Position numbers and translations under genes: made by a program. 64,000 nt of DNA from Alphaproteobacteria bacterium (GTDB lineage: Bacteria; Pseudomonadota; Alphaproteobacteria; Sphingomonadales; Emcibacteraceae). A model generated the notes under the pieces. That model saw only the letters and a program-made list of their open reading frames with translations, had not been told where the DNA came from and ran no database searches. Below are positions 1-64,000 of the stretch, piece by piece. The DNA is taken from contig JAUIDN010000002.1 in assembly GCA_030428615.1 (NCBI GenBank), forward strand, positions 62,001 to 126,000. Direction: 5' to 3'. Numbering within the stretch: the stretch's first letter is position 1; each line of letters opens with the position of its first letter.

Positions 1-91
1 CAAGAATAATACCGCCCAGTTCATTGATTTTCTCCACCTTTGCATCACAGCTTTTTAAATAAGCATCCTCGCGGAATAATTCTTCCGTCAT
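1..91 (-). CDS. Alanyl-tRNA editing protein (AlaX type), N-terminal fragment
   Basis: The reverse strand carries an ATG at 91-89 followed by 30 open codons up to the left edge. The peptide begins MTEELFREDAYLKSC and continues to GGIIL. This resembles the start of free-standing alanyl-tRNA editing proteins, which hydrolyse Ser- or Gly-tRNA(Ala). The zinc-binding HxxxH and C-terminal motifs lie outside the window, so the call rests on the N-terminus only. The downstream esterase gene would be read after a different upstream gene, because this one points out of the window. Alternative: another protein with an AlaRS-type second additional domain. Confidence 0.65.
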   Translation of the reverse strand, partial: MTEELFREDAYLKSCDAKVEKINELGGIIL

Positions 92-105
92 TTAATAAAC
101 TCTCC

Positions 106-1824
106 TTAATACCGCCAGCTCGTAAGATCCGCACCTTCCGGTGCTGATTTTTCCATACGTTTTAAAATTTTATCCAGATACATGAAATTGTAATTGAGCC
201 TTGAAATACCATTCCCATTTTCATGATCCCCATTCCAGCAATGCTCCGCACGATCGCCGTAATCCACTTCCCCAGCGTAATAGGGGTTTGTCGTCCCCTC
301 AAGGAATTCTTCCATCAGATAAACGGCATTATTGAGGTAATAATTATCCATATCGCCGACATAGATGTGAATTTTACCTTCCAGTTTCGGTCCGATAGAT
401 GACCAGTCACGCTCAAGTATGTGACGAAGGTCATAATTTTCTTTCCAATATTCGGCGACGTCATGGTTGATATCCCCTGTCAGCTTATCCCAGAGGCGAA
501 CGGGATAGCCATCCGGGCCCATTGGTGAATATGTCGCTTCCCAGATATCATATTGACGCCCGCTACGCGAATTGCTGCCAATCACGGCTTCAAGCCGATT
601 ATCATCGCCAATACTATAATTGACATTACCAAGATAATCGCGCTGCCCGGGGCGGGGAACTTTCTTGTAATCCGCTTTATAATAATAGGCGTTATCGTCA
701 TCATAGATATTCAATGCAGTATAGGCCCGAAAATCGATCGGGTCAGGACATGCGGCAAAGGCACCGTTATATTCGTCCGGATAAAATACCTGAACCGCCA
801 GCGCTTCCCACCCTCCGGTGGAACCACCATAGGTAAAACGGGCCCATCCTTCACCAATTCCGCGAAACTTTTTTTCAATATAAGGTATTAATTCATAGGT
901 TATCGCATCCCCATAAGGCCCCTGGCTGGCTGAATTAACCGCATAGCTGTCGTCATAATATGGCGTTGCGTGCTGTATTTCGATAACGATGAAACGCGGA
1001 AAGTTATCACTGATCCATTTTTTATAAAAATCATATGACGCCTGTGCCTGAAGGATATTATACCCTTCAATACCAAATCTCGCACTATAGGTTGGCTTCA
1101 TATCCGGGTCCGGCGGCGTTTCACTAAACCCGCCGAAATCGGACGGAAAGTGGCCGTGAAAAATCATTAAAGGATATTTGGCTTCCGGATGTTCGTCAAA
1201 ACCCTCCGGTAATAAAACATGTGCCCCAAGCTCTACATCTTCCCCCCAAAATTCACTAAGCATATCGCTTTTCATCTTAATGTGTTTGATATATTTCGTG
1301 TCTTTGGGCGGCTCAATTGGTGGGATTTTCTGGTCCATCGTAATCTTTATATTTTGAGAGCCATTTTCCGAAATTGTTATTTTCATCGGTCTGCTGAAAA
1401 AATTACCCGGCTTTCGGTTCCATTTCTGCCCTTCACCCATTTCAGGTGGTAATGACACTGTTTTACCATTTGAAAGACGAAAATCCTTGTACCGGTTTAT
1501 GATTGCCTGAACATAATATTCACCTGCCGGTATGTCCTTTAGACTGTCAAAGGGATAACCAAGAACATCATTGTTGATTATTTTTGCCGTTCCCGGTCGC
1601 CAATCATTAACATCCATACCAAAAATCAATTGTCCGCGCGGGCCGGGATTAATCTGAAAACGCGGTTCAGACCGGTCATTATTGGCAAGCACCACCATTA
1701 AACGGCCATCCTGCTCACCGCCCAGTGCTTCGGAAAAATCTATTGAAAATGAAATATTGTCATTTGCGTTTGCACTGCTATACAAACCAAATATCAGAAT
1801 TACCAGATAACACAGCTTTTTCAT
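106..1824 (-). CDS. Secreted alpha/beta-hydrolase, putative esterase
   Basis: This 572-residue protein has a Sec signal peptide (hydrophobic residues 5-19, likely cleavage after SSANA). Residues 20-170 form a beta-rich N-terminal domain. A putative-esterase (esterase D-like) alpha/beta-hydrolase domain covers roughly 190-560. The nucleophile elbow GGSTGGW sits at 333-339 with Ser335, and the segment around AEHCWNGDHENG near residue 530 is a likely source of the catalytic histidine. It should act in the periplasm or outside on an ester or peptide-like substrate that cannot be named. The gene stands alone, and its start lies 14 nt from the left-edge gene's start in the same orientation. The ATG at 1824 directly precedes the signal sequence. 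Confidence 0.75.
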   Translation of the reverse strand: MKKLCYLVILIFGLYSSANANDNISFSIDFSEALGGEQDGRLMVVLANNDRSEPRFQINPGPRGQLIFGMDVNDWRPGTAKIINNDVLGYPFDSLKDIPAGEYYVQAIINRYKDFRLSNGKTVSLPPEMGEGQKWNRKPGNFFSRPMKITISENGSQNIKITMDQKIPPIEPPKDTKYIKHIKMKSDMLSEFWGEDVELGAHVLLPEGFDEHPEAKYPLMIFHGHFPSDFGGFSETPPDPDMKPTYSARFGIEGYNILQAQASYDFYKKWISDNFPRFIVIEIQHATPYYDDSYAVNSASQGPYGDAITYELIPYIEKKFRGIGEGWARFTYGGSTGGWEALAVQVFYPDEYNGAFAACPDPIDFRAYTALNIYDDDNAYYYKADYKKVPRPGQRDYLGNVNYSIGDDNRLEAVIGSNSRSGRQYDIWEATYSPMGPDGYPVRLWDKLTGDINHDVAEYWKENYDLRHILERDWSSIGPKLEGKIHIYVGDMDNYYLNNAVYLMEEFLEGTTNPYYAGEVDYGDRAEHCWNGDHENGNGISRLNYNFMYLDKILKRMEKSAPEGADLTSWRY

Positions 1825-2016
1825 CTCACTCCCCTTTTTTAAAGAAAAATATTATTGCAGCTTTTTTAAAAAAAGACCATATCAAAGAAAGCTGTTTAAG
1901 TAGCATGCTCAAACTTGCGGGTCATTACAAAGGAGAAAATTAGTCGAAAGAAACGCTAGAAATTAATGCGCAATCCCCTATATTGATTACATGTAAACAA
2001 TATCAGGACACAAATA

Positions 2017-2208
2017 ATGCAATCCGTGTTGGAAATATTAATCCCCATCAGCATCATATTTACAATTGGCGTGATGTTCGCCGGCGTATTCTCAATGACA
2101 AAGCGCGAACCCGACGGTCGCAAAAGTAACAGGATGATGCGACTGCGCGTGTTGTCCCAATTTGTGGCTATTGTTTTGATTGTCCTTTATATCTGGATAC
2201 GAAACTAG
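2017..2208 (+). CDS. HIG1-domain twin-transmembrane protein
   Basis: This 63-residue protein has two hydrophobic segments (about 6-26 and 45-60) joined by a basic loop containing KREPDGRKSNRMMRLRV. That is the pattern of HIG1 (hypoxia-induced gene 1) domain proteins. Mitochondrial relatives associate with respiratory supercomplexes, and the bacterial role is mostly inferred. The gene ends 11 nt before the cobalamin adenosyltransferase, a pairing common in alphaproteobacteria, so it probably opens the 2.0-5.1 kb operon. Confidence 0.75.
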   Translation: MQSVLEILIPISIIFTIGVMFAGVFSMTKREPDGRKSNRMMRLRVLSQFVAIVLIVLYIWIRN

Positions 2209-2219
2209 GAATATAGGCA

Positions 2220-2798
2220 GTGGTCAAGCTCGACAAAATATATACGCGTGGTGGAGACAGTGGAGAGACATCCTTAACCGACGGTGCCCGGGCAAAGAAA
2301 AATATACCCCGTATTGAAGCCTACGGCACCATTGATGAAAGCAATGCCACAATCGGGCTTGCCCGGCTTTTTTCAGAAGGCGAAGACGACGAAATGCTGG
2401 CGCGAATTCAAAATGACCTTTTTGATTTAGGCGCTGATGTCTCAATGCCAATGGGAAGTAAATATGAAGGTTCGGCCCTTCGTATCGTGCAGGATCAAAT
2501 TGACCGGTTGGAAGTCGAAATTGACCAGATGAACGAATATATTGATCCTTTAACATCGTTTGTTCTGCCGGGAGGATCCCGCCTTTCCGCGCACCTTCAT
2601 TTGGCGAGAACGACCATCCGAAGAGCTGAAAGATTATTAGTCGCCACTGCGGAAAACGAAGACATTTCCCCATTGGCCATAAAATATTTAAATCGTCTGT
2701 CTGATCACCTTTTCGTGCTCAGCAGAAAAGCAAACAACAATGGCAAAGACGACGTCCTATGGGTGCCGGGACAAAACAGAAAAAAGGTTAAAAAATGA
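2220..2798 (+). CDS. ATP:cob(I)alamin adenosyltransferase, PduO type
   Basis: This 192-residue enzyme adenosylates cob(I)alamin to make coenzyme B12. It shows the PduO-type N-terminus [13 protein letters not shown] and the conserved segments [17 protein letters not shown] and [11 protein letters not shown], followed by [14 protein letters not shown] near the C-terminus. The ORF begins with GTG at 2220, and the N-terminus beginning V-K-L-D-K-I fits the family. The final codons overlap the acyl-CoA dehydrogenase start by ATGA (2795-2798), implying translational coupling. Confidence 0.9.
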
Positions 2799-3976
2799 AC
2801 GCAACCGTTTGGAAGACAGCCCCCTGGGATGATGTGTTATTGCTGGAGCATAGCTTAAACGAAGAAGAACGAATGATCCGTGATCAGGCCAAATCCTTCT
2901 GTCAAAGCGAACTGATGCCCGGTATTCTGCAAGCCAACCGACACGAAAAATTTGACCGTAACCTGCTTACAAAAATGGGAGAGATGGGGTTTTTAGGCCC
3001 GACAATTGATGGCTATGATTGCGCCGGTGTCGGCTATGTATCTTACGGTCTTATCGCCCGCGAAGTGGAAGCCGTCGATAGCGGCTATCGAAGCGCAATG
3101 TCGGTTCAAAGCTCTCTTGTGATGTATCCGATATATGCCTATGGTTCCGAAGAGCAACGTGAGAAATATCTGCCAAAACTTGCAAGCGCGGAGCTTGTCG
3201 GTTGTTTCGGCCTCACTGAACCTAATTCGGGTTCTGACCCTTCAAGCATGCAGACACGGGCAAAATCCGTTGACGGTGGCTACGTTCTGAACGGCAGCAA
3301 AATGTGGATCACCAACAGCCCGATCGCTGATATTTTCGTAGTATGGGGAAAGAATGACGATGGTGTGGTACGAGGCTTTATTCTTGAAAAAGGAATGAAA
3401 GGCTTAAGCGCCCCAAAGATTGAAGGTAAATTCTCATTACGCGCTTCAGATACCGGCGAAATTGTAATGGAAGATGTTTTTGTGCCTGAAGAAAATATCC
3501 TTCCCAACGTTCAGGGAATGAAAGGACCGTTGGGGTGTCTTTCCAACGCACGGTACGGGATTGCCTGGGGCGCCCTTGGGGCCGCTGAATTCTGCTGGCA
3601 TGCTGCAAGGCAATATACGCTTGACCGAAAACAGTTTGGTAAACCGCTGGCAGCAAACCAGTTAATTCAGAAAAAGCTTGCGGATATGCAGACAGAAATT
3701 ACGTTGGGGCTTCATGGCTGCTTGCAGGCCGGACGGTTAATGGATGAAAAAATGTTATCCCCCGATGCCATATCGTTACTTAAGCGTAACAATTGCGGTA
3801 AGGCACTGGATATAGCCCGCACCGCCCGGGACATGCATGGAGGAAACGGCATCGCCGATGAGTTTCATGTCATCCGTCATGTGATGAATTTGGAAGCCGT
3901 AAACACATATGAAGGCACGCATGACGTTCATGCGCTGATCCTTGGGCGGTTGCAAACGGGCATAAACGCGTTCTGA
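2795..3976 (+). CDS. gcdH: Glutaryl-CoA dehydrogenase
   Basis: This 393-residue acyl-CoA dehydrogenase has the FAD-binding signatures [14 protein letters not shown] and [16 protein letters not shown]. The C-terminal [14 protein letters not shown] is characteristic of glutaryl-CoA dehydrogenase, with the glutamate as catalytic base. The enzyme oxidises and decarboxylates glutaryl-CoA to crotonyl-CoA in lysine, tryptophan and glutarate breakdown. The length fits the family. It overlaps the preceding cobalamin gene by 4 nt and is followed 2 nt later by a CoA-transferase, a classic gcdH partner. Confidence 0.9.
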
Positions 3977-3978
3977 AT

Positions 3979-5115
3979 ATGGCGGGGCCACTCAATCATA
4001 TAAAGGTACTGGATCTTAGCCGCGTGCTGGCCGGGCCATGGTCCACACAGATATTGGGCGACATGGGTGCGGAGATCCTTAAAATAGAGAAACCCGTGGT
4101 TGGTGATGATACACGCCATTGGGGCCCCCCTTTTGTTCAGAATAAAGATGGAAGCCAAGGCGACGCCGCCTATTTTCAATCGGCAAATCGCAACAAGACT
4201 TCGCTGTCAATAGACATCACAACCGAAAAAGGGCAGGAGCAAATCAAGGAACTCGCCAAGGAGTGTGATATTTTAGTTGAAAATTTCAAAGTTGGCAGTC
4301 TGAACAAGTACGGCTTGGGTTATGACGCCATTTCCGCAATAAACCCTTCAATCATCTACTGCTCGATAACGGGATTTGGCCAGACCGGACCCTATGCAAA
4401 CCGCGCCGGGTACGATTTTATGATACAGGCAATGGGCGGTCTGATGAGCATCACTGGTGAAAAAGATGAGTTGGGTGGCGGCCCACAAAAAGTAGGTGTC
4501 GCCATCGCCGACATCATGACAGGAATGTACGCGACAATTGGAATTTTAGGTGCACTCGTCCATCGCGACCGAACCGGCGAAGGGCAGTATATAGATCTTG
4601 CCCTTCTGGATTGCCAGATCGCCATGCTTGCCAATCACACATCAAATTATCTGATCAGTGGCGATATACCAACGCGTCTCGGCAACGCTCACGTCAGTAT
4701 TGTGCCTTATCAGTCCTTTAAGACGAAAGATGGTGATATGGTGTTAGCAATCGGTAACGACAAACAATTTGAGGGTTTTTCAAATGTCGCCGGGACCAAC
4801 TGGGCAGAAGATGAAAAATATAAAACCAATGAGGCGCGGGTCATCAATCGGGACACGTTAATCCCACAAATCGTAAAAATTATGGCCGAAAAAACCACAG
4901 AAGAATGGTTAACATTACTCGCTGGAAAAAATATTCCCTGCGGCCCTGTGAATAATCTTGAGCAAATATTATCAGATCCACATGTTATGCAGCGTGGTCT
5001 GGTCCGGGAAATAAAAGACGAGGCAGGTGAAAGCACACCTGTTATCGCCAATCCCATAAATTATTCAAAAACACCCATGGACTATAGGAAACCGCCGCCA
5101 AAATTAGACCGCTAA
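3979..5115 (+). CDS. CaiB/BaiF class III CoA-transferase (possible succinyl-CoA:glutarate CoA-transferase)
   Basis: This 378-residue protein begins MAGPLNHIKVLDLSRVLAGP and contains GYDFMIQAMGG, whose aspartate is the catalytic nucleophile in class III CoA-transferases. Family members swap CoA between organic acids through an aspartyl anhydride. Placement 2 nt after gcdH suggests it activates glutarate to glutaryl-CoA, as the gcdG-type enzymes do; this is inferred from context. Its stop codon overlaps the convergent barrel gene by 4 nt (5112-5115). Confidence 0.85.
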   Translation: MAGPLNHIKVLDLSRVLAGPWSTQILGDMGAEILKIEKPVVGDDTRHWGPPFVQNKDGSQGDAAYFQSANRNKTSLSIDITTEKGQEQIKELAKECDILVENFKVGSLNKYGLGYDAISAINPSIIYCSITGFGQTGPYANRAGYDFMIQAMGGLMSITGEKDELGGGPQKVGVAIADIMTGMYATIGILGALVHRDRTGEGQYIDLALLDCQIAMLANHTSNYLISGDIPTRLGNAHVSIVPYQSFKTKDGDMVLAIGNDKQFEGFSNVAGTNWAEDEKYKTNEARVINRDTLIPQIVKIMAEKTTEEWLTLLAGKNIPCGPVNNLEQILSDPHVMQRGLVREIKDEAGESTPVIANPINYSKTPMDYRKPPPKLDR

Positions 5116-7271
5116 AACGTCCCCTGAAGATATACTGAATATTCCTTCACGTATTTCCATTCTCTTACCTCATACCGATCCAGGTCATTGAAGCGAATAT
5201 GATCGTTATAAATATCAATGGTGGTGGTGTATTTAAGCGGTGTAATATGTTCAAATTTAAAGATCAGCTTCATGTCACCCAACACTCTGACTTCAGCAAA
5301 CGCTTCGTATAAATCGCCATTGTAAGTGTTCGCCACCTGATCAATTTCATGTCGACCACTATCACTTTTGATCGTGCCTTTAACCCCATAAGACAGGCCC
5401 CAATCCGTCACATCGTGGCGGTAATTGAAGGTAAAAAGATGAGCATTCTTCCATTTGAAGGGCCGATGAAAGCCGCTGAACTGATCAATCACATCGGTAT
5501 CTTCCCAAGTATGATCAATACTGAATACCGCCTCCGGCAGCCCAATGAAACCTAATCGCAGACTTCCAGTAGTTTTAATTCCGTAAGCTTCCGCCGTCGG
5601 AATATTCCCCGATACAGAAATAGGATCAAGGTCGGCCCGCGCAATCGGATCGCCGTTTGCGTCAAAAAATTCGGTGAAATCGACAAGTTCGATATAATCC
5701 TTTAGATCACGATAGAAAAATTCAATCTGTATCGCCCCCGCATCATCGGGCAGGCGATGTTCGTATGCAATGGTGTAATTCCATGATTTCTCCGGTACAA
5801 TTCCGGTGTTCCCGAGACGTAATTTATCATTATTGGCATCATAAGTCGCAACGAAATTCTGAAAATCAAGCTGGCTTACCTTTTTTTCCACCGACGCACG
5901 TAGTTGATTGCGGTCATCAAAATCATAACGAAAATCAATACGGGGTTTAAGAAAACTGAAATTCCGGCTTCGCTCAATATTCGCACCCGTTAGTGGAACT
6001 GTCACCGAGCTTATCTTCGAAAATTCACCTGTCAATGAGCTTTGTAGAACCATTTTCGGTGAAATATTATATGTGTGATTGGCGAAAACCTCATAACGGT
6101 TTTCTTTTACTTTCACATCATCATTTACGTTTATGCTATATGCGTTGCTCACATAATCCGCATTCGTGAATAGCTTGTCAAAATTATTGATCGCCAGCTC
6201 GCCGCCGACCTCAAGTAACTGATCCGAAAAGATACCGCGTGTCAGTGACGTGCGTATAATTTTTTCCTTTTTTACCCGATATTCGGTATTGCGGAAATTT
6301 GGCACTTCCGCTGTACCCGTCGCATCGCTTAAGATTTCCGTTTTATCGGCACGGTCCCGATTGGCAATAAATAGTGTTTTCCAAGTTCCAAGTGTTTCAA
6401 ATTTTTTTGTATAATCACCACCTATTTCCCACTTGATAGACGTTCTGTCCTCATCCCAGTTTTGGAATTCCCGTGATTGCCCGATATCCTGTGAGAATCT
6501 TGGCTCGCGCTTTCTGTATTTCCCGGGCTCAAACTGCCCATTGAGACGAAATTCATCCCCATTATCGGCGTTATATGTAATATTACCATTAAATCTCAGA
6601 TACTTGTTGATGTTATCCGCATTGCGTCCCGCATCACCCGTTTTTACACCTGCTGGCGTAAAAACCTCATCAAGTCGATGTTCAATATGCTGGTTTTGAT
6701 TTGCCTCAAGACCCAAAATATAATCAAAATTACCCTTTGAACCATTATGTGAAATCAGAATATCCGGCGAAAACACATATGTATCTGAATAGCGGCCGCC
6801 TACTTTCCAGAACGTGCTGGATGTTGACGCGCCCTCGTCCATAATCACATTAACGACAAGCCCCTGACTTTGGACGTCAAGATCACCCGACGCGCCGCGA
6901 ATAATTTCAACACGTTGCACTTGCAGGGCAGAAATACGCTGAAGTGTATCGCTTATATTATTCGCCTTTCCGGACAATCGGCGATTATTGATCAGAATCT
7001 GATCACCACCGGAGCCAAAACCGCGCTCCTGCTGTCCACCTCTTCCGGTCCCTCCACCGCCATTACCACCTGACCGGTTACTATCCAAAATCGCCTGCAC
7101 ACCCGGTACACGTTGAAGCATATCCAACAACGTCACCGGTTCATATTTGGTAAAATATTCTTTATCATAGGTGACAACTGACTGGTCATCAGATGATGAT
7201 TGTCCAAAAGAAGCACAAGGAATAATAGCAACCGACCAAAATAAGGCCGTCGTAAGAAGCGGTTTAAACAT
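5112..7271 (-). CDS. TonB-dependent-receptor-like outer membrane protein
   Basis: This 719-residue protein has a signal peptide ending ASFGQ. A plug-like domain (about 35-165) contains VTLLDMLQRVPGV, RGFGSGGDQILINNRRL and IEIIRGASG-type segments. A long beta-barrel follows, ending in phenylalanine (YLQGTF) as outer membrane barrels usually do. Residues 66-84 are unusually glycine-rich. It is a close paralogue of the barrel at 12272-14416. The two flank the molybdoenzyme operon. The substrate is not evident, and no iron-response box was recognised. It could be an energised receptor or a plug-containing porin. Confidence 0.8.
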   Translation of the reverse strand: MFKPLLTTALFWSVAIIPCASFGQSSSDDQSVVTYDKEYFTKYEPVTLLDMLQRVPGVQAILDSNRSGGNGGGGTGRGGQQERGFGSGGDQILINNRRLSGKANNISDTLQRISALQVQRVEIIRGASGDLDVQSQGLVVNVIMDEGASTSSTFWKVGGRYSDTYVFSPDILISHNGSKGNFDYILGLEANQNQHIEHRLDEVFTPAGVKTGDAGRNADNINKYLRFNGNITYNADNGDEFRLNGQFEPGKYRKREPRFSQDIGQSREFQNWDEDRTSIKWEIGGDYTKKFETLGTWKTLFIANRDRADKTEILSDATGTAEVPNFRNTEYRVKKEKIIRTSLTRGIFSDQLLEVGGELAINNFDKLFTNADYVSNAYSINVNDDVKVKENRYEVFANHTYNISPKMVLQSSLTGEFSKISSVTVPLTGANIERSRNFSFLKPRIDFRYDFDDRNQLRASVEKKVSQLDFQNFVATYDANNDKLRLGNTGIVPEKSWNYTIAYEHRLPDDAGAIQIEFFYRDLKDYIELVDFTEFFDANGDPIARADLDPISVSGNIPTAEAYGIKTTGSLRLGFIGLPEAVFSIDHTWEDTDVIDQFSGFHRPFKWKNAHLFTFNYRHDVTDWGLSYGVKGTIKSDSGRHEIDQVANTYNGDLYEAFAEVRVLGDMKLIFKFEHITPLKYTTTIDIYNDHIRFNDLDRYEVREWKYVKEYSVYLQGTF

Positions 7272-7346
7272 ATTTTAAGCTACCCTATAAATATAGTGAT
7301 GTTACTATATATCAAAAGCCATTTAAGAATGCTAATCATTTTCAGA

Positions 7347-8249
7347 TTAAACGGTATCTTTATCGTAATAAAGGCGCACAACGTGTTCCGCTTCCGCAAA
7401 AAACAGCCATCGCTCTGCCATCATTCCAACAAAACAGATTAGAAGTATTAACGATGCTGCTGGCAGACCGATATAAAGCAGCAAAGCGGGTATTATAAAA
7501 CCACACCCCAGAGCAAACCACCGCATAATCGCGCGACGCCCGGGTGCGAGTTCATAGCCCATTTCCCGCTGCAGATAATTTTTTTGACTGTGTGCCGGCT
7601 CAAACGGGGTGGCTTTCCCGAAATCGGTAAGTCCCAGTGCGCTTTCACGCGTATACTGACCACGGTGCCGGTCAATATTTATCCATGTCGCAATTTTTAC
7701 AATCAAAGCGGCAATTAATAGGTAGACTACAATCATATGATGTTGCCAGCCCGCAACCACAATATAAGCCACACCACCACTGGAGAGCGCATAAATCTGG
7801 TACCCAAGAATGACCCAATTATTATGCCAGGCGGGTATCGCTTTAAGTGACGCATAAATCATGCTCGTTGTGTATATCGTTAAAACTGAGCTGATTAAAC
7901 CAAGTACCGCCACCAGATTAACAAAATTTTCAAACCCAAGATCAAAGTAATATTGTCCCGCGATAAACACCATCGGGCCAAAGCAGAAAATCGACATAAT
8001 CCCTTCCCTGCTCAACCATGAGGTGCGCCACTGACTGAAAGCACGCCATGCGCGCTCGGGATGGCCCAGATGAACCGTCGAAGAAACGAGCCCGGTTGCC
8101 ACAAGGATAAATGCCATAACCGACCCAATAACTACATCGTCATCAGCCAGTGGCGTTCCAAGCAATATATTTGCTGTGAGCCAAATGAACAATCCATAGC
8201 CCATTCCTGAAACAGTAGTAAAAATAATCACTGAGAGTGCTGGATGCAT
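7347..8249 (-). CDS. soeC: Membrane anchor subunit of molybdoenzyme, DmsC/SoeC-like
   Basis: This 300-residue integral membrane protein has about eight hydrophobic helices, beginning MHPALSVIIFTTVSGMGYGL. It fits the DmsC/NrfD-like anchor subunits that exchange electrons with quinone. It is the third gene of a tight A-B-C operon read leftward, 4 nt after the iron-sulfur subunit. The symbol depends on the assignment of the catalytic subunit as sulfite dehydrogenase; a DMSO, polysulfide or thiosulfate reductase anchor remains possible. Confidence 0.7.
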   Translation of the reverse strand: MHPALSVIIFTTVSGMGYGLFIWLTANILLGTPLADDDVVIGSVMAFILVATGLVSSTVHLGHPERAWRAFSQWRTSWLSREGIMSIFCFGPMVFIAGQYYFDLGFENFVNLVAVLGLISSVLTIYTTSMIYASLKAIPAWHNNWVILGYQIYALSSGGVAYIVVAGWQHHMIVVYLLIAALIVKIATWINIDRHRGQYTRESALGLTDFGKATPFEPAHSQKNYLQREMGYELAPGRRAIMRWFALGCGFIIPALLLYIGLPAASLILLICFVGMMAERWLFFAEAEHVVRLYYDKDTV

Positions 8250-8253
8250 AGCC

Positions 8254-8985
8254 TTATCCTGTAAAATCCAATGTGGCCCATTTCAGCAGGGCATCTTTGA
8301 CATTTGAAACCTTATGTTCAAGAGACCGGGACTTATGCTGCTCTCTTTTCTTCGGTGGCAGATATTGATTAATCGGCTTGGTTTCCATTTCAGGGAACAA
8401 ATCCCTTGCGTCATTCTCTGCCGCAAGTTTTGACACATTTGAATTCGGATCTGCAAAATCACCAAAATGTCGCGCACCTGCCGGACAAGTGGAAACGCAG
8501 CTTGGCACACGCCTGTCTTCAGGAATGGTTTCATCGTAAATTTTATCAACGCAGAGCGTACATTTTTGCATTACACCACCGGACGTATCATACTCCCTTG
8601 CACCATAAGGGCAGGCCCATGAACATAATTTGCAGCCGATACAAACATCTGGATTAACCAGAACGATACCGTCTTCGGAACGTTTTAATGACGCGCCCGT
8701 CGGGCAAACCGTAACGCACGGGGCGTCTTCACAATGCAAGCAGGATTTGGGAAAATAAACTGTGCGGTCGGCTTCATTCGGTTTTTTAAATTCGTAACTG
8801 TGAATTCGGTTATACCAGACACCGCTTGGATCATCTCCGTATGGCTTAAGGTCTTCCATCGGCCCTGTAATACCGCTTGTATTCCATTCTTTACAATTTA
8901 CAGCGCAGGCGTGACAACCGACACAGATATTCAAATCGATGAGCAATCCCAGTTTTTTGTCTGTTTTTTCCGGAAGACAAGTCAT
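8254..8985 (-). CDS. soeB: Iron-sulfur subunit of molybdoenzyme, SoeB/DmsB-like
   Basis: This 243-residue ferredoxin-like subunit has the cysteine sets of four 4Fe-4S clusters. They are visible as CVGCHACAVNC, CLHCEDAPCVTVC, CIGCKLCSWACPYGA and the later CTLC plus CVSTCPAGA. It carries electrons between the molybdopterin subunit and the membrane anchor. The start overlaps the end of the catalytic subunit gene by 4 nt (8982-8985), and the anchor gene follows after 4 nt. There is no signal peptide, consistent with a cytoplasm-facing complex. Confidence 0.8.
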   Translation of the reverse strand: MTCLPEKTDKKLGLLIDLNICVGCHACAVNCKEWNTSGITGPMEDLKPYGDDPSGVWYNRIHSYEFKKPNEADRTVYFPKSCLHCEDAPCVTVCPTGASLKRSEDGIVLVNPDVCIGCKLCSWACPYGAREYDTSGGVMQKCTLCVDKIYDETIPEDRRVPSCVSTCPAGARHFGDFADPNSNVSKLAAENDARDLFPEMETKPINQYLPPKKREQHKSRSLEHKVSNVKDALLKWATLDFTG

Positions 8986-11858
8986 GATTTTACCTTCTCC
9001 TTAACACCCAGTGACCGTTCCTGCTGCTCAAAGCTTACTTCCTTTTCAAATCCATATCTTAACACTTCCGGCCGTTCATATTTTTCGTAAGACTTAACCG
9101 CATCTATCATGGGTGCCGTGGTTTCGTCCGACTGGTCCTGTGCACGCTCAATTTTAACCCTCGTATCAAACCATGCCCCCTGACCCGTTACGGGGTCCGA
9201 ATTTGATCTCAATTCCCCTTCATCTGTCATGAGGTTTTCCGATATCACATGATTAAGAAGAAACGCTTTTTGGAATTCAGGCGAATTTTGATCAAGCGCC
9301 CATGCACCACGACGTTTTCCAATCGCATTCCAAGTCCACACGGTGTGTTCATTCAAGCCGTCCATATATTTGGCTTGCACTTTAACCTCGCCGTGCGGGC
9401 TTCTTACCCAAACCCAGTCCAAATCATCAATATTTTGCGCTTTTGCCGTTTCAGGATTGATGTAAAGATAATTTTGCGATGTAAGCTGCCTGAGCCAGGC
9501 ATTCTGGCTACCCCATGAATGATACATATGAGCCGGACGCTGCGTCAGTGCGGACAGCGGAAATTCACGACTATTCTTATCAATATGTTCCTGTACCGGA
9601 TACCACGTCGGAACCGGGTTAAAGTATTTTTTAATTCGTTCCCGGGCGTGATCGGGGGGCACATGGTCGCCGTGCCCCTGCGCGGCCAGATTAAATTTTT
9701 GCAGCATTTCATTATAAACATTCAGCACAATCGGCTCCGGCGCACCCATCCAGCCCATCCTGGTCGCGGTTTCAAGATAGGCTTTGTTTGCAAACCGGTA
9801 ATATTGTTCCGCTTCTTCAAGTTCAAATTCCCAGTAGCAGCCATTCTCAATATATTTCTGGAGCTGATTTTTATTGGGAGCACCTTTGCCTTCGCTTTCG
9901 CCGTTTTCACCACGCCATCCGGAAAGGGGGCCAACACCGGGTGCGCGTTCATGATTAGCCAGATAATCGCTATACCCTCCCGGGTAAAGAGCATTGCCAT
10001 CGTCATCAACCATCCCCGGCAGGCCGAGACGCACGCCAAGATCAAGCACCACATCCTGAAAAGGTCTAACATCCCGGTCAGGCTCAAGAACCGGTTGTCT
10101 TATGGAATCGGCCGCCGCTTCCGCCGTGCCAATTGGGCGGTCAAGCATCGAAATTGCGTCCCATCGTTCCAGATAGGTTGTATCCGGCAAAATCAAATCG
10201 GCATAAGGGACGGTTTCCGAATAGAAGGCATCGGAATATATAATATAAGGAATTTTATAATCCCCTGTTTCCGGGTCTTTATCGGTCATATATTTAATGG
10301 CGTTTTTCACATTCATTGATGAATTCCACGCCATATTGGCCATATACATCATCAATACGTCAATCTTATAGGGATCGCCCGCCCACGCGTTATGAAGCGC
10401 CATATGCATCATACCATGAATCGCCAGCGGATATTCCCATGAAAATGCCTTGTCAATCCGAGTTGGTTCGCCCTTTTCATCGACGGCCAAATCTTCCGGC
10501 CCTGATGGGAAGCCAAGCGGCTCCGCGGTTGTGGATTGCATCGGTCCGGCGGAGTGTGTGGCATTTTTTTTGTGGGGCGGCGTTGGCCGTGGAAACGGCG
10601 GTTTATATCGAAATGATCCCGGTCCATCAATGGCACCAAGAAGCATTTGAAGCAAATGGATCATCCGGCACGTTTCGAACCCGTTCTTATGAGCGGCGAT
10701 CCCTCTCATAGCGTGGAAGGATACAGGACGGCCAATAATCCTGTCATGTTTATTGCCGTAGCTGTCTGTCCAAGGAAGGTCGATGACAATTTCCTCGCTA
10801 AACGCCACTTCCGCCATTTCCGCAGCAATACGCTGGATATCATCGGCTGCAATGCCCGTTTCAGCCACAACATTTTCAAGCTTATATTTATCGCCGAAAA
10901 ATTCCTGTACAATATGTTGAAATGCGGGAACCGCTTTAAGACCGTTTTCGACCGAAAACTCACCTGTCATAGCAGGTTTGGAAACGCCAACTTTAATGGG
11001 CGATATTTTATCCAGTGCCAGATCAAAACAAAGCGGTTCGCCATCATCATCACGTACAAACAATCCGTGATCCGGAGAGCCGGGATTATCAATGACCAGC
11101 CAAGGGCTATTGGTATAGCGAATAAGGAAGTCCCAATCGATTTTTTCTGCTTTGAGCAATTCTGCGATCAACGCACCGACAAACAAACCGTCCGTGCCCG
11201 GACGGATGCCAAGCCATTCATCGGCAATCGCCGCATAACCGGATTGAACGGGATTGACAGCAATATATTTTGTGCCCGGACGCGATTTTATCGTGCCGAT
11301 GCCTTTTTTAATCGGGTTTGAATCATGATCTTCAGCAACACCAAACATCATAAAATATTTTGTACTGTGCCAGTCGGGCTCACCGAATTCCCAAAATGAT
11401 CCCCCGATTGTATATAAGCCCGCTGCGGCCATATTAACGGAGCAGAACCCCCCGTGTGCTGCATAGTTATGTGTCCCGAACTTTGCTGAAAACCACCCGG
11501 TTAACGCCTGACTTTGGTCGCGCCCGGTGAAGAATGCCAAGCGCTTGGGGTCGTTTTCACGAACTATCCTTAATTTTTCAGTAGCGATCTCCATCGCTTC
11601 GTCCCAGGAAATTTCCTCAAACTCGCCACTTCCGCGCGGGCCGACCCGCTTCAGTGGCGATGTCAGTCTTGCCGGCGAGTAATGCTGCATAATACCCGCA
11701 GACCCCTTTGCGCAAAGGACACCCTTATTCACCGGATGATCGGGATTTCCTTCAATATATTTTATTCGGCCATCTTTTAGATGAACGTTGATGCCGCAAC
11801 GACACGCACACATATAGCATGTTGTTGTTTTCATGTTGGTATTGTTTTGTTTTTGCAT
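8982..11858 (-). CDS. soeA: Molybdopterin oxidoreductase catalytic subunit, probable cytoplasmic sulfite dehydrogenase SoeA
   Basis: This 958-residue bis-MGD oxidoreductase has an N-terminal 4Fe-4S site (Cys14-x2-Cys17-x3-Cys21-x27-Cys49) and the MGD-binding segments HGGFCSVNMAAAG and FGVAEDHDSNP. A C-terminal dinucleotide-binding domain includes LTSQNYLYINPETA. There is no twin-arginine signal, so it should be cytoplasmic. That fits the sulfite-oxidising SoeABC enzymes of purple sulfur bacteria and roseobacters. From memory, the N-terminal sequence resembles roseobacter SoeA, but the substrate assignment is inference. Alternatives are thiosulfate, polysulfide or DMSO reductase. The moaA gene for cofactor synthesis lies 18 kb away. 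Confidence 0.7.
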   Translation of the reverse strand: MQKQNNTNMKTTTCYMCACRCGINVHLKDGRIKYIEGNPDHPVNKGVLCAKGSAGIMQHYSPARLTSPLKRVGPRGSGEFEEISWDEAMEIATEKLRIVRENDPKRLAFFTGRDQSQALTGWFSAKFGTHNYAAHGGFCSVNMAAAGLYTIGGSFWEFGEPDWHSTKYFMMFGVAEDHDSNPIKKGIGTIKSRPGTKYIAVNPVQSGYAAIADEWLGIRPGTDGLFVGALIAELLKAEKIDWDFLIRYTNSPWLVIDNPGSPDHGLFVRDDDGEPLCFDLALDKISPIKVGVSKPAMTGEFSVENGLKAVPAFQHIVQEFFGDKYKLENVVAETGIAADDIQRIAAEMAEVAFSEEIVIDLPWTDSYGNKHDRIIGRPVSFHAMRGIAAHKNGFETCRMIHLLQMLLGAIDGPGSFRYKPPFPRPTPPHKKNATHSAGPMQSTTAEPLGFPSGPEDLAVDEKGEPTRIDKAFSWEYPLAIHGMMHMALHNAWAGDPYKIDVLMMYMANMAWNSSMNVKNAIKYMTDKDPETGDYKIPYIIYSDAFYSETVPYADLILPDTTYLERWDAISMLDRPIGTAEAAADSIRQPVLEPDRDVRPFQDVVLDLGVRLGLPGMVDDDGNALYPGGYSDYLANHERAPGVGPLSGWRGENGESEGKGAPNKNQLQKYIENGCYWEFELEEAEQYYRFANKAYLETATRMGWMGAPEPIVLNVYNEMLQKFNLAAQGHGDHVPPDHARERIKKYFNPVPTWYPVQEHIDKNSREFPLSALTQRPAHMYHSWGSQNAWLRQLTSQNYLYINPETAKAQNIDDLDWVWVRSPHGEVKVQAKYMDGLNEHTVWTWNAIGKRRGAWALDQNSPEFQKAFLLNHVISENLMTDEGELRSNSDPVTGQGAWFDTRVKIERAQDQSDETTAPMIDAVKSYEKYERPEVLRYGFEKEVSFEQQERSLGVKEKVKS

Positions 11859-12271
11859 AAACCTGTTACCGAATTTTTGGCCCGAGAAAGAGGTGGTTTT
11901 CAGAATGATTTTTGCCGTTGTTTGTTGCCCCTCAAACTTCCCTCTATCTTTTAAAAGAACCTAGCATAAAAAAAGAGGTATGTTTTTCTATTTTTTGATA
12001 ATTTCGCGCAGCGATTAGTAATTTTTCCTATTTTTTGCACAATATCGACTTTAGAAACCAGTAAATGCCCCCTGTTTAGTAAATTAATAACGTATTCTAA
12101 TAATTTTCAAAATTTTTATATTTACGGAGCGAATTTTTCGCTAGACGATTGATTAACGTTATGATATTACATTCCAAAATTCTATTGACTCCGCCTGCAA
12201 GAAAATGTAAGCACTGCATACATAAACAAAACGTTATATATAAATATTCATACAGTACAAGGAGACCGTCT
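11859..12271. other. A+T-rich divergent intergenic region
   Basis: These 413 bases separate the molybdoenzyme operon (leftward) from the second barrel gene (rightward) and must hold both promoters. They contain homopolymer A and T runs and two identical 10-bp blocks, CTATTTTTTG at 11988 and 12028, exactly 40 bp apart. No convincing gene or structured RNA was seen. The open reading frame that extends the barrel gene back to 12149 is discounted because its peptide is not signal-like. Confidence 0.5.
12259..12264 (+). promoter_or_regulatory. Ribosome binding site deciding the start of the second barrel gene
   Basis: AAGGAG lies 7 nt before a GTG codon at 12272. The GTG opens a normal signal peptide (VVLLRKSMIGITMAALM, ending IAQD). 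The upstream ATG at 12149 would add 41 residues of basic, cysteine-bearing sequence in front of it. Confidence 0.7.
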
Positions 12272-14416
12272 GTGGTTCTTTTAAGAAAATCCATGATCGG
12301 CATAACTATGGCCGCACTAATGTCAAGCACCGCTATTGCACAAGATTCCAACTCAGACGGAAATTCATCAACAGTAACATACCGGGAAGATTATTTCAGG
12401 GAATTCCGACCTGTTACCCTCCATGATATGCTCCGCAGTGTGCCGGGCACAGCAGCCCTTCTCGCCCGCGCGGATGAAGAATTAACAGGACGCCGTGTAC
12501 GTGGTTTTGGCTCCAGCGGTGATCAGATCCTGATTAACGGAAAGCGCATCGCCGGGAAAACCAATTCACTTGGTCTTCAGCTTAAGCGTATACAAGCCTC
12601 AACAGTAAGCCATATTGAACTGATCCGAGGCACAAAGGCCGGTCTTGACGTTCAGTCAGAGGGCCTGATCATTAATGTTGTGCTAAAGGAAAGCGCGTCC
12701 ACGTCGAACACCGTTTGGACCGCCGGCGTCGCCTATCCAGAGGGCGGCGGGATTAACCCGCTTGCAAAAGTAACTCACACAGGTGAAACCGGAAACTTAA
12801 AATATTTATTTGGTGCTGACGGTGCATTTGAAGAAACACGCAAGGATTTTGCAGATACAATTTACAATGCAAGTGACGTTTTAGCACAAAGCAACGCGTT
12901 AACCAGCAATAAGGATCGGAAAAAATTATTCCTTAACAGCAATCTAGAATATAACGCTGAAAATGGTGATATTTTCCGCCTTAACGGGCAAGTCGAATTT
13001 GATGGTGACGATACGATTGAAACAGACAATCAGAATCTCGTCCTGGCCGGTAACACCAATTTGGTTGTAAGGGACAGGGAACACAGACCATTCCACTGGG
13101 AAATCGGTGGTGATTACCAACATCGTTTCGAAGCATTGGGTCTTCTGAAAACGTTATTTGTAATAAACCATGGGGTACATGACTGGGACACATTATATCA
13201 GGGTGCCTTAAATGGCGCGGCCCTTGCCACAACAAGCTCAAATTTCTCAGAACGTGATCACGGTGAAAAAATTCTGCGGTCTTCATTAACAAATACTTTT
13301 GCTCAAAAGCACACTGTAGAAGTCGGCGGTGAAGTGGCCGTTAATTTTGTCAGGACGACAAATACCAACCGAAACGCTATAGGTGAAGTTGATCCAAATA
13401 CACGAAGTGACATTCACGTTGAAGAAGTACGCTTTCAGGCATTCGGAAGCCATAACTGGTCAATTTCCCCAAATATTTCCCTGCAAAGCTCTCTGGATGC
13501 TGAATGGTCGGAAATAACGCAAAAAGACAATATTTATGCTGCAAATCCAGACTTCAGCCGTGATTTCTTTTACTTAAAACCAAGATGGAACCTTCGTTAC
13601 GATGTGGATGCGCGTAATCAGATCCGCGCCACTGTAGAACGGAAAATCAGCCAACTTAACTTTGGTGATTTTGGGAACAGCTTTGACGTGGAAGACAACG
13701 AAGTTGACGCTGGTAACCCATTATTACGCCCTGAAGATACCTGGGAATTTTCTATCGCTTACGAAAATCGTTTTGCGGAAGACCAGGGTTCCCTGTCCAT
13801 AAAAGGTTTCTATAATGCCATTCGCGATCACATTGCGAAAATTGGTAAACCTGATCCAATTGCAAACCCGACGAATGATTATCAAATGGCGTTAAAATCC
13901 CTGCCTGGAAACATTGGGAATGCTAAAGAATATGGTGTGGAAATTAACGGAAGCTGGCGACTTGCTACGCTTGAGTTACCGAATGCCATTATCAGCGGTA
14001 AATACATCCTAAGGGAAACTGAAGTGTTAGATCCGTTCCTTTTGGTAAACCGACCAATACAGTACAAACAAAAGCATGAATGGTTGATAACTTTCCAGCA
14101 TGATTTGACAGAAACCGGCACATCATACGGTTTTAATATTACCAATAAAGCGCCAATGAACGGTATTGGTTTCAGAACAGACGTCATTGAACATTGGGAA
14201 AAAACGGTTGAGCCTAAGGCATCACTATATGTTGAACAAAAAGTATTTGGCGACATGAAATTACGGTTTGACCTCAAAAACATCCTGAAAGCCAAAAATG
14301 GATATCAACTGACAAAATATGTTGGAAATATTTCAAACGGCGTCGTTAATTACAACGAATATAGAAAAGCGTCAGAGCAACGCGTATATCAGTTAACCCT
14401 TCAAGGGACATTTTAA
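12272..14416 (+). CDS. TonB-dependent-receptor-like outer membrane protein (paralogue)
   Basis: This protein of about 714 residues is read from the GTG at 12272. The signal peptide ends STAIAQD. A plug-like region follows with VTLHDMLRSVPG, RGFGSSGDQILINGKRIAGK and IELIRGTKAGLDVQSEG. The barrel ends in the outer-membrane signature phenylalanine (TLQGTF). Order and motifs match the barrel at 5112-7271, so the pair arose by duplication and diverged. A strong terminator follows. The amidohydrolase downstream and the permeases beyond it hint at import of peptide- or amino-acid-like compounds, but this is only context. Confidence 0.8.
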   Translation: MVLLRKSMIGITMAALMSSTAIAQDSNSDGNSSTVTYREDYFREFRPVTLHDMLRSVPGTAALLARADEELTGRRVRGFGSSGDQILINGKRIAGKTNSLGLQLKRIQASTVSHIELIRGTKAGLDVQSEGLIINVVLKESASTSNTVWTAGVAYPEGGGINPLAKVTHTGETGNLKYLFGADGAFEETRKDFADTIYNASDVLAQSNALTSNKDRKKLFLNSNLEYNAENGDIFRLNGQVEFDGDDTIETDNQNLVLAGNTNLVVRDREHRPFHWEIGGDYQHRFEALGLLKTLFVINHGVHDWDTLYQGALNGAALATTSSNFSERDHGEKILRSSLTNTFAQKHTVEVGGEVAVNFVRTTNTNRNAIGEVDPNTRSDIHVEEVRFQAFGSHNWSISPNISLQSSLDAEWSEITQKDNIYAANPDFSRDFFYLKPRWNLRYDVDARNQIRATVERKISQLNFGDFGNSFDVEDNEVDAGNPLLRPEDTWEFSIAYENRFAEDQGSLSIKGFYNAIRDHIAKIGKPDPIANPTNDYQMALKSLPGNIGNAKEYGVEINGSWRLATLELPNAIISGKYILRETEVLDPFLLVNRPIQYKQKHEWLITFQHDLTETGTSYGFNITNKAPMNGIGFRTDVIEHWEKTVEPKASLYVEQKVFGDMKLRFDLKNILKAKNGYQLTKYVGNISNGVVNYNEYRKASEQRVYQLTLQGTF

Positions 14417-14445
14417 TATCTAAAATAAATTACTGAAAAACTTCG

Positions 14446-14479
14446 AGGCCGCGTCAATTTTTATTGAGGCGGCCTTTTT
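14446..14479 (+). terminator. Rho-independent terminator after barrel gene
   Basis: The arms AGGCCGC (14446-14452) and GCGGCCT (14469-14475) enclose an inner TCAAT/ATTGA stem and are followed by a T run. It sits 30 nt after the stop codon. Confidence 0.85.
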
Positions 14480-14553
14480 ATATCCCTCAGGACGAATATT
14501 GACCCGGACAAGACAATTGCCCTAGAATAATTTCAACTCACAAAAAGGGGAGA

Positions 14554-16134
14554 ATGAATATGCGAATTTTACTCGCAATCGCTTTGGTTTATATGCCGTT
14601 TACTCTGGCTACAAGTGCTCAAGAAAATGATAGAATCACCACACTCAAAGCCGAAGTCACGCAAACAGTAGAAAACAATAAGAAAATGGTTCAGGAAATA
14701 GTTGATAGTTTATTCAGCTTCTCCGAGCTTGGTTTTCAGGAATATGAGACACAACGTTATGTTGGTGACCTTCTTGAAAGTAACGGTTTCGAAGTGGAAA
14801 AAGACGTAGCGGGCTTGCCATCCGGCTGGTGGGCCACCTGGGGGTCAGGCCACCCGGTCATTGCACTTGGAACCGATGTTGATGGCATCCCGAAAGCATC
14901 GCAAAAACCCGGCGTGGCATATAAAGAACCGCTTATTGAGGGTGCCCCCGGGCACGGTGAAGGTCATAATTCCGGCATGGCCGTGCTCATCACCGCAGCA
15001 CTTGCCCTTCAGGACGTTATGGAACGAGATAATATCCCGGGCACCATTGTTATTTGGCCCGGCATCGCAGAAGAGCTTCTTGCTGGTAAAGCGTTCTTTA
15101 CCCGCGAAGGAAAATTTGATGATGTTGACGCCGTTTTATTTACCCATGTGGGAAGTTCCCTTGGTGTAAGCTGGGGCGCGGCAAGAGGCACTGGCCTGAT
15201 ATCCGTCGAATATACCTTTAAGGGTGAGAGCGCCCATAGCGCAGGTGCGCCATGGCGCGGGAAAAGCGCGCTCGACGCCGTGGAGTTAATGAATGCCGGA
15301 TGGAACGCCCGACGTGAACATCTGCACCCGCTTCAACGATCCCATTATATTATTTCCGACGGCGGTGATCAGCCAAACGTCGTGCCGCAAACAGCATCCG
15401 TATGGTATTATATTCGCGAAATGACCGCGGAAAATATTCTGGAAAATTACGATAAGCTTAATAAAACCGCTGAAGGTGCAGCCCTGATGACAGACACCAC
15501 CGTTTCTCATCGGGTCGTGGGCGGCGCATGGCCGCGACATTTCAACAAACCAATTGCCGAAGCCGTTCAGCAAAATATAGAGGCCGTCGGCATGCCAGAA
15601 TGGGATGAGAAAGATCAGACTTTTGCCAAAGCGGTTCAAGCATTGGCGGATACGGAACAAAAAGGCCTTGATACGGAGGTAAGAGAGATCAGAGCACCGT
15701 CCGAATATCCCATAAGCGGCGGTTCTGATGATATTGGTGATATTTCCTGGCTAGTACCAACAATAAATCTCAATTATCCGGCAAACATCGGAAATCTTGG
15801 CGGTCACAACTGGCGAAACACGATTGCGATGGCGACGCCGGTCGCCCATAAAGGGTCCCTGGCCGGTGCCAAGGTCATTGCCCAAACCATGGTTGATTTA
15901 CTGCTCAGGCCGGAACTTCTTGAAGAAGCGCATAAATATTTTAACGAAGTTCAATTGGCGGAAACGACCTATGTACCCTTTATCAGCGCGACAGAAAAAC
16001 CGGCCATAGAAAAGAATGTCGACATCATGGCCAAATTCAAACCATTGCTCAAGGAACTTTACTATGATCCAAGCCGCTATGATAATTATCTGGAACAGCT
16101 GGGAATAATCTACCCGACACTACCGGAAAAATGA
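14554..16134 (+). CDS. Exported M20-family amidohydrolase (AbgB-like)
   Basis: This 526-residue protein has a signal peptide ending TLATSAQ. An M20 peptidase/amidohydrolase fold follows: GTDVDGIP, GEGHNSG, the acidic pair in GIAEELLAG, and a dimerisation domain starting at HSAGAPWRGKSALDA. It most resembles aminobenzoyl-glutamate hydrolase subunit B types, which cleave amide bonds of acylated amino acids. The usual GHxCGHD metal motif reads GEGHNSG here, so metal binding may differ. GGGGAG lies just before the ATG at 14554; the ATG at 14560 has better spacing and may be the true start. Confidence 0.8.
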   Translation: MNMRILLAIALVYMPFTLATSAQENDRITTLKAEVTQTVENNKKMVQEIVDSLFSFSELGFQEYETQRYVGDLLESNGFEVEKDVAGLPSGWWATWGSGHPVIALGTDVDGIPKASQKPGVAYKEPLIEGAPGHGEGHNSGMAVLITAALALQDVMERDNIPGTIVIWPGIAEELLAGKAFFTREGKFDDVDAVLFTHVGSSLGVSWGAARGTGLISVEYTFKGESAHSAGAPWRGKSALDAVELMNAGWNARREHLHPLQRSHYIISDGGDQPNVVPQTASVWYYIREMTAENILENYDKLNKTAEGAALMTDTTVSHRVVGGAWPRHFNKPIAEAVQQNIEAVGMPEWDEKDQTFAKAVQALADTEQKGLDTEVREIRAPSEYPISGGSDDIGDISWLVPTINLNYPANIGNLGGHNWRNTIAMATPVAHKGSLAGAKVIAQTMVDLLLRPELLEEAHKYFNEVQLAETTYVPFISATEKPAIEKNVDIMAKFKPLLKELYYDPSRYDNYLEQLGIIYPTLPEK

Positions 16135-16143
16135 GCAAATAAG

Positions 16144-16173
16144 GGGCGGCCTTTTCTAAGCCGCCCTTTTTTT
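16144..16173 (+). terminator. Rho-independent terminator after amidohydrolase
   Basis: GGGCGGC (16144-16150) pairs with GCCGCCC (16160-16166) across a 9-nt loop and is followed by seven T residues. The hairpin overlaps the last codons of the convergent permease gene, whose stop lies in the loop at 16156-16158. On the minus strand no T run follows, so it works mainly rightward. Confidence 0.85.
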
Positions 16174-17451
16174 CAAGTGGTTATTTAGAAAATAAAGCAA
16201 CGTGCCCACCACAACAAATCCCGCCAGATATTGCCAATTTAAAAGTTCAGATTGGGTCATCGCAAAAATACATACCGATAATCCGACAATAGGGATGAAA
16301 TATCCCCCTGGCACTTTCAATGCTTCCTTCGCTGTTTGCGGATCAGCCATCTTTCTTACTTTCGGGAGCGATAAAATACAGATGGAATAACCAATCATCC
16401 GTGCAAGTGTGCCTGCGATTGCAAGATACACAAATGTTCCCGATACCGCCAAAACAAACACAAACACTGCCTGAAAAATAACTGAATTGGCCGGCGTGCT
16501 ATATCTTTCGTGAACCTTACCAAACCACATTGGCAGCAAGCCATAATGGGCCATTCCAAAAGTGGAACGGGATGCAAAAATAGCAATGCCGGCGACATTG
16601 CCCAAAATTGAAAATATTGCCGTTAAAATAATAATGACACCCCCGACCGGCCCAAGCAAACTATTGCCAAGACCAATTAATGGCGAAGCGGCGTCTATCT
16701 CAGGGGCGACCGTTACATAAACCAACTGAAGCAGAAAATAAATTAATGTCACCACAACAAAAACAACGAGAAGCGCGCGGGGAATGCTCTTTTTCGGGTT
16801 TTTCGTTTCCCCCGCCGATGCCAAAACAGATTCAAACCCGGTAAAAGCGAAGAAAATAAGCAATATAACCGCACCCGCATCATCAAATTTCGGTATTTCC
16901 GGCGGTATCATATTTTCCGGCGCAAGATACTGTACGCCAAGGAGTATCATTAAAAAGATAGGCACAAGCTTCAAGAATGTCAGTATATTAATCGCATGTA
17001 TTGCCTTCTTTATCCCAAGTATATTGATGAGTGCCAAACACCCGACAACTACGAAAATCATGATGTTTCGGATAAGACCTACCGAGGCCCCATCCCACAA
17101 ATATGATGCATAATCAAATAGAAGATTTAAATTGGCCGCAAAGGCCGCAACCCGGCCGACATAAAACAGCCAGCCCGTCTGAAAACCAAGCAGAGGCCCA
17201 AAAGCACTCGTTACATAAACAACCGGGCCGCCCGTTGTCGTGAAATAGCTGGACAGTGCCGCAAATGGCCAGACCACCATAATAATCAACACACCGAATA
17301 TAATAAAAAGCCAGGGACTGAACGTCCCAGCAACTTCAGCCAGTCTACCCGGCAAGCCGAATATACCAGCGCCGATTATACCGTTTAGAACCAGAAACCC
17401 CGCTGCCAGAATTCCAATATCGCGTTTTAGTTTTTCATCATTAATTTCCAT
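16156..17451 (-). CDS. APC-family amino acid permease
   Basis: This 431-residue membrane protein has about twelve hydrophobic helices. The N-terminal family motif KRDIGILAAGFLVLNGIIG runs into AGIFGLPG, and GFESVLASAGETKNPKKSIPRAL lies in the middle. APC permeases move amino acids or polyamines by proton symport or exchange; the substrate is not readable here. It lies 27 nt downstream of a very similar permease, so the two are a tandem duplication, probably co-transcribed. Confidence 0.85.
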   Translation of the reverse strand: MEINDEKLKRDIGILAAGFLVLNGIIGAGIFGLPGRLAEVAGTFSPWLFIIFGVLIIMVVWPFAALSSYFTTTGGPVVYVTSAFGPLLGFQTGWLFYVGRVAAFAANLNLLFDYASYLWDGASVGLIRNIMIFVVVGCLALINILGIKKAIHAINILTFLKLVPIFLMILLGVQYLAPENMIPPEIPKFDDAGAVILLIFFAFTGFESVLASAGETKNPKKSIPRALLVVFVVVTLIYFLLQLVYVTVAPEIDAASPLIGLGNSLLGPVGGVIIILTAIFSILGNVAGIAIFASRSTFGMAHYGLLPMWFGKVHERYSTPANSVIFQAVFVFVLAVSGTFVYLAIAGTLARMIGYSICILSLPKVRKMADPQTAKEALKVPGGYFIPIVGLSVCIFAMTQSELLNWQYLAGFVVVGTLLYFLNNHLKKRAA

Positions 17452-17478
17452 GATTGCGGCAGCTCCCGTTTCAGCGGA

Positions 17479-18789
17479 TTAATCGTTTTTTGAAAATTTC
17501 TTATTGGCGAAATAAAGGACGCTACCCAAAAGGATAAACCCAGCCATATACTGCCAGTCGTTAATCTCTGATTGAAAAATTGCAAATACACAGACAAGGA
17601 CTGCAATGACAGGGATTAAATACCCGCCAGGCAACGGAGTTGCATTTTCGATCGTCTCCTGATCAGCCTTTCTGCGAATATAAGGGAGTGAGATTATACA
17701 TATGACATAAGCAATCATACGCGCGAGCGTGCTGGCCGCGGCCAAGTATAAGAACGTACCTGAAATAGCTAATAGAAAAGCCAGAACGCCCAAAAAAATA
17801 ATTGAGTTCGCCGGCGTAGAATATTTTTCGTTTACGTTGCTGAACCATTTGGGGAGCGAACCTTCCTCAGCCATCGCGAATGTCATGCGGGGCGCCGCAA
17901 TAACAATACTGGTGGCATTGCCCAATATAGAGAAAATAGCTGTTATGATAATCACAACACCTCCAACAGGCCCCATCAAAACTTCTCCCATCTCTACTAA
18001 GGGAGTATCACCACTTCCATTTTCAACAACATTCGCATATGTCATTGACACGGCAAAATAGAGAACAGTTATCACCAAAACGCCGACAATTAATGCCCGT
18101 GGTATATTCTTTTTTGGATTTTTGGTTTCACCCGCTGTTACCAATGCACCTTCAAATCCGACGAATGCGTACAGGATCACAAGTACCATACCTTCCAACT
18201 GGTCAAATTTCGGAATATCCCCTGGCAAAACACCCGCAGGCGTAAGATAAGGCAACGCAAATAATATGAGTGTAATGATGGGCAGAAGCTTAAATAAAGT
18301 AATTACATTTATTGCCTTTACCGCTCTTTTTATACCAACAATATTAATAAGCGTCAGCGCTCCAATAATGGTGAAAAACAGCAAACCTCTTACCGTCTCA
18401 TTTGCTGCTCCATCCCATAATTCGGATGCATAGTTAAAAAGCACATTTATGTTTGCTGAAATTGCCGTAACCCGACCAATATAAAGAAGCCAACCTGTCT
18501 GAAAACCAACCAACGGTCCAAACGCTCTATTTGCGTATGCCACCGGACCACCCGTGTTATTAAAATAACTCGCAATTGAAGCGAAGGTCCATACCACTGA
18601 AATAATAAGTAAGCCAAAAATGATAATTAGCCACGGACCGAAATTACCCGCCGCTTCGACCAATTTACCCGGCAGTCCAAATATACCTGCACCAATTACG
18701 CCATTTAGGACTAAAAATCCCGCCGCAAGCGGCCCAATATCACGCTTCAGCTTGGCATCGTTACCACGCGTGCCCACTTCGTTACTCAT
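17479..18789 (-). CDS. APC-family amino acid permease (tandem paralogue)
   Basis: This 436-residue, twelve-helix permease begins with a short polar leader, then KRDIGPLAAGFLVLNGVIG and AGIFGLPGKL. It carries GFEGALVTAGETKNPKKNIPRAL in the same place as its neighbour. It is first in the two-gene leftward unit. Its promoter must lie in the A+T-rich gap 18790-18940, shared divergently with the hypothetical gene at 18941. Substrate unknown. Confidence 0.85.
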   Translation of the reverse strand: MSNEVGTRGNDAKLKRDIGPLAAGFLVLNGVIGAGIFGLPGKLVEAAGNFGPWLIIIFGLLIISVVWTFASIASYFNNTGGPVAYANRAFGPLVGFQTGWLLYIGRVTAISANINVLFNYASELWDGAANETVRGLLFFTIIGALTLINIVGIKRAVKAINVITLFKLLPIITLILFALPYLTPAGVLPGDIPKFDQLEGMVLVILYAFVGFEGALVTAGETKNPKKNIPRALIVGVLVITVLYFAVSMTYANVVENGSGDTPLVEMGEVLMGPVGGVVIIITAIFSILGNATSIVIAAPRMTFAMAEEGSLPKWFSNVNEKYSTPANSIIFLGVLAFLLAISGTFLYLAAASTLARMIAYVICIISLPYIRRKADQETIENATPLPGGYLIPVIAVLVCVFAIFQSEINDWQYMAGFILLGSVLYFANKKFSKND

Positions 18790-18940
18790 ATTTTTCCCTA
18801 TTTTTGTCTTATTTTTTAATTAGTGTCGTAAAGCTTAGTCAAAAAACGCATAAAATTATAACAAAAAATATTTTAACTTTAACTTTAGATATTTTCACAT
18901 AATATATGTCCAAATTTTTAAGTGAAAAATGAGAAACTAA

Positions 18941-19639
18941 ATGTCATTAGGTCTGGTCCAGAGAAAAGAACGACAAAAACGCCGCAATCAAAGGATTTGG
19001 GGCTTTGTAAAACTTGCATCAATTCTCAGTATCTGCAGCGGCATCGGCTATTATGCCTATGAAATCGGAATCTCAGTAGCGCAGGAGGAAATTCTGCTGT
19101 GGAAATCCCGCCACGAAACCCAGCTCGCAGAAAACGAACAGCTAAAAATTGAACTTGGGCAGGATAAAGCCACGGTTGATCAGCTTTCACAGCTTCTGCC
19201 AAACGAAGAAATTCGTAGCCTGCTTGCGGTTGTGACGGCACGCGCCAACGAAGGCGTGGAGATAAGCCGGATGGAAACCATCATTGGCGGCATATCAAGG
19301 GATGCAAATTGCACCGGCGAAACGGACACAAAAAGATTTATGGTTTTGACCCCGGTATCCAGCGAAGATGTATCAACCGCCAGCTTTTATCGCGGTCTTA
19401 TCACACTCGCCGGACGGGGAAGCCCGACCATCAACGAAGATGGCAACCCGGAAGCATGGTTTGATACGACAAAGGAAATTACCATCAGCTTCATGATGCC
19501 CGGCGGCGACCAACAGGAAGTAACAGGGGTGCTGCCCCTATACCATAGTGTGGTAACAGGCGGGTCAGAATACCGTTTCAGCATCACTGCAGGACGGACG
19601 AGCTTTGTCGATGCCAGCGTTCAGCAATGCGAACTTTAA
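18941..19639 (+). CDS. Hypothetical single-span membrane protein with coiled coil
   Basis: This 232-residue protein has a very basic N-terminus (QRKERQKRRNQR) and one transmembrane helix at about 22-44. A heptad-like coiled coil (about 50-85) and a mostly beta C-terminal domain follow, with two cysteines (in DANCTGET and at the end, QQCEL) that could form a disulfide in the periplasm. The family was not recognised. It stands alone between the permeases and a convergent GST gene. The protein looks genuine from its coherent architecture. Confidence 0.6.
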   Translation: MSLGLVQRKERQKRRNQRIWGFVKLASILSICSGIGYYAYEIGISVAQEEILLWKSRHETQLAENEQLKIELGQDKATVDQLSQLLPNEEIRSLLAVVTARANEGVEISRMETIIGGISRDANCTGETDTKRFMVLTPVSSEDVSTASFYRGLITLAGRGSPTINEDGNPEAWFDTTKEITISFMMPGGDQQEVTGVLPLYHSVVTGGSEYRFSITAGRTSFVDASVQQCEL

Positions 19640-19655
19640 GCCAGCACAATAATGG

Positions 19656-20291
19656 TTACGCCAAATCATTTGGATCAGCATCATTGATCCATTGTTTCAT
19701 ATCCGGATGTTCGGTAATTACCTGACAGTATTCTGCCAATGGTTTCGGTAAATCCACCCCATAGCTTAAAAACCTGAATACAACAGGTGCATACATCATA
19801 TCCGCTATGCAATACGAGCCAAACAAGTAAGGCCCCTTATCAGAATACTGTTCACGACATTCGGTCCATATTTGCTTAATTCTTTCGATATCTTTCTGTA
19901 GATCACCGGTAATTTCCGGGCAATCAAATTTACTGTGGATTGCCATTGGCATCATTGAACGCAACGCGGCAAATCCCGAATGCATCTCTGCCGCAACACA
20001 TCTCGCGTGAGCACGTATTTCCAAATCAGCTGGCCAGAACAATTTCTCCGGAAAAAGTTCGTTAAAATATTCCCCAATCGCCAGACTGTCCCAAATGTAT
20101 TTTCCATTGTGTTTTATAGTAGGCACCTTCCCCGCCGGTGTAAGGGCATCCAGTTTCTCCCTGTCCATCTGAGGTCGCAGCGGTATGAGTATTTCATCAA
20201 AATCCACTCCCGCTTGTTTAATGGCAAGATAGCCGCGAAGTGACCAGCTCGAAATATTTTTATTACCAATAATTAAAGTAAATTTTGACAT
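19656..20291 (-). CDS. Glutathione S-transferase family protein
   Basis: This 211-residue protein has a thioredoxin-like N-terminal domain. NISSWSLRGYLA supplies the likely active-site serine (family pattern SxxS.R), and GKVPTIKH carries the cis-proline of the glutathione site. WDSLAIGEYFNE follows, then an all-helical C-terminal domain from about residue 90. Such proteins conjugate or isomerise electrophiles with glutathione; the physiological substrate is unknown. It is a monocistronic gene divergent from the aminopeptidase gene. Confidence 0.85.
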   Translation of the reverse strand: MSKFTLIIGNKNISSWSLRGYLAIKQAGVDFDEILIPLRPQMDREKLDALTPAGKVPTIKHNGKYIWDSLAIGEYFNELFPEKLFWPADLEIRAHARCVAAEMHSGFAALRSMMPMAIHSKFDCPEITGDLQKDIERIKQIWTECREQYSDKGPYLFGSYCIADMMYAPVVFRFLSYGVDLPKPLAEYCQVITEHPDMKQWINDADPNDLA

Positions 20292-20363
20292 TAGTTTATC
20301 CTAACAATTTTGATCTTCCCGTACTATAAATGGGCAAGATAAACCAGTCAGGAAGGATTTCAA

Positions 20364-21773
20364 GTGTTCAATTATATCAACCGGAAACCTATAGCATGTC
20401 TTACCACCGACAGGAAAAAACAGCCTGTACAAATCTCGCTTGTTTCCAAGGAGAATTTTGATAAATGGAAAGGTCAGTTAAGCCCAAATCACAAATCCTG
20501 GGCGGATGCGAATAAATTTAATGCCGATGCGGGTACTGTGATCATCTTCTCAAACGACAACGGCGCTATTGATCATATTGCCGCGGGAACCGGCGCAGAG
20601 GATATGACCGTGTGGGATTATTCCAAAATTGCCGCCTCTTTACCCGATGGTTTATATGAATTTGAAAATATTCTGCAAAAGCATGAAACAGATTTAGCCG
20701 CTTTTGGCTGGGCGATGGCTCATTATAAATTTGATCGTTACCTGAAGAAAAAGAACGACAAAAATGCCGTATTGGTTGTGCCGGATAATTGTGATATTGA
20801 GCACGTTTCCAGACTGATAAGAGGAACAAATCTTACCCGTGATCTCGTAAATACGCCGACCTGTGATATGGGCCCGACAGAGCTTGCTGCGGTCTCAAGC
20901 ACCCTTGCCCGCGAATTTGATGCCAATATCGAAATCACAGTGGGCAAATCGTTACTTGATGCGGGCTATAATACCATCCATACCGTTGGTCGTGCCGCAG
21001 AAAAAGAACCGAGACTTATTGACATGACCTGGGGCGATGAGAATGCCCCGAAAGTAACATTGGTCGGCAAAGGGGTATGTTTTGATACCGGTGGGTTGGA
21101 TATCAAACCATCAAATTCAATGCTTATCATGAAAAAAGATATGGGTGGCGCAGCACATGTTCTTGGTCTTGGCCAGATCATTATGGAAGCGGGCCTTAAT
21201 ATTCGCCTGCGCATTCTCATGCCGGCTGTGGAAAATAACATTGCCGGTAACGCATTCCGGCCCGGAGATATTATTACAAGCTATAAAGGCACAACCATAG
21301 AGGTCGGAAACACGGATGCGGAAGGGCGCTTGGTACTTTGCGATGCGCTGGCCTTGGCAAGTGAGGAAAAACCGGAATTTATACTTGATTTTGCCACTCT
21401 TACAGGCGCGGCAAGGGTCGCGATGGGTACTGATGTTCCCCCTTATTTCACGGACGATAATAAATTAAGCGAAGATCTGCTTAATTTCGCGAAGAGTGAA
21501 CACGATCCCCTGTGGCCGCTTCCCTTATATGAACCATATAAAGAGCTGCTGGCAAGTACGGTCGCAGATACCAACAATGTCGCCAGCACCGGATTTGGCG
21601 GAGCGATCACGGCAGCATTATTCTTAAAAGAATTTGTCGGTGAAGATATCAGTTGGGCTCATTTTGATGTTTATGCCTGGAACAACGGTGAAAGATCAGG
21701 GCGTCCGAAGGGGGGAGAAGCAATGGGGCTGCGCGCTGTTTATGCCTTTTTAGCCAATAAATTCAAAGGATAG
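20364..21773 (+). CDS. Leucyl aminopeptidase family protein (M17)
   Basis: This 469-residue cytosolic metallopeptidase has the M17 motifs GKGVCFDTGGLDIKP and MKKDMGGAAH and the signature NTDAEGRLVL, which together supply the two-zinc site and catalytic lysine/arginine. The N-terminal domain (about 1-150) is divergent, as usual. It releases N-terminal residues during peptide turnover. It is followed by a MarR regulator and an NlpC/P60 hydrolase in the same direction, an arrangement common in alphaproteobacteria. Confidence 0.9.
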   Translation: MFNYINRKPIACLTTDRKKQPVQISLVSKENFDKWKGQLSPNHKSWADANKFNADAGTVIIFSNDNGAIDHIAAGTGAEDMTVWDYSKIAASLPDGLYEFENILQKHETDLAAFGWAMAHYKFDRYLKKKNDKNAVLVVPDNCDIEHVSRLIRGTNLTRDLVNTPTCDMGPTELAAVSSTLAREFDANIEITVGKSLLDAGYNTIHTVGRAAEKEPRLIDMTWGDENAPKVTLVGKGVCFDTGGLDIKPSNSMLIMKKDMGGAAHVLGLGQIIMEAGLNIRLRILMPAVENNIAGNAFRPGDIITSYKGTTIEVGNTDAEGRLVLCDALALASEEKPEFILDFATLTGAARVAMGTDVPPYFTDDNKLSEDLLNFAKSEHDPLWPLPLYEPYKELLASTVADTNNVASTGFGGAITAALFLKEFVGEDISWAHFDVYAWNNGERSGRPKGGEAMGLRAVYAFLANKFKG

Positions 21774-21855
21774 CAATGAGCGCCAAATAATAAAAAGTTG
21801 CCAAATTGCCTGTTCCTTGGCAATATCTGAGGCGTATTTAATAGACGGATAACAC

Positions 21856-22209
21856 ATGGAATTCGAATTAAGCGGTCATGCGGGATTAAAATTATGGAAG
21901 CAGGCACTAACAAATATTGTGCTGCAAAAAGGCCCGGACCTGACAACACGGCAGCTTAGTGTGTTGCTTATGATCTATCTGGAACAAAAAAAACATACTG
22001 TTCGCGGGCTTGCTGCCGCACTTAATGTTTCCAAACCGGTAATCACCAGATGCATTGACAGCCTGAGTATATTGGGTTTGGTCAAAAGAGTGCGTGATGA
22101 AGAGGATCGAAGAAATGTATTTATTCAACGTACGGTTAAGGGGGCCGTTTTCCTAACCGATTTTGCGGAAATGATTGAGACGTCGAATGAAGAAGCAAAA
22201 AAACAATAA
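21856..22209 (+). CDS. MarR-family transcriptional regulator
   Basis: This 117-residue protein is a compact winged-helix regulator. The recognition helix region is TVRGLAAALNVSKPVITRCIDSL, followed by the wing GLVKRVRDEEDRRNVFIQ with the typical D-x-R-D-R-R-like turn. It is shorter than most MarR proteins, lacking long dimerisation helices at both ends. It sits between the aminopeptidase and NlpC/P60 genes, but its targets are not evident. Confidence 0.8.
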   Translation: MEFELSGHAGLKLWKQALTNIVLQKGPDLTTRQLSVLLMIYLEQKKHTVRGLAAALNVSKPVITRCIDSLSILGLVKRVRDEEDRRNVFIQRTVKGAVFLTDFAEMIETSNEEAKKQ

Positions 22210-22233
22210 ACAGAAAGCTGCTAGGGGCGGGGC

Positions 22234-23097
22234 ATGACAAAAATAGAGTTGGATAGACGGCTTAACGCATACCGCGATGACATAGCGGACATTAAACTGC
22301 AAGGTCGGGTCATCGCAAGAGAATATGTCAGCGGCGAGAAATACCAGGCCGCAACCGGCCTAACGCCTATATATAATGTGCCAGATATGGGCACGCCCAT
22401 GATAAACCAACTTCTGTATGGTGAATATTTCACCGTTTTTGAAATTAATGGTGAATGGGCGTGGGGCCAATCGGTAAATGGCGGTTATGTGGGTTACTGC
22501 CCCATAGGTAATTTGACACCCGACCTTCACGCCTGTACCCACCATGTTTCAGCATTAAGTTCTCACATTTTCCCGGAGCCAAACCTTAAATCGCGACCCG
22601 TCGACCTTGTACATATGATGTCCAATATTTCAGTGGTTGATGAAAAACAGACCAATGGATTTGTCCCGCTCGCCGATGGGAACTGGATTTATGCGACGCA
22701 TATTTCAAAAGATTACGGCAGTGATCCGGTATCGGAAGCGTTAAAATTCCTCTATACACCCTATTTATGGGGCGGTCGCAGTAATACCGGAATAGACTGC
22801 AGCGGGCTCATACAGATTGCCTTTGCTTCTGTCGGCATTTCTGTTCCGCGCGATGCAGACTTGCAGGAGCAAAAAATAGGGACAGTGCTTGATGAAGAAG
22901 AGGTCCCGGAACATGGCGATTTGGCCTTCTTTCCCGGACATGTGGGTATTATGCTGGATGATATGCATTTACTTCACGCAAATGCGCATCATATGCGGGT
23001 AAGTATCGACCCCCTCAGAGAAGTGATCGATATCGTCAGTTTTCAGACGGATAAACCACCGCTAAGCTGCATTAAACGACTATCCCTTGATCTATAA
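22234..23097 (+). CDS. NlpC/P60 family peptidoglycan endopeptidase
   Basis: This 287-residue protein has two SH3-like regions (about 25-145) and a C-terminal C40 peptidase domain. The domain shows YLWGGRSNTGIDCSGLIQIA (catalytic Cys), HGDLAFFPGHVGIML (catalytic His) and LLHANAHHMRV. It should cleave gamma-D-Glu-diaminopimelate links, probably in recycling of muropeptides, since no signal peptide is visible. The location behind an aminopeptidase fits murein-peptide breakdown. A bidirectional terminator follows. Confidence 0.9.
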   Translation: MTKIELDRRLNAYRDDIADIKLQGRVIAREYVSGEKYQAATGLTPIYNVPDMGTPMINQLLYGEYFTVFEINGEWAWGQSVNGGYVGYCPIGNLTPDLHACTHHVSALSSHIFPEPNLKSRPVDLVHMMSNISVVDEKQTNGFVPLADGNWIYATHISKDYGSDPVSEALKFLYTPYLWGGRSNTGIDCSGLIQIAFASVGISVPRDADLQEQKIGTVLDEEEVPEHGDLAFFPGHVGIMLDDMHLLHANAHHMRVSIDPLREVIDIVSFQTDKPPLSCIKRLSLDL

Positions 23098-23098
23098 A

Positions 23099-23126
23099 AA
23101 AGGCCGCTCATAAATTAGCGGCCTTT
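23099..23126. terminator. Bidirectional terminator
   Basis: AAAGGCCGCT (23099-23108) and AGCGGCCTTT (23117-23126) form a perfect 10-bp stem with an 8-nt loop. A and T runs lie on either side, so it can end both the NlpC/P60 transcript and the convergent cytochrome transcript. Confidence 0.85.
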
Positions 23127-23153
23127 AAAAAACTTAATCTGAGAACAATTTTA

Positions 23154-23762
23154 TTACATCGGCTCAGGCGCCGCTTCCATTACTTCCTCTGCAGCTTCGT
23201 CAACGGCTTCTTCCGCAGACGCAACTGTTGGAAGCTCCATTGGCGTATCAGAAAGCGAGCGTAAATACATAATAACAGACGCACGGTCAGAATCTTTCTT
23301 AAGACCGACAAAAACCATTTTATTGCCTGGAATTTCATCCTTCGGTTTTGTCAAATACCGGTTCAGAAGTTCATAGTCCCAGTTTCCTCCGTGCTCGGCC
23401 ATTGCATCGGAATAAGAAAAATCACCTTTTGATGCAACTTCCCGACCAACAATATTCCACAGGTTTGGCCCAATTTTATTGGCACCGCCATTGTCCGGAG
23501 TATGGCACGCAGCACATTTCTTAAATACAGACTCGCCTTTTTCAACACTGGCGGTCTGGAGCAGTTCTGCGATAGAAGGCCCCTCCTCCATGGCAACATC
23601 CGCCACAGTCGCTGATGCAACAGAAGCCGTATCAATTGGATAGGCATTTGCCTCCAAAGCTTCCTGATGGAAAATCACTTCTGTCAGATTCCCAAATCCA
23701 ATTGCAACCAGAAGAAAGATAAGAAAGCCCATTGCGGCCTTGTTTAAATCATGTGAATTCAC
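23154..23762 (-). CDS. Membrane-anchored class I cytochrome c (CycM-like)
   Basis: This 202-residue protein has an uncleaved N-terminal helix (about 10-28), an Ala/Glu-rich linker and one c-type haem domain. CAACH is the haem-attachment site and KMVFVGLKK gives the axial methionine region. The acidic C-terminal tail is rich in alanine and glutamate. Such anchored cytochromes carry electrons between the bc1 complex and terminal oxidases. It is divergent from prephenate dehydratase, as in many alphaproteobacteria. Confidence 0.9.
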   Translation of the reverse strand: MNSHDLNKAAMGFLIFLLVAIGFGNLTEVIFHQEALEANAYPIDTASVASATVADVAMEEGPSIAELLQTASVEKGESVFKKCAACHTPDNGGANKIGPNLWNIVGREVASKGDFSYSDAMAEHGGNWDYELLNRYLTKPKDEIPGNKMVFVGLKKDSDRASVIMYLRSLSDTPMELPTVASAEEAVDEAAEEVMEAAPEPM

Positions 23763-24004
23763 GGTAAATCCCCGTAATTTTAACTGTTAATTTCTAAAAC
23801 GAGCGCTCAATCCATCCAAATTCCGGAATAACCGCTCTTCACCTTGCCCCCTGTTTACAGATTTTTTGTGGCGGAGACAAGAGTGATTTAATCATTAAAT
23901 CATTAATTTTCCTTAACCGCTTTACTAAAAAATTATGCGATCTCTTTCATTGACAGATATGAGTGAAAAATGAATACTGCCTCCGTAATCGGAGATTCCA
24001 AACA

Positions 24005-24865
24005 ATGACGAACAAAAACAGTGAAAATCTTGTTTCATTTCAAGGGGATTTAGGGGCCTATTCAAACCTTGCCGCCAAGCAATTATTTCCCGAAATGGAG
24101 GTGCTGCCGTGCCGAACATTCGAGGATGCATTGGCAGCAGTCGACGAAGCTGACGTCAAATACGCTGTTATTCCAATAGAAAATAGCGTTGCAGGACGCG
24201 TGGCGGACATACATTATCTTATTCCCCATTCAAGCCTGCATATCATCGGCGAACATTTTCTACGTATAAATCATAATCTTCTTGTGGTGCCGGGCACCCG
24301 ATTGGAAGACTTAAAATGCGTCCGCAGTCATGAACAGGCTTTGGGGCAATGCAGAAGAACTCTGGATAATTTGGGCATTCGGCGTGAAGTCTTTGCCGAT
24401 ACCGCCGCCGCCGCAAAACATGTGGCAGAGCTTGGTGACCCGCAAGTTGGTGCCATTGCATCAGCGCTGGCCGGTGAAATATATGGACTCGAGTCGATAA
24501 AAAAGGATATCGAAGACGCTGCCCATAACACGACCCGATTTGTGGTTTTTTCCCGCGAACCATTAAAAGCCCTGCCACAGGATGCACCAACCATGACATC
24601 TTTTATCTTTCAGGTGCGCAATACACCCGCGGCACTTTATAAAGTAATGGGCGGCTTCGCCACAAATGGTATCAATATGACCAAGCTGGAAAGCTATCAG
24701 TTGGACGGCGCGATCAGCGCAACGCAATTTTATGCAGATATCGAAGGACACCCCGATGATAAAGGGGTCCAAAACGCCTTTGAGGAACTGGCCTTCTTTA
24801 CCAACGATTACAGGATATTAGGGAGCTATCCGCAGTCACAATACCGGATTGAAAAGCGCGGTTGA
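24005..24865 (+). CDS. pheA: Prephenate dehydratase
   Basis: This enzyme of about 286 residues converts prephenate to phenylpyruvate in phenylalanine synthesis. The N-terminus VSFQGDLGAYSNLAA and the motifs AVIPIENSVAGRV and DAAHNTTRFVVF (with the catalytic threonine) are diagnostic. A C-terminal ACT domain (about 195-280) includes GGFATNGINMTKLESYQ, the phenylalanine-feedback site. There is no chorismate mutase domain. GGAG at 23991 suits the ATG at 24005. The open frame begins earlier, at GTG 23963, but that leader is not family-like. Confidence 0.92.
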   Translation: MTNKNSENLVSFQGDLGAYSNLAAKQLFPEMEVLPCRTFEDALAAVDEADVKYAVIPIENSVAGRVADIHYLIPHSSLHIIGEHFLRINHNLLVVPGTRLEDLKCVRSHEQALGQCRRTLDNLGIRREVFADTAAAAKHVAELGDPQVGAIASALAGEIYGLESIKKDIEDAAHNTTRFVVFSREPLKALPQDAPTMTSFIFQVRNTPAALYKVMGGFATNGINMTKLESYQLDGAISATQFYADIEGHPDDKGVQNAFEELAFFTNDYRILGSYPQSQYRIEKRG

Positions 24866-24888
24866 TATACATTCCCGATGGCGCCATT

Positions 24889-25791
24889 TTACTTTTTTGG
24901 ACTATTTAGCCAGTGTTCAAGTAAGTGGCGCGCTATCGCCAGTTTATCCGGCACACGAAAGTTATCATCCCCACCTTGCGCCAAGACATTCTCTATTTCA
25001 TTCTTATCAAACCATTTAGCATCTTCAATTTCGTTAGGATCAATTCTTATATCGTCGTCAAGAGCTTCGCAAACAACCCCGATCATCAACGATGACGGGA
25101 ACGGCCATGGCTGACTTTTAATGTAGCTTACATCCCCTACCCTGATGCCCGCTTCTTCAAATACTTCCCTTCGGACCGCTTCTTCTATTGTTTCACCTGG
25201 TTCCATAAATCCTGCAAGCGCTGAATACATCCCCGGTAAGAAATGTGCCCCACGACCCAGCAGACATTTATCCCCCATTTGCACCATCATAATAACAACA
25301 GGGTCTACCCTTGGAAAATGTTCCGTATCACAATTTGAACAATGACGGGCATAACCGCCCTTCATGCTATGGCTTTCATTTCCGCAATTTGCACAAAACT
25401 GATGCCGGTTATGCCAGTCCAGAATCATCTTGCCTCTCGCAAGAAGGGATGGTGTTTTTGAAAATCCATTGGCCGTCGCATTCCGGGCAATGGACCTCAT
25501 ATCTACGAATTCCCCGTCCTTGGGCGGCACTGGAATACTGGTTTTTCCTGCGAAATAGGCATGTTTTCCATCTTTTCCCAAAAAAACCAGATCTCCCTCA
25601 CAGTCAGAGCGGGAAACATAAAGCGGTGTTTCAAAATTGCCCCTCCGCATCAATGGATTACCTTCATGATAGAGAATGAACTGAGCGTCAGCGCTGTCTT
25701 TTAGAGACTCCAGCTCATCTTCCTTCGCCCGAAGTTCATCTAATGGATTGAGCGGGAATTCCGCGAATATGCAAGATTCATTGAAATACAT
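24889..25791 (-). CDS. nudC: NADH pyrophosphatase NudC
   Basis: This Nudix hydrolase of about 300 residues splits NADH and can remove NAD caps from RNA. It shows a four-cysteine zinc ribbon (CANCG ... CSNC), the Nudix box GFMEPGETIEEAVRREVFEE and the NudC-specific SQPWPFPSSLM. AAAGGA lies 6 nt before the third of three consecutive ATG codons, which favours the start at 25791. The frame is open back to 25821. It is convergent with pheA. Confidence 0.9.
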   Translation of the reverse strand: MYFNESCIFAEFPLNPLDELRAKEDELESLKDSADAQFILYHEGNPLMRRGNFETPLYVSRSDCEGDLVFLGKDGKHAYFAGKTSIPVPPKDGEFVDMRSIARNATANGFSKTPSLLARGKMILDWHNRHQFCANCGNESHSMKGGYARHCSNCDTEHFPRVDPVVIMMVQMGDKCLLGRGAHFLPGMYSALAGFMEPGETIEEAVRREVFEEAGIRVGDVSYIKSQPWPFPSSLMIGVVCEALDDDIRIDPNEIEDAKWFDKNEIENVLAQGGDDNFRVPDKLAIARHLLEHWLNSPKK

Positions 25792-25899
25792 CATCATTCC
25801 TTTAACAAAGAATTGGCACAATTCAATTCAAAATGCCAGCCTCGGTTCAAATTCAGGTAATTTTATCTTGAAATCATTTTGGAAAAGGACCATATAAAG

Positions 25900-25995
25900 C
25901 GCGAGAGATTGGCGGACAGTATACCCGCCAATCCGGTCAGGCCCGGAAGGGAGCAGCCGTAACGGGATCGCTGGGTCGTTCAATCTCTCACTTTT
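25900..25995 (+). ncRNA. ffs: Signal recognition particle RNA, small bacterial (4.5S) type
   Basis: The segment contains GGTCAGGCCCGGAAGGGAGC followed by AGCC, the universally conserved SRP RNA apical loop that binds Ffh. The outer stem GAGAGATTG (25903-25911) pairs with CAATCTCTC (25981-25989), giving a hairpin of about 90 nt that ends in a T run. The position between nudC and dnaX is a usual alphaproteobacterial location. Confidence 0.95.
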
Positions 25996-26100
25996 TGCCA
26001 AAAAAATAAAATAAATTCACATCCCCTATAGCAATCAGGTCATACTAATTTTATAGTCGTCGAATGAATGATTCATTTGGCCGTAGGGACCCCGATTTTA

Positions 26101-27894
26101 ATGCCTGACAATAACGAGAAAGACACCCACTACAGAGTACTGGCAAGAAAATACCGCCCTGTCGACTTCGCTGAGCTTATTGGCCAGGATGCTATGGTGC
26201 GCACCTTATCCAACGCGATTGAAACGGGAAGATTGGCACATGCATTCATCCTGACCGGTGTCAGGGGCATCGGCAAAACAACGACAGCCCGTATCATTGC
26301 CAAGGCCCTTAATTGTGTTGGCAAGGATGGTAAGGGAGGTGCCACAATTGAACCCTGCGGGGAATGTGAAAATTGTATTTCCATTAGTGAATCACGCCAT
26401 GTTGACGTCATGGAAATGGATGCGGCAAGCCGCACCGGAATTGACGATATACGCGAAATTATTGATGGCGTTAAATACGCATCCGTTTCCGCCCGTTTTA
26501 AAATATATATTATTGACGAAGTTCACATGCTTTCCCGTAATGCCTTTAATGCGCTCCTTAAGACATTGGAAGAACCGCCGGAGCATGTGAAATTTATATT
26601 TGCGACAACAGAAATACGGAAAGTTCCGGTTACAGTGCTCAGCCGCTGTCAGCGTTTCGACCTCCGCCGCGTCTCGATAGAGGAATTAATGGGGCATTAT
26701 TCAAATATCGCGAAGAAAGAAAAATGCGAAATTGATGAATCTGCCCTTGGCATGATTGCCCGTGCCGCAGAAGGTTCCGTCAGAGACGGCTTGTCGCTTC
26801 TGGATCAGGCTTTTGCCCATGGTGCAGGCAACGTAACGGAAGAACAGGTACGCGATATGCTTGGCCTTGCGGATCGCGCGCAAATATTTGATCTTTATAA
26901 AGATATTCTGGAAGGGAAAACCGCCGATGCTCTGGCGAAATTGCGACATCAATTTCATCACGGCGCAGATCCAGCCGTTATCATTCAGGACATGCTCGAA
27001 CTTACTCACTGGCTTACACGGCTAAAAGTAGTTCCTGATGCCGGTGATGATTTGGTGACGTCGGAAGCTGAACGTAAACAGGGCCTTGAAATGGCTGAAG
27101 GCCTATCAATCCCCATCCTGACACGGACCTGGCAAATGCTTTTAAAAGGCACCGAAGAAGTAAGAATATCACCAAACCCTATATCTGCGGCCGAAATGGT
27201 TATTGTTCGTCTAACCTATAGCGCAAACCTTCCGACGCCTGAAGATCTTGTAAAACACATAAAAAATAACCCACAGCCTGCATCTACATCTCCGCAAAGA
27301 GGATCGGACGGCCCAGCACCCACACAAACTGGCAGCACCACAAACGAAGACAACGGAAATGCACCACGTGCTTTTAATGTCATTCAGGGAAGCGCCCAAA
27401 CCGCCGTGCAGGCTGCTGATCCGATTGCGGAGACGGAAAGCGACTACATAGCTGCACCAACAAGTTTCGAGGATTTGGTGAAATTGTTTGAGGCACAAGG
27501 CGATCCCGAAATCGCATATCATCTTAACGACAACGTCCATCTGGTGAGCTATGACGCCGGCCGGCTGGATATAAGACCAAACGACAGGGTTCCAAAAAAC
27601 CTTGCGGGCAGGATGTCGTCAGACCTTAAGAAATGGACAGGACGCAACTGGATCATCTCCCTTTCCCAACAAATTGGGGAAGACACACTTTACGAGCAGG
27701 ACCTAGCCGAACGGGAAGCGCTTGAAAAAATGATTTTGGATAATGATCTCGTAAAATCCGTGCTGGAAACCTTTGAAGGCGCCAAACTCAGCGATATTCG
27801 AAAATTAGGAAACGAATTTGAGATAGCACCCGACCTATCAAATATAGATTATTTAATAGATTCGGACGAATTTGGCCTTGATGATAACGACTGA
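26101..27894 (+). CDS. dnaX: DNA polymerase III subunits gamma and tau
   Basis: This clamp-loader ATPase has about 597 residues from the ATG at 26101. Walker A GVRGIGKTTTAR and a zinc module with CGECENC are followed by the DEVH-type Walker B with its HMLSRNAFNALLKTLEEPP context, then SRC at the arginine-finger position. A Pro/Thr/Gln-rich linker (about 385-445) separates the ATPase from a tau-type C-terminal domain. The longer frame begins at 26068, but the shorter start matches family N-termini. It is followed by ybaB and recR. Confidence 0.93.
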   Translation: MPDNNEKDTHYRVLARKYRPVDFAELIGQDAMVRTLSNAIETGRLAHAFILTGVRGIGKTTTARIIAKALNCVGKDGKGGATIEPCGECENCISISESRHVDVMEMDAASRTGIDDIREIIDGVKYASVSARFKIYIIDEVHMLSRNAFNALLKTLEEPPEHVKFIFATTEIRKVPVTVLSRCQRFDLRRVSIEELMGHYSNIAKKEKCEIDESALGMIARAAEGSVRDGLSLLDQAFAHGAGNVTEEQVRDMLGLADRAQIFDLYKDILEGKTADALAKLRHQFHHGADPAVIIQDMLELTHWLTRLKVVPDAGDDLVTSEAERKQGLEMAEGLSIPILTRTWQMLLKGTEEVRISPNPISAAEMVIVRLTYSANLPTPEDLVKHIKNNPQPASTSPQRGSDGPAPTQTGSTTNEDNGNAPRAFNVIQGSAQTAVQAADPIAETESDYIAAPTSFEDLVKLFEAQGDPEIAYHLNDNVHLVSYDAGRLDIRPNDRVPKNLAGRMSSDLKKWTGRNWIISLSQQIGEDTLYEQDLAEREALEKMILDNDLVKSVLETFEGAKLSDIRKLGNEFEIAPDLSNIDYLIDSDEFGLDDND

Positions 27895-27941
27895 TATTTT
27901 ATATCTTTACGCAAACACCTAAATTAATTGAGGATATCGCC

Positions 27942-28265
27942 ATGAAGAACCTTGGCAAAATGATGAAGCAAGCTCAGGAAATGCAGAGCAAGATGGCAGA
28001 AATGCAAAAGGAATTGCAGAATTCTGAACATATGGGCACGTCCGGTGGCGGTCTTGTAAATGTAACATTAAACGGTAAATTCGAGATGCGCTCTCTGAAA
28101 ATTGACCCATCAATTTTCAATGGTGATGACGCAGAAGTTGTGGAAGATTTAATTGTTGCGGCATTTAACGATGCGAAACGAAAGGTTGACGACTATAATA
28201 AAAACGAAATGGCAAAATTGACTGGTGGCCTTGATCTGCCGGAAGGAATGAAACTGCCATTTTAA
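27942..28265 (+). CDS. ybaB: YbaB/EbfC nucleoid-associated protein
   Basis: This 107-residue protein begins MKNLGKMMKQAQEMQSKM, a helix rich in Met, Gln and Lys. It then has the typical GGGLVNVTLNGKFEMRSLKIDP beta segment and ends LPEGMKLPF. Dimers bind DNA with little sequence preference. The dnaX-ybaB-recR order is strongly conserved in bacteria, and spacing on each side is short (47 and 15 nt). Confidence 0.93.
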   Translation: MKNLGKMMKQAQEMQSKMAEMQKELQNSEHMGTSGGGLVNVTLNGKFEMRSLKIDPSIFNGDDAEVVEDLIVAAFNDAKRKVDDYNKNEMAKLTGGLDLPEGMKLPF

Positions 28266-28280
28266 AATGGCTGCGCGCAT

Positions 28281-28889
28281 ATGTATAAATCACCGTCCAA
28301 TAATAATGAACTTGATCATCTGATAAGTCTGCTTAGCAAAATTCCCGGCCTCGGGCCACGTTCTGCGCGTCGCGCAGCCCTTCAGCTGATTAAAAAGAAA
28401 GATGTGTTGATGCGCCCGTTGGCAAATGCTCTCGCCTCTGTCGCGGAAAATGTTCATCCCTGCTCTATCTGCGGGAACCTCGATGTCGAAAACCCTTGCC
28501 ATATTTGCGAAAGCAGTAAACGTGATCGTTCTCTTATTTGTGTCATCGAAGATGTTGCAGATCTTTGGGCGCTTGAACGTGCAGGATCCTTCAGGGGCCT
28601 TTATCATGTGATTGGCGGCACTCTTTCCGCCTTGGATGGGGTCGGACCGGACGATTTAAATATCAGTGGTCTTGTGGAACGCGCGTCTGATCCGGAATTA
28701 AAAGAAGTTATCATCGCCACCAACGCCACGGTTGATGGACAAACAACCGCCCATTATATAACCGAACAACTCAAGCAATTTGAAATAAATATCACGCGGC
28801 TGGCCCACGGCGTACCAATTGGCGGTGAACTTGATTATCTTGATGATGGAACGCTCATAACGGCTCTTAATTCGCGGAGGCCCTTTTAA
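28281..28889 (+). CDS. recR: Recombination protein RecR
   Basis: This 202-residue protein has the helix-hairpin-helix [19 protein letters not shown], the four-cysteine zinc finger [16 protein letters not shown], a Toprim domain starting [15 protein letters not shown] and a C-terminal [15 protein letters not shown]. RecR works with RecF and RecO in loading RecA at gaps. The length is normal, and it ends the dnaX operon core, followed 2 nt later by a GFA-family gene. Confidence 0.94.
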
Positions 28890-28891
28890 TT

Positions 28892-29275
28892 ATGGTAAAA
28901 CACAAAGGGTCCTGCCACTGCGGCGCTATTACATTCGAAGTAAATGGAACAGCTACAATTAAAGCAAGCGAATGTAACTGCAGCATTTGCAGAGCCTGCG
29001 GATTTGTCCATTATATTGTTCCAAAAGAAGATTTCAGGCTTTTGACCGGCGAGAACGATATCACCACCTATAGCTTTAACACGCACACCGCCAAACATAC
29101 TTTTTGTAAACATTGCGGTATAAAATCCTTTTATACACCACGATCACACCCTGACGGTATTAGCATCAATGTAAACTGCCTTGATCTTTCAACGGTCACA
29201 TCGATTGATTACAGCAAATTTGATGGTGCCCATTGGGAGAAAAATGTTGATGATTTAAGAAAGACCTTGGCCTAA
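28892..29275 (+). CDS. GFA/CENP-V domain zinc protein
   Basis: This 127-residue protein begins HKGSCHCGAITFEV and has CNCSICRACG and FCKHCGIKSFY. Together these form the zinc-binding cysteines of the glutathione-dependent formaldehyde-activating (GFA) family. True GFA binds glutathione and speeds S-hydroxymethylglutathione formation, but many relatives have unknown roles. It starts 2 nt after recR, probably in the same transcript. Confidence 0.85.
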   Translation: MVKHKGSCHCGAITFEVNGTATIKASECNCSICRACGFVHYIVPKEDFRLLTGENDITTYSFNTHTAKHTFCKHCGIKSFYTPRSHPDGISINVNCLDLSTVTSIDYSKFDGAHWEKNVDDLRKTLA

Positions 29276-29429
29276 TTCAGGCTTCGACCGAGCGATTCCC
29301 GCCATAGCACCCTCGTAAAATCACAAATAATTATATATTTGTTACTGGCATTTCTTTACGAAGTTTTATAAGCTGCCTTTAAGTAACATACTCTGAAGCC
29401 ATCCCATCTAAATCAATCTAAGACATGAG

Positions 29430-29484
29430 GGGCTGGCCGTGGAAATAACTCCACCGGGTTGTGATGGAAACGTCATGGCCTCCC
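29430..29484 (+). promoter_or_regulatory. Structured leader of moaA, candidate molybdenum-cofactor riboswitch
   Basis: A compact three-way junction can be drawn. The closing stem pairs 29430-29438 with 29477-29484 (GGG..GGCC with GGCC.CCC). Hairpin two is GTGGA/TCCAC (29439-29443 with 29450-29454). Hairpin three pairs 29461-29466 with 29471-29476 and is capped by a GAAA tetraloop. It ends 23 nt before the likely moaA start. Moco RNAs are known in front of moaA genes and use GNRA loops. Family membership is inferred from structure and position, not from an alignment. Confidence 0.5.
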
Positions 29485-29507
29485 GAATTTGGAAAAGAGA
29501 ACGAACA

Positions 29508-30482
29508 ATGCTAGTTGACAAATTTGATAGAAGTTTCCCCTATCTGCGCCTTTCTATAACGGCAATATGCAATTTCAGTTGCACCTATTGCCTGCCCAAC
29601 GGGTATCAGAAAACAGGCCAGGAACATTTCCTGCGGCAGGACGAAATAAGCCGCCTTCTTGACGCCTTTATAGACCTTGGTGTCTGGAAAATTCGCCTGA
29701 CAGGCGGAGAGCCGACAATTCGAAAGGATTTCACCGAAATCGCCCGAATGATTGGAAAGAGGGACGAAATTAAAACTTTCGCCTTTACGACCAACGGCTA
29801 CAGGTTAAAGGAAAATGCCAAAGTCTGGCGGGACGCGGGGCTAAATAATGTCAATATCAGTATCGACAGCCTGAATGCCAAAAAATTTCACGAGATTACC
29901 GGTCATAACCGGATGAAAGAAATCCGCGAAGGAATCGAAGAAGCAATAAAGGTAGGGTTTGAAAACGTTAAAATTAATGTTGTTCTGTTAAAAGGCGTCA
30001 ATGACGGTGAACTTGACCAGTATCTTGATTATGTCAAGGGAACACCGGTTAGCGTGCGCTATATTGAACTGATGCAGACAGGCGATAATCTCACTTATTT
30101 TAATAAATATCACCGATCCGCAGATCATATAAAAGACCAACTGCTGAAGCGCGGATGGGTGGAAAATATCAGAACCCCCGGCGCTGGGCCCGCAGTGAAC
30201 TTTACACATTCGGATTATTCGGGATCAATTGGTATTATTGCCCCCTATTCAAAAGACTTTTGTACCGGGTGCAATCGTCTTCGCATCACATCCTCAGGGG
30301 ATCTACGTTTATGCCTGTTTGGCAACGTTGGCATTCCTTTGCGCCACTTGCTACAAAACGATGATCAAAAAGAAACATTGAAAAAGGTAATTTCCAAGCA
30401 GCTTGATTATAAAGCCTCCTCACATTTTCTCGCTGCTGGTGATACTGGGATTATGACGAACCTTTCCTCTACCGGGGGTTAA
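29508..30482 (+). CDS. moaA: GTP 3',8-cyclase MoaA
   Basis: This radical-SAM enzyme of about 324 residues starts molybdopterin synthesis by cyclising GTP. The N-terminal cluster motif is CNFSCTYC, followed by LTGGEPT. The C-terminal cluster is formed by CTGCNRLRITSSGDLRLC. The chain ends in Gly-Gly, which is required for catalysis in the family. The frame is open back to 29439, but that stretch coincides with the structured leader and is unlike the family, so the ATG at 29508 is preferred. The product would serve the SoeABC-type molybdoenzyme. Confidence 0.9.
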   Translation: MLVDKFDRSFPYLRLSITAICNFSCTYCLPNGYQKTGQEHFLRQDEISRLLDAFIDLGVWKIRLTGGEPTIRKDFTEIARMIGKRDEIKTFAFTTNGYRLKENAKVWRDAGLNNVNISIDSLNAKKFHEITGHNRMKEIREGIEEAIKVGFENVKINVVLLKGVNDGELDQYLDYVKGTPVSVRYIELMQTGDNLTYFNKYHRSADHIKDQLLKRGWVENIRTPGAGPAVNFTHSDYSGSIGIIAPYSKDFCTGCNRLRITSSGDLRLCLFGNVGIPLRHLLQNDDQKETLKKVISKQLDYKASSHFLAAGDTGIMTNLSSTGG

Positions 30483-30483
30483 T

Positions 30484-30819
30484 ATGAAAATCCGGTTGGA
30501 ACCACAGAAAACATACATTCGCTTAAGTAAGCCTGAATATCAGGAGTTGCTCAAAACCGGTTTCCTTGCCGGCGAGACAATTTTTTCACAAGGCGCTAAA
30601 CTTAAATTTTGTCTTGAACTGAAAGATCAACAAAATCTACATTTTTCCGACCACACCCTTCATTTCGCACTGCCGAATCAACAAATTCAACAGCACACTC
30701 CAAAAAAAACAGGATTATCATTTTATTTTCAAATAGATAGCAATTTAAATCATGAATTGATATTTGAGGTCGATATAAGGAAACCGCGGCTTAGTTCAAG
30801 GAAAAAAAACGAACCATAA
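30484..30819 (+). CDS. Small hypothetical protein behind moaA (possible DUF7009)
   Basis: This 111-residue protein begins MKIRLEPQKTYIRLSKPEYQ. It has a beta-rich middle (KLKFCLELKDQ, LHFALPNQQI) and a Lys/Arg-rich tail. The N-terminal pattern resembles the DUF7009 family (MKIRI...RLRLSQ.E), a resemblance from memory and not from a search. It starts 1 nt after the moaA stop codon, so it is translated with moaA and may relate to molybdenum cofactor use. Confidence 0.65.
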   Translation: MKIRLEPQKTYIRLSKPEYQELLKTGFLAGETIFSQGAKLKFCLELKDQQNLHFSDHTLHFALPNQQIQQHTPKKTGLSFYFQIDSNLNHELIFEVDIRKPRLSSRKKNEP

Positions 30820-30961
30820 AAAATTGCAAATTATTGCTTTTATTTTCAATTGAAACCGCTATTTTACTGACCTTACGCGAGAATCGGCAACCATTCTGCT
30901 TCAGGCCTGAACCAATAATAATTACAAAACAGTGGGGTTTTCGGATACAGTTTCAGAATGT

Positions 30962-31021
30962 TTGCAAATTAATAATATGTGTTATATGATAATGTAACAT
31001 TATAAAATGAAAGATTATCAT
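30962..31021 (+). promoter_or_regulatory. Candidate promoter and operator of the amine oxidase operon
   Basis: TTGCAA (30962-30967) and TATGAT (30985-30990) are separated by 17 nt, a good sigma-70 pair. Overlapping the -10 element is a perfect inverted repeat, ATGATAAT (30986-30993) and ATTATCAT (31014-31021). A smaller palindrome, AATGT-A-ACATT, lies at 30991-31001. The arrangement suggests a repressor site. The remainder of the 283-nt gap is A+T-rich without a gene. Confidence 0.45.
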
Positions 31022-31102
31022 TTAGTTATTTTAATGTTTTGTGGAATGCGGAAAGTATTGAATTAGCTAAAATATTTAATTCATAATATTTAAGGGAATA
31101 TA

Positions 31103-32734
31103 ATGACTAAGACAGAAAATTCAAAAATGGCCGGCCCTCACGCGACAGGGATGACAAAAAGATCTTTTTTGCAATCCGTCGGTATGATCGGCGGCACCGC
31201 AGCCGTTATGACAGCAATGCAGGGATGGGATATTGGATTTGCTTCTGAAATGGACCGCCCTCCACAAATGTCAACGGACGGTAACGGTAAAAAAGTTATT
31301 ATTCTGGGAGCTGGTCTTGCGGGAATGGTACTGGCCTATGAAATGAGCAAAAAGGGCTATAACTGCAAAATTATTGAAGCTCTTCATTATGCCGGCGGAC
31401 GCTGTGTATCTGCACGTAAAGGATCCATTATCGAGGAAATTGACGGGCAGAAACAGGTTTGTAATTTCCGTGATGGCAACTATATAAATTATGGTCCCTG
31501 GCGTATACCAGCGGAACACAAATCAACAATTTATTACTGCCGGACGCTAGGTGTCCCGCTTGAAGTTATGGTCAATAAATCAGGTAAGGCCTACTATTAT
31601 TATGAAAATAAAGAAGGCCCGTTTAAAGGCCAGCCTATCCGTCAGGAAGAAGCCGATGTGGACTTTAAAGGATACACAACAGAACTTCTTGCCAAAGTCG
31701 CCGATCAGGGTGCACTGGATGAGCTAATTACCCAGGAAGATAAAGAAAAACTGCTCGAGCACCTTAAATCATCCGGATTGATTGATAGCAAAGACTTGAA
31801 CTACCGGGCAAACCGGGCACGCGGACACAAATCTTATCCCGGCGCCGGTATGAATTTTGGGGAACTTTCCGACCCGTTCTCAATGGCAGATACATTCAGC
31901 GTAAGGCAGGCGAGCCGAAACGAAACCGCGGATCACCCGGCCGTCATGTTCCAGGCCGTTGGCGGAATGGATCAGATCGCACAAGGCCTTAAGCGAGCAT
32001 TGAGTGACGAGAGTATCGTTTATAATTCTGAAGTAACCGACATCATTCAAAATGAAAACGAAGTCAAAGTCACTTATAAGAATACAAAATCAGGTGCGGT
32101 GAGCACTGAAAATTGTGATTATGTAATATCAACAGCACCGCTAGGCGTAATGGCAAACATCAATACCAACCTTAGCGAAGAATTCCAAACTGCCCTGAAA
32201 GCAACCAGAAGCAATCCTGCCTGTAAAATTGGTGTTGAAATGAACCGCCGATTCTGGGAACAGGATGATATGATCTACGGTGGCGTAACAAACACTGATA
32301 TAGAGGGCCAACGCGTCCTGAGTTATCCATCAGGAAATCTGTTCGGTGCTGCACATGGTGATACTGGTGTCATTCTTGGTTATTATCCGATTGGCGGCTC
32401 GTCCGTTCCTGTCAGTAACTTAACTATATCGGAACGCATTGAATTTGCGCTTTCCGCCGGTGAAAAAATCCATCCCGGGAATTACAGAAATCACTTTACG
32501 GGTGAAGCGATGTCAGTGGCCTGGCATAAAATGAAATATGCACTCGCCGGTTGGGAAAACTGGTCACGCCGGGGTCGCACCCGCTCCTTCCCTGTTATGC
32601 AGAAAGGTGACAAACGCATATTTGTATCCGGTAATATTGCATCACCAGCCCTAGGCGGGTGGATGGCAGGCGCTATCGAAGGCGCGTGGTCAACGATGGA
32701 AGTCATCGATAAACGCGTCGCCGAGCAGGCTTAA
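31103..32734 (+). CDS. Exported flavin-containing amine oxidase / L-amino-acid oxidase family protein
   Basis: This 543-residue flavoprotein has a Tat-like leader (MTKRSFLQSVGMIGG, with Lys-Arg in place of Arg-Arg) and an ADP-binding fold with GAGLAGMVLAYEMSKKG then EALHYAGGRC. At the C-terminus GNIASPALGGWMAGAIEGAW covers the flavin and substrate site. Such enzymes oxidise amines or amino acids to imines. The immediate downstream genes encode an exported cytochrome c and two exported RidA proteins. This suggests that it works in the periplasm and may pass electrons to the cytochrome instead of oxygen. The substrate is unknown. Confidence 0.85.
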   Translation: MTKTENSKMAGPHATGMTKRSFLQSVGMIGGTAAVMTAMQGWDIGFASEMDRPPQMSTDGNGKKVIILGAGLAGMVLAYEMSKKGYNCKIIEALHYAGGRCVSARKGSIIEEIDGQKQVCNFRDGNYINYGPWRIPAEHKSTIYYCRTLGVPLEVMVNKSGKAYYYYENKEGPFKGQPIRQEEADVDFKGYTTELLAKVADQGALDELITQEDKEKLLEHLKSSGLIDSKDLNYRANRARGHKSYPGAGMNFGELSDPFSMADTFSVRQASRNETADHPAVMFQAVGGMDQIAQGLKRALSDESIVYNSEVTDIIQNENEVKVTYKNTKSGAVSTENCDYVISTAPLGVMANINTNLSEEFQTALKATRSNPACKIGVEMNRRFWEQDDMIYGGVTNTDIEGQRVLSYPSGNLFGAAHGDTGVILGYYPIGGSSVPVSNLTISERIEFALSAGEKIHPGNYRNHFTGEAMSVAWHKMKYALAGWENWSRRGRTRSFPVMQKGDKRIFVSGNIASPALGGWMAGAIEGAWSTMEVIDKRVAEQA

Positions 32735-32826
32735 CGACGCATCATAGAGGACATAATGTCGTCACAAACTTTTAAAATACTTAAAAGTGTGTAATGATTA
32801 AATAAAACAACATAGTGTGGTTAAAA

Positions 32827-33228
32827 ATGAAAAAAATAATTCATGTTATAATAGCTTTAGTGGGGTTTTCAGCTTTATTTTCTGCGGCGTACGCACAAGA
32901 CTACCTGGAAGAAGGGGAGCAAATTTACGTCGATTTTTGTGAAGCCTGCCACCAACCGGGTGGCGAAGGATTTGAAGACATATACCCGGCGCTGAAAGAT
33001 AATGAGTTTGTCTTGGGTGATAAGGAAGAGGTGATCTATCTATTGCTCGAGGGCCGTGCAGGCATGCCAACATTTATTGCCGATCTGGAAGTAGACCAAC
33101 TTACGACAATCATCAATTATATCCGCAACAGTTGGGGTAATGATGGCGGCGAGGTTACTCAGGAAGAAGTTGACGAGGCGTATGAATTTATCGCTGAAGA
33201 AGATGACGGCTTCGGACCGGGCAACTAG
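32827..33228 (+). CDS. Exported small c-type cytochrome
   Basis: This protein of about 133 residues has a signal peptide ending AAYAQ. A single haem domain carries CEACH and the likely axial methionine in AGMPTF. A strongly acidic tail follows (DEAYEFIAEEDDGFG). It is a periplasmic monohaem cytochrome. The gene lies 92 nt behind the amine oxidase gene and in front of two RidA genes, so it is the likely electron acceptor of the oxidase. The frame is open from a GTG at 32815; the ATG at 32827 is preferred because it gives a cleaner signal peptide. Confidence 0.85.
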   Translation: MKKIIHVIIALVGFSALFSAAYAQDYLEEGEQIYVDFCEACHQPGGEGFEDIYPALKDNEFVLGDKEEVIYLLLEGRAGMPTFIADLEVDQLTTIINYIRNSWGNDGGEVTQEEVDEAYEFIAEEDDGFGPGN

Positions 33229-33246
33229 GGTCTTATTTTTGGAAAA

Positions 33247-33281
33247 TTTCGTACCGATTTCGACCGGAAATCGTTGCGAAA
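33247..33281 (+). promoter_or_regulatory. Intercistronic hairpin between cytochrome and RidA genes
   Basis: CGATTTC (33255-33261) and GAAATCG (33267-33273) form a perfect stem. It is extended by TTTCG/CGAAA (33247-33251 and 33277-33281) across a 3x3 internal loop. No T run follows, so an mRNA-stabilising or processing element is more likely than a terminator. Confidence 0.4.
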
Positions 33282-33355
33282 ATAAAAGAATCCTTTAAGC
33301 TAGCCACCAGCGGCATTCACGAAATGCTGAACGAAAAATTCCAAGGGAGAAAATC

Positions 33356-33874
33356 ATGTCCAAACTCGTTAAATTTGCTGCTGCGCTAGTTATCAGTGGT
33401 GTTGTAACCCTCACAGCCCATGCACAAATGATCGAAAGAACAAGCCAGGGGTTTCTTGATCCGGGAATTGTAATTCCTGCTGGCGCTGAAACCTTTTATA
33501 TGAGTGGTAAAGGGAACCATGCGTGGGGCGAAGGCTGCATGACACGTGAAGAACGCGCGGCAAAAGGTGACGCATGTCAACCCGGCGATATGTATGAACA
33601 GGGAAAAGCTGTTTTTGAGTCCTTCAAAACCCAACTCGAAGAAGCCGGCTGGTCTCTTAGTGATGTTGTCATGCTTCGCATTTATGGTGTGCCGGGTGAA
33701 GATGGCAAAGTGGATTCTGCCGCGTTCAATAAAGCGTACCGCGAATATTTCGGTGCAGAATCAAAAAGTGGTAACACAAATCTACCGTCACGTACATTCG
33801 TAGGTATCCACTCTCTTGTGGTGCCAGGATGGTTGGTTGAAGTGGAAGCTCGCGCCATTCGTATGCCAAAATAG
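33356..33874 (+). CDS. Exported RidA-family protein, first copy
   Basis: This 172-residue protein has a signal peptide ending LTAHAQ, then a Rid/YjgF domain. Aligned by eye with E. coli RidA, the Arg of PSRTFVGIHSL matches catalytic Arg105, and the first Glu of LVEVEARA matches Glu120. RidA proteins hydrolyse reactive enamines and imines. Compared with cytosolic RidA it carries a cysteine-containing insert near CMTREERAAKGDAC, which could form a disulfide. A strong GGGAGAAAATC site precedes the start. It is third in the amine oxidase operon. Confidence 0.85.
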   Translation: MSKLVKFAAALVISGVVTLTAHAQMIERTSQGFLDPGIVIPAGAETFYMSGKGNHAWGEGCMTREERAAKGDACQPGDMYEQGKAVFESFKTQLEEAGWSLSDVVMLRIYGVPGEDGKVDSAAFNKAYREYFGAESKSGNTNLPSRTFVGIHSLVVPGWLVEVEARAIRMPK

Positions 33875-33895
33875 GTAATTCCAAAGGAGAAAATA

Positions 33896-34405
33896 ATGAC
33901 AAAATTACTAAAAATTATTACTGCCGTTGCTGTTGGCGCAGTTGCCACGTTTGTTGCTTCCAGCGCAAATGCACAGAATGCTGCTATCAAGCGAAATGAC
34001 GAAGGCCGCCATTTCTATTCAACTATTGAGGTTCCAGCACATGCCGATCAGCTTTTTGTCAGTGGTAAAGGGCCTGCGCAAAAAGATCCGGACGCAGAGG
34101 GTGTTGCCCGATTTGGCAGTACTGAAGAACAGGCCCGTAGTACTTTTAAAAGAATTAAGGAATCTATTGAAGCCGCTGGCTGGAGCATGAGCGATATTGT
34201 AATGGTTCGTGTATATTTGGTCGCAGATCCTGAAATGGGTAAAATGGATTTTGATGGCTTCAACACAGCATACCGTGAAGTCTTCGGTACAGAAGAACAA
34301 CCCAACAAACCTGTTCGTGCCGTCGTTGAAGTCGCTGGACTTGCTGTTCCGGGATGGTTGATCGAAGTTGACGTTCGCGGCGCAAGAATGCCGGCTCAAA
34401 ATTAA
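33896..34405 (+). CDS. Exported RidA-family protein, second copy
   Basis: This 169-residue protein has a signal peptide ending SSANAQ and a Rid domain similar to its upstream neighbour. The Arg105 equivalent lies in VRAVVEVAGL and the Glu120 equivalent in LIEVDVRG. It lacks the cysteine insert of the first copy. AAAGGAG precedes the ATG by a good distance, and only 21 nt separate the two genes. Two copies may form a heterotrimer or act on different imines. A terminator follows. Confidence 0.85.
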   Translation: MTKLLKIITAVAVGAVATFVASSANAQNAAIKRNDEGRHFYSTIEVPAHADQLFVSGKGPAQKDPDAEGVARFGSTEEQARSTFKRIKESIEAAGWSMSDIVMVRVYLVADPEMGKMDFDGFNTAYREVFGTEEQPNKPVRAVVEVAGLAVPGWLIEVDVRGARMPAQN

Positions 34406-34430
34406 TTATTAGGTTTAAATATCTTGTTAC

Positions 34431-34462
34431 AAAAGGCGCTGGTAACAATCAGCGCCTTTTTT
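34431..34462 (+). terminator. Rho-independent terminator ending the amine oxidase operon
   Basis: AAAAGGCGCT (34431-34440) and AGCGCCTTTT (34451-34460) form a perfect 10-bp stem with a 10-nt loop and continue into further T residues. The A run on the left side also lets it serve the convergent lipoprotein gene. Confidence 0.88.
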
Positions 34463-35741
34463 ATGGGCTCATCCATTGAAAAAATTCAACTGTATAGCCC
34501 CCCGGATCCCGAATGAGAAATGCGCGAATGGGCGCCGTCGTGCTGTTATAAATTTCATGCTCTATTTTTATATTCTTTGCGTTTAAGATAGCCCCGTACC
34601 AGTCGTCCACTGCATCTGACACGATGCTAACCATGACCGCGCTGTCTTTGTTTGGTTTATGAAATCCACCTTCGCTATCTTTAACCACCCCTATAAACGC
34701 ACTGTTGGTCAGTTTATAGATTTTGACCCACTCATCATCATACGTGGCTTCGAGCTGCAGGTCCTTACTATAAAAATCAACCGCCTTGTCCCAATCATCG
34801 GCGTTATAGTAAAGCATGGTTATTTGCTCATTAATTTTTGGAAGATCCATGGTTCCTTTTAAACTCCTGTCTGTTTGTCCCTTGTCCATTTGCACAGGTA
34901 GTGGTGTACAGTCAAGACCGTCAACATTTTCGCCGGACGTACTAAAATCGAGAAACGATGTTGATGCATATGTGGCAATCGTCGGTACATTGCCCACATA
35001 ATTGGTATCCATAACCGCATGCTCAACGGAAACCTGATATGCTTCACCGGGGTTAAAAAGGTCTTTGCTGATGGTCACTTGCTTATCTGCATATGTCAGA
35101 TGTTCGCCGCCGCCAAAGGGAACGCCGCTGTGTGAAATTTTTTCCCCTTTACAGTTTCCAACCACAGCGAAAATCAGATCATCAACAAATCCGTTTTCGT
35201 CCGGCCCACCTTCAGTAAAAGGTGTCCACGATATAACAAGGTCCTGATCCGGGTCTATTCCGGTTGCGGAAACTTGGTTTCCATTCTGGCTAAGGGTGAT
35301 AATCGGTGATGCGGGAATGCGTGTTTTTCCGTCATCCTTTTTTGACAGCACTACGGGGATATTGAGCGTTTGACCGTTTTCTTCCGTGTATGTAAACATA
35401 TATTCACCGTTCGGATAAAGCGCATCAAGATCGGCTTCATTGTTATAGCGCCCGCCATGTGTCTCAAGCACAGACGGGTGGTCGGCAAATTTCATTTGAT
35501 CAATGCCCGGGTTGTTTAAGGTCCCGTCCGTGACATGCCCGCCGTCCTTCACAAAGATTTCAGCAAAAAAATGATAATTTAACAGGTCCTGTGATCCGGA
35601 AGCATCCTGGCGATAATTAGCCGTCTTCCCAATCACAAGGAATTGTGTGTCGGCGCTGTTAATGTCATCACTTTGCGCACATGCATTAAGCGCCAATAAC
35701 GGAAAAATTAACAGAAAGGCCAGCCAGTTTTTTATCATCAT
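34461..35741 (-). CDS. Lipoprotein with C-terminal glyoxalase/VOC domain
   Basis: This 426-residue protein has a lipoprotein signal peptide with the lipobox LNAC near residue 20. A beta-rich N-terminal region (about 30-290) of unrecognised family follows. The C-terminal VOC (glyoxalase/bleomycin-resistance) domain runs from about 310, with ITMLYYNADDWDKAVDFYSK and ending FLIRDPGGYTVEFFQW. VOC domains are usually cytosolic metal-dependent enzymes, so a membrane-anchored, exported one is unusual. It is convergent with the amine oxidase operon. Confidence 0.7.
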   Translation of the reverse strand: MMIKNWLAFLLIFPLLALNACAQSDDINSADTQFLVIGKTANYRQDASGSQDLLNYHFFAEIFVKDGGHVTDGTLNNPGIDQMKFADHPSVLETHGGRYNNEADLDALYPNGEYMFTYTEENGQTLNIPVVLSKKDDGKTRIPASPIITLSQNGNQVSATGIDPDQDLVISWTPFTEGGPDENGFVDDLIFAVVGNCKGEKISHSGVPFGGGEHLTYADKQVTISKDLFNPGEAYQVSVEHAVMDTNYVGNVPTIATYASTSFLDFSTSGENVDGLDCTPLPVQMDKGQTDRSLKGTMDLPKINEQITMLYYNADDWDKAVDFYSKDLQLEATYDDEWVKIYKLTNSAFIGVVKDSEGGFHKPNKDSAVMVSIVSDAVDDWYGAILNAKNIKIEHEIYNSTTAPIRAFLIRDPGGYTVEFFQWMSP

Positions 35742-35812
35742 CTATTCCAAAAATTTTATTTTATCTATATGGTCAAAACCATATAGTAAATTTATCAGAA
35801 AATGAACGCGAA

Positions 35813-37240
35813 ATGACAAGGCCGATGACGAAAACTTCAAAAGAAATGGTGGATAGCGCCAATCAGGAAATAAAAACAATCACCGTTGAGGAAGCCAAGC
35901 TTGCCCTGAATGATCCTGCGACAACATTTGTCGATCTTCGTGATATCCGCGAAATACAGGCCGAAGGAATGATCCCCGGCGCTTATCATATGCCCCGCGG
36001 GATGACCGAATTCTGGGTTGATCCGCAGAGCCCGTACTATAAGAAAGTCTTTTCTTCGGATAACAAATTCGTTTTTTATTGCAACAAGGGATGGCGCAGC
36101 GCACTCGCGGCAAAGGCGGCGCAGGATGTCGGCCTTGGCAATTTGTGTCATGTGGAGGGCGGTTTTACGGCATGGCAGGAAACGGGCGGTGAGATTGCAC
36201 AGAAACCGCAGCATAAATCCCCCGCGCAAAAAGAAGGGATTTACGACCTGTTGCCGTTTGTGGTTAATCCACAAAATATCGCACGGTTTGAAGACGGCAA
36301 CGTCATCATCGGCGATCGGCGCAAATACCCCTTCTCCAAGGAATTTGTGACCTGCGGTACGGTGGAGGACGTGGCGCAGGCGATCAAGGACATGGTGACG
36401 CAGGGAAGCGGGCCGTGGATGGCGGCGGCAAATGCACTGCGGATTGTTGCCGGGGATGGCATGGATGCGCTTCGGGCGGCGCGGGAAACACTGGTGGCGA
36501 CCCGGCCGACAAATACGGCGATGGCGCTGAGGCTGGATGATATTCTGGAGACTGCGGAAACGGCAGAAAAGCTGGGGCAGGATGTGGACGAGGCGATTGC
36601 AAACAGGATCAAGGCAATCCAGAACAAGATTTATGATAATTATGCGATCCGGGCGCGGGCGGTGGCGGATCTGATAGAGGATGGCGACGGCATTCTGACG
36701 ATGTGTTTCGGTGAGGCGGGCTTCTTGCTGGCGCTGGCACTTGCAGGCCGTGACGGCAAAAAAATAACATGTTACGCCCCCGAAACGAGGCCTTATTTAC
36801 AAGGGGCAAAGCTGACCGCCCCGTCAATCCACGAAATGGGGATCGAAGTGAAGCTGATCACCGACAACATGCCGGCCCATATCATGCGCGAAGGCAATAT
36901 CCAGAAATATATCACCGCCGCCGACCTGATCACCGTTGACGGGCATGTGTGCAACAAGATCGGCACCTACCAGAACGCGATTGCCGCGCATGCGCACGAT
37001 ATCCCCTATTTCGCGTTCGCATGGGGGCGCGACGATCACAAAGTGAGCCGCGATGACGTGCAGATCGAGGAGCGCGACCCCGCGGAAATCAGACAGGCCC
37101 TGGGACAGCCCACAACCATCGACGAAATCGGCGCCCGCTACCCGACGTTCGATATCACCCCGCCCAAATATGTGTCCGGCGTGGCGACCGTCCACGGGGT
37201 CTTAAGCCCCTACACATTAAAAAATTACAAAGAATGGTAG
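35813..37240 (+). CDS. Rhodanese domain fused to MtnA-like (eIF2B-related) sugar-phosphate isomerase
   Basis: This 475-residue fusion has a rhodanese domain (about 20-140) whose active-site loop is CNKGWRS. An MtnA/eIF2B-like isomerase domain (about 155-470) follows with CYAPETRPYLQGAKLTA, a Cys in ILTMCFGEAG and an Asp in AADLITVDGHVCNKIGTYQ. These align with the catalytic Cys and Asp of methylthioribose-1-phosphate isomerase, though the neighbouring residues differ (CFGEAG for CNTG). Followed by MTA phosphorylase and an O-acetylhomoserine sulfhydrylase-like gene, it probably acts in methylthioadenosine salvage. The start may be 12 nt later (35825). Confidence 0.8.
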   Translation: MTRPMTKTSKEMVDSANQEIKTITVEEAKLALNDPATTFVDLRDIREIQAEGMIPGAYHMPRGMTEFWVDPQSPYYKKVFSSDNKFVFYCNKGWRSALAAKAAQDVGLGNLCHVEGGFTAWQETGGEIAQKPQHKSPAQKEGIYDLLPFVVNPQNIARFEDGNVIIGDRRKYPFSKEFVTCGTVEDVAQAIKDMVTQGSGPWMAAANALRIVAGDGMDALRAARETLVATRPTNTAMALRLDDILETAETAEKLGQDVDEAIANRIKAIQNKIYDNYAIRARAVADLIEDGDGILTMCFGEAGFLLALALAGRDGKKITCYAPETRPYLQGAKLTAPSIHEMGIEVKLITDNMPAHIMREGNIQKYITAADLITVDGHVCNKIGTYQNAIAAHAHDIPYFAFAWGRDDHKVSRDDVQIEERDPAEIRQALGQPTTIDEIGARYPTFDITPPKYVSGVATVHGVLSPYTLKNYKEW

Positions 37241-37253
37241 GAGGAGAACCCGC

Positions 37254-38006
37254 ATGACCGTAGCGATTATGGGCGGTACCGGTATTTATAACCTGCCGGG
37301 GATTAAGGTAACGGAAAAACGGGTGAGAAACGCGTATGGCGACGCGGTCGTGTATCTGGGCCAAGGGGACTATGACGATGTTATCTTCCTGACCCGGCAC
37401 GGGGTCGACCACACCACCCCGCCCCACAAGGTCAATTACCGCGCCAATTTAAAGGCATTAAAGGATCTGGGCGTGACCCGCATCATGGCGACCTATGCGG
37501 TCGGCGCAATCACCACCGGATACCCGGTTATGGAGCTTGCGGTGCTGCGGGATTTTCTTGATTTCACATCGGGGCGCGAGACCAGTTTTTTTGATACCAT
37601 CGAACGCGGCATCGGACACGTGGAAATGAGCAAGCCTTACTGCCCGGTGATGAGCGCCAAAACAATCGAGCTTGGCCCCGCCCACGGCATCGGCGTCAAT
37701 GACGGTGCGACCTATGTAGCGACCAACGGTCCGCGCTTTGAAAGCCCGGCGGAGATTAAAATGTATCAGATGCTCGGCGGTGATGTGGTCGGCATGACCG
37801 GATGCCCGGAAGTGTATCTTGCCGGGGAGCTGGGCATGGCGTTTGCGGCCGTGGCGCTGCCCATTAACCTTGCGGCGGGGCTTGAGGAAAATATCACCAT
37901 CCACGAAGGGAATATCGATATGGTGCGCGAAAAAATGGTCCGGTTGATGCTTGATGTGCTGAAAAACACATCGGATGAGGACTGTAAACCGCCATTGTTG
38001 CTGTGA
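37254..38006 (+). CDS. S-methyl-5'-thioadenosine phosphorylase family (MTAP/PNP)
   Basis: This 250-residue phosphorylase begins MTVAIMGGTGIYNLPG and has FLTRHGVDHTTPPHKVNYRANL (phosphate site), TNGPRFESPAEIKMY and DVVGMTGCPEVYLA, the MTAP/PNP hallmarks. It converts methylthioadenosine plus phosphate to adenine and methylthioribose-1-phosphate, or acts on purine nucleosides. GGAGGAG lies just before the ATG. The gene sits 13 nt after the isomerase fusion, so product and substrate pass directly between the two. Confidence 0.87.
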   Translation: MTVAIMGGTGIYNLPGIKVTEKRVRNAYGDAVVYLGQGDYDDVIFLTRHGVDHTTPPHKVNYRANLKALKDLGVTRIMATYAVGAITTGYPVMELAVLRDFLDFTSGRETSFFDTIERGIGHVEMSKPYCPVMSAKTIELGPAHGIGVNDGATYVATNGPRFESPAEIKMYQMLGGDVVGMTGCPEVYLAGELGMAFAAVALPINLAAGLEENITIHEGNIDMVREKMVRLMLDVLKNTSDEDCKPPLLL

Positions 38007-38073
38007 TGCCACCAACCCATTTTCAAAAAATTAAAAATAATAACATAAAAACAAAGACTTAAGGATCAAAAGA

Positions 38074-39351
38074 ATGAGTAACGATAAAGACAAAAATAAA
38101 AGCAAAGTAAAACCCGGCTACGGCATGGGTACAATCGTTAATCATGTCGGCGAAGGGTCACATGATCTTCATTCCCACCTGATGCCGATTTATCAGACAT
38201 CAACATTCGGGTTTGACACGGTCGATGACGCGGCGGATGTGTTCGCGGGCCGGGTCAAGGGCTATGCCTATACCCGCACCCATAACCCGAATTTTGACCA
38301 TCTGGCCGATAAAATCGCCTATATGGAAGGGGTCGACCTGCTACGCGCGAACCCGGACAAGGAACCATCCGAAATCGTGATGGGCAAGGTCACATCATCG
38401 GGCATGGCCGCGACATCGGCGGCGGTGCTGGCGCATGTGGGGTCCGGGGACAAGGTCATTGTGCAACAGGGGCTTTACGGTAATACCCATAAATTCTGGT
38501 ATGCGCTTGCCCCGCGGCTGGGGATTGAGGTGATTTGGGTCACCGATTTAACCCCATCGGGCCTTGAGCAGGCGATTGATGAAAACCGCGATGCCAAACT
38601 TGTTTTTGTTGAGACACCGTCAAACCCGCGTATGGAGCTTATTGATCTTCGCCATTTGGCGGAAGCGGCCCACAAACACGGTATCTGGGTGATGGTCGAT
38701 AACACATTTGCGACCCCGTATCATCAACGGCCATTAACGCTTGGCTGCGATGTGGTGGTTCATTCCACCACCAAATATATCTGCGGCCACGGCACCACCA
38801 TCGGCGGGGCGATTGTCAGCACCCATCTTGATTATATGTCGCCGGGGGGTTCCGGTGTCGGGCTTACCTATAAAATGCTGGGGGTGGCGCCCAGCCCGCA
38901 GGACGCATGGCAGATTAATGTCGGGCTTAAAACATTCGAGCTTCGCATGCAGCGCCACAGCAAAAATGCCATGGCGGTTGCCACATTCCTGCAATCCCAT
39001 GACAAGGTGGAGGAAGTGTGTTACCCCGGACTTGGCAATGACCCGTTCCATCAGCTTGCCAAAAAGCAGATGATCAACGGATATGGCGGCATGGTGTCGT
39101 TTAAGGTAAAGGGCGGCGCGGAAAACGGGATTGCCTTCACCAATGCGGTGACGATCCCGACATTGGCGGTGTCGCTTGGCAATGTGGATACGCTTATTCA
39201 GCACCCGGCGAGCATGACCCACGCCGCCATCCCGCAGGCCGAACGCGAAGCCGCCGGCATTACCGATAATATCATCCGTCTTTCGGTCGGGATTGAAAAT
39301 GTCGAAGACCTGATTGCCGATTTTGACAGGGCGTTTGAGGTGGTAAAATAA
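38074..39351 (+). CDS. Cys/Met metabolism PLP enzyme, O-acetylhomoserine sulfhydrylase or methionine gamma-lyase like
   Basis: This 425-residue, fold-type I PLP enzyme has GLYGNTHKFW, the aspartate site MVDNTFATPYHQRP, the PLP lysine in HSTTKYICGHGTTIGG and a C-terminal RLSVGIENVEDLI. Family members form or split C-S bonds of homocysteine, methionine or O-acetylhomoserine. Behind the MtnP and MtnA genes, a role in capturing methanethiol or sulfide into methionine is plausible; the reverse gamma-lyase reaction cannot be excluded. AAGGA precedes the ATG. Confidence 0.8.
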   Translation: MSNDKDKNKSKVKPGYGMGTIVNHVGEGSHDLHSHLMPIYQTSTFGFDTVDDAADVFAGRVKGYAYTRTHNPNFDHLADKIAYMEGVDLLRANPDKEPSEIVMGKVTSSGMAATSAAVLAHVGSGDKVIVQQGLYGNTHKFWYALAPRLGIEVIWVTDLTPSGLEQAIDENRDAKLVFVETPSNPRMELIDLRHLAEAAHKHGIWVMVDNTFATPYHQRPLTLGCDVVVHSTTKYICGHGTTIGGAIVSTHLDYMSPGGSGVGLTYKMLGVAPSPQDAWQINVGLKTFELRMQRHSKNAMAVATFLQSHDKVEEVCYPGLGNDPFHQLAKKQMINGYGGMVSFKVKGGAENGIAFTNAVTIPTLAVSLGNVDTLIQHPASMTHAAIPQAEREAAGITDNIIRLSVGIENVEDLIADFDRAFEVVK

Positions 39352-39359
39352 AGGAATTA

Positions 39360-39836
39360 ATTAAAATTTCATCAAGACAGACGTTCCTACACAATAAAAT
39401 TGTACCAATAATTGATTTTGGCCTTGCTTTGTTTTCTGTGCTTTTTGTTGGTTGTTTCGTTTATTTATCAGAAATGGATTTTTCAACGTTTCTAATTTTA
39501 ATTTTATTAGCGATTTTTATTGGCATCCTTTTAAGAGCTGGAAAAGTGGGCTTGGGTTTTGCCGACGAAGTATTTGATGCGGGAGACCACCTTAAAATAA
39601 GGAAGGGCCGATCAGAATTGAAAATTGCCTTAGCCGATATCACAAAGTTCAAATACCATTTATTTGGCAAATCGACCTTTTTGTTCGGGCCCCCTACCGT
39701 TGTGTTAGAATTTAAATCAGAAACAGTTCTGGGAGACAAGATATCATTTATTCCTTTGACGAGCTTCATTCTGATCGGCAAACATGCAATTATAAAAGAT
39801 CTGTTTAAACGCATCGAACAGGCGAGAGGAACATAA
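39360..39836 (+). CDS. Small membrane protein of unknown family, possibly with ATT start
   Basis: The first conventional start in this frame is TTG at 39429 (135 residues), with no ribosome site. The frame is open back through 39360. AAGGA (39351-39355) lies 4 nt before an ATT codon there, which would begin a natural-looking basic leader (KISSRQTFLHNK). Two transmembrane helices and a C-terminal beta-rich domain follow (KIRKGRSELKIALADITKF). The gene has lower G+C than its neighbours. The function was not recognised. It lies between the sulfhydrylase and ABC ATPase genes. Confidence 0.5.
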   Translation: MKISSRQTFLHNKIVPIIDFGLALFSVLFVGCFVYLSEMDFSTFLILILLAIFIGILLRAGKVGLGFADEVFDAGDHLKIRKGRSELKIALADITKFKYHLFGKSTFLFGPPTVVLEFKSETVLGDKISFIPLTSFILIGKHAIIKDLFKRIEQARGT

Positions 39837-39837
39837 T

Positions 39838-40908
39838 TTGCCGAAAATTGAGCTTAAATCCTTAACCAAAAGCTATGACGGGGTGGTGGATGTGCTTAAA
39901 TCCATTGACCTTGTGGTGAATGACGGGGAATTTACCGTGCTGGTCGGGCCGTCGGGTTGCGGCAAATCAACGACGCTTCGGTTGCTTGCGGGGCTTGAGG
40001 ACGCGACAGCGGGGCAGATCATGGTGAACGGCGAAGACATCACCGACAAACCGCCCAAGGACCGCGGCATGGCGATGGTGTTTCAGAATTATGCCCTGTA
40101 TCCGCATATGTCGGTCGCGGAAAATATCGGTTTTTCATTAAAAGTCGCGGGGGTTGGCAAAGACGACATTACCGCCCGGGTGCGGGATGTGGCAAAAATG
40201 CTTGAAATCGGTGAGCTTCTTGAGCGGCGGCCGAAGGATTTATCGGGCGGGCAGCGCCAGCGGGTGGCAATCGGCCGGGCGGTGGTAAAGGACAGTGACA
40301 TTTTCCTGTTTGATGAACCGCTTTCAAACCTTGATGCGGGCCTTCGGGGCGAAATGCGGGTTGAACTTTCACTGCTGCATCAGAAACTGAATAAAAACAT
40401 GATTTATGTCACCCATGATCAGGTGGAAGCCATGACCCTGGGCGACCGGATCATTGTCATGCATGACGGCATTATCCAGCAGGCCGGCACGCCGGAGGAG
40501 ATTTTTAAACACCCGGCCAATAAATTTGTGGCCGGATTTATCGGCAGCCCGATGATGAATTTCCTGCCCGCCGTGATTATTGAAGAACACGGGGTGAGAT
40601 ACGCCAGCGGCGATAATTTCATGATCGCGCTTGAAGGCAACAAAGGGGATGTGGGGCAGAAGGTTGATTTAGGTCTAAGACCGGAGGATATTTCATTTGA
40701 CGACAGTGGCGATCTCAATGTCAGCATATTGGTCAGTGAATATATCGGCAATCAGAAAAATATCATTGCCGACCTTGGCGGGCAGAAAATCACCATCGTC
40801 ACCGCCGCGGACCGGGATATTGATGTCGGGGGGACTTACCGGATTAAAGTGACCCCATCAAAACTGCATCTGTTTGAGGGGGAAAGTGGGGATGTGTTTT
40901 ATAGTTGA
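39838..40908 (+). CDS. Sugar-type ABC transporter ATP-binding protein (MalK/UgpC family)
   Basis: This 356-residue ATPase has Walker A GPSGCGKSTTLRLL, signature LSGGQRQRVAIGRA, Walker B IFLFDEPLSNLD and switch histidine in VTHDQVEAMTLGDR. A C-terminal TOBE domain (about 240-350) is typical of CUT1 sugar importers. The start is TTG at 39838, preceded by GAGGA. No permease adjoins it. The binding protein and permeases at 46454-49425 lack an ATPase and are its likely partners. Confidence 0.9.
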   Translation: MPKIELKSLTKSYDGVVDVLKSIDLVVNDGEFTVLVGPSGCGKSTTLRLLAGLEDATAGQIMVNGEDITDKPPKDRGMAMVFQNYALYPHMSVAENIGFSLKVAGVGKDDITARVRDVAKMLEIGELLERRPKDLSGGQRQRVAIGRAVVKDSDIFLFDEPLSNLDAGLRGEMRVELSLLHQKLNKNMIYVTHDQVEAMTLGDRIIVMHDGIIQQAGTPEEIFKHPANKFVAGFIGSPMMNFLPAVIIEEHGVRYASGDNFMIALEGNKGDVGQKVDLGLRPEDISFDDSGDLNVSILVSEYIGNQKNIIADLGGQKITIVTAADRDIDVGGTYRIKVTPSKLHLFEGESGDVFYS

Positions 40909-40928
40909 TAAAAGCTTTTAAAGGAAGA

Positions 40929-41687
40929 CTATACTTTCACTTTCTCCAAAATGATCTTCTCGGCATACAAAACACCTTTTGGAGAAATTACACAAGTTCC
41001 ATCAGACTTATATTCTATTAATCTCTCTTTATGCAGTTGTTTTAGTATTTTTTTGAAGTAAGATTTATTCGAGTATTCTATTATTTCAAATAACTTATCA
41101 TCCAAATTATGATCCGTTGAAAAAAGCAGAAAAATGATTTTCTCTTTAATATTAAGACCATCTACTAGGATACGCGTAATATCGTGTTCCTCCCACATTC
41201 CTTCGACATGCCGTTCAACAATATGATCTACAATTTTCACTGTTTCCGAAGCATCAAGTTGTGAATTTAATCGTACTAGTTCAGCTATTACCCATTTCAC
41301 ATTTGCCATGATTAAAGTAGCATCCAAATGATTAGGGTTTAATTTTGCTAAGTGACCCACTCCCCTTTTATTCCTTATACCGTTTATGACTACTAAAACT
41401 CTGGGAATATGCATTCTGTAAGAATCATTACCTTTTTCAGCAAGAATCTTTTTGATTTCCACATCATTCAAGGATGGAAGTGTTTTTCCTATCGGAATAT
41501 ATTGTCCAACCAGCTTAAAACTTAGAAATCTTCTTACTGCTTCGACAAAATGACCCGCATCTAGTTCACTTGTTTTCCAAGACTTAGTAAAATAGTTACG
41601 TTCAACTTCTTTGTAAGAATCTAGTATAGCGTCTGCCAAAGTTTCATCTGAGGCAGCTTCAAGAATATTTCTAACTTGTTTTTCCAT
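40929..41687 (-). CDS. Unknown protein with HEPN-like motif and winged-helix-like C-terminus
   Basis: This 252-residue protein has markedly A+T-rich codons. A largely helical region contains GIRNKRGVGH. Arg105 and His112 are spaced R-x6-H with Asn after the Arg, the pattern of HEPN ribonucleases and of abortive-infection C-terminal domains. Residues about 182-250 look like a winged helix (FKKILKQLHKERLIEYK, then a beta hairpin). It overlaps the upstream partner gene by 17 nt, so the two are translated together. A defence or toxin-antitoxin role is inference from the motif and composition; no family was recognised. Confidence 0.6.
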   Translation of the reverse strand: MEKQVRNILEAASDETLADAILDSYKEVERNYFTKSWKTSELDAGHFVEAVRRFLSFKLVGQYIPIGKTLPSLNDVEIKKILAEKGNDSYRMHIPRVLVVINGIRNKRGVGHLAKLNPNHLDATLIMANVKWVIAELVRLNSQLDASETVKIVDHIVERHVEGMWEEHDITRILVDGLNIKEKIIFLLFSTDHNLDDKLFEIIEYSNKSYFKKILKQLHKERLIEYKSDGTCVISPKGVLYAEKIILEKVKV

Positions 41688-42237
41688 TTAGGTCTTTCAA
41701 TAATTCGAGTGCTTTTTCTGTACCTGGAAGTGTCAGTTTGAACATCTGTGTTGAAGACCCTTTTTTACCTTCGATTATGATATATTCCTTAGCATTCTTC
41801 ATGTGAGACGCAAAATTTCCTGTATCTAAGCAACCTTGGTCTCGGCATAGTTCTCTAATATCTTGAGAAGATACTCCATCAACTCCAACTGACTTTTTTG
41901 CAGCCAGATATACAAGCGCAGTATTTACAGATTTTTGTGCCTTATTGCTGCCGGGCATTTTCTTGATAATTTTTATATCGGTGTCTTCGATATGCAAAAC
42001 CTTTGGATAATCGATATTTATAGTTTTTGTCTGTTCTTCAGATTGAGAACCAATTGCGTTATCTGAATAACTGATTTCCTCATTTGTTTCTCCAGTGATA
42101 TTTGAACCCTTCTGGAGTGATGCTAATATAACATCTTTAAAGTTTTCGATTTGTTGAGAAACGAATAGTTCCGATCCAGAAATTTCAAATACGCCATCTT
42201 TCAATGAAAGATGTAGTTTTGCTTCGTTGCTGCTCAT
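41671..42237 (-). CDS. Unknown partner protein of HEPN-like gene
   Basis: This 188-residue, A+T-rich gene is first in the two-gene leftward unit, with AGGAG ahead of its ATG. The N-terminal beta-rich part reads LHLSLKDGVFEISGSELFV, followed by a Ser/Glu/Thr-rich linker (about 45-75). The C-terminal part (about 105-180) looks like a winged helix (VSSQDIRELCRDQG, KEYIIIEGKKG, FKLTLPG). DNA binding or partner binding, as for an antitoxin or sensor subunit, is a reasonable guess but not shown. Confidence 0.6.
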   Translation of the reverse strand: MSSNEAKLHLSLKDGVFEISGSELFVSQQIENFKDVILASLQKGSNITGETNEEISYSDNAIGSQSEEQTKTINIDYPKVLHIEDTDIKIIKKMPGSNKAQKSVNTALVYLAAKKSVGVDGVSSQDIRELCRDQGCLDTGNFASHMKNAKEYIIIEGKKGSSTQMFKLTLPGTEKALELLKDLNGKTS

Positions 42238-42366
42238 TCTATACTCCTATCACTTTTCTATCCTATACAATTAATTTTATTGATATAAAATCTAAGTTCA
42301 ACTAAAAATAGTATCTTCCTTGATCATCTCCAAATATTCATCGCTGGAATTAGTACGATGACATTA

Positions 42367-42762
42367 TTATTGTCTCTGCTGCTCCGCCTGAATTTTTATG
42401 ATCTCATCGCTCCAAATGCCTGAATATCTGACGCCCCAGTCAACAACGCCTTTTGCATCCTCTTCACAGGCTTTAAATTTTTCCTGACTGGCAACTTTTT
42501 TGGCAGATGCCTGTATTTGTAGCAGAATATTTGAATTTCCCAGCTCAGTATGCAGAGCGCGGGTGATGATTGCGACATCCTCCCTAAAATTTGCAAGATT
42601 TTCGTTCTGATAAAATTGACATTGAACATTCAGATGCCATGCCCCCGCGACCTTGCTATAATTATCAAGCGCACTACCAATAAGATTTTTCTGCGCTTCC
42701 GTTTGTGCCTGTGAAATAGACACAGGTATGAGAAATGTTAAAAAAAATGACACTAATTTCAC
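42367..42762 (-). CDS. Hypothetical exported protein
   Basis: This protein of about 131 residues has a hydrophobic signal peptide ending VSISQAQ and a helical mature part with two cysteines (in NVQCQFYQN and FKACEEDA). No family was recognised. The frame opens with TTG at 42774; the GTG at 42762 gives a more typical signal peptide, so the start is uncertain. It lies upstream of the two-gene A+T-rich cassette and faces the same way, but 129 nt separate them. Confidence 0.5.
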   Translation of the reverse strand: MKLVSFFLTFLIPVSISQAQTEAQKNLIGSALDNYSKVAGAWHLNVQCQFYQNENLANFREDVAIITRALHTELGNSNILLQIQASAKKVASQEKFKACEEDAKGVVDWGVRYSGIWSDEIIKIQAEQQRQ

Positions 42763-42935
42763 GATTACCCCCAATAATGATGCGGTTACAAGTTTTAGTT
42801 ACATGCAATAGTAGCATAAACTTGGTAAAATTTATATAATTAATGGATTTTCGTAATGAGCCAATGATCTTTTAAGTAAATATTTACCCCGTGCCCGTTA
42901 CCCTTCCCGTTCAGCGGATATTGAAGGAGGGGACG

Positions 42936-43334
42936 ATGCCGACACGAAAAACAGCCACCAAAGCACAAACCCATCAGGCGATGAAAAATGCGTCTTACGA
43001 AAGCCGACTGGTCAGTTGGCTGATGCAGGACGGGTGGCAGATTTTTACACCGATTTTGGACCACGGCCACCAGACGGATATTTTGATTTCCGACGGGCCG
43101 AATTATCACCGGATTCAGGTAAAAACGGTTGAGGTGAGAAGCGAAGGGCAAATCATCGAAAACAGATGGAAAGCAAGCCATGTTGATATTGTGGTTTATT
43201 TTGCCCGCAATTCCAATTTTGGCTATATCACCCCGGCATTTCCGGAAAATGGGCGCAAATTAAACGCCGACGGGCATATAAAATTTATGAAAAACAAAAA
43301 CAGTTTCTTAAAAGCATTTCACCAGTTTGAATGA
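42936..43334 (+). CDS. Small PD-(D/E)XK nuclease-like protein
   Basis: This protein of about 132 residues starts at ATG 42936, preceded by a strong AAGGAGG. Glu in ASYESRLVSWLMQDGW, Asp in GHQTDILIS and the Q-x-K of RIQVKTVE form the order expected for the PD-(D/E)XK fold as found in intron-associated and restriction-like nucleases. It may be a repair or restriction enzyme, or a degenerate relative. It is a single gene beside the A+T-rich cassette, which together make a small accessory patch. Confidence 0.6.
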   Translation: MPTRKTATKAQTHQAMKNASYESRLVSWLMQDGWQIFTPILDHGHQTDILISDGPNYHRIQVKTVEVRSEGQIIENRWKASHVDIVVYFARNSNFGYITPAFPENGRKLNADGHIKFMKNKNSFLKAFHQFE

Positions 43335-43436
43335 TTTTATTGTCAGCCCTTAAAATTTTTGCTTTCCGCCCTCGCCCGATATAAATTTACCTGATAAAGT
43401 CGTGAAAATTTATTGACGTATAAAAGGGAGAACAAG

Positions 43437-43928
43437 ATGCAGAAATTAGGGCTGTTGATGATGGCGGTCGTTATGTGTGCGGTTGCGACGGTCACGCAGG
43501 CGGCGGAAAGCACATATTATGTGGTGCGCCACGCCGAAAAAATGGACGGGGATGATCCGCTGCTGACCGCGAAGGGGCTGCGGCGGGCGGCGCATATTTC
43601 GGATATGTTAAAGGGCGCGCCGATCAAGGCGATTTATTCGACCGACACCAACCGGACGATCATGACCGCGACGGCGACGGCCGCCGACAAGGGGGTTGCG
43701 ATTGAATTATTTTCAACGGATGATCTTTCCGCATTTGCCGATATGCTGAAGACCCGCGAGGGAACGTTCCTCATTGTGGCGCATAGTTCATCAACACCGG
43801 ATCTTGCGTCGTTACTCAGCGGGGAAGATATTCCGAAGCTGGACGAAAGCGATTATGAGCAGATGTTCAAGGTGGTGATCACGGACGGGCGGGCGGTGCT
43901 CACCAAAATGAAAACGACATTTGAATAA
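43437..43928 (+). CDS. Exported histidine phosphatase family protein
   Basis: This protein of about 163 residues has a signal peptide ending VTQAAE. A phosphoglycerate-mutase-like histidine phosphatase domain follows with VVRHAEK (catalytic RH), LTAKGLRRAAH and IVAHSSSTPDL (second histidine). It should hydrolyse a periplasmic phosphoester. The ATG at 43437 has GGGAG upstream and is preferred over the ATG 24 nt earlier. G+C is higher than in the cassette to the left. Confidence 0.8.
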   Translation: MQKLGLLMMAVVMCAVATVTQAAESTYYVVRHAEKMDGDDPLLTAKGLRRAAHISDMLKGAPIKAIYSTDTNRTIMTATATAADKGVAIELFSTDDLSAFADMLKTREGTFLIVAHSSSTPDLASLLSGEDIPKLDESDYEQMFKVVITDGRAVLTKMKTTFE

Positions 43929-43960
43929 GGGGGATTAGGTTTGGCCGCAATCGCCAACAT

Positions 43961-44043
43961 AAGCCATTTATTGGGTTCGCGCCTGGCTTGCGCGCAAAAG
44001 TGCGCGGGGGCCAGTCGGCCCGAGCCTTCGCCATGAATGGCTT
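43961..44043. repeat. 83-bp nested imperfect palindrome
   Basis: Four nested arm pairs can be read from outside in: AAGCCATT/AATGGCTT, GGTTCG/CGAGCC (one wobble), CTGGC/GCCAG and GCGC/GCGC around an AAAAGT loop. It fills the gap between two convergent genes. It may be a dispersed REP- or MITE-like palindrome or a large bidirectional terminator. No second copy is visible in this window. Confidence 0.55.
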
Positions 44044-44051
44044 CGTCACCA

Positions 44052-44504
44052 TCACACATTGATCAGTTCGGTGTGACCGAAGCTTATTTTATAATCAAGC
44101 AGCGAAACAACCACGGGTTTGACATGGAAAAAGGCGATATTGGCCATTTCGTTTTCGGGGGGGTCGTAATTTATGGCCTGGGGGAATTTTTCCATCAGCA
44201 TGGCGCCGATTTTCTGCTGTTCGTCCGGGTCGGTCACGACCGACGCGACGGCGGCCATTGAGAGCCCTTCAATTTCTTCCCAGGTTTTATAGGCGCGGTT
44301 GATGGTCAGGGAGACTTTGTTGTTTCTGCTTATATTCTGTGCCTTCTGCGCGGATGAAAGGGTCATGAAATAAATATCAAGGCCGTCATTCATATAGCTT
44401 ACGGTTGTGGCCTGCGGAAAGCCATCGGGGCGGATGGTGGCGATGGTCATATCATCAACATCGTCAAGGATTGAAATGATTTGGTCTTTTTGGGTTTTGT
44501 TCAT
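44052..44504 (-). CDS. Pyridoxamine 5'-phosphate oxidase-family flavin protein
   Basis: This protein of about 150 residues has a split-barrel FMN-binding fold. It shows MTIATIRPDGFPQATTVSY, IYFMTLSSAQKAQNI and KVSLTINR, the pattern of the PNPOx-like superfamily. Proper PNPOx residues for pyridoxamine are not recognisable, so it could be a general flavin/F420-type reductase or haem-binding relative. AAGGAGAG precedes the ATG at 44504; the frame runs open to 44576. Confidence 0.75.
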   Translation of the reverse strand: MNKTQKDQIISILDDVDDMTIATIRPDGFPQATTVSYMNDGLDIYFMTLSSAQKAQNISRNNKVSLTINRAYKTWEEIEGLSMAAVASVVTDPDEQQKIGAMLMEKFPQAINYDPPENEMANIAFFHVKPVVVSLLDYKISFGHTELINV

Positions 44505-44626
44505 GGGGGCTCTCCTTCCTTTATTATGGAATAAAGAAAAGCACACATGCGCGGGCGGGGTTTTGATTGTAATCAAATAGCGGTTATTTTATGGCGGTTT
44601 TCATTTTAGCCGTGGCCGCCTTATCC

Positions 44627-45229
44627 TTAAAGGCATTTAATCGCGGCGTCGATCACGGCGGGGGCGAATTCACCGGCGGCACCACCGCGCAGGATTTCGA
44701 TCACTTCCTGGGAAGTGGCGGCGACACGGTAGGTCCGTTTGCTGGTCAGGGCGGAGATGACATCGGCGATGCCGATGATCTGCCCGGACAGGGAGATTTC
44801 ATCGCCCTTAAGACCGCGGGGGTAGCCGCTGCCGTCGATGCGTTCATGATGTTCGGCGACGATGCGGACGATATCCGACGAGACGTTGGCATATTCCAGA
44901 AGCTGGACGCCGATATTGACATGGGTTTTGACCAGGGCGAATTCTTCGTCGCTTAGTTTTGCCGGTTTTGACAGGATGGAGCTGGGGATGGCCTGCTTGC
45001 CGATGTCATGAAGGAACCCGGCAAGGGCCAGGCGTTCAATTTCAAAGGCGGAAAGACCCATTTGAAGGCCGATTTGGCCAACGATTTCGGCGACTTCTTC
45101 GATATGTTCGGCGGTATAGGGATCGTTAAGGCCGATCATCGCCAGGGCGAGATCCTTGATCACCTTGTCATTGATAATGGACTGCTCGACGAAGGCCGAT
45201 TTCTTTTTGGCAATTTTTTCCAGCACCAC
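44627..45229 (-). CDS. HD-GYP domain protein, probable cyclic-di-GMP phosphodiesterase
   Basis: This 200-residue protein is almost entirely one HD-GYP domain: HDIGK, VKTHVNIG, AEHHERIDGSGYP with the GYP triad, and IIGIADVISALTSKRTYR. Such enzymes hydrolyse cyclic di-GMP. No sensory domain is attached. The start taken is GTG at 45229. The frame stays open further upstream with family-like residues (RIKPKTIG) but no standard start codon, so the true N-terminus may be longer. Confidence 0.8.
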   Translation of the reverse strand: MVLEKIAKKKSAFVEQSIINDKVIKDLALAMIGLNDPYTAEHIEEVAEIVGQIGLQMGLSAFEIERLALAGFLHDIGKQAIPSSILSKPAKLSDEEFALVKTHVNIGVQLLEYANVSSDIVRIVAEHHERIDGSGYPRGLKGDEISLSGQIIGIADVISALTSKRTYRVAATSQEVIEILRGGAAGEFAPAVIDAAIKCL

Positions 45230-45470
45230 GTTTACCCCAATGGTTTTAGGCTTAATACGAAGGAGGACAATACAACCATTAAGCTAATAATCTGTTAATA
45301 ATGTACATATTTAAGCGGGAATTAAAGCATTTGATTTACCGCTTATTTATCACAAAAACCGGGCCGGCGATGGGGCGGGAATTTTCGAAATTTCTTTGCT
45401 ATTCTCTTGACAGCCATTAGAGTTACGGGTGACAGGTTCGTTACGACAGCCGGGGCCACCCACACGGCGA

Positions 45471-45515
45471 AAATTTAAGGGCACCAAATTTAAGGACACC
45501 AAATTTAAGGACATT
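45471..45515 (+). repeat. Three tandem 15-bp repeats, each with a ribosome-binding-like AAGG
   Basis: AAATTTAAGG followed by RCAYY occurs at 45471, 45486 and 45501, ending 2 nt before the ATG at 45518. The unit places AAGGaCA repeatedly upstream of the start. The number of copies could vary and tune translation. The remainder of the gap from 45230 holds a GGGTG/CACCC hairpin (about 45428-45462) but no gene. Confidence 0.7.
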
Positions 45516-45517
45516 GA

Positions 45518-45781
45518 ATGTTTTTTGACATTATCGGTATCATCGGGGTTTTTATGATCCTGAGCGTTTATGCGGCGGTGCAGGTCGAAAAAATGGACGT
45601 GAAGTCGCTCAGTTATTCGGTGATGAATGCGGCGGGGGCGGTGCTTATTCTTATTTCACTGCTGGTGACGTTCAACCTTGCGAGTTTTGTGATCGAGATT
45701 GCGTGGCTCGCGATCAGTGTTTTCGGGATTATTCAGGCGGTCAAACGCAAAAACGGCGATGGGGAAAGCGGGGGTAATTAG
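45518..45781 (+). CDS. Small three-helix membrane protein (CBU_0592-like)
   Basis: This 87-residue protein has three hydrophobic helices (about 5-22, 33-52 and 55-73) and a polar, glycine-rich tail. The pattern YAAVQVEKMDVKSLSYSVMNA between helices one and two resembles the CBU_0592 family of unknown function. It is preceded by triplicated ribosome-binding-like repeats. It overlaps the stop of the convergent phosphoribosyltransferase by 4 nt. Confidence 0.65.
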   Translation: MFFDIIGIIGVFMILSVYAAVQVEKMDVKSLSYSVMNAAGAVLILISLLVTFNLASFVIEIAWLAISVFGIIQAVKRKNGDGESGGN

Positions 45782-46350
45782 CGCTTTTCACATTCGGCAC
45801 GAAGGCTCACCAGCATATCGGCGTCGGGTTTTGAGCTGCGGATTTCATCATCGGTCAGGCCGTCAAGCTCATGGGGGAAAATCAGCCAGTCTTCGGTTTT
45901 ATGGACAAAATAATTGGGGATACGGTCGGTGAGGTTCTTGCTCGGTTTATAATAAACGGTGCCGACGCGCACATCACGCGGCATGTTTTTGCGCATCTGA
46001 ATTTCAAGCTCATGGATGATGGCCTTGACGCTGCGGCCGCTATCAAACACGTCATCAAGCAGAAGCAGGCTGTCTTCCGAATTCATATTATCAATCAGGT
46101 AATGAAGGCCGTAGACCTTTACATGGCTTTCCTGCTGCGCGATGCCGGTATAGGACGAGGTGCGGATGGCGATATGATCGGTTTTGATATGGCAGAAATC
46201 CATCAGTTCCTGCACCGCAATGCCGACGGGCGTGCCGCCGCGCCAGACACCGACGATAAAATCGGGGCGGAAGCCGTCTTTAATGATCATTTCCCCCAGT
46301 TTTAATGATGAGGATAGAAGCTCATCAGCCGATATATATACTTTGTTCAT
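45778..46350 (-). CDS. Purine phosphoribosyltransferase-like protein
   Basis: This protein of about 190 residues begins MNKVYISADELLSSSLKLG. The PRPP-binding loop is LLLLDDVFDSGRSVKAI, and the pyrophosphate-loop region is VGVWRGGTPVGIAV. It resembles hypoxanthine or xanthine-guanine phosphoribosyltransferases, which salvage purine bases. The frame is open to 46686, but that extension is Ser/Thr-rich and crosses the divergent promoter, so it is rejected. Adenine from MTA phosphorylase and hypoxanthine from the deaminase homologue nearby would be related purine sources. Confidence 0.8.
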   Translation of the reverse strand: MNKVYISADELLSSSLKLGEMIIKDGFRPDFIVGVWRGGTPVGIAVQELMDFCHIKTDHIAIRTSSYTGIAQQESHVKVYGLHYLIDNMNSEDSLLLLDDVFDSGRSVKAIIHELEIQMRKNMPRDVRVGTVYYKPSKNLTDRIPNYFVHKTEDWLIFPHELDGLTDDEIRSSKPDADMLVSLRAECEKR

Positions 46351-46453
46351 GGTTTTCAGCATCCTTTGCGCCAATATAACGGCTTCGGTCAAAAAAAGAA
46401 ATTTCAATTTGCATTTTGATTGATAGAATAAACAAAAACCGGGATCAATATTG

Positions 46454-47734
46454 ATGATAAGGGCGGCGACTATTTTTGTGTTTCTTGTGCTGGGCTTTGC
46501 GCTTACGCAGGCGCTGTCGGACAAGGACCATGACCCGGATAATCTGCTTATTGTTGAAGTGAACACATCGCCGGAACGCACGGGGCTTCTCAGGCGGCAG
46601 CTTGACGATTTTGAAGAAGCCAACCCGGGGGTGAAGGTTGATGTGATATCGCTTTCATGGGGGCAGGCGTTTGAAAAGCTCAGCATGATGATTGCGGGCG
46701 GGCAGTATCCGGATGTGATTGAAATGCCGGATTTCTGGCTGGCGCGGTATGTGAGCGCGGGGCAAATCGCCGATATGACGCCGTTTCTTACGCAGGCGGA
46801 TTTTGATGATGATCTTGAAGCCGATACATTCGATTATGGCAGCATCCGGGAGCGGGTTTATACCATTCCTTACGGTTATTACCTGCGGGCGATGATTTAT
46901 AACAAAAAGCTGTTTGCGCAGGCGGGGATTGAAAAACCACCGCTGACGATGGATGAATTTTACCAAACGGCGGCCAAGCTTTCAGAGCTGCCGGGGGTAT
47001 CGGGATATTGCCATCACGGCGGGCGCGGCGGGGCCGTTTTCTATTACTGGATCATGACGACGATGAACGGGTCGGACCGGTTTTTTGACGATGACGGCAA
47101 CAGCACATTTTATAATGATGGTGCGGTCAGGGGACTTACGCTTATCCGCGATATTTATAAAAACGGCTATGCACCGCAGGACAGCCTGAATTGGGGGCTG
47201 AACGAAACCGTGTCGGGTTTTTATTCCGGCACATGTGCGATGCTGCATCAGACACCGGACGCGCTTACATCGCTTTCCAAGCGGATGGATGATGCGGACT
47301 ATGCGTCATCGCCAATGCCGCTTGGGCCGGGCGGAAAATCATTCCCGCATCTTGGCTATATCGGCTGGTCGGTGCTGGAAGGATCAGAGAAAAAGGAAAT
47401 GGCCTTCAAGCTGGTCCGTCACTTGCTGAACCGGGAGAATAATCATCAATGGGCGCAGCGCTCGGGGCTTGTGCCGATTTACAGGGGCATTTCCGATGAT
47501 ATCTTCAGGGGGGACGATATTCGTGCCGGATGGCTTCAAACAACGCAGGATGACAGGTGGTCCTACCTGATTAATCCAAATTACCTGTCTGATATCGCTG
47601 AATTTGACAGCATCACCGTGGTTCAAACCGGCCAGGCCATGATGCTTGGGGAAAAGACGCCGGAAGAAACCGCAAAGATGTGGGCCGATTTCTTAAGCGC
47701 GTCACAAAAAAGATGGATGGCCGAAAATGAATAA
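46454..47734 (+). CDS. Sugar ABC transporter substrate-binding protein
   Basis: This protein of about 426 residues has an N-terminal hydrophobic leader and a family 1 extracellular binding-protein fold. LRRQLDDFEEANPGVKVDVISLSWGQ, MMIAGGQYPDVIEM and ETVSGFYSGTCAMLHQTPDAL are typical positions. It would capture a carbohydrate or polyol and deliver it to the permeases encoded directly behind it (8-nt overlap). The frame's TTG at 46451 is followed by the preferred ATG at 46454. Confidence 0.87.
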   Translation: MIRAATIFVFLVLGFALTQALSDKDHDPDNLLIVEVNTSPERTGLLRRQLDDFEEANPGVKVDVISLSWGQAFEKLSMMIAGGQYPDVIEMPDFWLARYVSAGQIADMTPFLTQADFDDDLEADTFDYGSIRERVYTIPYGYYLRAMIYNKKLFAQAGIEKPPLTMDEFYQTAAKLSELPGVSGYCHHGGRGGAVFYYWIMTTMNGSDRFFDDDGNSTFYNDGAVRGLTLIRDIYKNGYAPQDSLNWGLNETVSGFYSGTCAMLHQTPDALTSLSKRMDDADYASSPMPLGPGGKSFPHLGYIGWSVLEGSEKKEMAFKLVRHLLNRENNHQWAQRSGLVPIYRGISDDIFRGDDIRAGWLQTTQDDRWSYLINPNYLSDIAEFDSITVVQTGQAMMLGEKTPEETAKMWADFLSASQKRWMAENE

Positions 47735-48602
47735 GCAGACACAGGCCTGGTTTTATCTTGCACCGACGCTTCTTTTTATTTTTTTGCTGGTTCTGATCCC
47801 TCTTGTTACCGGCATATCATACGCCTTTTATGATTTTGATCTGATTTCCGGGACAAAGGAATTCGTCGGCTTTGATCAGTTTATCCGCCTGCTCGGTGAA
47901 GACGAGATCTTTACCATGAGCCTTGTGAATACCCTGTTCTGGACGGTATCATCACTTTTTTTCCAATTTATGCTGGGGTTTGGTCTGGCGCTTATTTTAA
48001 ACAGCGGTTTTAAGGGGATCAGCATTATTCAACCGGTGCTGTTTGTGCCGTGGGCGGTGCCATCATTTCTGATCGGGCTGATGTGGGTGTGGATGTTTAA
48101 TCCGGTGACGGGGCCGTTGCCTTATCTTTTTGAAGCCATCGGAATTATGGACAAAGCGGAAAATTTATTAAGTGATCCGGACCACGCCATGTGGGGGCCG
48201 ATTACCGCTAACGTGTGGTTTGGCATCCCATTTTTTACGATCATGCTGCTTGCCGCGCTTCGGTCGATCCCCAAAGAAATCTATGAAGCGGCGGAAATGG
48301 ACGGTGTCAGCGGTCTGCAGGCTTTTCGCTATATTACCGTCCCGCTGATCGCGCCGACAATATTAATCACCCTTCTGATCCGCGCCATATGGATTGCAAA
48401 TTTTGCCGAAATAATCATCGTCATGACCAATGGGGGGCCCGCCAATTCAACGCAGATCGTGGCCACTTATATTTACGATACCGCCTACCAGAAAATGGAT
48501 TTCGGATATGCATCGGTGATTTCCATCGCGCTTTTGTTTCTGCTTATGATTTACGGATTTACGCTTGGGCGCATTCGTCAAAAAATGACAACATATATTT
48601 AG
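47727..48602 (+). CDS. Sugar ABC transporter permease (MalF/UgpA type)
   Basis: This 291-residue protein has six hydrophobic helices and the cytoplasmic EAA loop EIYEAAEMDGVSGLQAFRYITVPL, which docks on the ATPase. An N-terminal helix begins WFYLAPTLLFIFLLV. It overlaps the binding-protein gene by 8 nt and is followed 1 nt later by the second permease, so the three are co-translated. The ATPase is missing here and probably supplied by the gene at 39838. Confidence 0.9.
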   Translation: MNKQTQAWFYLAPTLLFIFLLVLIPLVTGISYAFYDFDLISGTKEFVGFDQFIRLLGEDEIFTMSLVNTLFWTVSSLFFQFMLGFGLALILNSGFKGISIIQPVLFVPWAVPSFLIGLMWVWMFNPVTGPLPYLFEAIGIMDKAENLLSDPDHAMWGPITANVWFGIPFFTIMLLAALRSIPKEIYEAAEMDGVSGLQAFRYITVPLIAPTILITLLIRAIWIANFAEIIIVMTNGGPANSTQIVATYIYDTAYQKMDFGYASVISIALLFLLMIYGFTLGRIRQKMTTYI

Positions 48603-48606
48603 GGTG

Positions 48607-49425
48607 ATGAATATGAAAAACGTCAAATACCCTTTCATTATCGGTTTTCTGGTCTTCACGCTTTTCCCTGTTTTCTGGATGTTAAAAATATCGCTGACCC
48701 CCGACCGATTATTATTTTCCGAAGGGATTGTCGCCTGGCCAAGCCGGATTACATTTGATCATTATTATGCCGTGCTTGTTGAAGGAAGCTTTCCCGATTA
48801 TTTCATGAATTCGTTTATTGTATCTTTTACCACCGCCGCTCTGGTAACCATCATCGCAGCGCTTGCCGGATATGCGCTTTCCAGATTCCAGTTTAAAGGC
48901 AAACTTGCCATCATGACAATATTGCTGGTCACACAGATGTTTCCGATCGTTATGGTCATAGCCCCGATTTATAACGTCCTGACATTCATTAATCTGGTGG
49001 ATAGCCTGACAGGGCTTATTCTTGTCTATACGGCCTTTAATCTTCCGTTTGCGTGCTTTCTGATGCAATCTTTTTTTGATGGCGCCCCGGTTGAGCTTGA
49101 GGAAGCGGCGATGATGGACGGGTGCACCCGGCTCCAGGCACTTGAAAAAATCACACTTCCACTTTGCCTTCCCGGGATCGGTGCCACATTGGGATTTGTT
49201 TTTACCGCCGCATGGTCGGAGCTTTTATTTGCCCTTATGTTCATAAACCGTCAGTCACAAATGACCTTTCCGGCAGGTATTATGAATTTTGTCACCAAGT
49301 TCTCAGTGGATTGGGGGCAGATGGCGGCGGCGATGATCCTCGCGCTTATTCCGGTATGTATCTTTTTTTCCTATATTCAGCGATTCATTGTCCAGGGATT
49401 AACCGCGGGTGCCCTGAAAGGCTAA
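48607..49425 (+). CDS. Sugar ABC transporter permease (MalG/UgpE type)
   Basis: This protein of about 272 residues has six helices and the EAA loop ELEEAAMMDGCTRLQALEKITLPL, followed by PGIGATLGFVFTAAW. It is the second half of the membrane channel. The frame starts with GTG at 48604 and has ATG codons at 48607 and 48613. The last has the best spacing from AGGG at 48601. The stop overlaps the convergent deaminase homologue by 4 nt. Confidence 0.9.
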   Translation: MNMKNVKYPFIIGFLVFTLFPVFWMLKISLTPDRLLFSEGIVAWPSRITFDHYYAVLVEGSFPDYFMNSFIVSFTTAALVTIIAALAGYALSRFQFKGKLAIMTILLVTQMFPIVMVIAPIYNVLTFINLVDSLTGLILVYTAFNLPFACFLMQSFFDGAPVELEEAAMMDGCTRLQALEKITLPLCLPGIGATLGFVFTAAWSELLFALMFINRQSQMTFPAGIMNFVTKFSVDWGQMAAAMILALIPVCIFFSYIQRFIVQGLTAGALKG

Positions 49426-50933
49426 TTAAGATATCGCTGTTCAAATAATGAGAAGCTCTGACGCAGCCGGTTGGTCAGGATATCTTTGGTCTTCGGGCTT
49501 GCAAAACTTGTAGACAGACTGTTGTAACTGAGCGCCTGTAATTCCGCGTATGTCACATCCGTGGTGCTTACGGCGGCGATACATTCTTTAGAGCGGTTGG
49601 TATCAAAAATACCATCGTTATCCGTTGAAAGGCTTACCGGGATGCCGAGACGCAGGAATTTTAAAAACGGGTGTGGCTGTTTCGTTTTATCATGCACGGA
49701 AAGCTGATGATTGCTGTTAATATTCATTTCAATGCCCGGCTTAAGGTTTCGGGCGTATTCCAGCGTAATCAAATCATCCTGAAGAAGGACTCCGTGGCCC
49801 ACCCGCGAAACCCCCATAATCATGGCATCACGAACATTTCGCGGATCACCCATTTCACCCGCGTGCATTGTCATTTCAAGGGGATGGTCCGGATGTTCAC
49901 GGTTATACCCGGCGAGATAGCCATAGGATGCCTGCGCTTTTTCCAGAGCCGGATTTCCGCGCTCTATCGCATAAAGATCAACACCGACAATGGCATCAGT
50001 GGGGTTTTCAACCAAAAGTGCGTTCCATTTTTTGATATATTCCGCATTGTTTGATCCCGGCAGGAAGCGCAATTGGCCCAAATTCCAACGCACAACAACC
50101 CCCGTTTCATCGAAAAACTTGCTCGACCAGTCTGTAAGCTTTTCAATGCGTTCCACTGTGGGCGGGAAACCATTTGTAAATTCAATATAGCTTACACCGT
50201 GGTCCGCCGCGCGACCCAGAAAGTCGAGATAAAGCATTTCCATTTTTTCATCAAGAAATTCATCTTCCACCATCCAGATGACAAAGGCGAAAATAGCATC
50301 GAAACGTGTAAAATCATGTGAAGCAGGTTCCGTCGGCAAAAAGAAGAAATCAATAAACAGACTTTTATCCGCATCATTCAATGATAAAAACGGTGACGAT
50401 TCAGGGAGTGATCTTAACGCTTCGATTTCATGATCGTAGAGAACCTGGCCCTGATTTTTAACGGTAGTGATGAAGTATTCGGGTTCAATGACCGGATTAT
50501 ATTTGGTCAGTATTTTCGTGACGATTTCGCGCGTAAACAGGCCATACGGATGAACATGAAGCATGCCGCCTTTTGGGATGCTATAGCAAAATTCGGCAAG
50601 CGCCGTTTGGTCATCGCGTAGCGGGTCCAGATCAATCACAGAATTTCTTGTCGCGGCCCGCTTGCTTTGTTCGATAATAAGTTTCTGATTTTCCTTGAGC
50701 AGGCCGATTTCAATAGGTGTGAACTGATCACTTTGATCCATCACAAACTGTTGTTCCCATTCTTCGCGCGAAATGGGGTTGGACTGATGATAATTTCTTT
50801 CAATCATCATTTCTTTTGCCTGATCATATTTTTTCAGATGAGCAACCAGCTTTATATTGGCCAAGTCCTGTTCTGAACAGGACGTGACCAATATAATTGT
50901 AATTATGAATGTACAAAACCGTGCAAAAACCAT
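49422..50933 (-). CDS. Lipoprotein adenosine deaminase-family (ADGF-like) protein
   Basis: This protein of about 503 residues has a lipoprotein signal (IILVTSC lipobox) and a metal-dependent hydrolase barrel. The zinc and catalytic motifs are LHVHPYG, MTMHAGEMGD, RVGHGV and STDNDGIF. The last reads STDD in true adenosine deaminases, so the purine-contacting second Asp is Asn here. The architecture matches secreted ADGF-type deaminases. It probably acts in the periplasm on adenosine or a related compound, but the substitution makes the substrate uncertain. Confidence 0.75.
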   Translation of the reverse strand: MVFARFCTFIITIILVTSCSEQDLANIKLVAHLKKYDQAKEMMIERNYHQSNPISREEWEQQFVMDQSDQFTPIEIGLLKENQKLIIEQSKRAATRNSVIDLDPLRDDQTALAEFCYSIPKGGMLHVHPYGLFTREIVTKILTKYNPVIEPEYFITTVKNQGQVLYDHEIEALRSLPESSPFLSLNDADKSLFIDFFFLPTEPASHDFTRFDAIFAFVIWMVEDEFLDEKMEMLYLDFLGRAADHGVSYIEFTNGFPPTVERIEKLTDWSSKFFDETGVVVRWNLGQLRFLPGSNNAEYIKKWNALLVENPTDAIVGVDLYAIERGNPALEKAQASYGYLAGYNREHPDHPLEMTMHAGEMGDPRNVRDAMIMGVSRVGHGVLLQDDLITLEYARNLKPGIEMNINSNHQLSVHDKTKQPHPFLKFLRLGIPVSLSTDNDGIFDTNRSKECIAAVSTTDVTYAELQALSYNSLSTSFASPKTKDILTNRLRQSFSLFEQRYLN

Positions 50934-50998
50934 TAGACCCTCTAATTTTAAGCATGCTTGATTTATATCTAGCATACTAAATTTAAACAGTCATCCCA

Positions 50999-53900
50999 CT
51001 AGTCTTCTTCTTCCATAGCGAAGAGTTCGGTGTTGCCGCCTGTTGCGACGGTGTTGATGGTAAGGGTTTTTTCGGTAGCAAAGCGGTACAGATACCGCGG
51101 TCCACCCGCCTTCGGCCCTGTACCGGACAGTCCCTGCCCGCCAAACGGCTGAACACCGACAACAGCCCCGACAATGTTCCTGTTTACATAAGTGTTCCCG
51201 ACATCAAGGTTTCTGAAGATATATTCCGCGCTTTCTTCAATACGGCTGTGAACACCGAGTGTCAGACCGAACCCCGTGTCCTTTATCTGCTGCAGGATTT
51301 TATCAAGATCCGATGATTTATATCTGATGACATGAAGGATCGGGCCGAACACTTCTTTTTTCAGTTCGCTTAACGAGGATATTTCATAAAGGCGCGGGCC
51401 GAAAAATGTACCCTTTATATATTCGGTTGGGGTCTCAAGTTCGTGAATGAGCGTGGCTTCACTGTTCATTCGCGCAGCGTGAGTAACCAGAAGTTCTCTT
51501 GCTTCCTGGTCAATGACCGGGCCAACATCGGTTGAAAGGTCAAGCGGGTTTCCAAGCGTCAGACACTCCATCGCACCTTTCAACATCGGAATGATGGTAT
51601 TGGCCACATCTTCCTGCAGATAGAGCACACGAAGGGCAGAGCAACGCTGACCGGCAGACTGGAACGCTGATGATATCGCGTCATCAACCACCTGTTCCGG
51701 CAGGGCGGTACTGTCGACGATCATCACGTTTTGCCCGCCAGTTTCGGCGATAAGCGGAACGATGGCTCCTTCCCGGTTTGCGAGGCTCCGGTTTATAATT
51801 TTCGCGGTATCCGTTGACCCGGTAAAGGCAACGCCGCAAATACGTTCGTCTGCGACCAGTTTTGCACCAACGGTGGCACCGTCACCGGTCATCAGATGAA
51901 GGATGTCAACCGGCACGCCCGCCTGATGCAGTATTTTAACTGCTTCAGCAGCGACAATCGGTGTCTGTTCCGCCGGTTTGGCGATCACAGCGTTCCCCGC
52001 GGCAAGCGCAGCACTTACCTGACCGGTAAAAATAGCGAGTGGGAAATTCCACGGACTGATGCAAAGAAATGTTCCACGTCCCTGAAGATATAATTCATTG
52101 CGTTCCCCGGTTGGTCCGGGAAGTGGGACACCATTTTCGAATTTTTCTTCTGCCTGCCCGGCATAGTAACGCAGAAAATCAACGGCTTCACGGACTTCGG
52201 AAAGTCCATCAGCGAGTGTGCGTCCGGCTTCTTCAGCAATCAGGCCCATAAAATAATGACATTTTTCCTCAAATATATCGGCGGCTTTATTTAATATTCC
52301 CGCGCGCGCCGCACCACCGATGGAATTCCATGCTTTCTGTGCGCCCGACGCAGCAATAAGGGCATTTTCCATATCAGCTTCAGTGGCGATACCAACCCGG
52401 CCAACGACATCACCTGTTGTTGGGCTAAAAACATCTTCCGCATTGTCGGTCATCATCTTACCGGACACAATCGGCCCCGCTTCCCAGTCGCGTTTTTGCG
52501 CGAGACTTTCTTTAAGGTTATTAATTTCAAGCGGGTCGGTCAGTTCAAACCCGGATGCGTTTTTACGCGGCGATTTTTCAAGACCGGAAGAACTCAGGAT
52601 ATCCTGCGGCAGCGGGATCATGCTGTGACGGCGTGGTGATTTTTCCTCCACCAGTTTAATGGTATCCTGCATCAGTTCCTCAACGGCAACATCGTTATCC
52701 ATGAAGCGGTTCACGAAGGAGCTGTTTGCGCCATTTTCAAGAAGGCGGCGCACGAGATACGGCAGAAGATCCTTATGAGCGCCCACAGGGGCGTAAACAC
52801 GGATGTTAAAGGCGCTTTCGGTATTTTCCTTTACCATATCATAAAGCAAATGCCCCATACCGTGAAGGCGCTGAAATTCAAATTCGTCGGCGCCAATGTT
52901 CCATTTATTCACAAGTTCCAGGACAAGCGCTACCGAATAGGCATTATGAGTAGCAAATTGCGGATAAAAGACATCCCGCGCCATCATTAACCGTTCGGCG
53001 CAAACCTGATAGGAAAGATCGGTTGAGGGTTTACGGGTATAAACCGGGTAGTCGGCGAGGCCCATTTCCTGCGCGTGTTTAATTTCACTATCCCAGTAAG
53101 CCCCCTTAACAAGGCGCACCATAAATTTTCGACCAAGTTCGCGGCCAAGGGCCTTAAGCCAGTCAATAACATAGGGTGCCCGTTTCTGATAAGCCTGCAC
53201 AACAATGCCGAGCCCGTCCCAGTTTGCCAGGTCAGACGATCTGGCGAGCATTTCAAATATATCAAGGGATATATCAAGCCTGTCTGCTTCTTCGGCATCG
53301 ATGGTAAAGCCAAGGCTATTTTCCTTTGCCAGTCTGGCGAGTTCCAGAATTCGTGGTGTCATTATATCCATCACGATATGATGATGTGACATTTCATATC
53401 GCGGGTGAAGGGCGGAAAATTTAACGGAAATACCGTTGGCGCTATAGGGATTATCTTCTTTATTTTGCGAGCCAATTTCAAGAATGGCTTTTTTGTAAGC
53501 TTCGAAATAACGATCAGCATCGGCAAGCGTTCTTGCCCCCTCACCGAGCATATCAAACGAAAACCGGGTGCCAGCGGCATTTTCCTTTATACCGCGGGCA
53601 ATCGCCTCATCAATGGTACGACCAAGAACATATTGACCGCCCATGATGCGCATCGCCTGCATAATAGCGGTACGGACGACGGGCTCACCCGCTTTTTTAA
53701 TGAAATTCCTGAACCAGTTATCGGTATTTCCGGTAACATCAGCGCCAAGATCAACAAATTCACCTGTCAGCATCAGCCCCCAGGTAGAAGCATTCACAAA
53801 TGTGCTTTTGGAGTGACCCTTGTGATCGGACCATTTACCGGCGCTTATTTTTTCCGATATCAGTTTATCCGCAGTGGCGCCATCGGGTACGCGCAGCAGG

Positions 53901-54184
53901 CTTTCAGCAAGACACATAAGGGCGACGCCTTCCTTATTGGAAAGATCAAATTCCTGTAGAAAATAATCCATTGTACCCTGACTGTCGCTTTTGGCGCGTG
54001 ACTTTTGAACGAAGATGCGCGCGCGATCAACAAGACGGTTCCTTTCACCGGTTGTCAGTTCGGTAGCGTGAAGCAGGTTATCGATACATTTTTCCTCATC
54101 CGCATGGAGCATCTGACGCAGGCTGTGCCGGATGTCAGAGAGAGGTAATGTTTCAATTTTTTTCAAATCATTCAAGGTATACAT
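50999..54184 (-). CDS. putA: Bifunctional proline dehydrogenase / L-glutamate-gamma-semialdehyde dehydrogenase
   Basis: This 1061-residue enzyme oxidises proline to glutamate. The proline dehydrogenase barrel (about 100-480) includes FMVRLVKGAYWDSEIK and RLHGMGHLLYD. The aldehyde dehydrogenase half (about 560-1040) has catalytic Cys in FQSAGQRCSALRVLY and Glu in IAETGGQNVMIVD. There is no N-terminal ribbon-helix-helix, so it does not repress its own gene; the Lrp-type regulator at 56181 is the likely controller. sdaA lies upstream in the same direction, 146 nt away. Confidence 0.95.
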   Translation of the reverse strand: MYTLNDLKKIETLPLSDIRHSLRQMLHADEEKCIDNLLHATELTTGERNRLVDRARIFVQKSRAKSDSQGTMDYFLQEFDLSNKEGVALMCLAESLLRVPDGATADKLISEKISAGKWSDHKGHSKSTFVNASTWGLMLTGEFVDLGADVTGNTDNWFRNFIKKAGEPVVRTAIMQAMRIMGGQYVLGRTIDEAIARGIKENAAGTRFSFDMLGEGARTLADADRYFEAYKKAILEIGSQNKEDNPYSANGISVKFSALHPRYEMSHHHIVMDIMTPRILELARLAKENSLGFTIDAEEADRLDISLDIFEMLARSSDLANWDGLGIVVQAYQKRAPYVIDWLKALGRELGRKFMVRLVKGAYWDSEIKHAQEMGLADYPVYTRKPSTDLSYQVCAERLMMARDVFYPQFATHNAYSVALVLELVNKWNIGADEFEFQRLHGMGHLLYDMVKENTESAFNIRVYAPVGAHKDLLPYLVRRLLENGANSSFVNRFMDNDVAVEELMQDTIKLVEEKSPRRHSMIPLPQDILSSSGLEKSPRKNASGFELTDPLEINNLKESLAQKRDWEAGPIVSGKMMTDNAEDVFSPTTGDVVGRVGIATEADMENALIAASGAQKAWNSIGGAARAGILNKAADIFEEKCHYFMGLIAEEAGRTLADGLSEVREAVDFLRYYAGQAEEKFENGVPLPGPTGERNELYLQGRGTFLCISPWNFPLAIFTGQVSAALAAGNAVIAKPAEQTPIVAAEAVKILHQAGVPVDILHLMTGDGATVGAKLVADERICGVAFTGSTDTAKIINRSLANREGAIVPLIAETGGQNVMIVDSTALPEQVVDDAISSAFQSAGQRCSALRVLYLQEDVANTIIPMLKGAMECLTLGNPLDLSTDVGPVIDQEARELLVTHAARMNSEATLIHELETPTEYIKGTFFGPRLYEISSLSELKKEVFGPILHVIRYKSSDLDKILQQIKDTGFGLTLGVHSRIEESAEYIFRNLDVGNTYVNRNIVGAVVGVQPFGGQGLSGTGPKAGGPRYLYRFATEKTLTINTVATGGNTELFAMEEED

Positions 54185-54330
54185 TTAAATCACCCATGTG
54201 TTTTAATTTTAAATTATCTGATTTTAGATTACAGGGATATTCTCATATATATAGCAGAATGTCCTACTTTTTTAGGATTTTTACCGAGATATTATCTATA
54301 AATTTGCCAATTTAATAGAATTATATGCTA

Positions 54331-55704
54331 TTAACATTCAACAACATTAACGGCAAGACCGCCTTGTGATGTTTCCTTATATTTTTCCTGCATATCTTTG
54401 CCGGTTTGGCGCATTGTTTCAATAACCTTATCCAGCGAAACATGATGCAGACCATCGCCACGAAGCGCGAGACGCGAAGCGTCAACGGCCTTTACCGCGC
54501 CCATGGCGTTTCTTTCGATACAGGGAATTTGCACAAGACCACCGATCGGGTCACAGGTGAGTCCCAAATTATGCTCCATGCCGATCTCTGCGGCATTTTC
54601 GACCTGGAGCACGGTGCCGCCTTTTACCGCCGTAAGACCCGCAGCGGCCATTGAGCAGGCGACCCCGACTTCACCCTGACAGCCGACTTCAGCGCCCGAA
54701 ATAGAGGCGTTCTTTTTATAAAGGGACCCGATCGCCGCCGCCGTCAGAAGAAAGTCATAGATGGTTTGTTGGTCATTATTGCGGTTATAAAAACGGTCAT
54801 AATACCTGAGCACTGCCGGTATAATGCCGGCCGCACCATTTGTCGGTGCCGTGACAACACGGCCCCCGGCGGCATTTTCTTCGTTGACGGCGAGCGCCCA
54901 TAAATTAATCCAGTCAAAAATTACCGAAGGATCACCGAGCTGCTTTTCCTGCCCCTCTCTTAAGGACGAAAGAAGATGTGCCGCACGACGGTTAACGTTT
55001 AAGGCGCCGGGCAATTTTCCTGTCGCTGCGCATCCCCGATCAATAGAAAATGCCATTGCCTCATAAATTTCGTCGAGCCCCTGCCTGATTTCATCTTCCG
55101 GTTTCAACGCTTTCTCATTGGCCAACATCAGCTCTGCAATAGACATATTGTTGTCTTTACAAAGCGCGAGCAGTTCTTCCGCTGTGTCAAACGGGTGCGG
55201 CACAGGGGTTTCTTCTGGTGGCGGTGTGTTGCGGCCAAAATCCGCCTCGCTGAGGACGGCACCGCCGCCGACGGAATAATAATTATCAGATGAAATTTTT
55301 TCCCCCGCTTCATTGAAGGCGGTAAAGGTAAGCCCATTGCTGTGATGGGGGAGCAGTTTTTCCATTTGAAACAAAAGATGATCGGCCACCCGAAAGGGTA
55401 TTTCATGAATATTCAACAGCTTTATTTTGCCATCCGACCTAATTTGATCAGAGCGCTTATCAATAATTGAAGGGTCTATTGTTGAAGGTTCGTACCCTTC
55501 AAGGCCCAATAAGATCGCCTTATCAGTAGCGTGGCCATGACCGGTCAGAGCGAGGGAGCCATATACATCAACCTTTACGGCGGTTACCTGATTCAGATTA
55601 CCGATCGCATCCAGAAACATTTTCGCCGCGACCATTGGCCCTACGGTGTGCGAGCTTGAAGGGCCAACGCCAATTTTAAAAAGGTTGAAAACGCTATAAT
55701 ACAT
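54331..55704 (-). CDS. sdaA: L-serine ammonia-lyase (iron-sulfur type)
   Basis: This 457-residue single-chain serine dehydratase has the N-terminal motif [11 protein letters not shown]. The cluster cysteines lie in [19 protein letters not shown] and [19 protein letters not shown]. It deaminates serine to pyruvate. It is read in the same direction as putA and together they form an amino-acid catabolism block next to the Lrp-type regulator. GTGAGGGC precedes the ATG. Confidence 0.93.
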
Positions 55705-55763
55705 GCCCTCACCCTTAATTATATTATTTTAGGGAGCTTATTCAGAAAGATATGAAGGGCAGC

Positions 55764-55910
55764 TTATGCGCTCTGGGCGTTCTTATCAAGACTTTTGATA
55801 TGTTCCAGGACCCGTTGCCATTTATTGGCTTCGCATATTTCAATCGCTTGACTGCGACCCATACGCCGGATCAGTTTTTTGGCAAGCTCTTCAATCGTTT
55901 GTTCGCTCAT
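55764..55910 (-). CDS. Small conserved-looking protein, 48 residues
   Basis: Between sdaA and the Lrp gene the minus strand encodes a 48-residue polar protein. It begins MSEQTIEELAKKLIRRMGR and continues SQAIEICEANKWQRVLEHI, then a TAA at 55766-55764. The RMGR-x-QAI-x-C-EANKW-x-x-VL pattern is like short helical proteins seen in other alphaproteobacteria (a resemblance from memory). The plus-strand frame across it looks like a shadow. The ribosome site is weak (AGG). No function is known. Confidence 0.65.
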   Translation of the reverse strand: MSEQTIEELAKKLIRRMGRSQAIEICEANKWQRVLEHIKSLDKNAQSA

Positions 55911-56180
55911 GGTAAAACCTGTTCTTTGGTACTAACACTTATTTACTAAGATATATATGTACCGTAATTGTGGCAATTTAATGCCCAAAAAACCACCATC
56001 TACGCCCCTTAACCCCCAAAGTCAACCAAAGAGTTTCAATAAATTTTACATAATTTCAGCGACCGATTTTCAAAGTATATTTAAATCTGTTCATATGCAA
56101 GTTCATAGAATAAAATACTGTAAAAATTTGATTCTATGTTTGATTACACTATCTAATTAAATATATGGAGAGTATTCACC

Positions 56181-56690
56181 ATGGTGAACAGGATAAATCC
56201 GTCGCTAAGCAGATTGCCCGCGCGCAAACTGGATAAAATAGACCGAAAAATACTGAAGCTGCTTCAGGAGGACGGTCGTATTTCAAACGTCCGCCTGGCA
56301 GAAATGATACATCTTAGCCCAACACCCTGCCTTGAGCGGGTCAGACGGCTTGAAAAAGAAGGGTTCATTAAAAATTATGTCGCCGTGCTTGAGCCAAAGA
56401 TGCTTGATGCTGCACTGGTTTCCTTCATTGAAGTTTCGCTTGACCGGACGACAACACGTGCGCTAGATAATTTTCGCAGCGAAGTGATGAAAATGGACGA
56501 AGTGCAGGAATGTCATATGGTTGCGGGCGGTTTCGATTATCTGATTAAAGTGAGAACCCGTGATATGGAACATTACAGACGGTTTCTTGGTGAACAACTT
56601 TCAAGCATCAAGGATATAAGCAGCACTCATACCTATGTGGTGATGGAAGAAATAAAAGCGAGCAGCGCCATTAAAGTAAGCGAGAGTTAA
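56181..56690 (+). CDS. Lrp/AsnC-family transcriptional regulator (possible PutR)
   Basis: This 169-residue regulator has an N-terminal helix-turn-helix (KLDKIDRKILKLLQEDGRI, then NVRLAEMIHLSPTPCLERVRRL). A RAM/effector domain (about 80-160) includes VQECHMVAGGFDYLIKVRTRD. It belongs with Lrp-type proteins that sense amino acids. It points away from the sdaA-putA block, which in alphaproteobacteria often marks the proline-responsive regulator PutR. The target is inferred from location only. GGAGAG precedes the ATG. Confidence 0.87.
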   Translation: MVNRINPSLSRLPARKLDKIDRKILKLLQEDGRISNVRLAEMIHLSPTPCLERVRRLEKEGFIKNYVAVLEPKMLDAALVSFIEVSLDRTTTRALDNFRSEVMKMDEVQECHMVAGGFDYLIKVRTRDMEHYRRFLGEQLSSIKDISSTHTYVVMEEIKASSAIKVSES

Positions 56691-56712
56691 CAAAGATCAT
56701 GCGGAATATGTG

Positions 56713-57030
56713 ATGCCCAGTTTAACGTATATTTCACCCGATGACGAAGAATATGTAGTTGATGCTGAAATCGGCCTTACGTTAATGGAGGTTGCCGTCA
56801 ATCACAATGTGGAGGGCATTGATGCAGATTGTGGAGGGGCATGTGCCTGCGCAACATGCCATATTATCGTACCAGAAGAATATTTGCCTGTCACCGGGCG
56901 AGCCGACGAAGATGAAAGTGCGCTTCTTGATTTTCTTGATAACCGACGTATGGGTAGCCGACTTAGCTGTCAGATTGAAATGACGGAGGAACTTGACGGT
57001 ATGGTTGTCAAAATTCCTCCGGCAGATTAG
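56713..57030 (+). CDS. 2Fe-2S ferredoxin, adrenodoxin type
   Basis: This protein of about 105 residues has the cluster cysteines in DADCGGACACATCH and the fourth in SRLSCQIEM, plus the family segment DEDESALLDFLDNRR. It is an electron carrier for cytochrome P450, Fe-S assembly or similar reactions. It stands 20 nt behind the Lrp gene and ends exactly against the convergent RND gene (no gap). A GTG at 56710 precedes the ATG used here. Confidence 0.9.
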   Translation: MPSLTYISPDDEEYVVDAEIGLTLMEVAVNHNVEGIDADCGGACACATCHIIVPEEYLPVTGRADEDESALLDFLDNRRMGSRLSCQIEMTEELDGMVVKIPPAD

Positions 57031-60000
57031 TTATTCCGTTGCCCCCGCTTCGTCAGCAACCTGTTCTTCATCCTGTGATCTCAATGATGCTAACTTTTCC
57101 ACGGCCGTATCTTTAATGTCATAGAGACACGGCACGAGGATGAGGGTAATGAAAGTCGCAAAGAGCACCCCGAATGTCAGGGACACCACCATCGGTATAA
57201 TGAAAATCGCCTGATAACTGGTTTCTAGCATAATCGGGACCAGACCGACAAAGGTCGTGATAGAGGTCAGAATAATCGCTCTAAAACGCATTCTGCCCCC
57301 TTCGGCGATTGCTTCTGTAAACTTCATTCCTTCCTTCTTAAGGTTTTTAATGCAATCAACAAGCACAAGGTTATCATTGATAACCACCCCGGACGCCGCA
57401 AAAAGGCCAAGGAAGGAATAGAGACTAACGGGCATATCAACCAGCAAATGACCGATAAGAGCACCAACAAATCCAAACGGTACCGCCGTAAGAATAATAA
57501 TCGGTTCAATATAAGATCTGAGGCCAATCGCCAACAATGCGTATATCGCGAGTAAAACCAAGGTCAGGTAGAAGCTGATTTCGTCAAAGAAAATCCCCTG
57601 TTCTTCAACCGGTCCGTCGGGGATAACCGAAAATCCTGCATATTCATTTTTCAAGTCAATAAATATGTCATCATCCAGATATTTAAAGGCTTCATAAGGT
57701 GACACAATATTTCTATTCATCCTTGCCTGAACCTTGATGATGTTTTGGCCGTTAATTCTTTCCGGCGAATTCAATGTTGGCACATATTCCATTTCCGCAA
57801 CCATATTAAATGGTATCTCACCGCCTTCAGGCGTTCTGATATACATTTCACGAAGGGCGTTCAGGTTCTGACGTGCTTCAAGTGGATAGCGAACATGGAT
57901 ATCAATTGTTTCACCGTCGCGGGGAATGCGTTGAACAATCCTACCATAAAACCCAAGTCGGACCTGATCGCTTAATGTGCCGAGTGTCAGTCCATAATGT
58001 TCCGCTTCCGGTTTTAGAGTAAGCCTCAATTCCTGCTGTTGGCGGTCACGGTTGTCATATATTTGGGTCAGGCCCTGGATGTCACGCATTTCAAGTTTAA
58101 TTCGCTCTACCGCTTCTTCAAGATCCGCATCATTGCTCGCAGAGACATAGAAGCTCAGATCACCACCGCGCCTACCGGTATTTCTTGAGTTTCGCAGGGT
58201 AACTTCAACGGCTTCCGGAACCTCGCCAACCCTGTCCTGCCAAGCCGTCATTATTTCTTCCGGGTCAAGAATAGCCATTGCTTCCGATGACATTTCAAGT
58301 GACATACGAATATTGTTGCCAAAGACAAAGCTGTCATAGTTGGGGAACAGAATATTTCTCTCCATACCTGTTTTGGCTTCATATTCTTCTTCTATCCCAC
58401 CGGGACCGCCAATGGCTTCAACCATGGCGTCATGCAGCCTTTCACTGGTTCCTTCCGGTGCTGTGTCCGATAGCTCAACACTGTAACGAAGAATATTACT
58501 CGGGATTTCAGGGTTGAATGATGATCTTATAAACCCAAGTACGTAAGCTGTCGAAAACAGAATAAGCACTGAGAAAAATATGCTCGCGGTAAGATATTTC
58601 GCCCGCAGGCATTTTTCAATAAACGGTTTATATTTGTATCTGGCAAAATCAATAAGCCACTGGGCTACTTTCTTCTGTACAACACGAAATTTCTGATACC
58701 ACTCATATTGGGGTTCAAACGGTTTGGCGCTTGATAAGTGGCATGGCAGAATGAGCAGACATTCCACAAGCGAAAAAATCAGTGCGCCAGAGACCACGAC
58801 CGCTATATCCCTTGCCTGTTGCCCGGTTTCAGATTCGAACAATAACAACGGCACAACAGCAAGAATGGTTGTAAACACAGAAAGAATGACTGGTAGTGAC
58901 AGGCTTTGGGCACCGTATATAGCCCCCTTCAATCCTTTGTGCCGAGTTCGCTGGGTCGCATGAATCCCTTCACCGACAACAATCGCGTCATCGACCACGA
59001 TTCCCAGCACCAGCAAGAAGCCGAACAACGAAATCTGATTGATGGAAAAGTCAAACAAATTCATCACCAGGAAGGCGCCACTAAATGCGATCACAATACC
59101 AAATGTAACCCATAATGCGAGGTCCAACCTTAAGAACATAACCAGAAGGAAAAACACCAAGACCAAGCCCGTAAGACTATTGGAAATCAGCATTTCAAGT
59201 CGTTGATAAAATTCAACACTGTCGTCACGCCAGGTTGTTACGGTAATCCCCTGCGGGAATGTGGATTCTGCCGTTTCAAGATATCCTTTTACTGCAGATG
59301 TTAGCGCCAATACATCCTGACCAGGGCTAAGTTGCGTTTCAAGAACAATGGATGGTTTTCCTTTGGAGCGGAAAATAAAGAACCTTTCGCTGACACCATC
59401 TTTAATTTCGGCAATATCACCCAGTTTTATACGCGTCCCGTTTGGTTGTTGCAAAATGGTTATGTCAGCGAATTCTTTTTCATAATAGGCACGCCCTTCC
59501 GCCCTGATCTGTAATGATCCAAACCCGTTTCGAATGGAGCCCACAGATATATCCACGGAACTCGCGCTAATCGCATTGGCAACGGTCGCCATTGAAATCC
59601 CAAGACGGCGGAGATCAAATTCCGAAACTTCGATACTGATTGTGTTAGGCGGCATTCCCCGAACTTCAATCAAATTAACATCCGGAAGGGAGAGCAGATC
59701 CGAGCGAACCCGCCGGGCAACCCCGGCTAGGGTTTTCTGGTCCGTATTGCCGGAGACAATAACATCAATAATATCGTCATTCTGAATATTGTGCGTGACG
59801 CGCGGAGGTTCAATATCACGAGGGAAAGATCGGATACCGTCTATGCGCGCCTGAACCTCATCCATAACGATCTGCAGGTTGGCACTATGATCCAATTGAA
59901 GTGTTACCCGTGAACTTCCCCTGCCGGACCGCGACGACATTTTTTTGATATTAGAAACGCCCCGCAGCGCATCTTCGATTGGAATTGTTATATTTTCTTC

Positions 60001-60180
60001 AACTTCCGCCGGGCCCGCACCAAGATAACTTACGCTGACATTTATTTCATCAGCATTGACCATCGGGAACACTTCAGTTCGAAGCATTGGAAGGCTGACA
60101 GCACCGCCAACAATAATGAGAAGCATCAACAAATTCGCGGCGACATGATTGTCCGCAAACCAAGCTATCAAATTCTTCAT
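57031..60180 (-). CDS. RND efflux transporter, inner membrane pump
   Basis: This 1049-residue, proton-driven pump has an N-terminal helix (HVAANLLMLLIIVGG), two large periplasmic loops and two six-helix bundles. The proton-relay motif GIVVDDAIVVGEG lies in helix four, and GVVINDNLVLVDCI in the matching later helix. It belongs to the AcrB/HAE-like group. It overlaps the adaptor gene by 4 nt and is the last gene of a complete tripartite efflux operon. The substrate cannot be read from the sequence. Confidence 0.92.
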   Translation of the reverse strand: MKNLIAWFADNHVAANLLMLLIIVGGAVSLPMLRTEVFPMVNADEINVSVSYLGAGPAEVEENITIPIEDALRGVSNIKKMSSRSGRGSSRVTLQLDHSANLQIVMDEVQARIDGIRSFPRDIEPPRVTHNIQNDDIIDVIVSGNTDQKTLAGVARRVRSDLLSLPDVNLIEVRGMPPNTISIEVSEFDLRRLGISMATVANAISASSVDISVGSIRNGFGSLQIRAEGRAYYEKEFADITILQQPNGTRIKLGDIAEIKDGVSERFFIFRSKGKPSIVLETQLSPGQDVLALTSAVKGYLETAESTFPQGITVTTWRDDSVEFYQRLEMLISNSLTGLVLVFFLLVMFLRLDLALWVTFGIVIAFSGAFLVMNLFDFSINQISLFGFLLVLGIVVDDAIVVGEGIHATQRTRHKGLKGAIYGAQSLSLPVILSVFTTILAVVPLLLFESETGQQARDIAVVVSGALIFSLVECLLILPCHLSSAKPFEPQYEWYQKFRVVQKKVAQWLIDFARYKYKPFIEKCLRAKYLTASIFFSVLILFSTAYVLGFIRSSFNPEIPSNILRYSVELSDTAPEGTSERLHDAMVEAIGGPGGIEEEYEAKTGMERNILFPNYDSFVFGNNIRMSLEMSSEAMAILDPEEIMTAWQDRVGEVPEAVEVTLRNSRNTGRRGGDLSFYVSASNDADLEEAVERIKLEMRDIQGLTQIYDNRDRQQQELRLTLKPEAEHYGLTLGTLSDQVRLGFYGRIVQRIPRDGETIDIHVRYPLEARQNLNALREMYIRTPEGGEIPFNMVAEMEYVPTLNSPERINGQNIIKVQARMNRNIVSPYEAFKYLDDDIFIDLKNEYAGFSVIPDGPVEEQGIFFDEISFYLTLVLLAIYALLAIGLRSYIEPIIILTAVPFGFVGALIGHLLVDMPVSLYSFLGLFAASGVVINDNLVLVDCIKNLKKEGMKFTEAIAEGGRMRFRAIILTSITTFVGLVPIMLETSYQAIFIIPMVVSLTFGVLFATFITLILVPCLYDIKDTAVEKLASLRSQDEEQVADEAGATE

Positions 60181-61613
60181 TGGGTATCTCCCTGCGGTTG
60201 ACCCTGTTGCTCAGTATTATTTTGACCGCCGTCGCCCTTTGCCGCTTGTCTTTGCGCACGCATCGCTGCTCGCTGTTCGGGTGTCATATTGGCAATTGCC
60301 TGTCGCTGTTCCGGCGTCATATTCGCACGGTTCGGCCTCGCGTCAGTCGGCGCCTCTGCTGCTGCGGCTGTTGTGGCACCGCCGGAAGGGGCGCCACCGC
60401 CCGCTGGTCGACCACCCCCGGGTTGGCCGGCTACAGATCTGCCTACTGGCATGCCGTCAAGGTTAGCGATAGCCGCCTTCATACCCGGAACGTAGGAAAA
60501 TGGCGGGGATGTCGTAATTGTTTCGCCCTCTTCAATCCCGGCCGTGATGGTTACAAAATCATCATCACGGTCCATTACATCCACCTTTTTGGTGATCAGT
60601 TTTTCATCCTCATAAATGAAAATGTTATTATCGTCGCGCATTGCCTTGACGGGTATGTGGAAAACATTTTCAATTCGGGGGCCCTTGATTTCCAGATCAA
60701 CGAATACGCCAGGAAGCAGCGGCGGGGTATCCTTGTCTCTATTAAGGTTCATGGGGTCGTAAATAGTTGCGACAGCGTAATAAACCCTGCTTTTTCTATC
60801 AATTGAGCTTTCAAGTCGCATGATTTTTCCGTCCCATGAAATATCATCATCGCGGGTTAAATCACGTACAACGACATCAAGCATATCTTCCTCCGCCAGT
60901 ATACCAACTCTTTTAATCCGAAGAAGGTCAATTTGTTTCTGGCTGAGCGGCATGCGAATTTCGGCTTCCTCGGTACCGAAAACGGTTGCCAGATCCTGAT
61001 TGGTGCTGACGATCTGTCCCAAATCGACGAGCTTCTGATCCAGCATCAGTGGAAATGGCGCCTTTACTTCGGTTCTTTCAAGACGAATTCTTTGTGCTTC
61101 GTAATTTGCCTGCGCTCCTTTTAGGCCTGCTTCCGCTTCACGAAGCTGTGGAATGCGAAGAACCAGATCAGTTGCTTCGCCTTCACCATATTTTTCCCAG
61201 TCCTGTCTGGCGAGTTCCGCCTGTTCTTTTTCAACGCTCAGTGTTTGTTCCGCTCTGGCCACATTTACTTCGGCCTGTACCAAGGCGAGTTCATAATCAC
61301 TCGGATCAATTCGGAGGATCACTTCATCAGTGTTAAAGAAACCGCCTGTCAGAAATTTGGGTGAGGTATAAACGACCTGACCGGATACCTGTGATTTCAG
61401 GTTAATGTTCAATCTGCTTTCGACGACTGCCTGCGTATGTACGGTTGGAAAAACATCCTGCCTTTTTGCCGTTATGACATCCAGCCTTTCCACACGATCC
61501 TCAAGTTTCTCAACAGGGGCTGTCGGGCGAAAAATAACCATGATGGAGAACGCAACCGCCGTAATAGCGACAATAACCCCAACAATCATCAACTGCGAGT
61601 ATGTTTTTTTCAT
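60177..61613 (-). CDS. RND efflux periplasmic adaptor (HlyD/MFP family)
   Basis: This 478-residue adaptor has an N-terminal membrane anchor (about 8-28), a lipoyl-like half motif (VVESRLNINLKSQVSGQV), a coiled-coil hairpin (about 115-185) and beta-barrel domains. The C-terminal 90 residues are unusual: a Gly/Pro/Ala-rich stretch followed by two NMTPEQR repeats and a Gln-rich tail, probably disordered. It links the pump to the outer membrane channel. Overlaps are 4 nt with the pump and 1 nt with the channel gene. Confidence 0.9.
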   Translation of the reverse strand: MKKTYSQLMIVGVIVAITAVAFSIMVIFRPTAPVEKLEDRVERLDVITAKRQDVFPTVHTQAVVESRLNINLKSQVSGQVVYTSPKFLTGGFFNTDEVILRIDPSDYELALVQAEVNVARAEQTLSVEKEQAELARQDWEKYGEGEATDLVLRIPQLREAEAGLKGAQANYEAQRIRLERTEVKAPFPLMLDQKLVDLGQIVSTNQDLATVFGTEEAEIRMPLSQKQIDLLRIKRVGILAEEDMLDVVVRDLTRDDDISWDGKIMRLESSIDRKSRVYYAVATIYDPMNLNRDKDTPPLLPGVFVDLEIKGPRIENVFHIPVKAMRDDNNIFIYEDEKLITKKVDVMDRDDDFVTITAGIEEGETITTSPPFSYVPGMKAAIANLDGMPVGRSVAGQPGGGRPAGGGAPSGGATTAAAAEAPTDARPNRANMTPEQRQAIANMTPEQRAAMRAQRQAAKGDGGQNNTEQQGQPQGDTQ

Positions 61614-63067
61614 TATAAATTTTCCTGGATGCTTGCAGTCTGATTGGATACAGACATCTGATTTATATAATTTTCAATATTTTCACCGCCGAGTGCCAAA
61701 TGAAGATCTGCCCGATTGAGCAATCGTCTGTGTTTCACACGCAAAAGACTTTGTTGGGCGGAGATACGGTTTCTTTGTACATTCACGAGCGATAGGATAT
61801 CAACAAGGCCCTTACTATATTGATCAAGGGCTTTATCCTCACTGGCGATTGCGCGGTCTACGGCGATTGTCAAATGTCGTTCCTGCTCGGCCAGCGTGAC
61901 TTCGGCCGTTAAGGCATTTTCCGCTTCTTCATAAGCGTTTAGAACCGTTCTGAGGTAATTTGCCAGACTGCTGTCAAGGGCCACTTCATTGATGACCACC
62001 TGCTGTCGCCGGCGGCTACCGTCAAGAACCGGTTGCACCAGATTACCCACGACACTCCAGACCAGATTATCAATATCAACAATATCGCCCAGATTATCGC
62101 CGCTGGCCGTAGTGCTGCCCGATATATTTAACGATGGATAAAGGGCCTTTTTCGCAACATTCAAATCATAATTAGCCCCGATAACGCGGTTTTTAGCCGC
62201 CATGATATCCGGTCTGTTGGCCAGTAAGTTTGTTGGAATACCCATGCTGACCAGGTTATCAAGCTCAGGGAGTTCAATATCCTGCGGTACCCGCCCGGAA
62301 GGGTACGACCCAATCAGTGTTTCAAGCGTTCGCATACGTTCCGTAACCGTTTGACGCTGGTTTGCAAGGTTTGAGCGCGCCGTTGCAACATTGGTTTCAA
62401 TCTGAAGAACATCAAGCACATCAACGAGGCCGCGTGCATAGCGGCTATCAACAAGGTCCTGCGCCTGAAGAAGTTTTTCAAGGTTTTGTTCAAGTAAATC
62501 ATTCTGAAGAACAGATTCGGTCACATCAAACCAACGTTGCGCCGTTCTGGTTGCCAGTGACATGCGGGCAAATTCCAGATCATTTTTAAATGAAAGAACC
62601 GATTGTTCAGCGGCCGCATTATCGCTTGCCAGACGACCCCAAATATCCGCTTCCCATGCGAGACCTCCGCGCAATGAGAAACTCTGATTATCAGCTGTGC
62701 CGCTTTCAAAATCACCGCTTCGCGATGCGCTGACGCGAATATCACCTGTTACACTGCGGGCACCAGAGGTAATTGATTGCTGGGCAAGGGCGGTACGCAA
62801 GCGGTTTGCCGATACCCGTAAATCAGGATTGTTTTCCAGCGCCAGAAGAACAATGGAGGACAAATCCTTTACCTCATCATTATTCAACCATTTTAATTCG
62901 GACCGAACCGTTGTTATGTCTGGGCTTTGCCACTCAGCCGGTATGGCCACCATATCAAGCTGATCATTAACATTAATATGTGGCGCGCAGCCCGCAACCA
63001 GAAACGCACTACATGCTGCAACACACATTAACCTGTTTTTTGATCCTGATTTAACCAAGATGGCCAT
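61613..63067 (-). CDS. Outer membrane efflux lipoprotein (NodT/OprM family)
   Basis: This 484-residue protein has a lipoprotein signal (LVAGCAPHINV) and two tandem outer-membrane-efflux repeats rich in heptad-like helices. DLSSIVLLALENNPDLRVSA opens the first and ANRPDIMAAKNRVIGANYDL the second. It forms the trimeric exit channel of the RND pump and is first in the operon. The 230-nt gap to its right (63068-63297) shows no gene and presumably holds the promoter. Confidence 0.9.
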   Translation of the reverse strand: MAILVKSGSKNRLMCVAACSAFLVAGCAPHINVNDQLDMVAIPAEWQSPDITTVRSELKWLNNDEVKDLSSIVLLALENNPDLRVSANRLRTALAQQSITSGARSVTGDIRVSASRSGDFESGTADNQSFSLRGGLAWEADIWGRLASDNAAAEQSVLSFKNDLEFARMSLATRTAQRWFDVTESVLQNDLLEQNLEKLLQAQDLVDSRYARGLVDVLDVLQIETNVATARSNLANQRQTVTERMRTLETLIGSYPSGRVPQDIELPELDNLVSMGIPTNLLANRPDIMAAKNRVIGANYDLNVAKKALYPSLNISGSTTASGDNLGDIVDIDNLVWSVVGNLVQPVLDGSRRRQQVVINEVALDSSLANYLRTVLNAYEEAENALTAEVTLAEQERHLTIAVDRAIASEDKALDQYSKGLVDILSLVNVQRNRISAQQSLLRVKHRRLLNRADLHLALGGENIENYINQMSVSNQTASIQENL

Positions 63068-63297
63068 TGTTTCTCCAAACTATTCTATAAGACCTTCACC
63101 TTCCTTTTATACGCGCGGGAAAAATAAACCCTGCACTTTTTATCATATGAAGATCAACATGTTATTATATATTAGAATCCTGACTACAGGCAAATTCAGG
63201 CGCCAGTCGCCCGGAAACATCTGCAGAAAAAAACTGACTAAACATTTTCACATAAATGCTTTTTTGCAAACTGTTTTTATCTGTTTTTGATAATTTT

Positions 63298-64000
63298 TTA
63301 GTAGATCACCCAGGCGCCGATAATGGCAAATATTGAGAACGCCACGGCAAGTGAAGAATTGATGAAGGTAATCCTGTTGAACTTGCCGCCCCTTTTTTTA
63401 TTACGAAGCTGTAATTTAAGGCTGGCCAGAGTTGCCCCGAGATACGCCAGTAAAATGCAAAATGTGGCAATCAGGATCATTATTTCAAAGGCCTTAAGCA
63501 GCCCTTTACTGCTATTAATCAGGATGACCAGCGTGGTAAGCGAACTAGATACCACCAATGCTGTGACGGGTGTTCCGTCCTTGTTTCGTTTCTTGAAAAA
63601 GGCCGGAAAGACTTTATCAACTGCACCCGCCATCGGAACGGTTCCCGTCAGAAGTATATTTGAATTCAGAGCGCCGCCAATCGCAATCAAGGCGCCAAAA
63701 CCGATAAATACCGACCCGGCATCACCAAAAATCATTTGCGCCGCGTCGGCAAATGGCGATGTTGAATTTTTGAGCGCGGCGGGTTCAATCAATGCCATAA
63801 CACCTGCTGTCGCAACCATATAAATTACTGCGGCTGTCAGTGTGCCAAGTATTAACGCTTTAGGTATTGTCACTTTCGGGTTTTCAACACTTTCAGACGG
63901 GACGGTCGCCGCTTCAATTCCAATGAATGAAAACATCACCAAAATCGTGATCCCCGAAATCATAACCGGGAGACTTTCATCGTTGGGGTTTTCCGCGGGA
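63298..64000 (-). CDS. APC-family permease, C-terminal part (cut by right edge)
   Basis: About 234 residues are visible. The frame stays open to the right edge (PAENPNDESLPV before the internal Met), so the true start is outside. The remaining part has about seven hydrophobic helices, with SFIGIEAATVPSESVENPKVTIPKA after a long helix, as in basic-amino-acid/polyamine antiporters of the APC family (ArcD/CadB-like). It is not a close copy of the two permeases near 17 kb. The substrate is unknown. Confidence 0.85.
   Translation of the reverse strand, partial: PAENPNDESLPVMISGITILVMFSFIGIEAATVPSESVENPKVTIPKALILGTLTAAVIYMVATAGVMALIEPAALKNSTSPFADAAQMIFGDAGSVFIGFGALIAIGGALNSNILLTGTVPMAGAVDKVFPAFFKKRNKDGTPVTALVVSSSLTTLVILINSSKGLLKAFEIMILIATFCILLAYLGATLASLKLQLRNKKRGGKFNRITFINSSLAVAFSIFAIIGAWVIY

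Follow-up and report, generated by a model that had tools for sequence, protein, structure and literature searches.

The window, by which we mean the whole 64,000-nucleotide stretch of DNA analysed here, comes from a host described as a marine bacterium. Open reading frames and Pfam matches define four consecutive plus-strand genes at positions 31103-34405, encoding a flavoprotein of the L-amino-acid oxidase (LAAO) type, a mono-haem cytochrome c and two Rid proteins (Table 1). The gaps between them are, in gene order, 92, 127 and 21 nt, and the cytochrome c reading frame could alternatively start at a GTG at 32815. The 70-nt terminator region folds at -21.2 kcal/mol (z = -4.3); its hairpin was missing from the list produced by a simple pattern scan. 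The first-pass annotation had described four consecutive genes on this strand, all with export signals and followed by a strong terminator, and the reading frames, N-termini and hairpin agree with that description. A convergent lipoprotein gene (34461-35741), with an N-domain present in none of the 386 other genomes of the class, was rejected as a fifth member, as it lies on the opposite strand and beyond the terminator. We also dropped a possible functional link to the methylthioadenosine genes downstream (35813-39351): from dnaX to these genes, synteny holds throughout the genus as far as the contigs extend, and the adjacency is therefore uninformative.

Table 1. Features of the four-gene block, in coordinates of the window.
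Feature	Position	Strand	Description
LAAO flavoprotein (Amino_oxidase fold)	31103-32734	+	543 aa; PF01593, 3e-42; Tat-like KR signal
Mono-haem cytochrome c (CEACH)	32827-33228	+	133 aa from ATG; PF13442 Cytochrome_CBB3, 1e-10; Sec signal
Rid-1, exported Rid-family protein	33356-33874	+	172 aa; PF01042 Ribonuc_L-PSP, 1e-12
Rid-2, exported Rid3-like putative imine deaminase	33896-34405	+	169 aa; PF01042 Ribonuc_L-PSP, 5e-18
Hairpin terminator, end of predicted operon	34431-34460	+	13-pair stem and U-run

The four products appear to leave the cytoplasm by two routes. The N-terminus of the LAAO, TKRSFLQSVGMIGGTAAVM, resembles a Tat signal in which KRSFL and the hydrophobic region that follows align with the RR motifs of relatives. 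KR is a weaker consensus, and the majority of relatives from outside the genus carry RR at this position. A TatC gene is present in the genome. On a simple hydrophobicity score, exported and non-exported LAAOs could not be told apart. The other three proteins begin with Sec-type signals, ending AYA-QD in the cytochrome, AHA-QM in Rid-1 and ANA-QN in Rid-2, and those of the Rid proteins are conserved in the genus. The Tat and Sec check suggested at first pass thus favours export of all four products, with Tat-like targeting of the LAAO.

Sequence and predicted structure place the flavoenzyme in the L-amino-acid oxidase branch of the flavin amine oxidoreductases (FAOs). Its best sequence match in the PDB is the LAAO of R. 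opacus (2jae, E 1e-80), and the model (mean pLDDT 77.7) matches the same structure with a Foldseek E of 1.4e-44. The first 47 Foldseek matches are amino-acid oxidases, monoamine oxidase ranks below them, and no chain named NicA2 occurs among the PDB matches at E<=1e-3. R134 aligns with Arg90 of snake LAAO, which we take to be the arginine that binds the substrate carboxylate, and K375 with snake Lys326. Both residues are kept in all 68 relatives, Y428 (aligned with snake Tyr372) is kept in 64 of the 68, and W520 is also conserved in this alignment. The window enzyme has, in R134 and Y428, the Arg/Tyr pair for the substrate carboxylate. Given the nearest structure, the 47 top fold matches and the conserved Arg, Lys and Tyr, its substrate is most likely an L-amino acid rather than a simple amine. 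Of the initial label, a flavin amine or amino-acid oxidase, the second half therefore stands, and the first is narrowed to the LAAO branch by the fold matches and the Arg/Tyr pair. The R. opacus enzyme, which is regarded as an O2-using oxidase, shares the fold and the substrate-binding residues of the window LAAO but falls outside the cytochrome-linked clade described below.

Compared among solved structures only, both Rid proteins are closest to the Rid3 proteins PFL_1385 and PSPTO_3006: Rid-2 matches PFL1385 (9bkc) at E 4e-29 and PSPTO3006 (9bka) at E 1.7e-23, and Rid-1 matches PFL1385 at E 1.7e-12. The subfamily names are those of PMC5619798, and our assignment is made through these nearest solved structures. 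Both published proteins remove LAAO-made imines derived from Leu, Gln, Phe, Met and His (PMC5619798), and the window proteins keep their catalytic arginine. The equivalents of Arg105 and Glu120, noted in both copies at first pass, are indeed present as R146/E162 in Rid-1 and R141/E157 in Rid-2, and R146 and E162 occupy invariant columns of the Rid alignment. PFL1385 likewise has an N-terminal extension resembling a signal peptide; export is not discussed in PMC5619798. Unlike the two Rid3 proteins, Rid-1 is more divergent and contains a lineage-specific insert with C61 and C74, kept in five of five aligned orthologues. The insert would suit a periplasmic disulfide; the Rid-1 model (mean pLDDT 61.8) was too poor for judging the cysteine pair. 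By their residues and by analogy with these relatives, Rid-1 and Rid-2 probably clear the reactive imine product of the LAAO, and the imine-hydrolase role proposed for them earlier remains the one we favor.

Our genus set consists of metagenome-assembled genomes labelled Emcibacteraceae or Kordiimonadaceae. The LAAO, the cytochrome c and Rid-2 are kept in ten orthologous loci of this set, the window included, and the gene block is therefore not a chance arrangement; the cytochrome lies beside the LAAO in all ten. The whole region is syntenic within the genus, so that neighbourhood inside the genus alone is no proof of function. Rid-1 is missing from three of the ten loci (L027, L029 and L031), and in the neighbourhoods read from outside the genus a single Rid lies by the LAAO. 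On these grounds, a second Rid is no essential part of the set.

Conservation of the gene set had been named beforehand as a test, and the set proves to be kept far outside the genus. LAAOs of the window type are encoded in 24 of 387 alphaproteobacterial genomes at E<=1e-40, and relatives of Rid-2 in 14 of the 387 at E<=1e-12, spread over ten genera. The two occur together in 13 genomes (hypergeometric 6e-17, the genomes not being independent), and by their coordinates the genes lie within 5 kb of each other in 12 of these; in the remaining one they are on different contigs. The Rid type of Rid-2 thus has a dedicated linkage to the LAAO type of the window. In a Pseudomonadota-wide sample, the trio of LAAO, cytochrome c and exported Rid was also found outside the Alphaproteobacteria.

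A tree of 68 LAAO relatives and two references places the window enzyme in a clade of 44 members with a support of 1.0. In 27 of the 28 clade members from outside the genus, the LAAO locus that was read includes a cytochrome c gene, usually within 1.5 kb of the LAAO, compared with three of the 24 relatives placed elsewhere in the tree. By parsimony, five changes of the cytochrome-adjacency state suffice, and the pattern therefore reflects few evolutionary events rather than many independent ones. Two loci from one genus, L121 and L122, have no cytochrome, a Rid without a signal peptide and charged residues in the LAAO signal; they offer a natural control that hints at joint relocation, but represent a single event.

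The closest described counterpart is the lao-cccA-ridA cluster (GDI2456-2454) of the nitrogen-fixing, plant-associated Gluconacetobacter diazotrophicus PAL5, which includes a Tat-exported LAAO and is required for conversion of tryptophan to indole-pyruvate (PMC5053998). A Tn5 insertion in lao (GDI2456) lowered lao, cccA and ridA transcripts, abolished indole-3-acetic acid (IAA) and left tryptophan unused, and ccm mutants made only 5% of wild-type auxin; the cytochrome and RidA were proposed there as helpers of the LAAO (PMC5053998). The window has the same three gene types side by side in the same order, with two Rid genes in place of the single ridA. We translated the published qPCR primers of G. 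diazotrophicus, which gave YPSHGYF and QVIHPNY for lao, AIYQHV and NYVRSH for cccA, and ASTIYL and KLGKID for ridA. Counterparts in the window are YPSGNLF and IHPGNY, NYIR, and EMGKMD, at the same or nearby codons (lao 404 against 408 and 447 against 456, cccA 108 against 97, ridA 113 against 113). The match supports homology with GDI2456, GDI2455 and GDI2454 at the level of these primer-encoded motifs, and the shared position 113 indicates that the N-terminal extension is the same in ridA and the window Rid. In G. diazotrophicus the product has been shown to feed indole-3-pyruvate and IAA.

Related systems provide further parallels. Tat-exported FAOs with an adjacent cytochrome c, among them NicA2, Pnao and their relatives, have published kinetics, and many prefer the cytochrome over O2 (PMC12224317). 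The window resembles them in its Tat-like exported enzyme of FAO fold and its adjacent Sec-exported cytochrome c, but its enzyme belongs to the LAAO branch and theirs were found from a NicA2 query. LAAOs, Rid proteins and G. diazotrophicus are not mentioned in the text of that study (PMC12224317; Akram et al. 2025). A Rid partner of a periplasmic LAAO is described for Chlamydomonas (PMC5053998, PMC10805672), and in P. aeruginosa DadY exemplifies the pairing of a Rid with a neighbouring amino-acid dehydrogenase (PMC9714295). With these precedents, above all the cluster with mutants and the FAO-cytochrome pairs with kinetics, the first-pass statement that no described pathway has this exact set does not hold.

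We consider it likely that the four genes encode a periplasmic, respiration-coupled module for L-amino-acid deamination, in which a cytochrome-c-coupled dehydrogenase works with dedicated imine deaminases. The Tat-exported, FAD-containing enzyme would oxidize L-amino acids in the periplasm, and its reduced flavin would be reoxidized mainly by the adjacent exported cytochrome c instead of O2. The cytochrome would hand the electrons on to the respiratory chain, and the exported Rid3-type proteins would hydrolyze the released 2-imino acid to keto acid and ammonium, which could then be used. The Sec-type signal of the cytochrome, the position of its gene next to that of the LAAO, the clade-wide adjacency and the FAO analogy make it probably the electron acceptor, and the earlier proposal that the flavoenzyme feeds it is retained as the best reading. 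Some observations count against the module: the FAOs that act as dehydrogenases came from the NicA2 query, the nearest solved relative is the R. opacus LAAO, KR stands in place of RR, and a 92-nt gap precedes the cytochrome gene.

The most serious alternative is a conventional oxidase in the periplasm: the flavoprotein would pass electrons to O2 and release H2O2, and the cytochrome would be a mere neighbour or a peroxide scavenger. The nearest solved structure is that of an oxidase, K375 corresponds to the lysine conserved near flavin N5 in oxidases, and the half of the tree that holds the R. opacus enzyme mostly has no cytochrome. We nevertheless judge this alternative unlikely in view of the nearly invariable cytochrome adjacency among non-genus members of the window's clade, the poor activity with O2 of most tested FAOs that have a Tat signal and an adjacent cytochrome c (PMC12224317) and the loss of auxin production in the G. 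diazotrophicus ccm mutants (PMC5053998). A role of the Rid proteins in stabilizing or assembling the LAAO, instead of deaminating imines, would fit the unusual two-cysteine insert of Rid-1 and the Chlamydomonas enzyme, in which a catalytic subunit is reported to be joined by a non-catalytic one that is Rid-like (as given in PMC5053998); this seems quite improbable to us, as both proteins retain the catalytic Arg and Glu and their closest solved relatives act on LAAO-generated imines (PMC5619798). That the substrate is a non-amino-acid amine, as for NicA2 and Pnao, with the Rid proteins acting on another imine or an enamine, has precedent in the cytochrome-c-coupled amine dehydrogenases of the superfamily (PMC12224317) and in a Rid gene within the nicotine cluster of Agrobacterium S33 (PMC7688666), but is very hard to reconcile with the conserved Arg/Tyr carboxylate clamp, the uniform top fold matches to amino-acid oxidases and tryptophan as the genetic substrate of the G. 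diazotrophicus relative (PMC5053998).

Returning to the respiration-coupled module, we lean towards a broader view. The window enzyme would then be one of a widely distributed group of genuine L-amino-acid dehydrogenases, a clade apart from the NicA2-related ones, in which periplasmic amino acids are respired by way of a cognate cytochrome c and a dedicated imine deaminase is exported alongside. Within the genus, a second, disulfide-bearing Rid would have been added and the LAAO amplified into a tandem family. The main idea of such a module was already proposed in 2016, and the window adds a well-supported further case to a kind of system already known. What is new is the second Rid with its two-cysteine insert, the breadth of the module and a cytochrome-linked LAAO clade for which we found no published kinetics on any protein. 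This breadth, together with the missing kinetics, makes the clade a good target. If the cytochrome coupling is true, many proteobacterial proteins annotated as L-amino-acid oxidases would be respiratory dehydrogenases with no need to release peroxide. Deamination in the periplasm, and with it the tryptophan step of bacterial auxin synthesis, would then be tied to the electron transport chain. The Rid3 subfamily would likewise gain a specific physiological place, in the periplasm and as partner to one enzyme.

The genome encodes six further LAAO paralogues with 49-56% identity, five in tandem on C14 and one on C1; in the tree they are sister to the window enzyme inside the clade of the genus. 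No relative of the window cytochrome or Rid proteins was found in the stretches read around them. This counts against the module, as enzymes of this type can apparently do without partners encoded next to them. Ahead of the tandem array lie genes for two exported M19 dipeptidases. A second locus encodes two exported YjgF/Rid-like proteins and two PLP enzymes with Tat-like N-termini, one of which, when checked, resembled a C-S lyase of the PatB family. The breakdown of amino acids in the periplasm seems to be a recurring feature of this organism.

The window's exported L-amino-acid oxidase/dehydrogenase flavoprotein (LAAO) has six paralogues in its own genome (49-56% identity), all of which carry KR Tat-like signals. 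The tandem array on contig C14 is preceded by two exported M19 dipeptidases and followed by a diaminopropionate ammonia-lyase-like gene. KR likewise replaces RR in the Tat motif of the genus LAAOs examined (L001-L007, L023-L031), whereas the genome's M19 dipeptidases and PLP enzymes, which are also exported, have RR.

Features in the window and elsewhere in its genome
Feature	Location	Strand or arrangement
LAAO paralogue array	L017:6923-15303 (C14:66919-75296)	five copies, head-to-tail tandem
Single LAAO paralogue	L018:6831-8447 (contig C1)	
Two exported YjgF/Rid-like proteins (PF14588) and two PLP enzymes	L019:6424-7574 and 7913-10821 (C14)	adjoining
Lipoprotein, unknown N-domain and glyoxalase C-domain	window 34461-35741	-
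Rhodanese-MtnA-like fusion, methylthioadenosine/methylthioinosine phosphorylase-like and methionine gamma-lyase-like genes	window 35813-39351	consecutive

The Rid/PLP locus on C14 is possibly a second periplasmic module that produces and clears enamines. Both of its PLP enzymes have Tat-like N-termini and one matches the PatB-family C-S lyases. The N-domain of the lipoprotein convergent with the window's module was found in none of the other 386 class genomes searched; in this genome it occurs three times, and a different type of Rid-family gene lies within about 2.3 kb of each copy.

In two relatives from one genus (L121, L122), LAAO and Rid are paired but cytochrome c is absent from the neighbourhood. 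Their Rid proteins lack a signal peptide and the LAAO signal looks damaged, and it is possible that the two proteins moved jointly to the cytosol.
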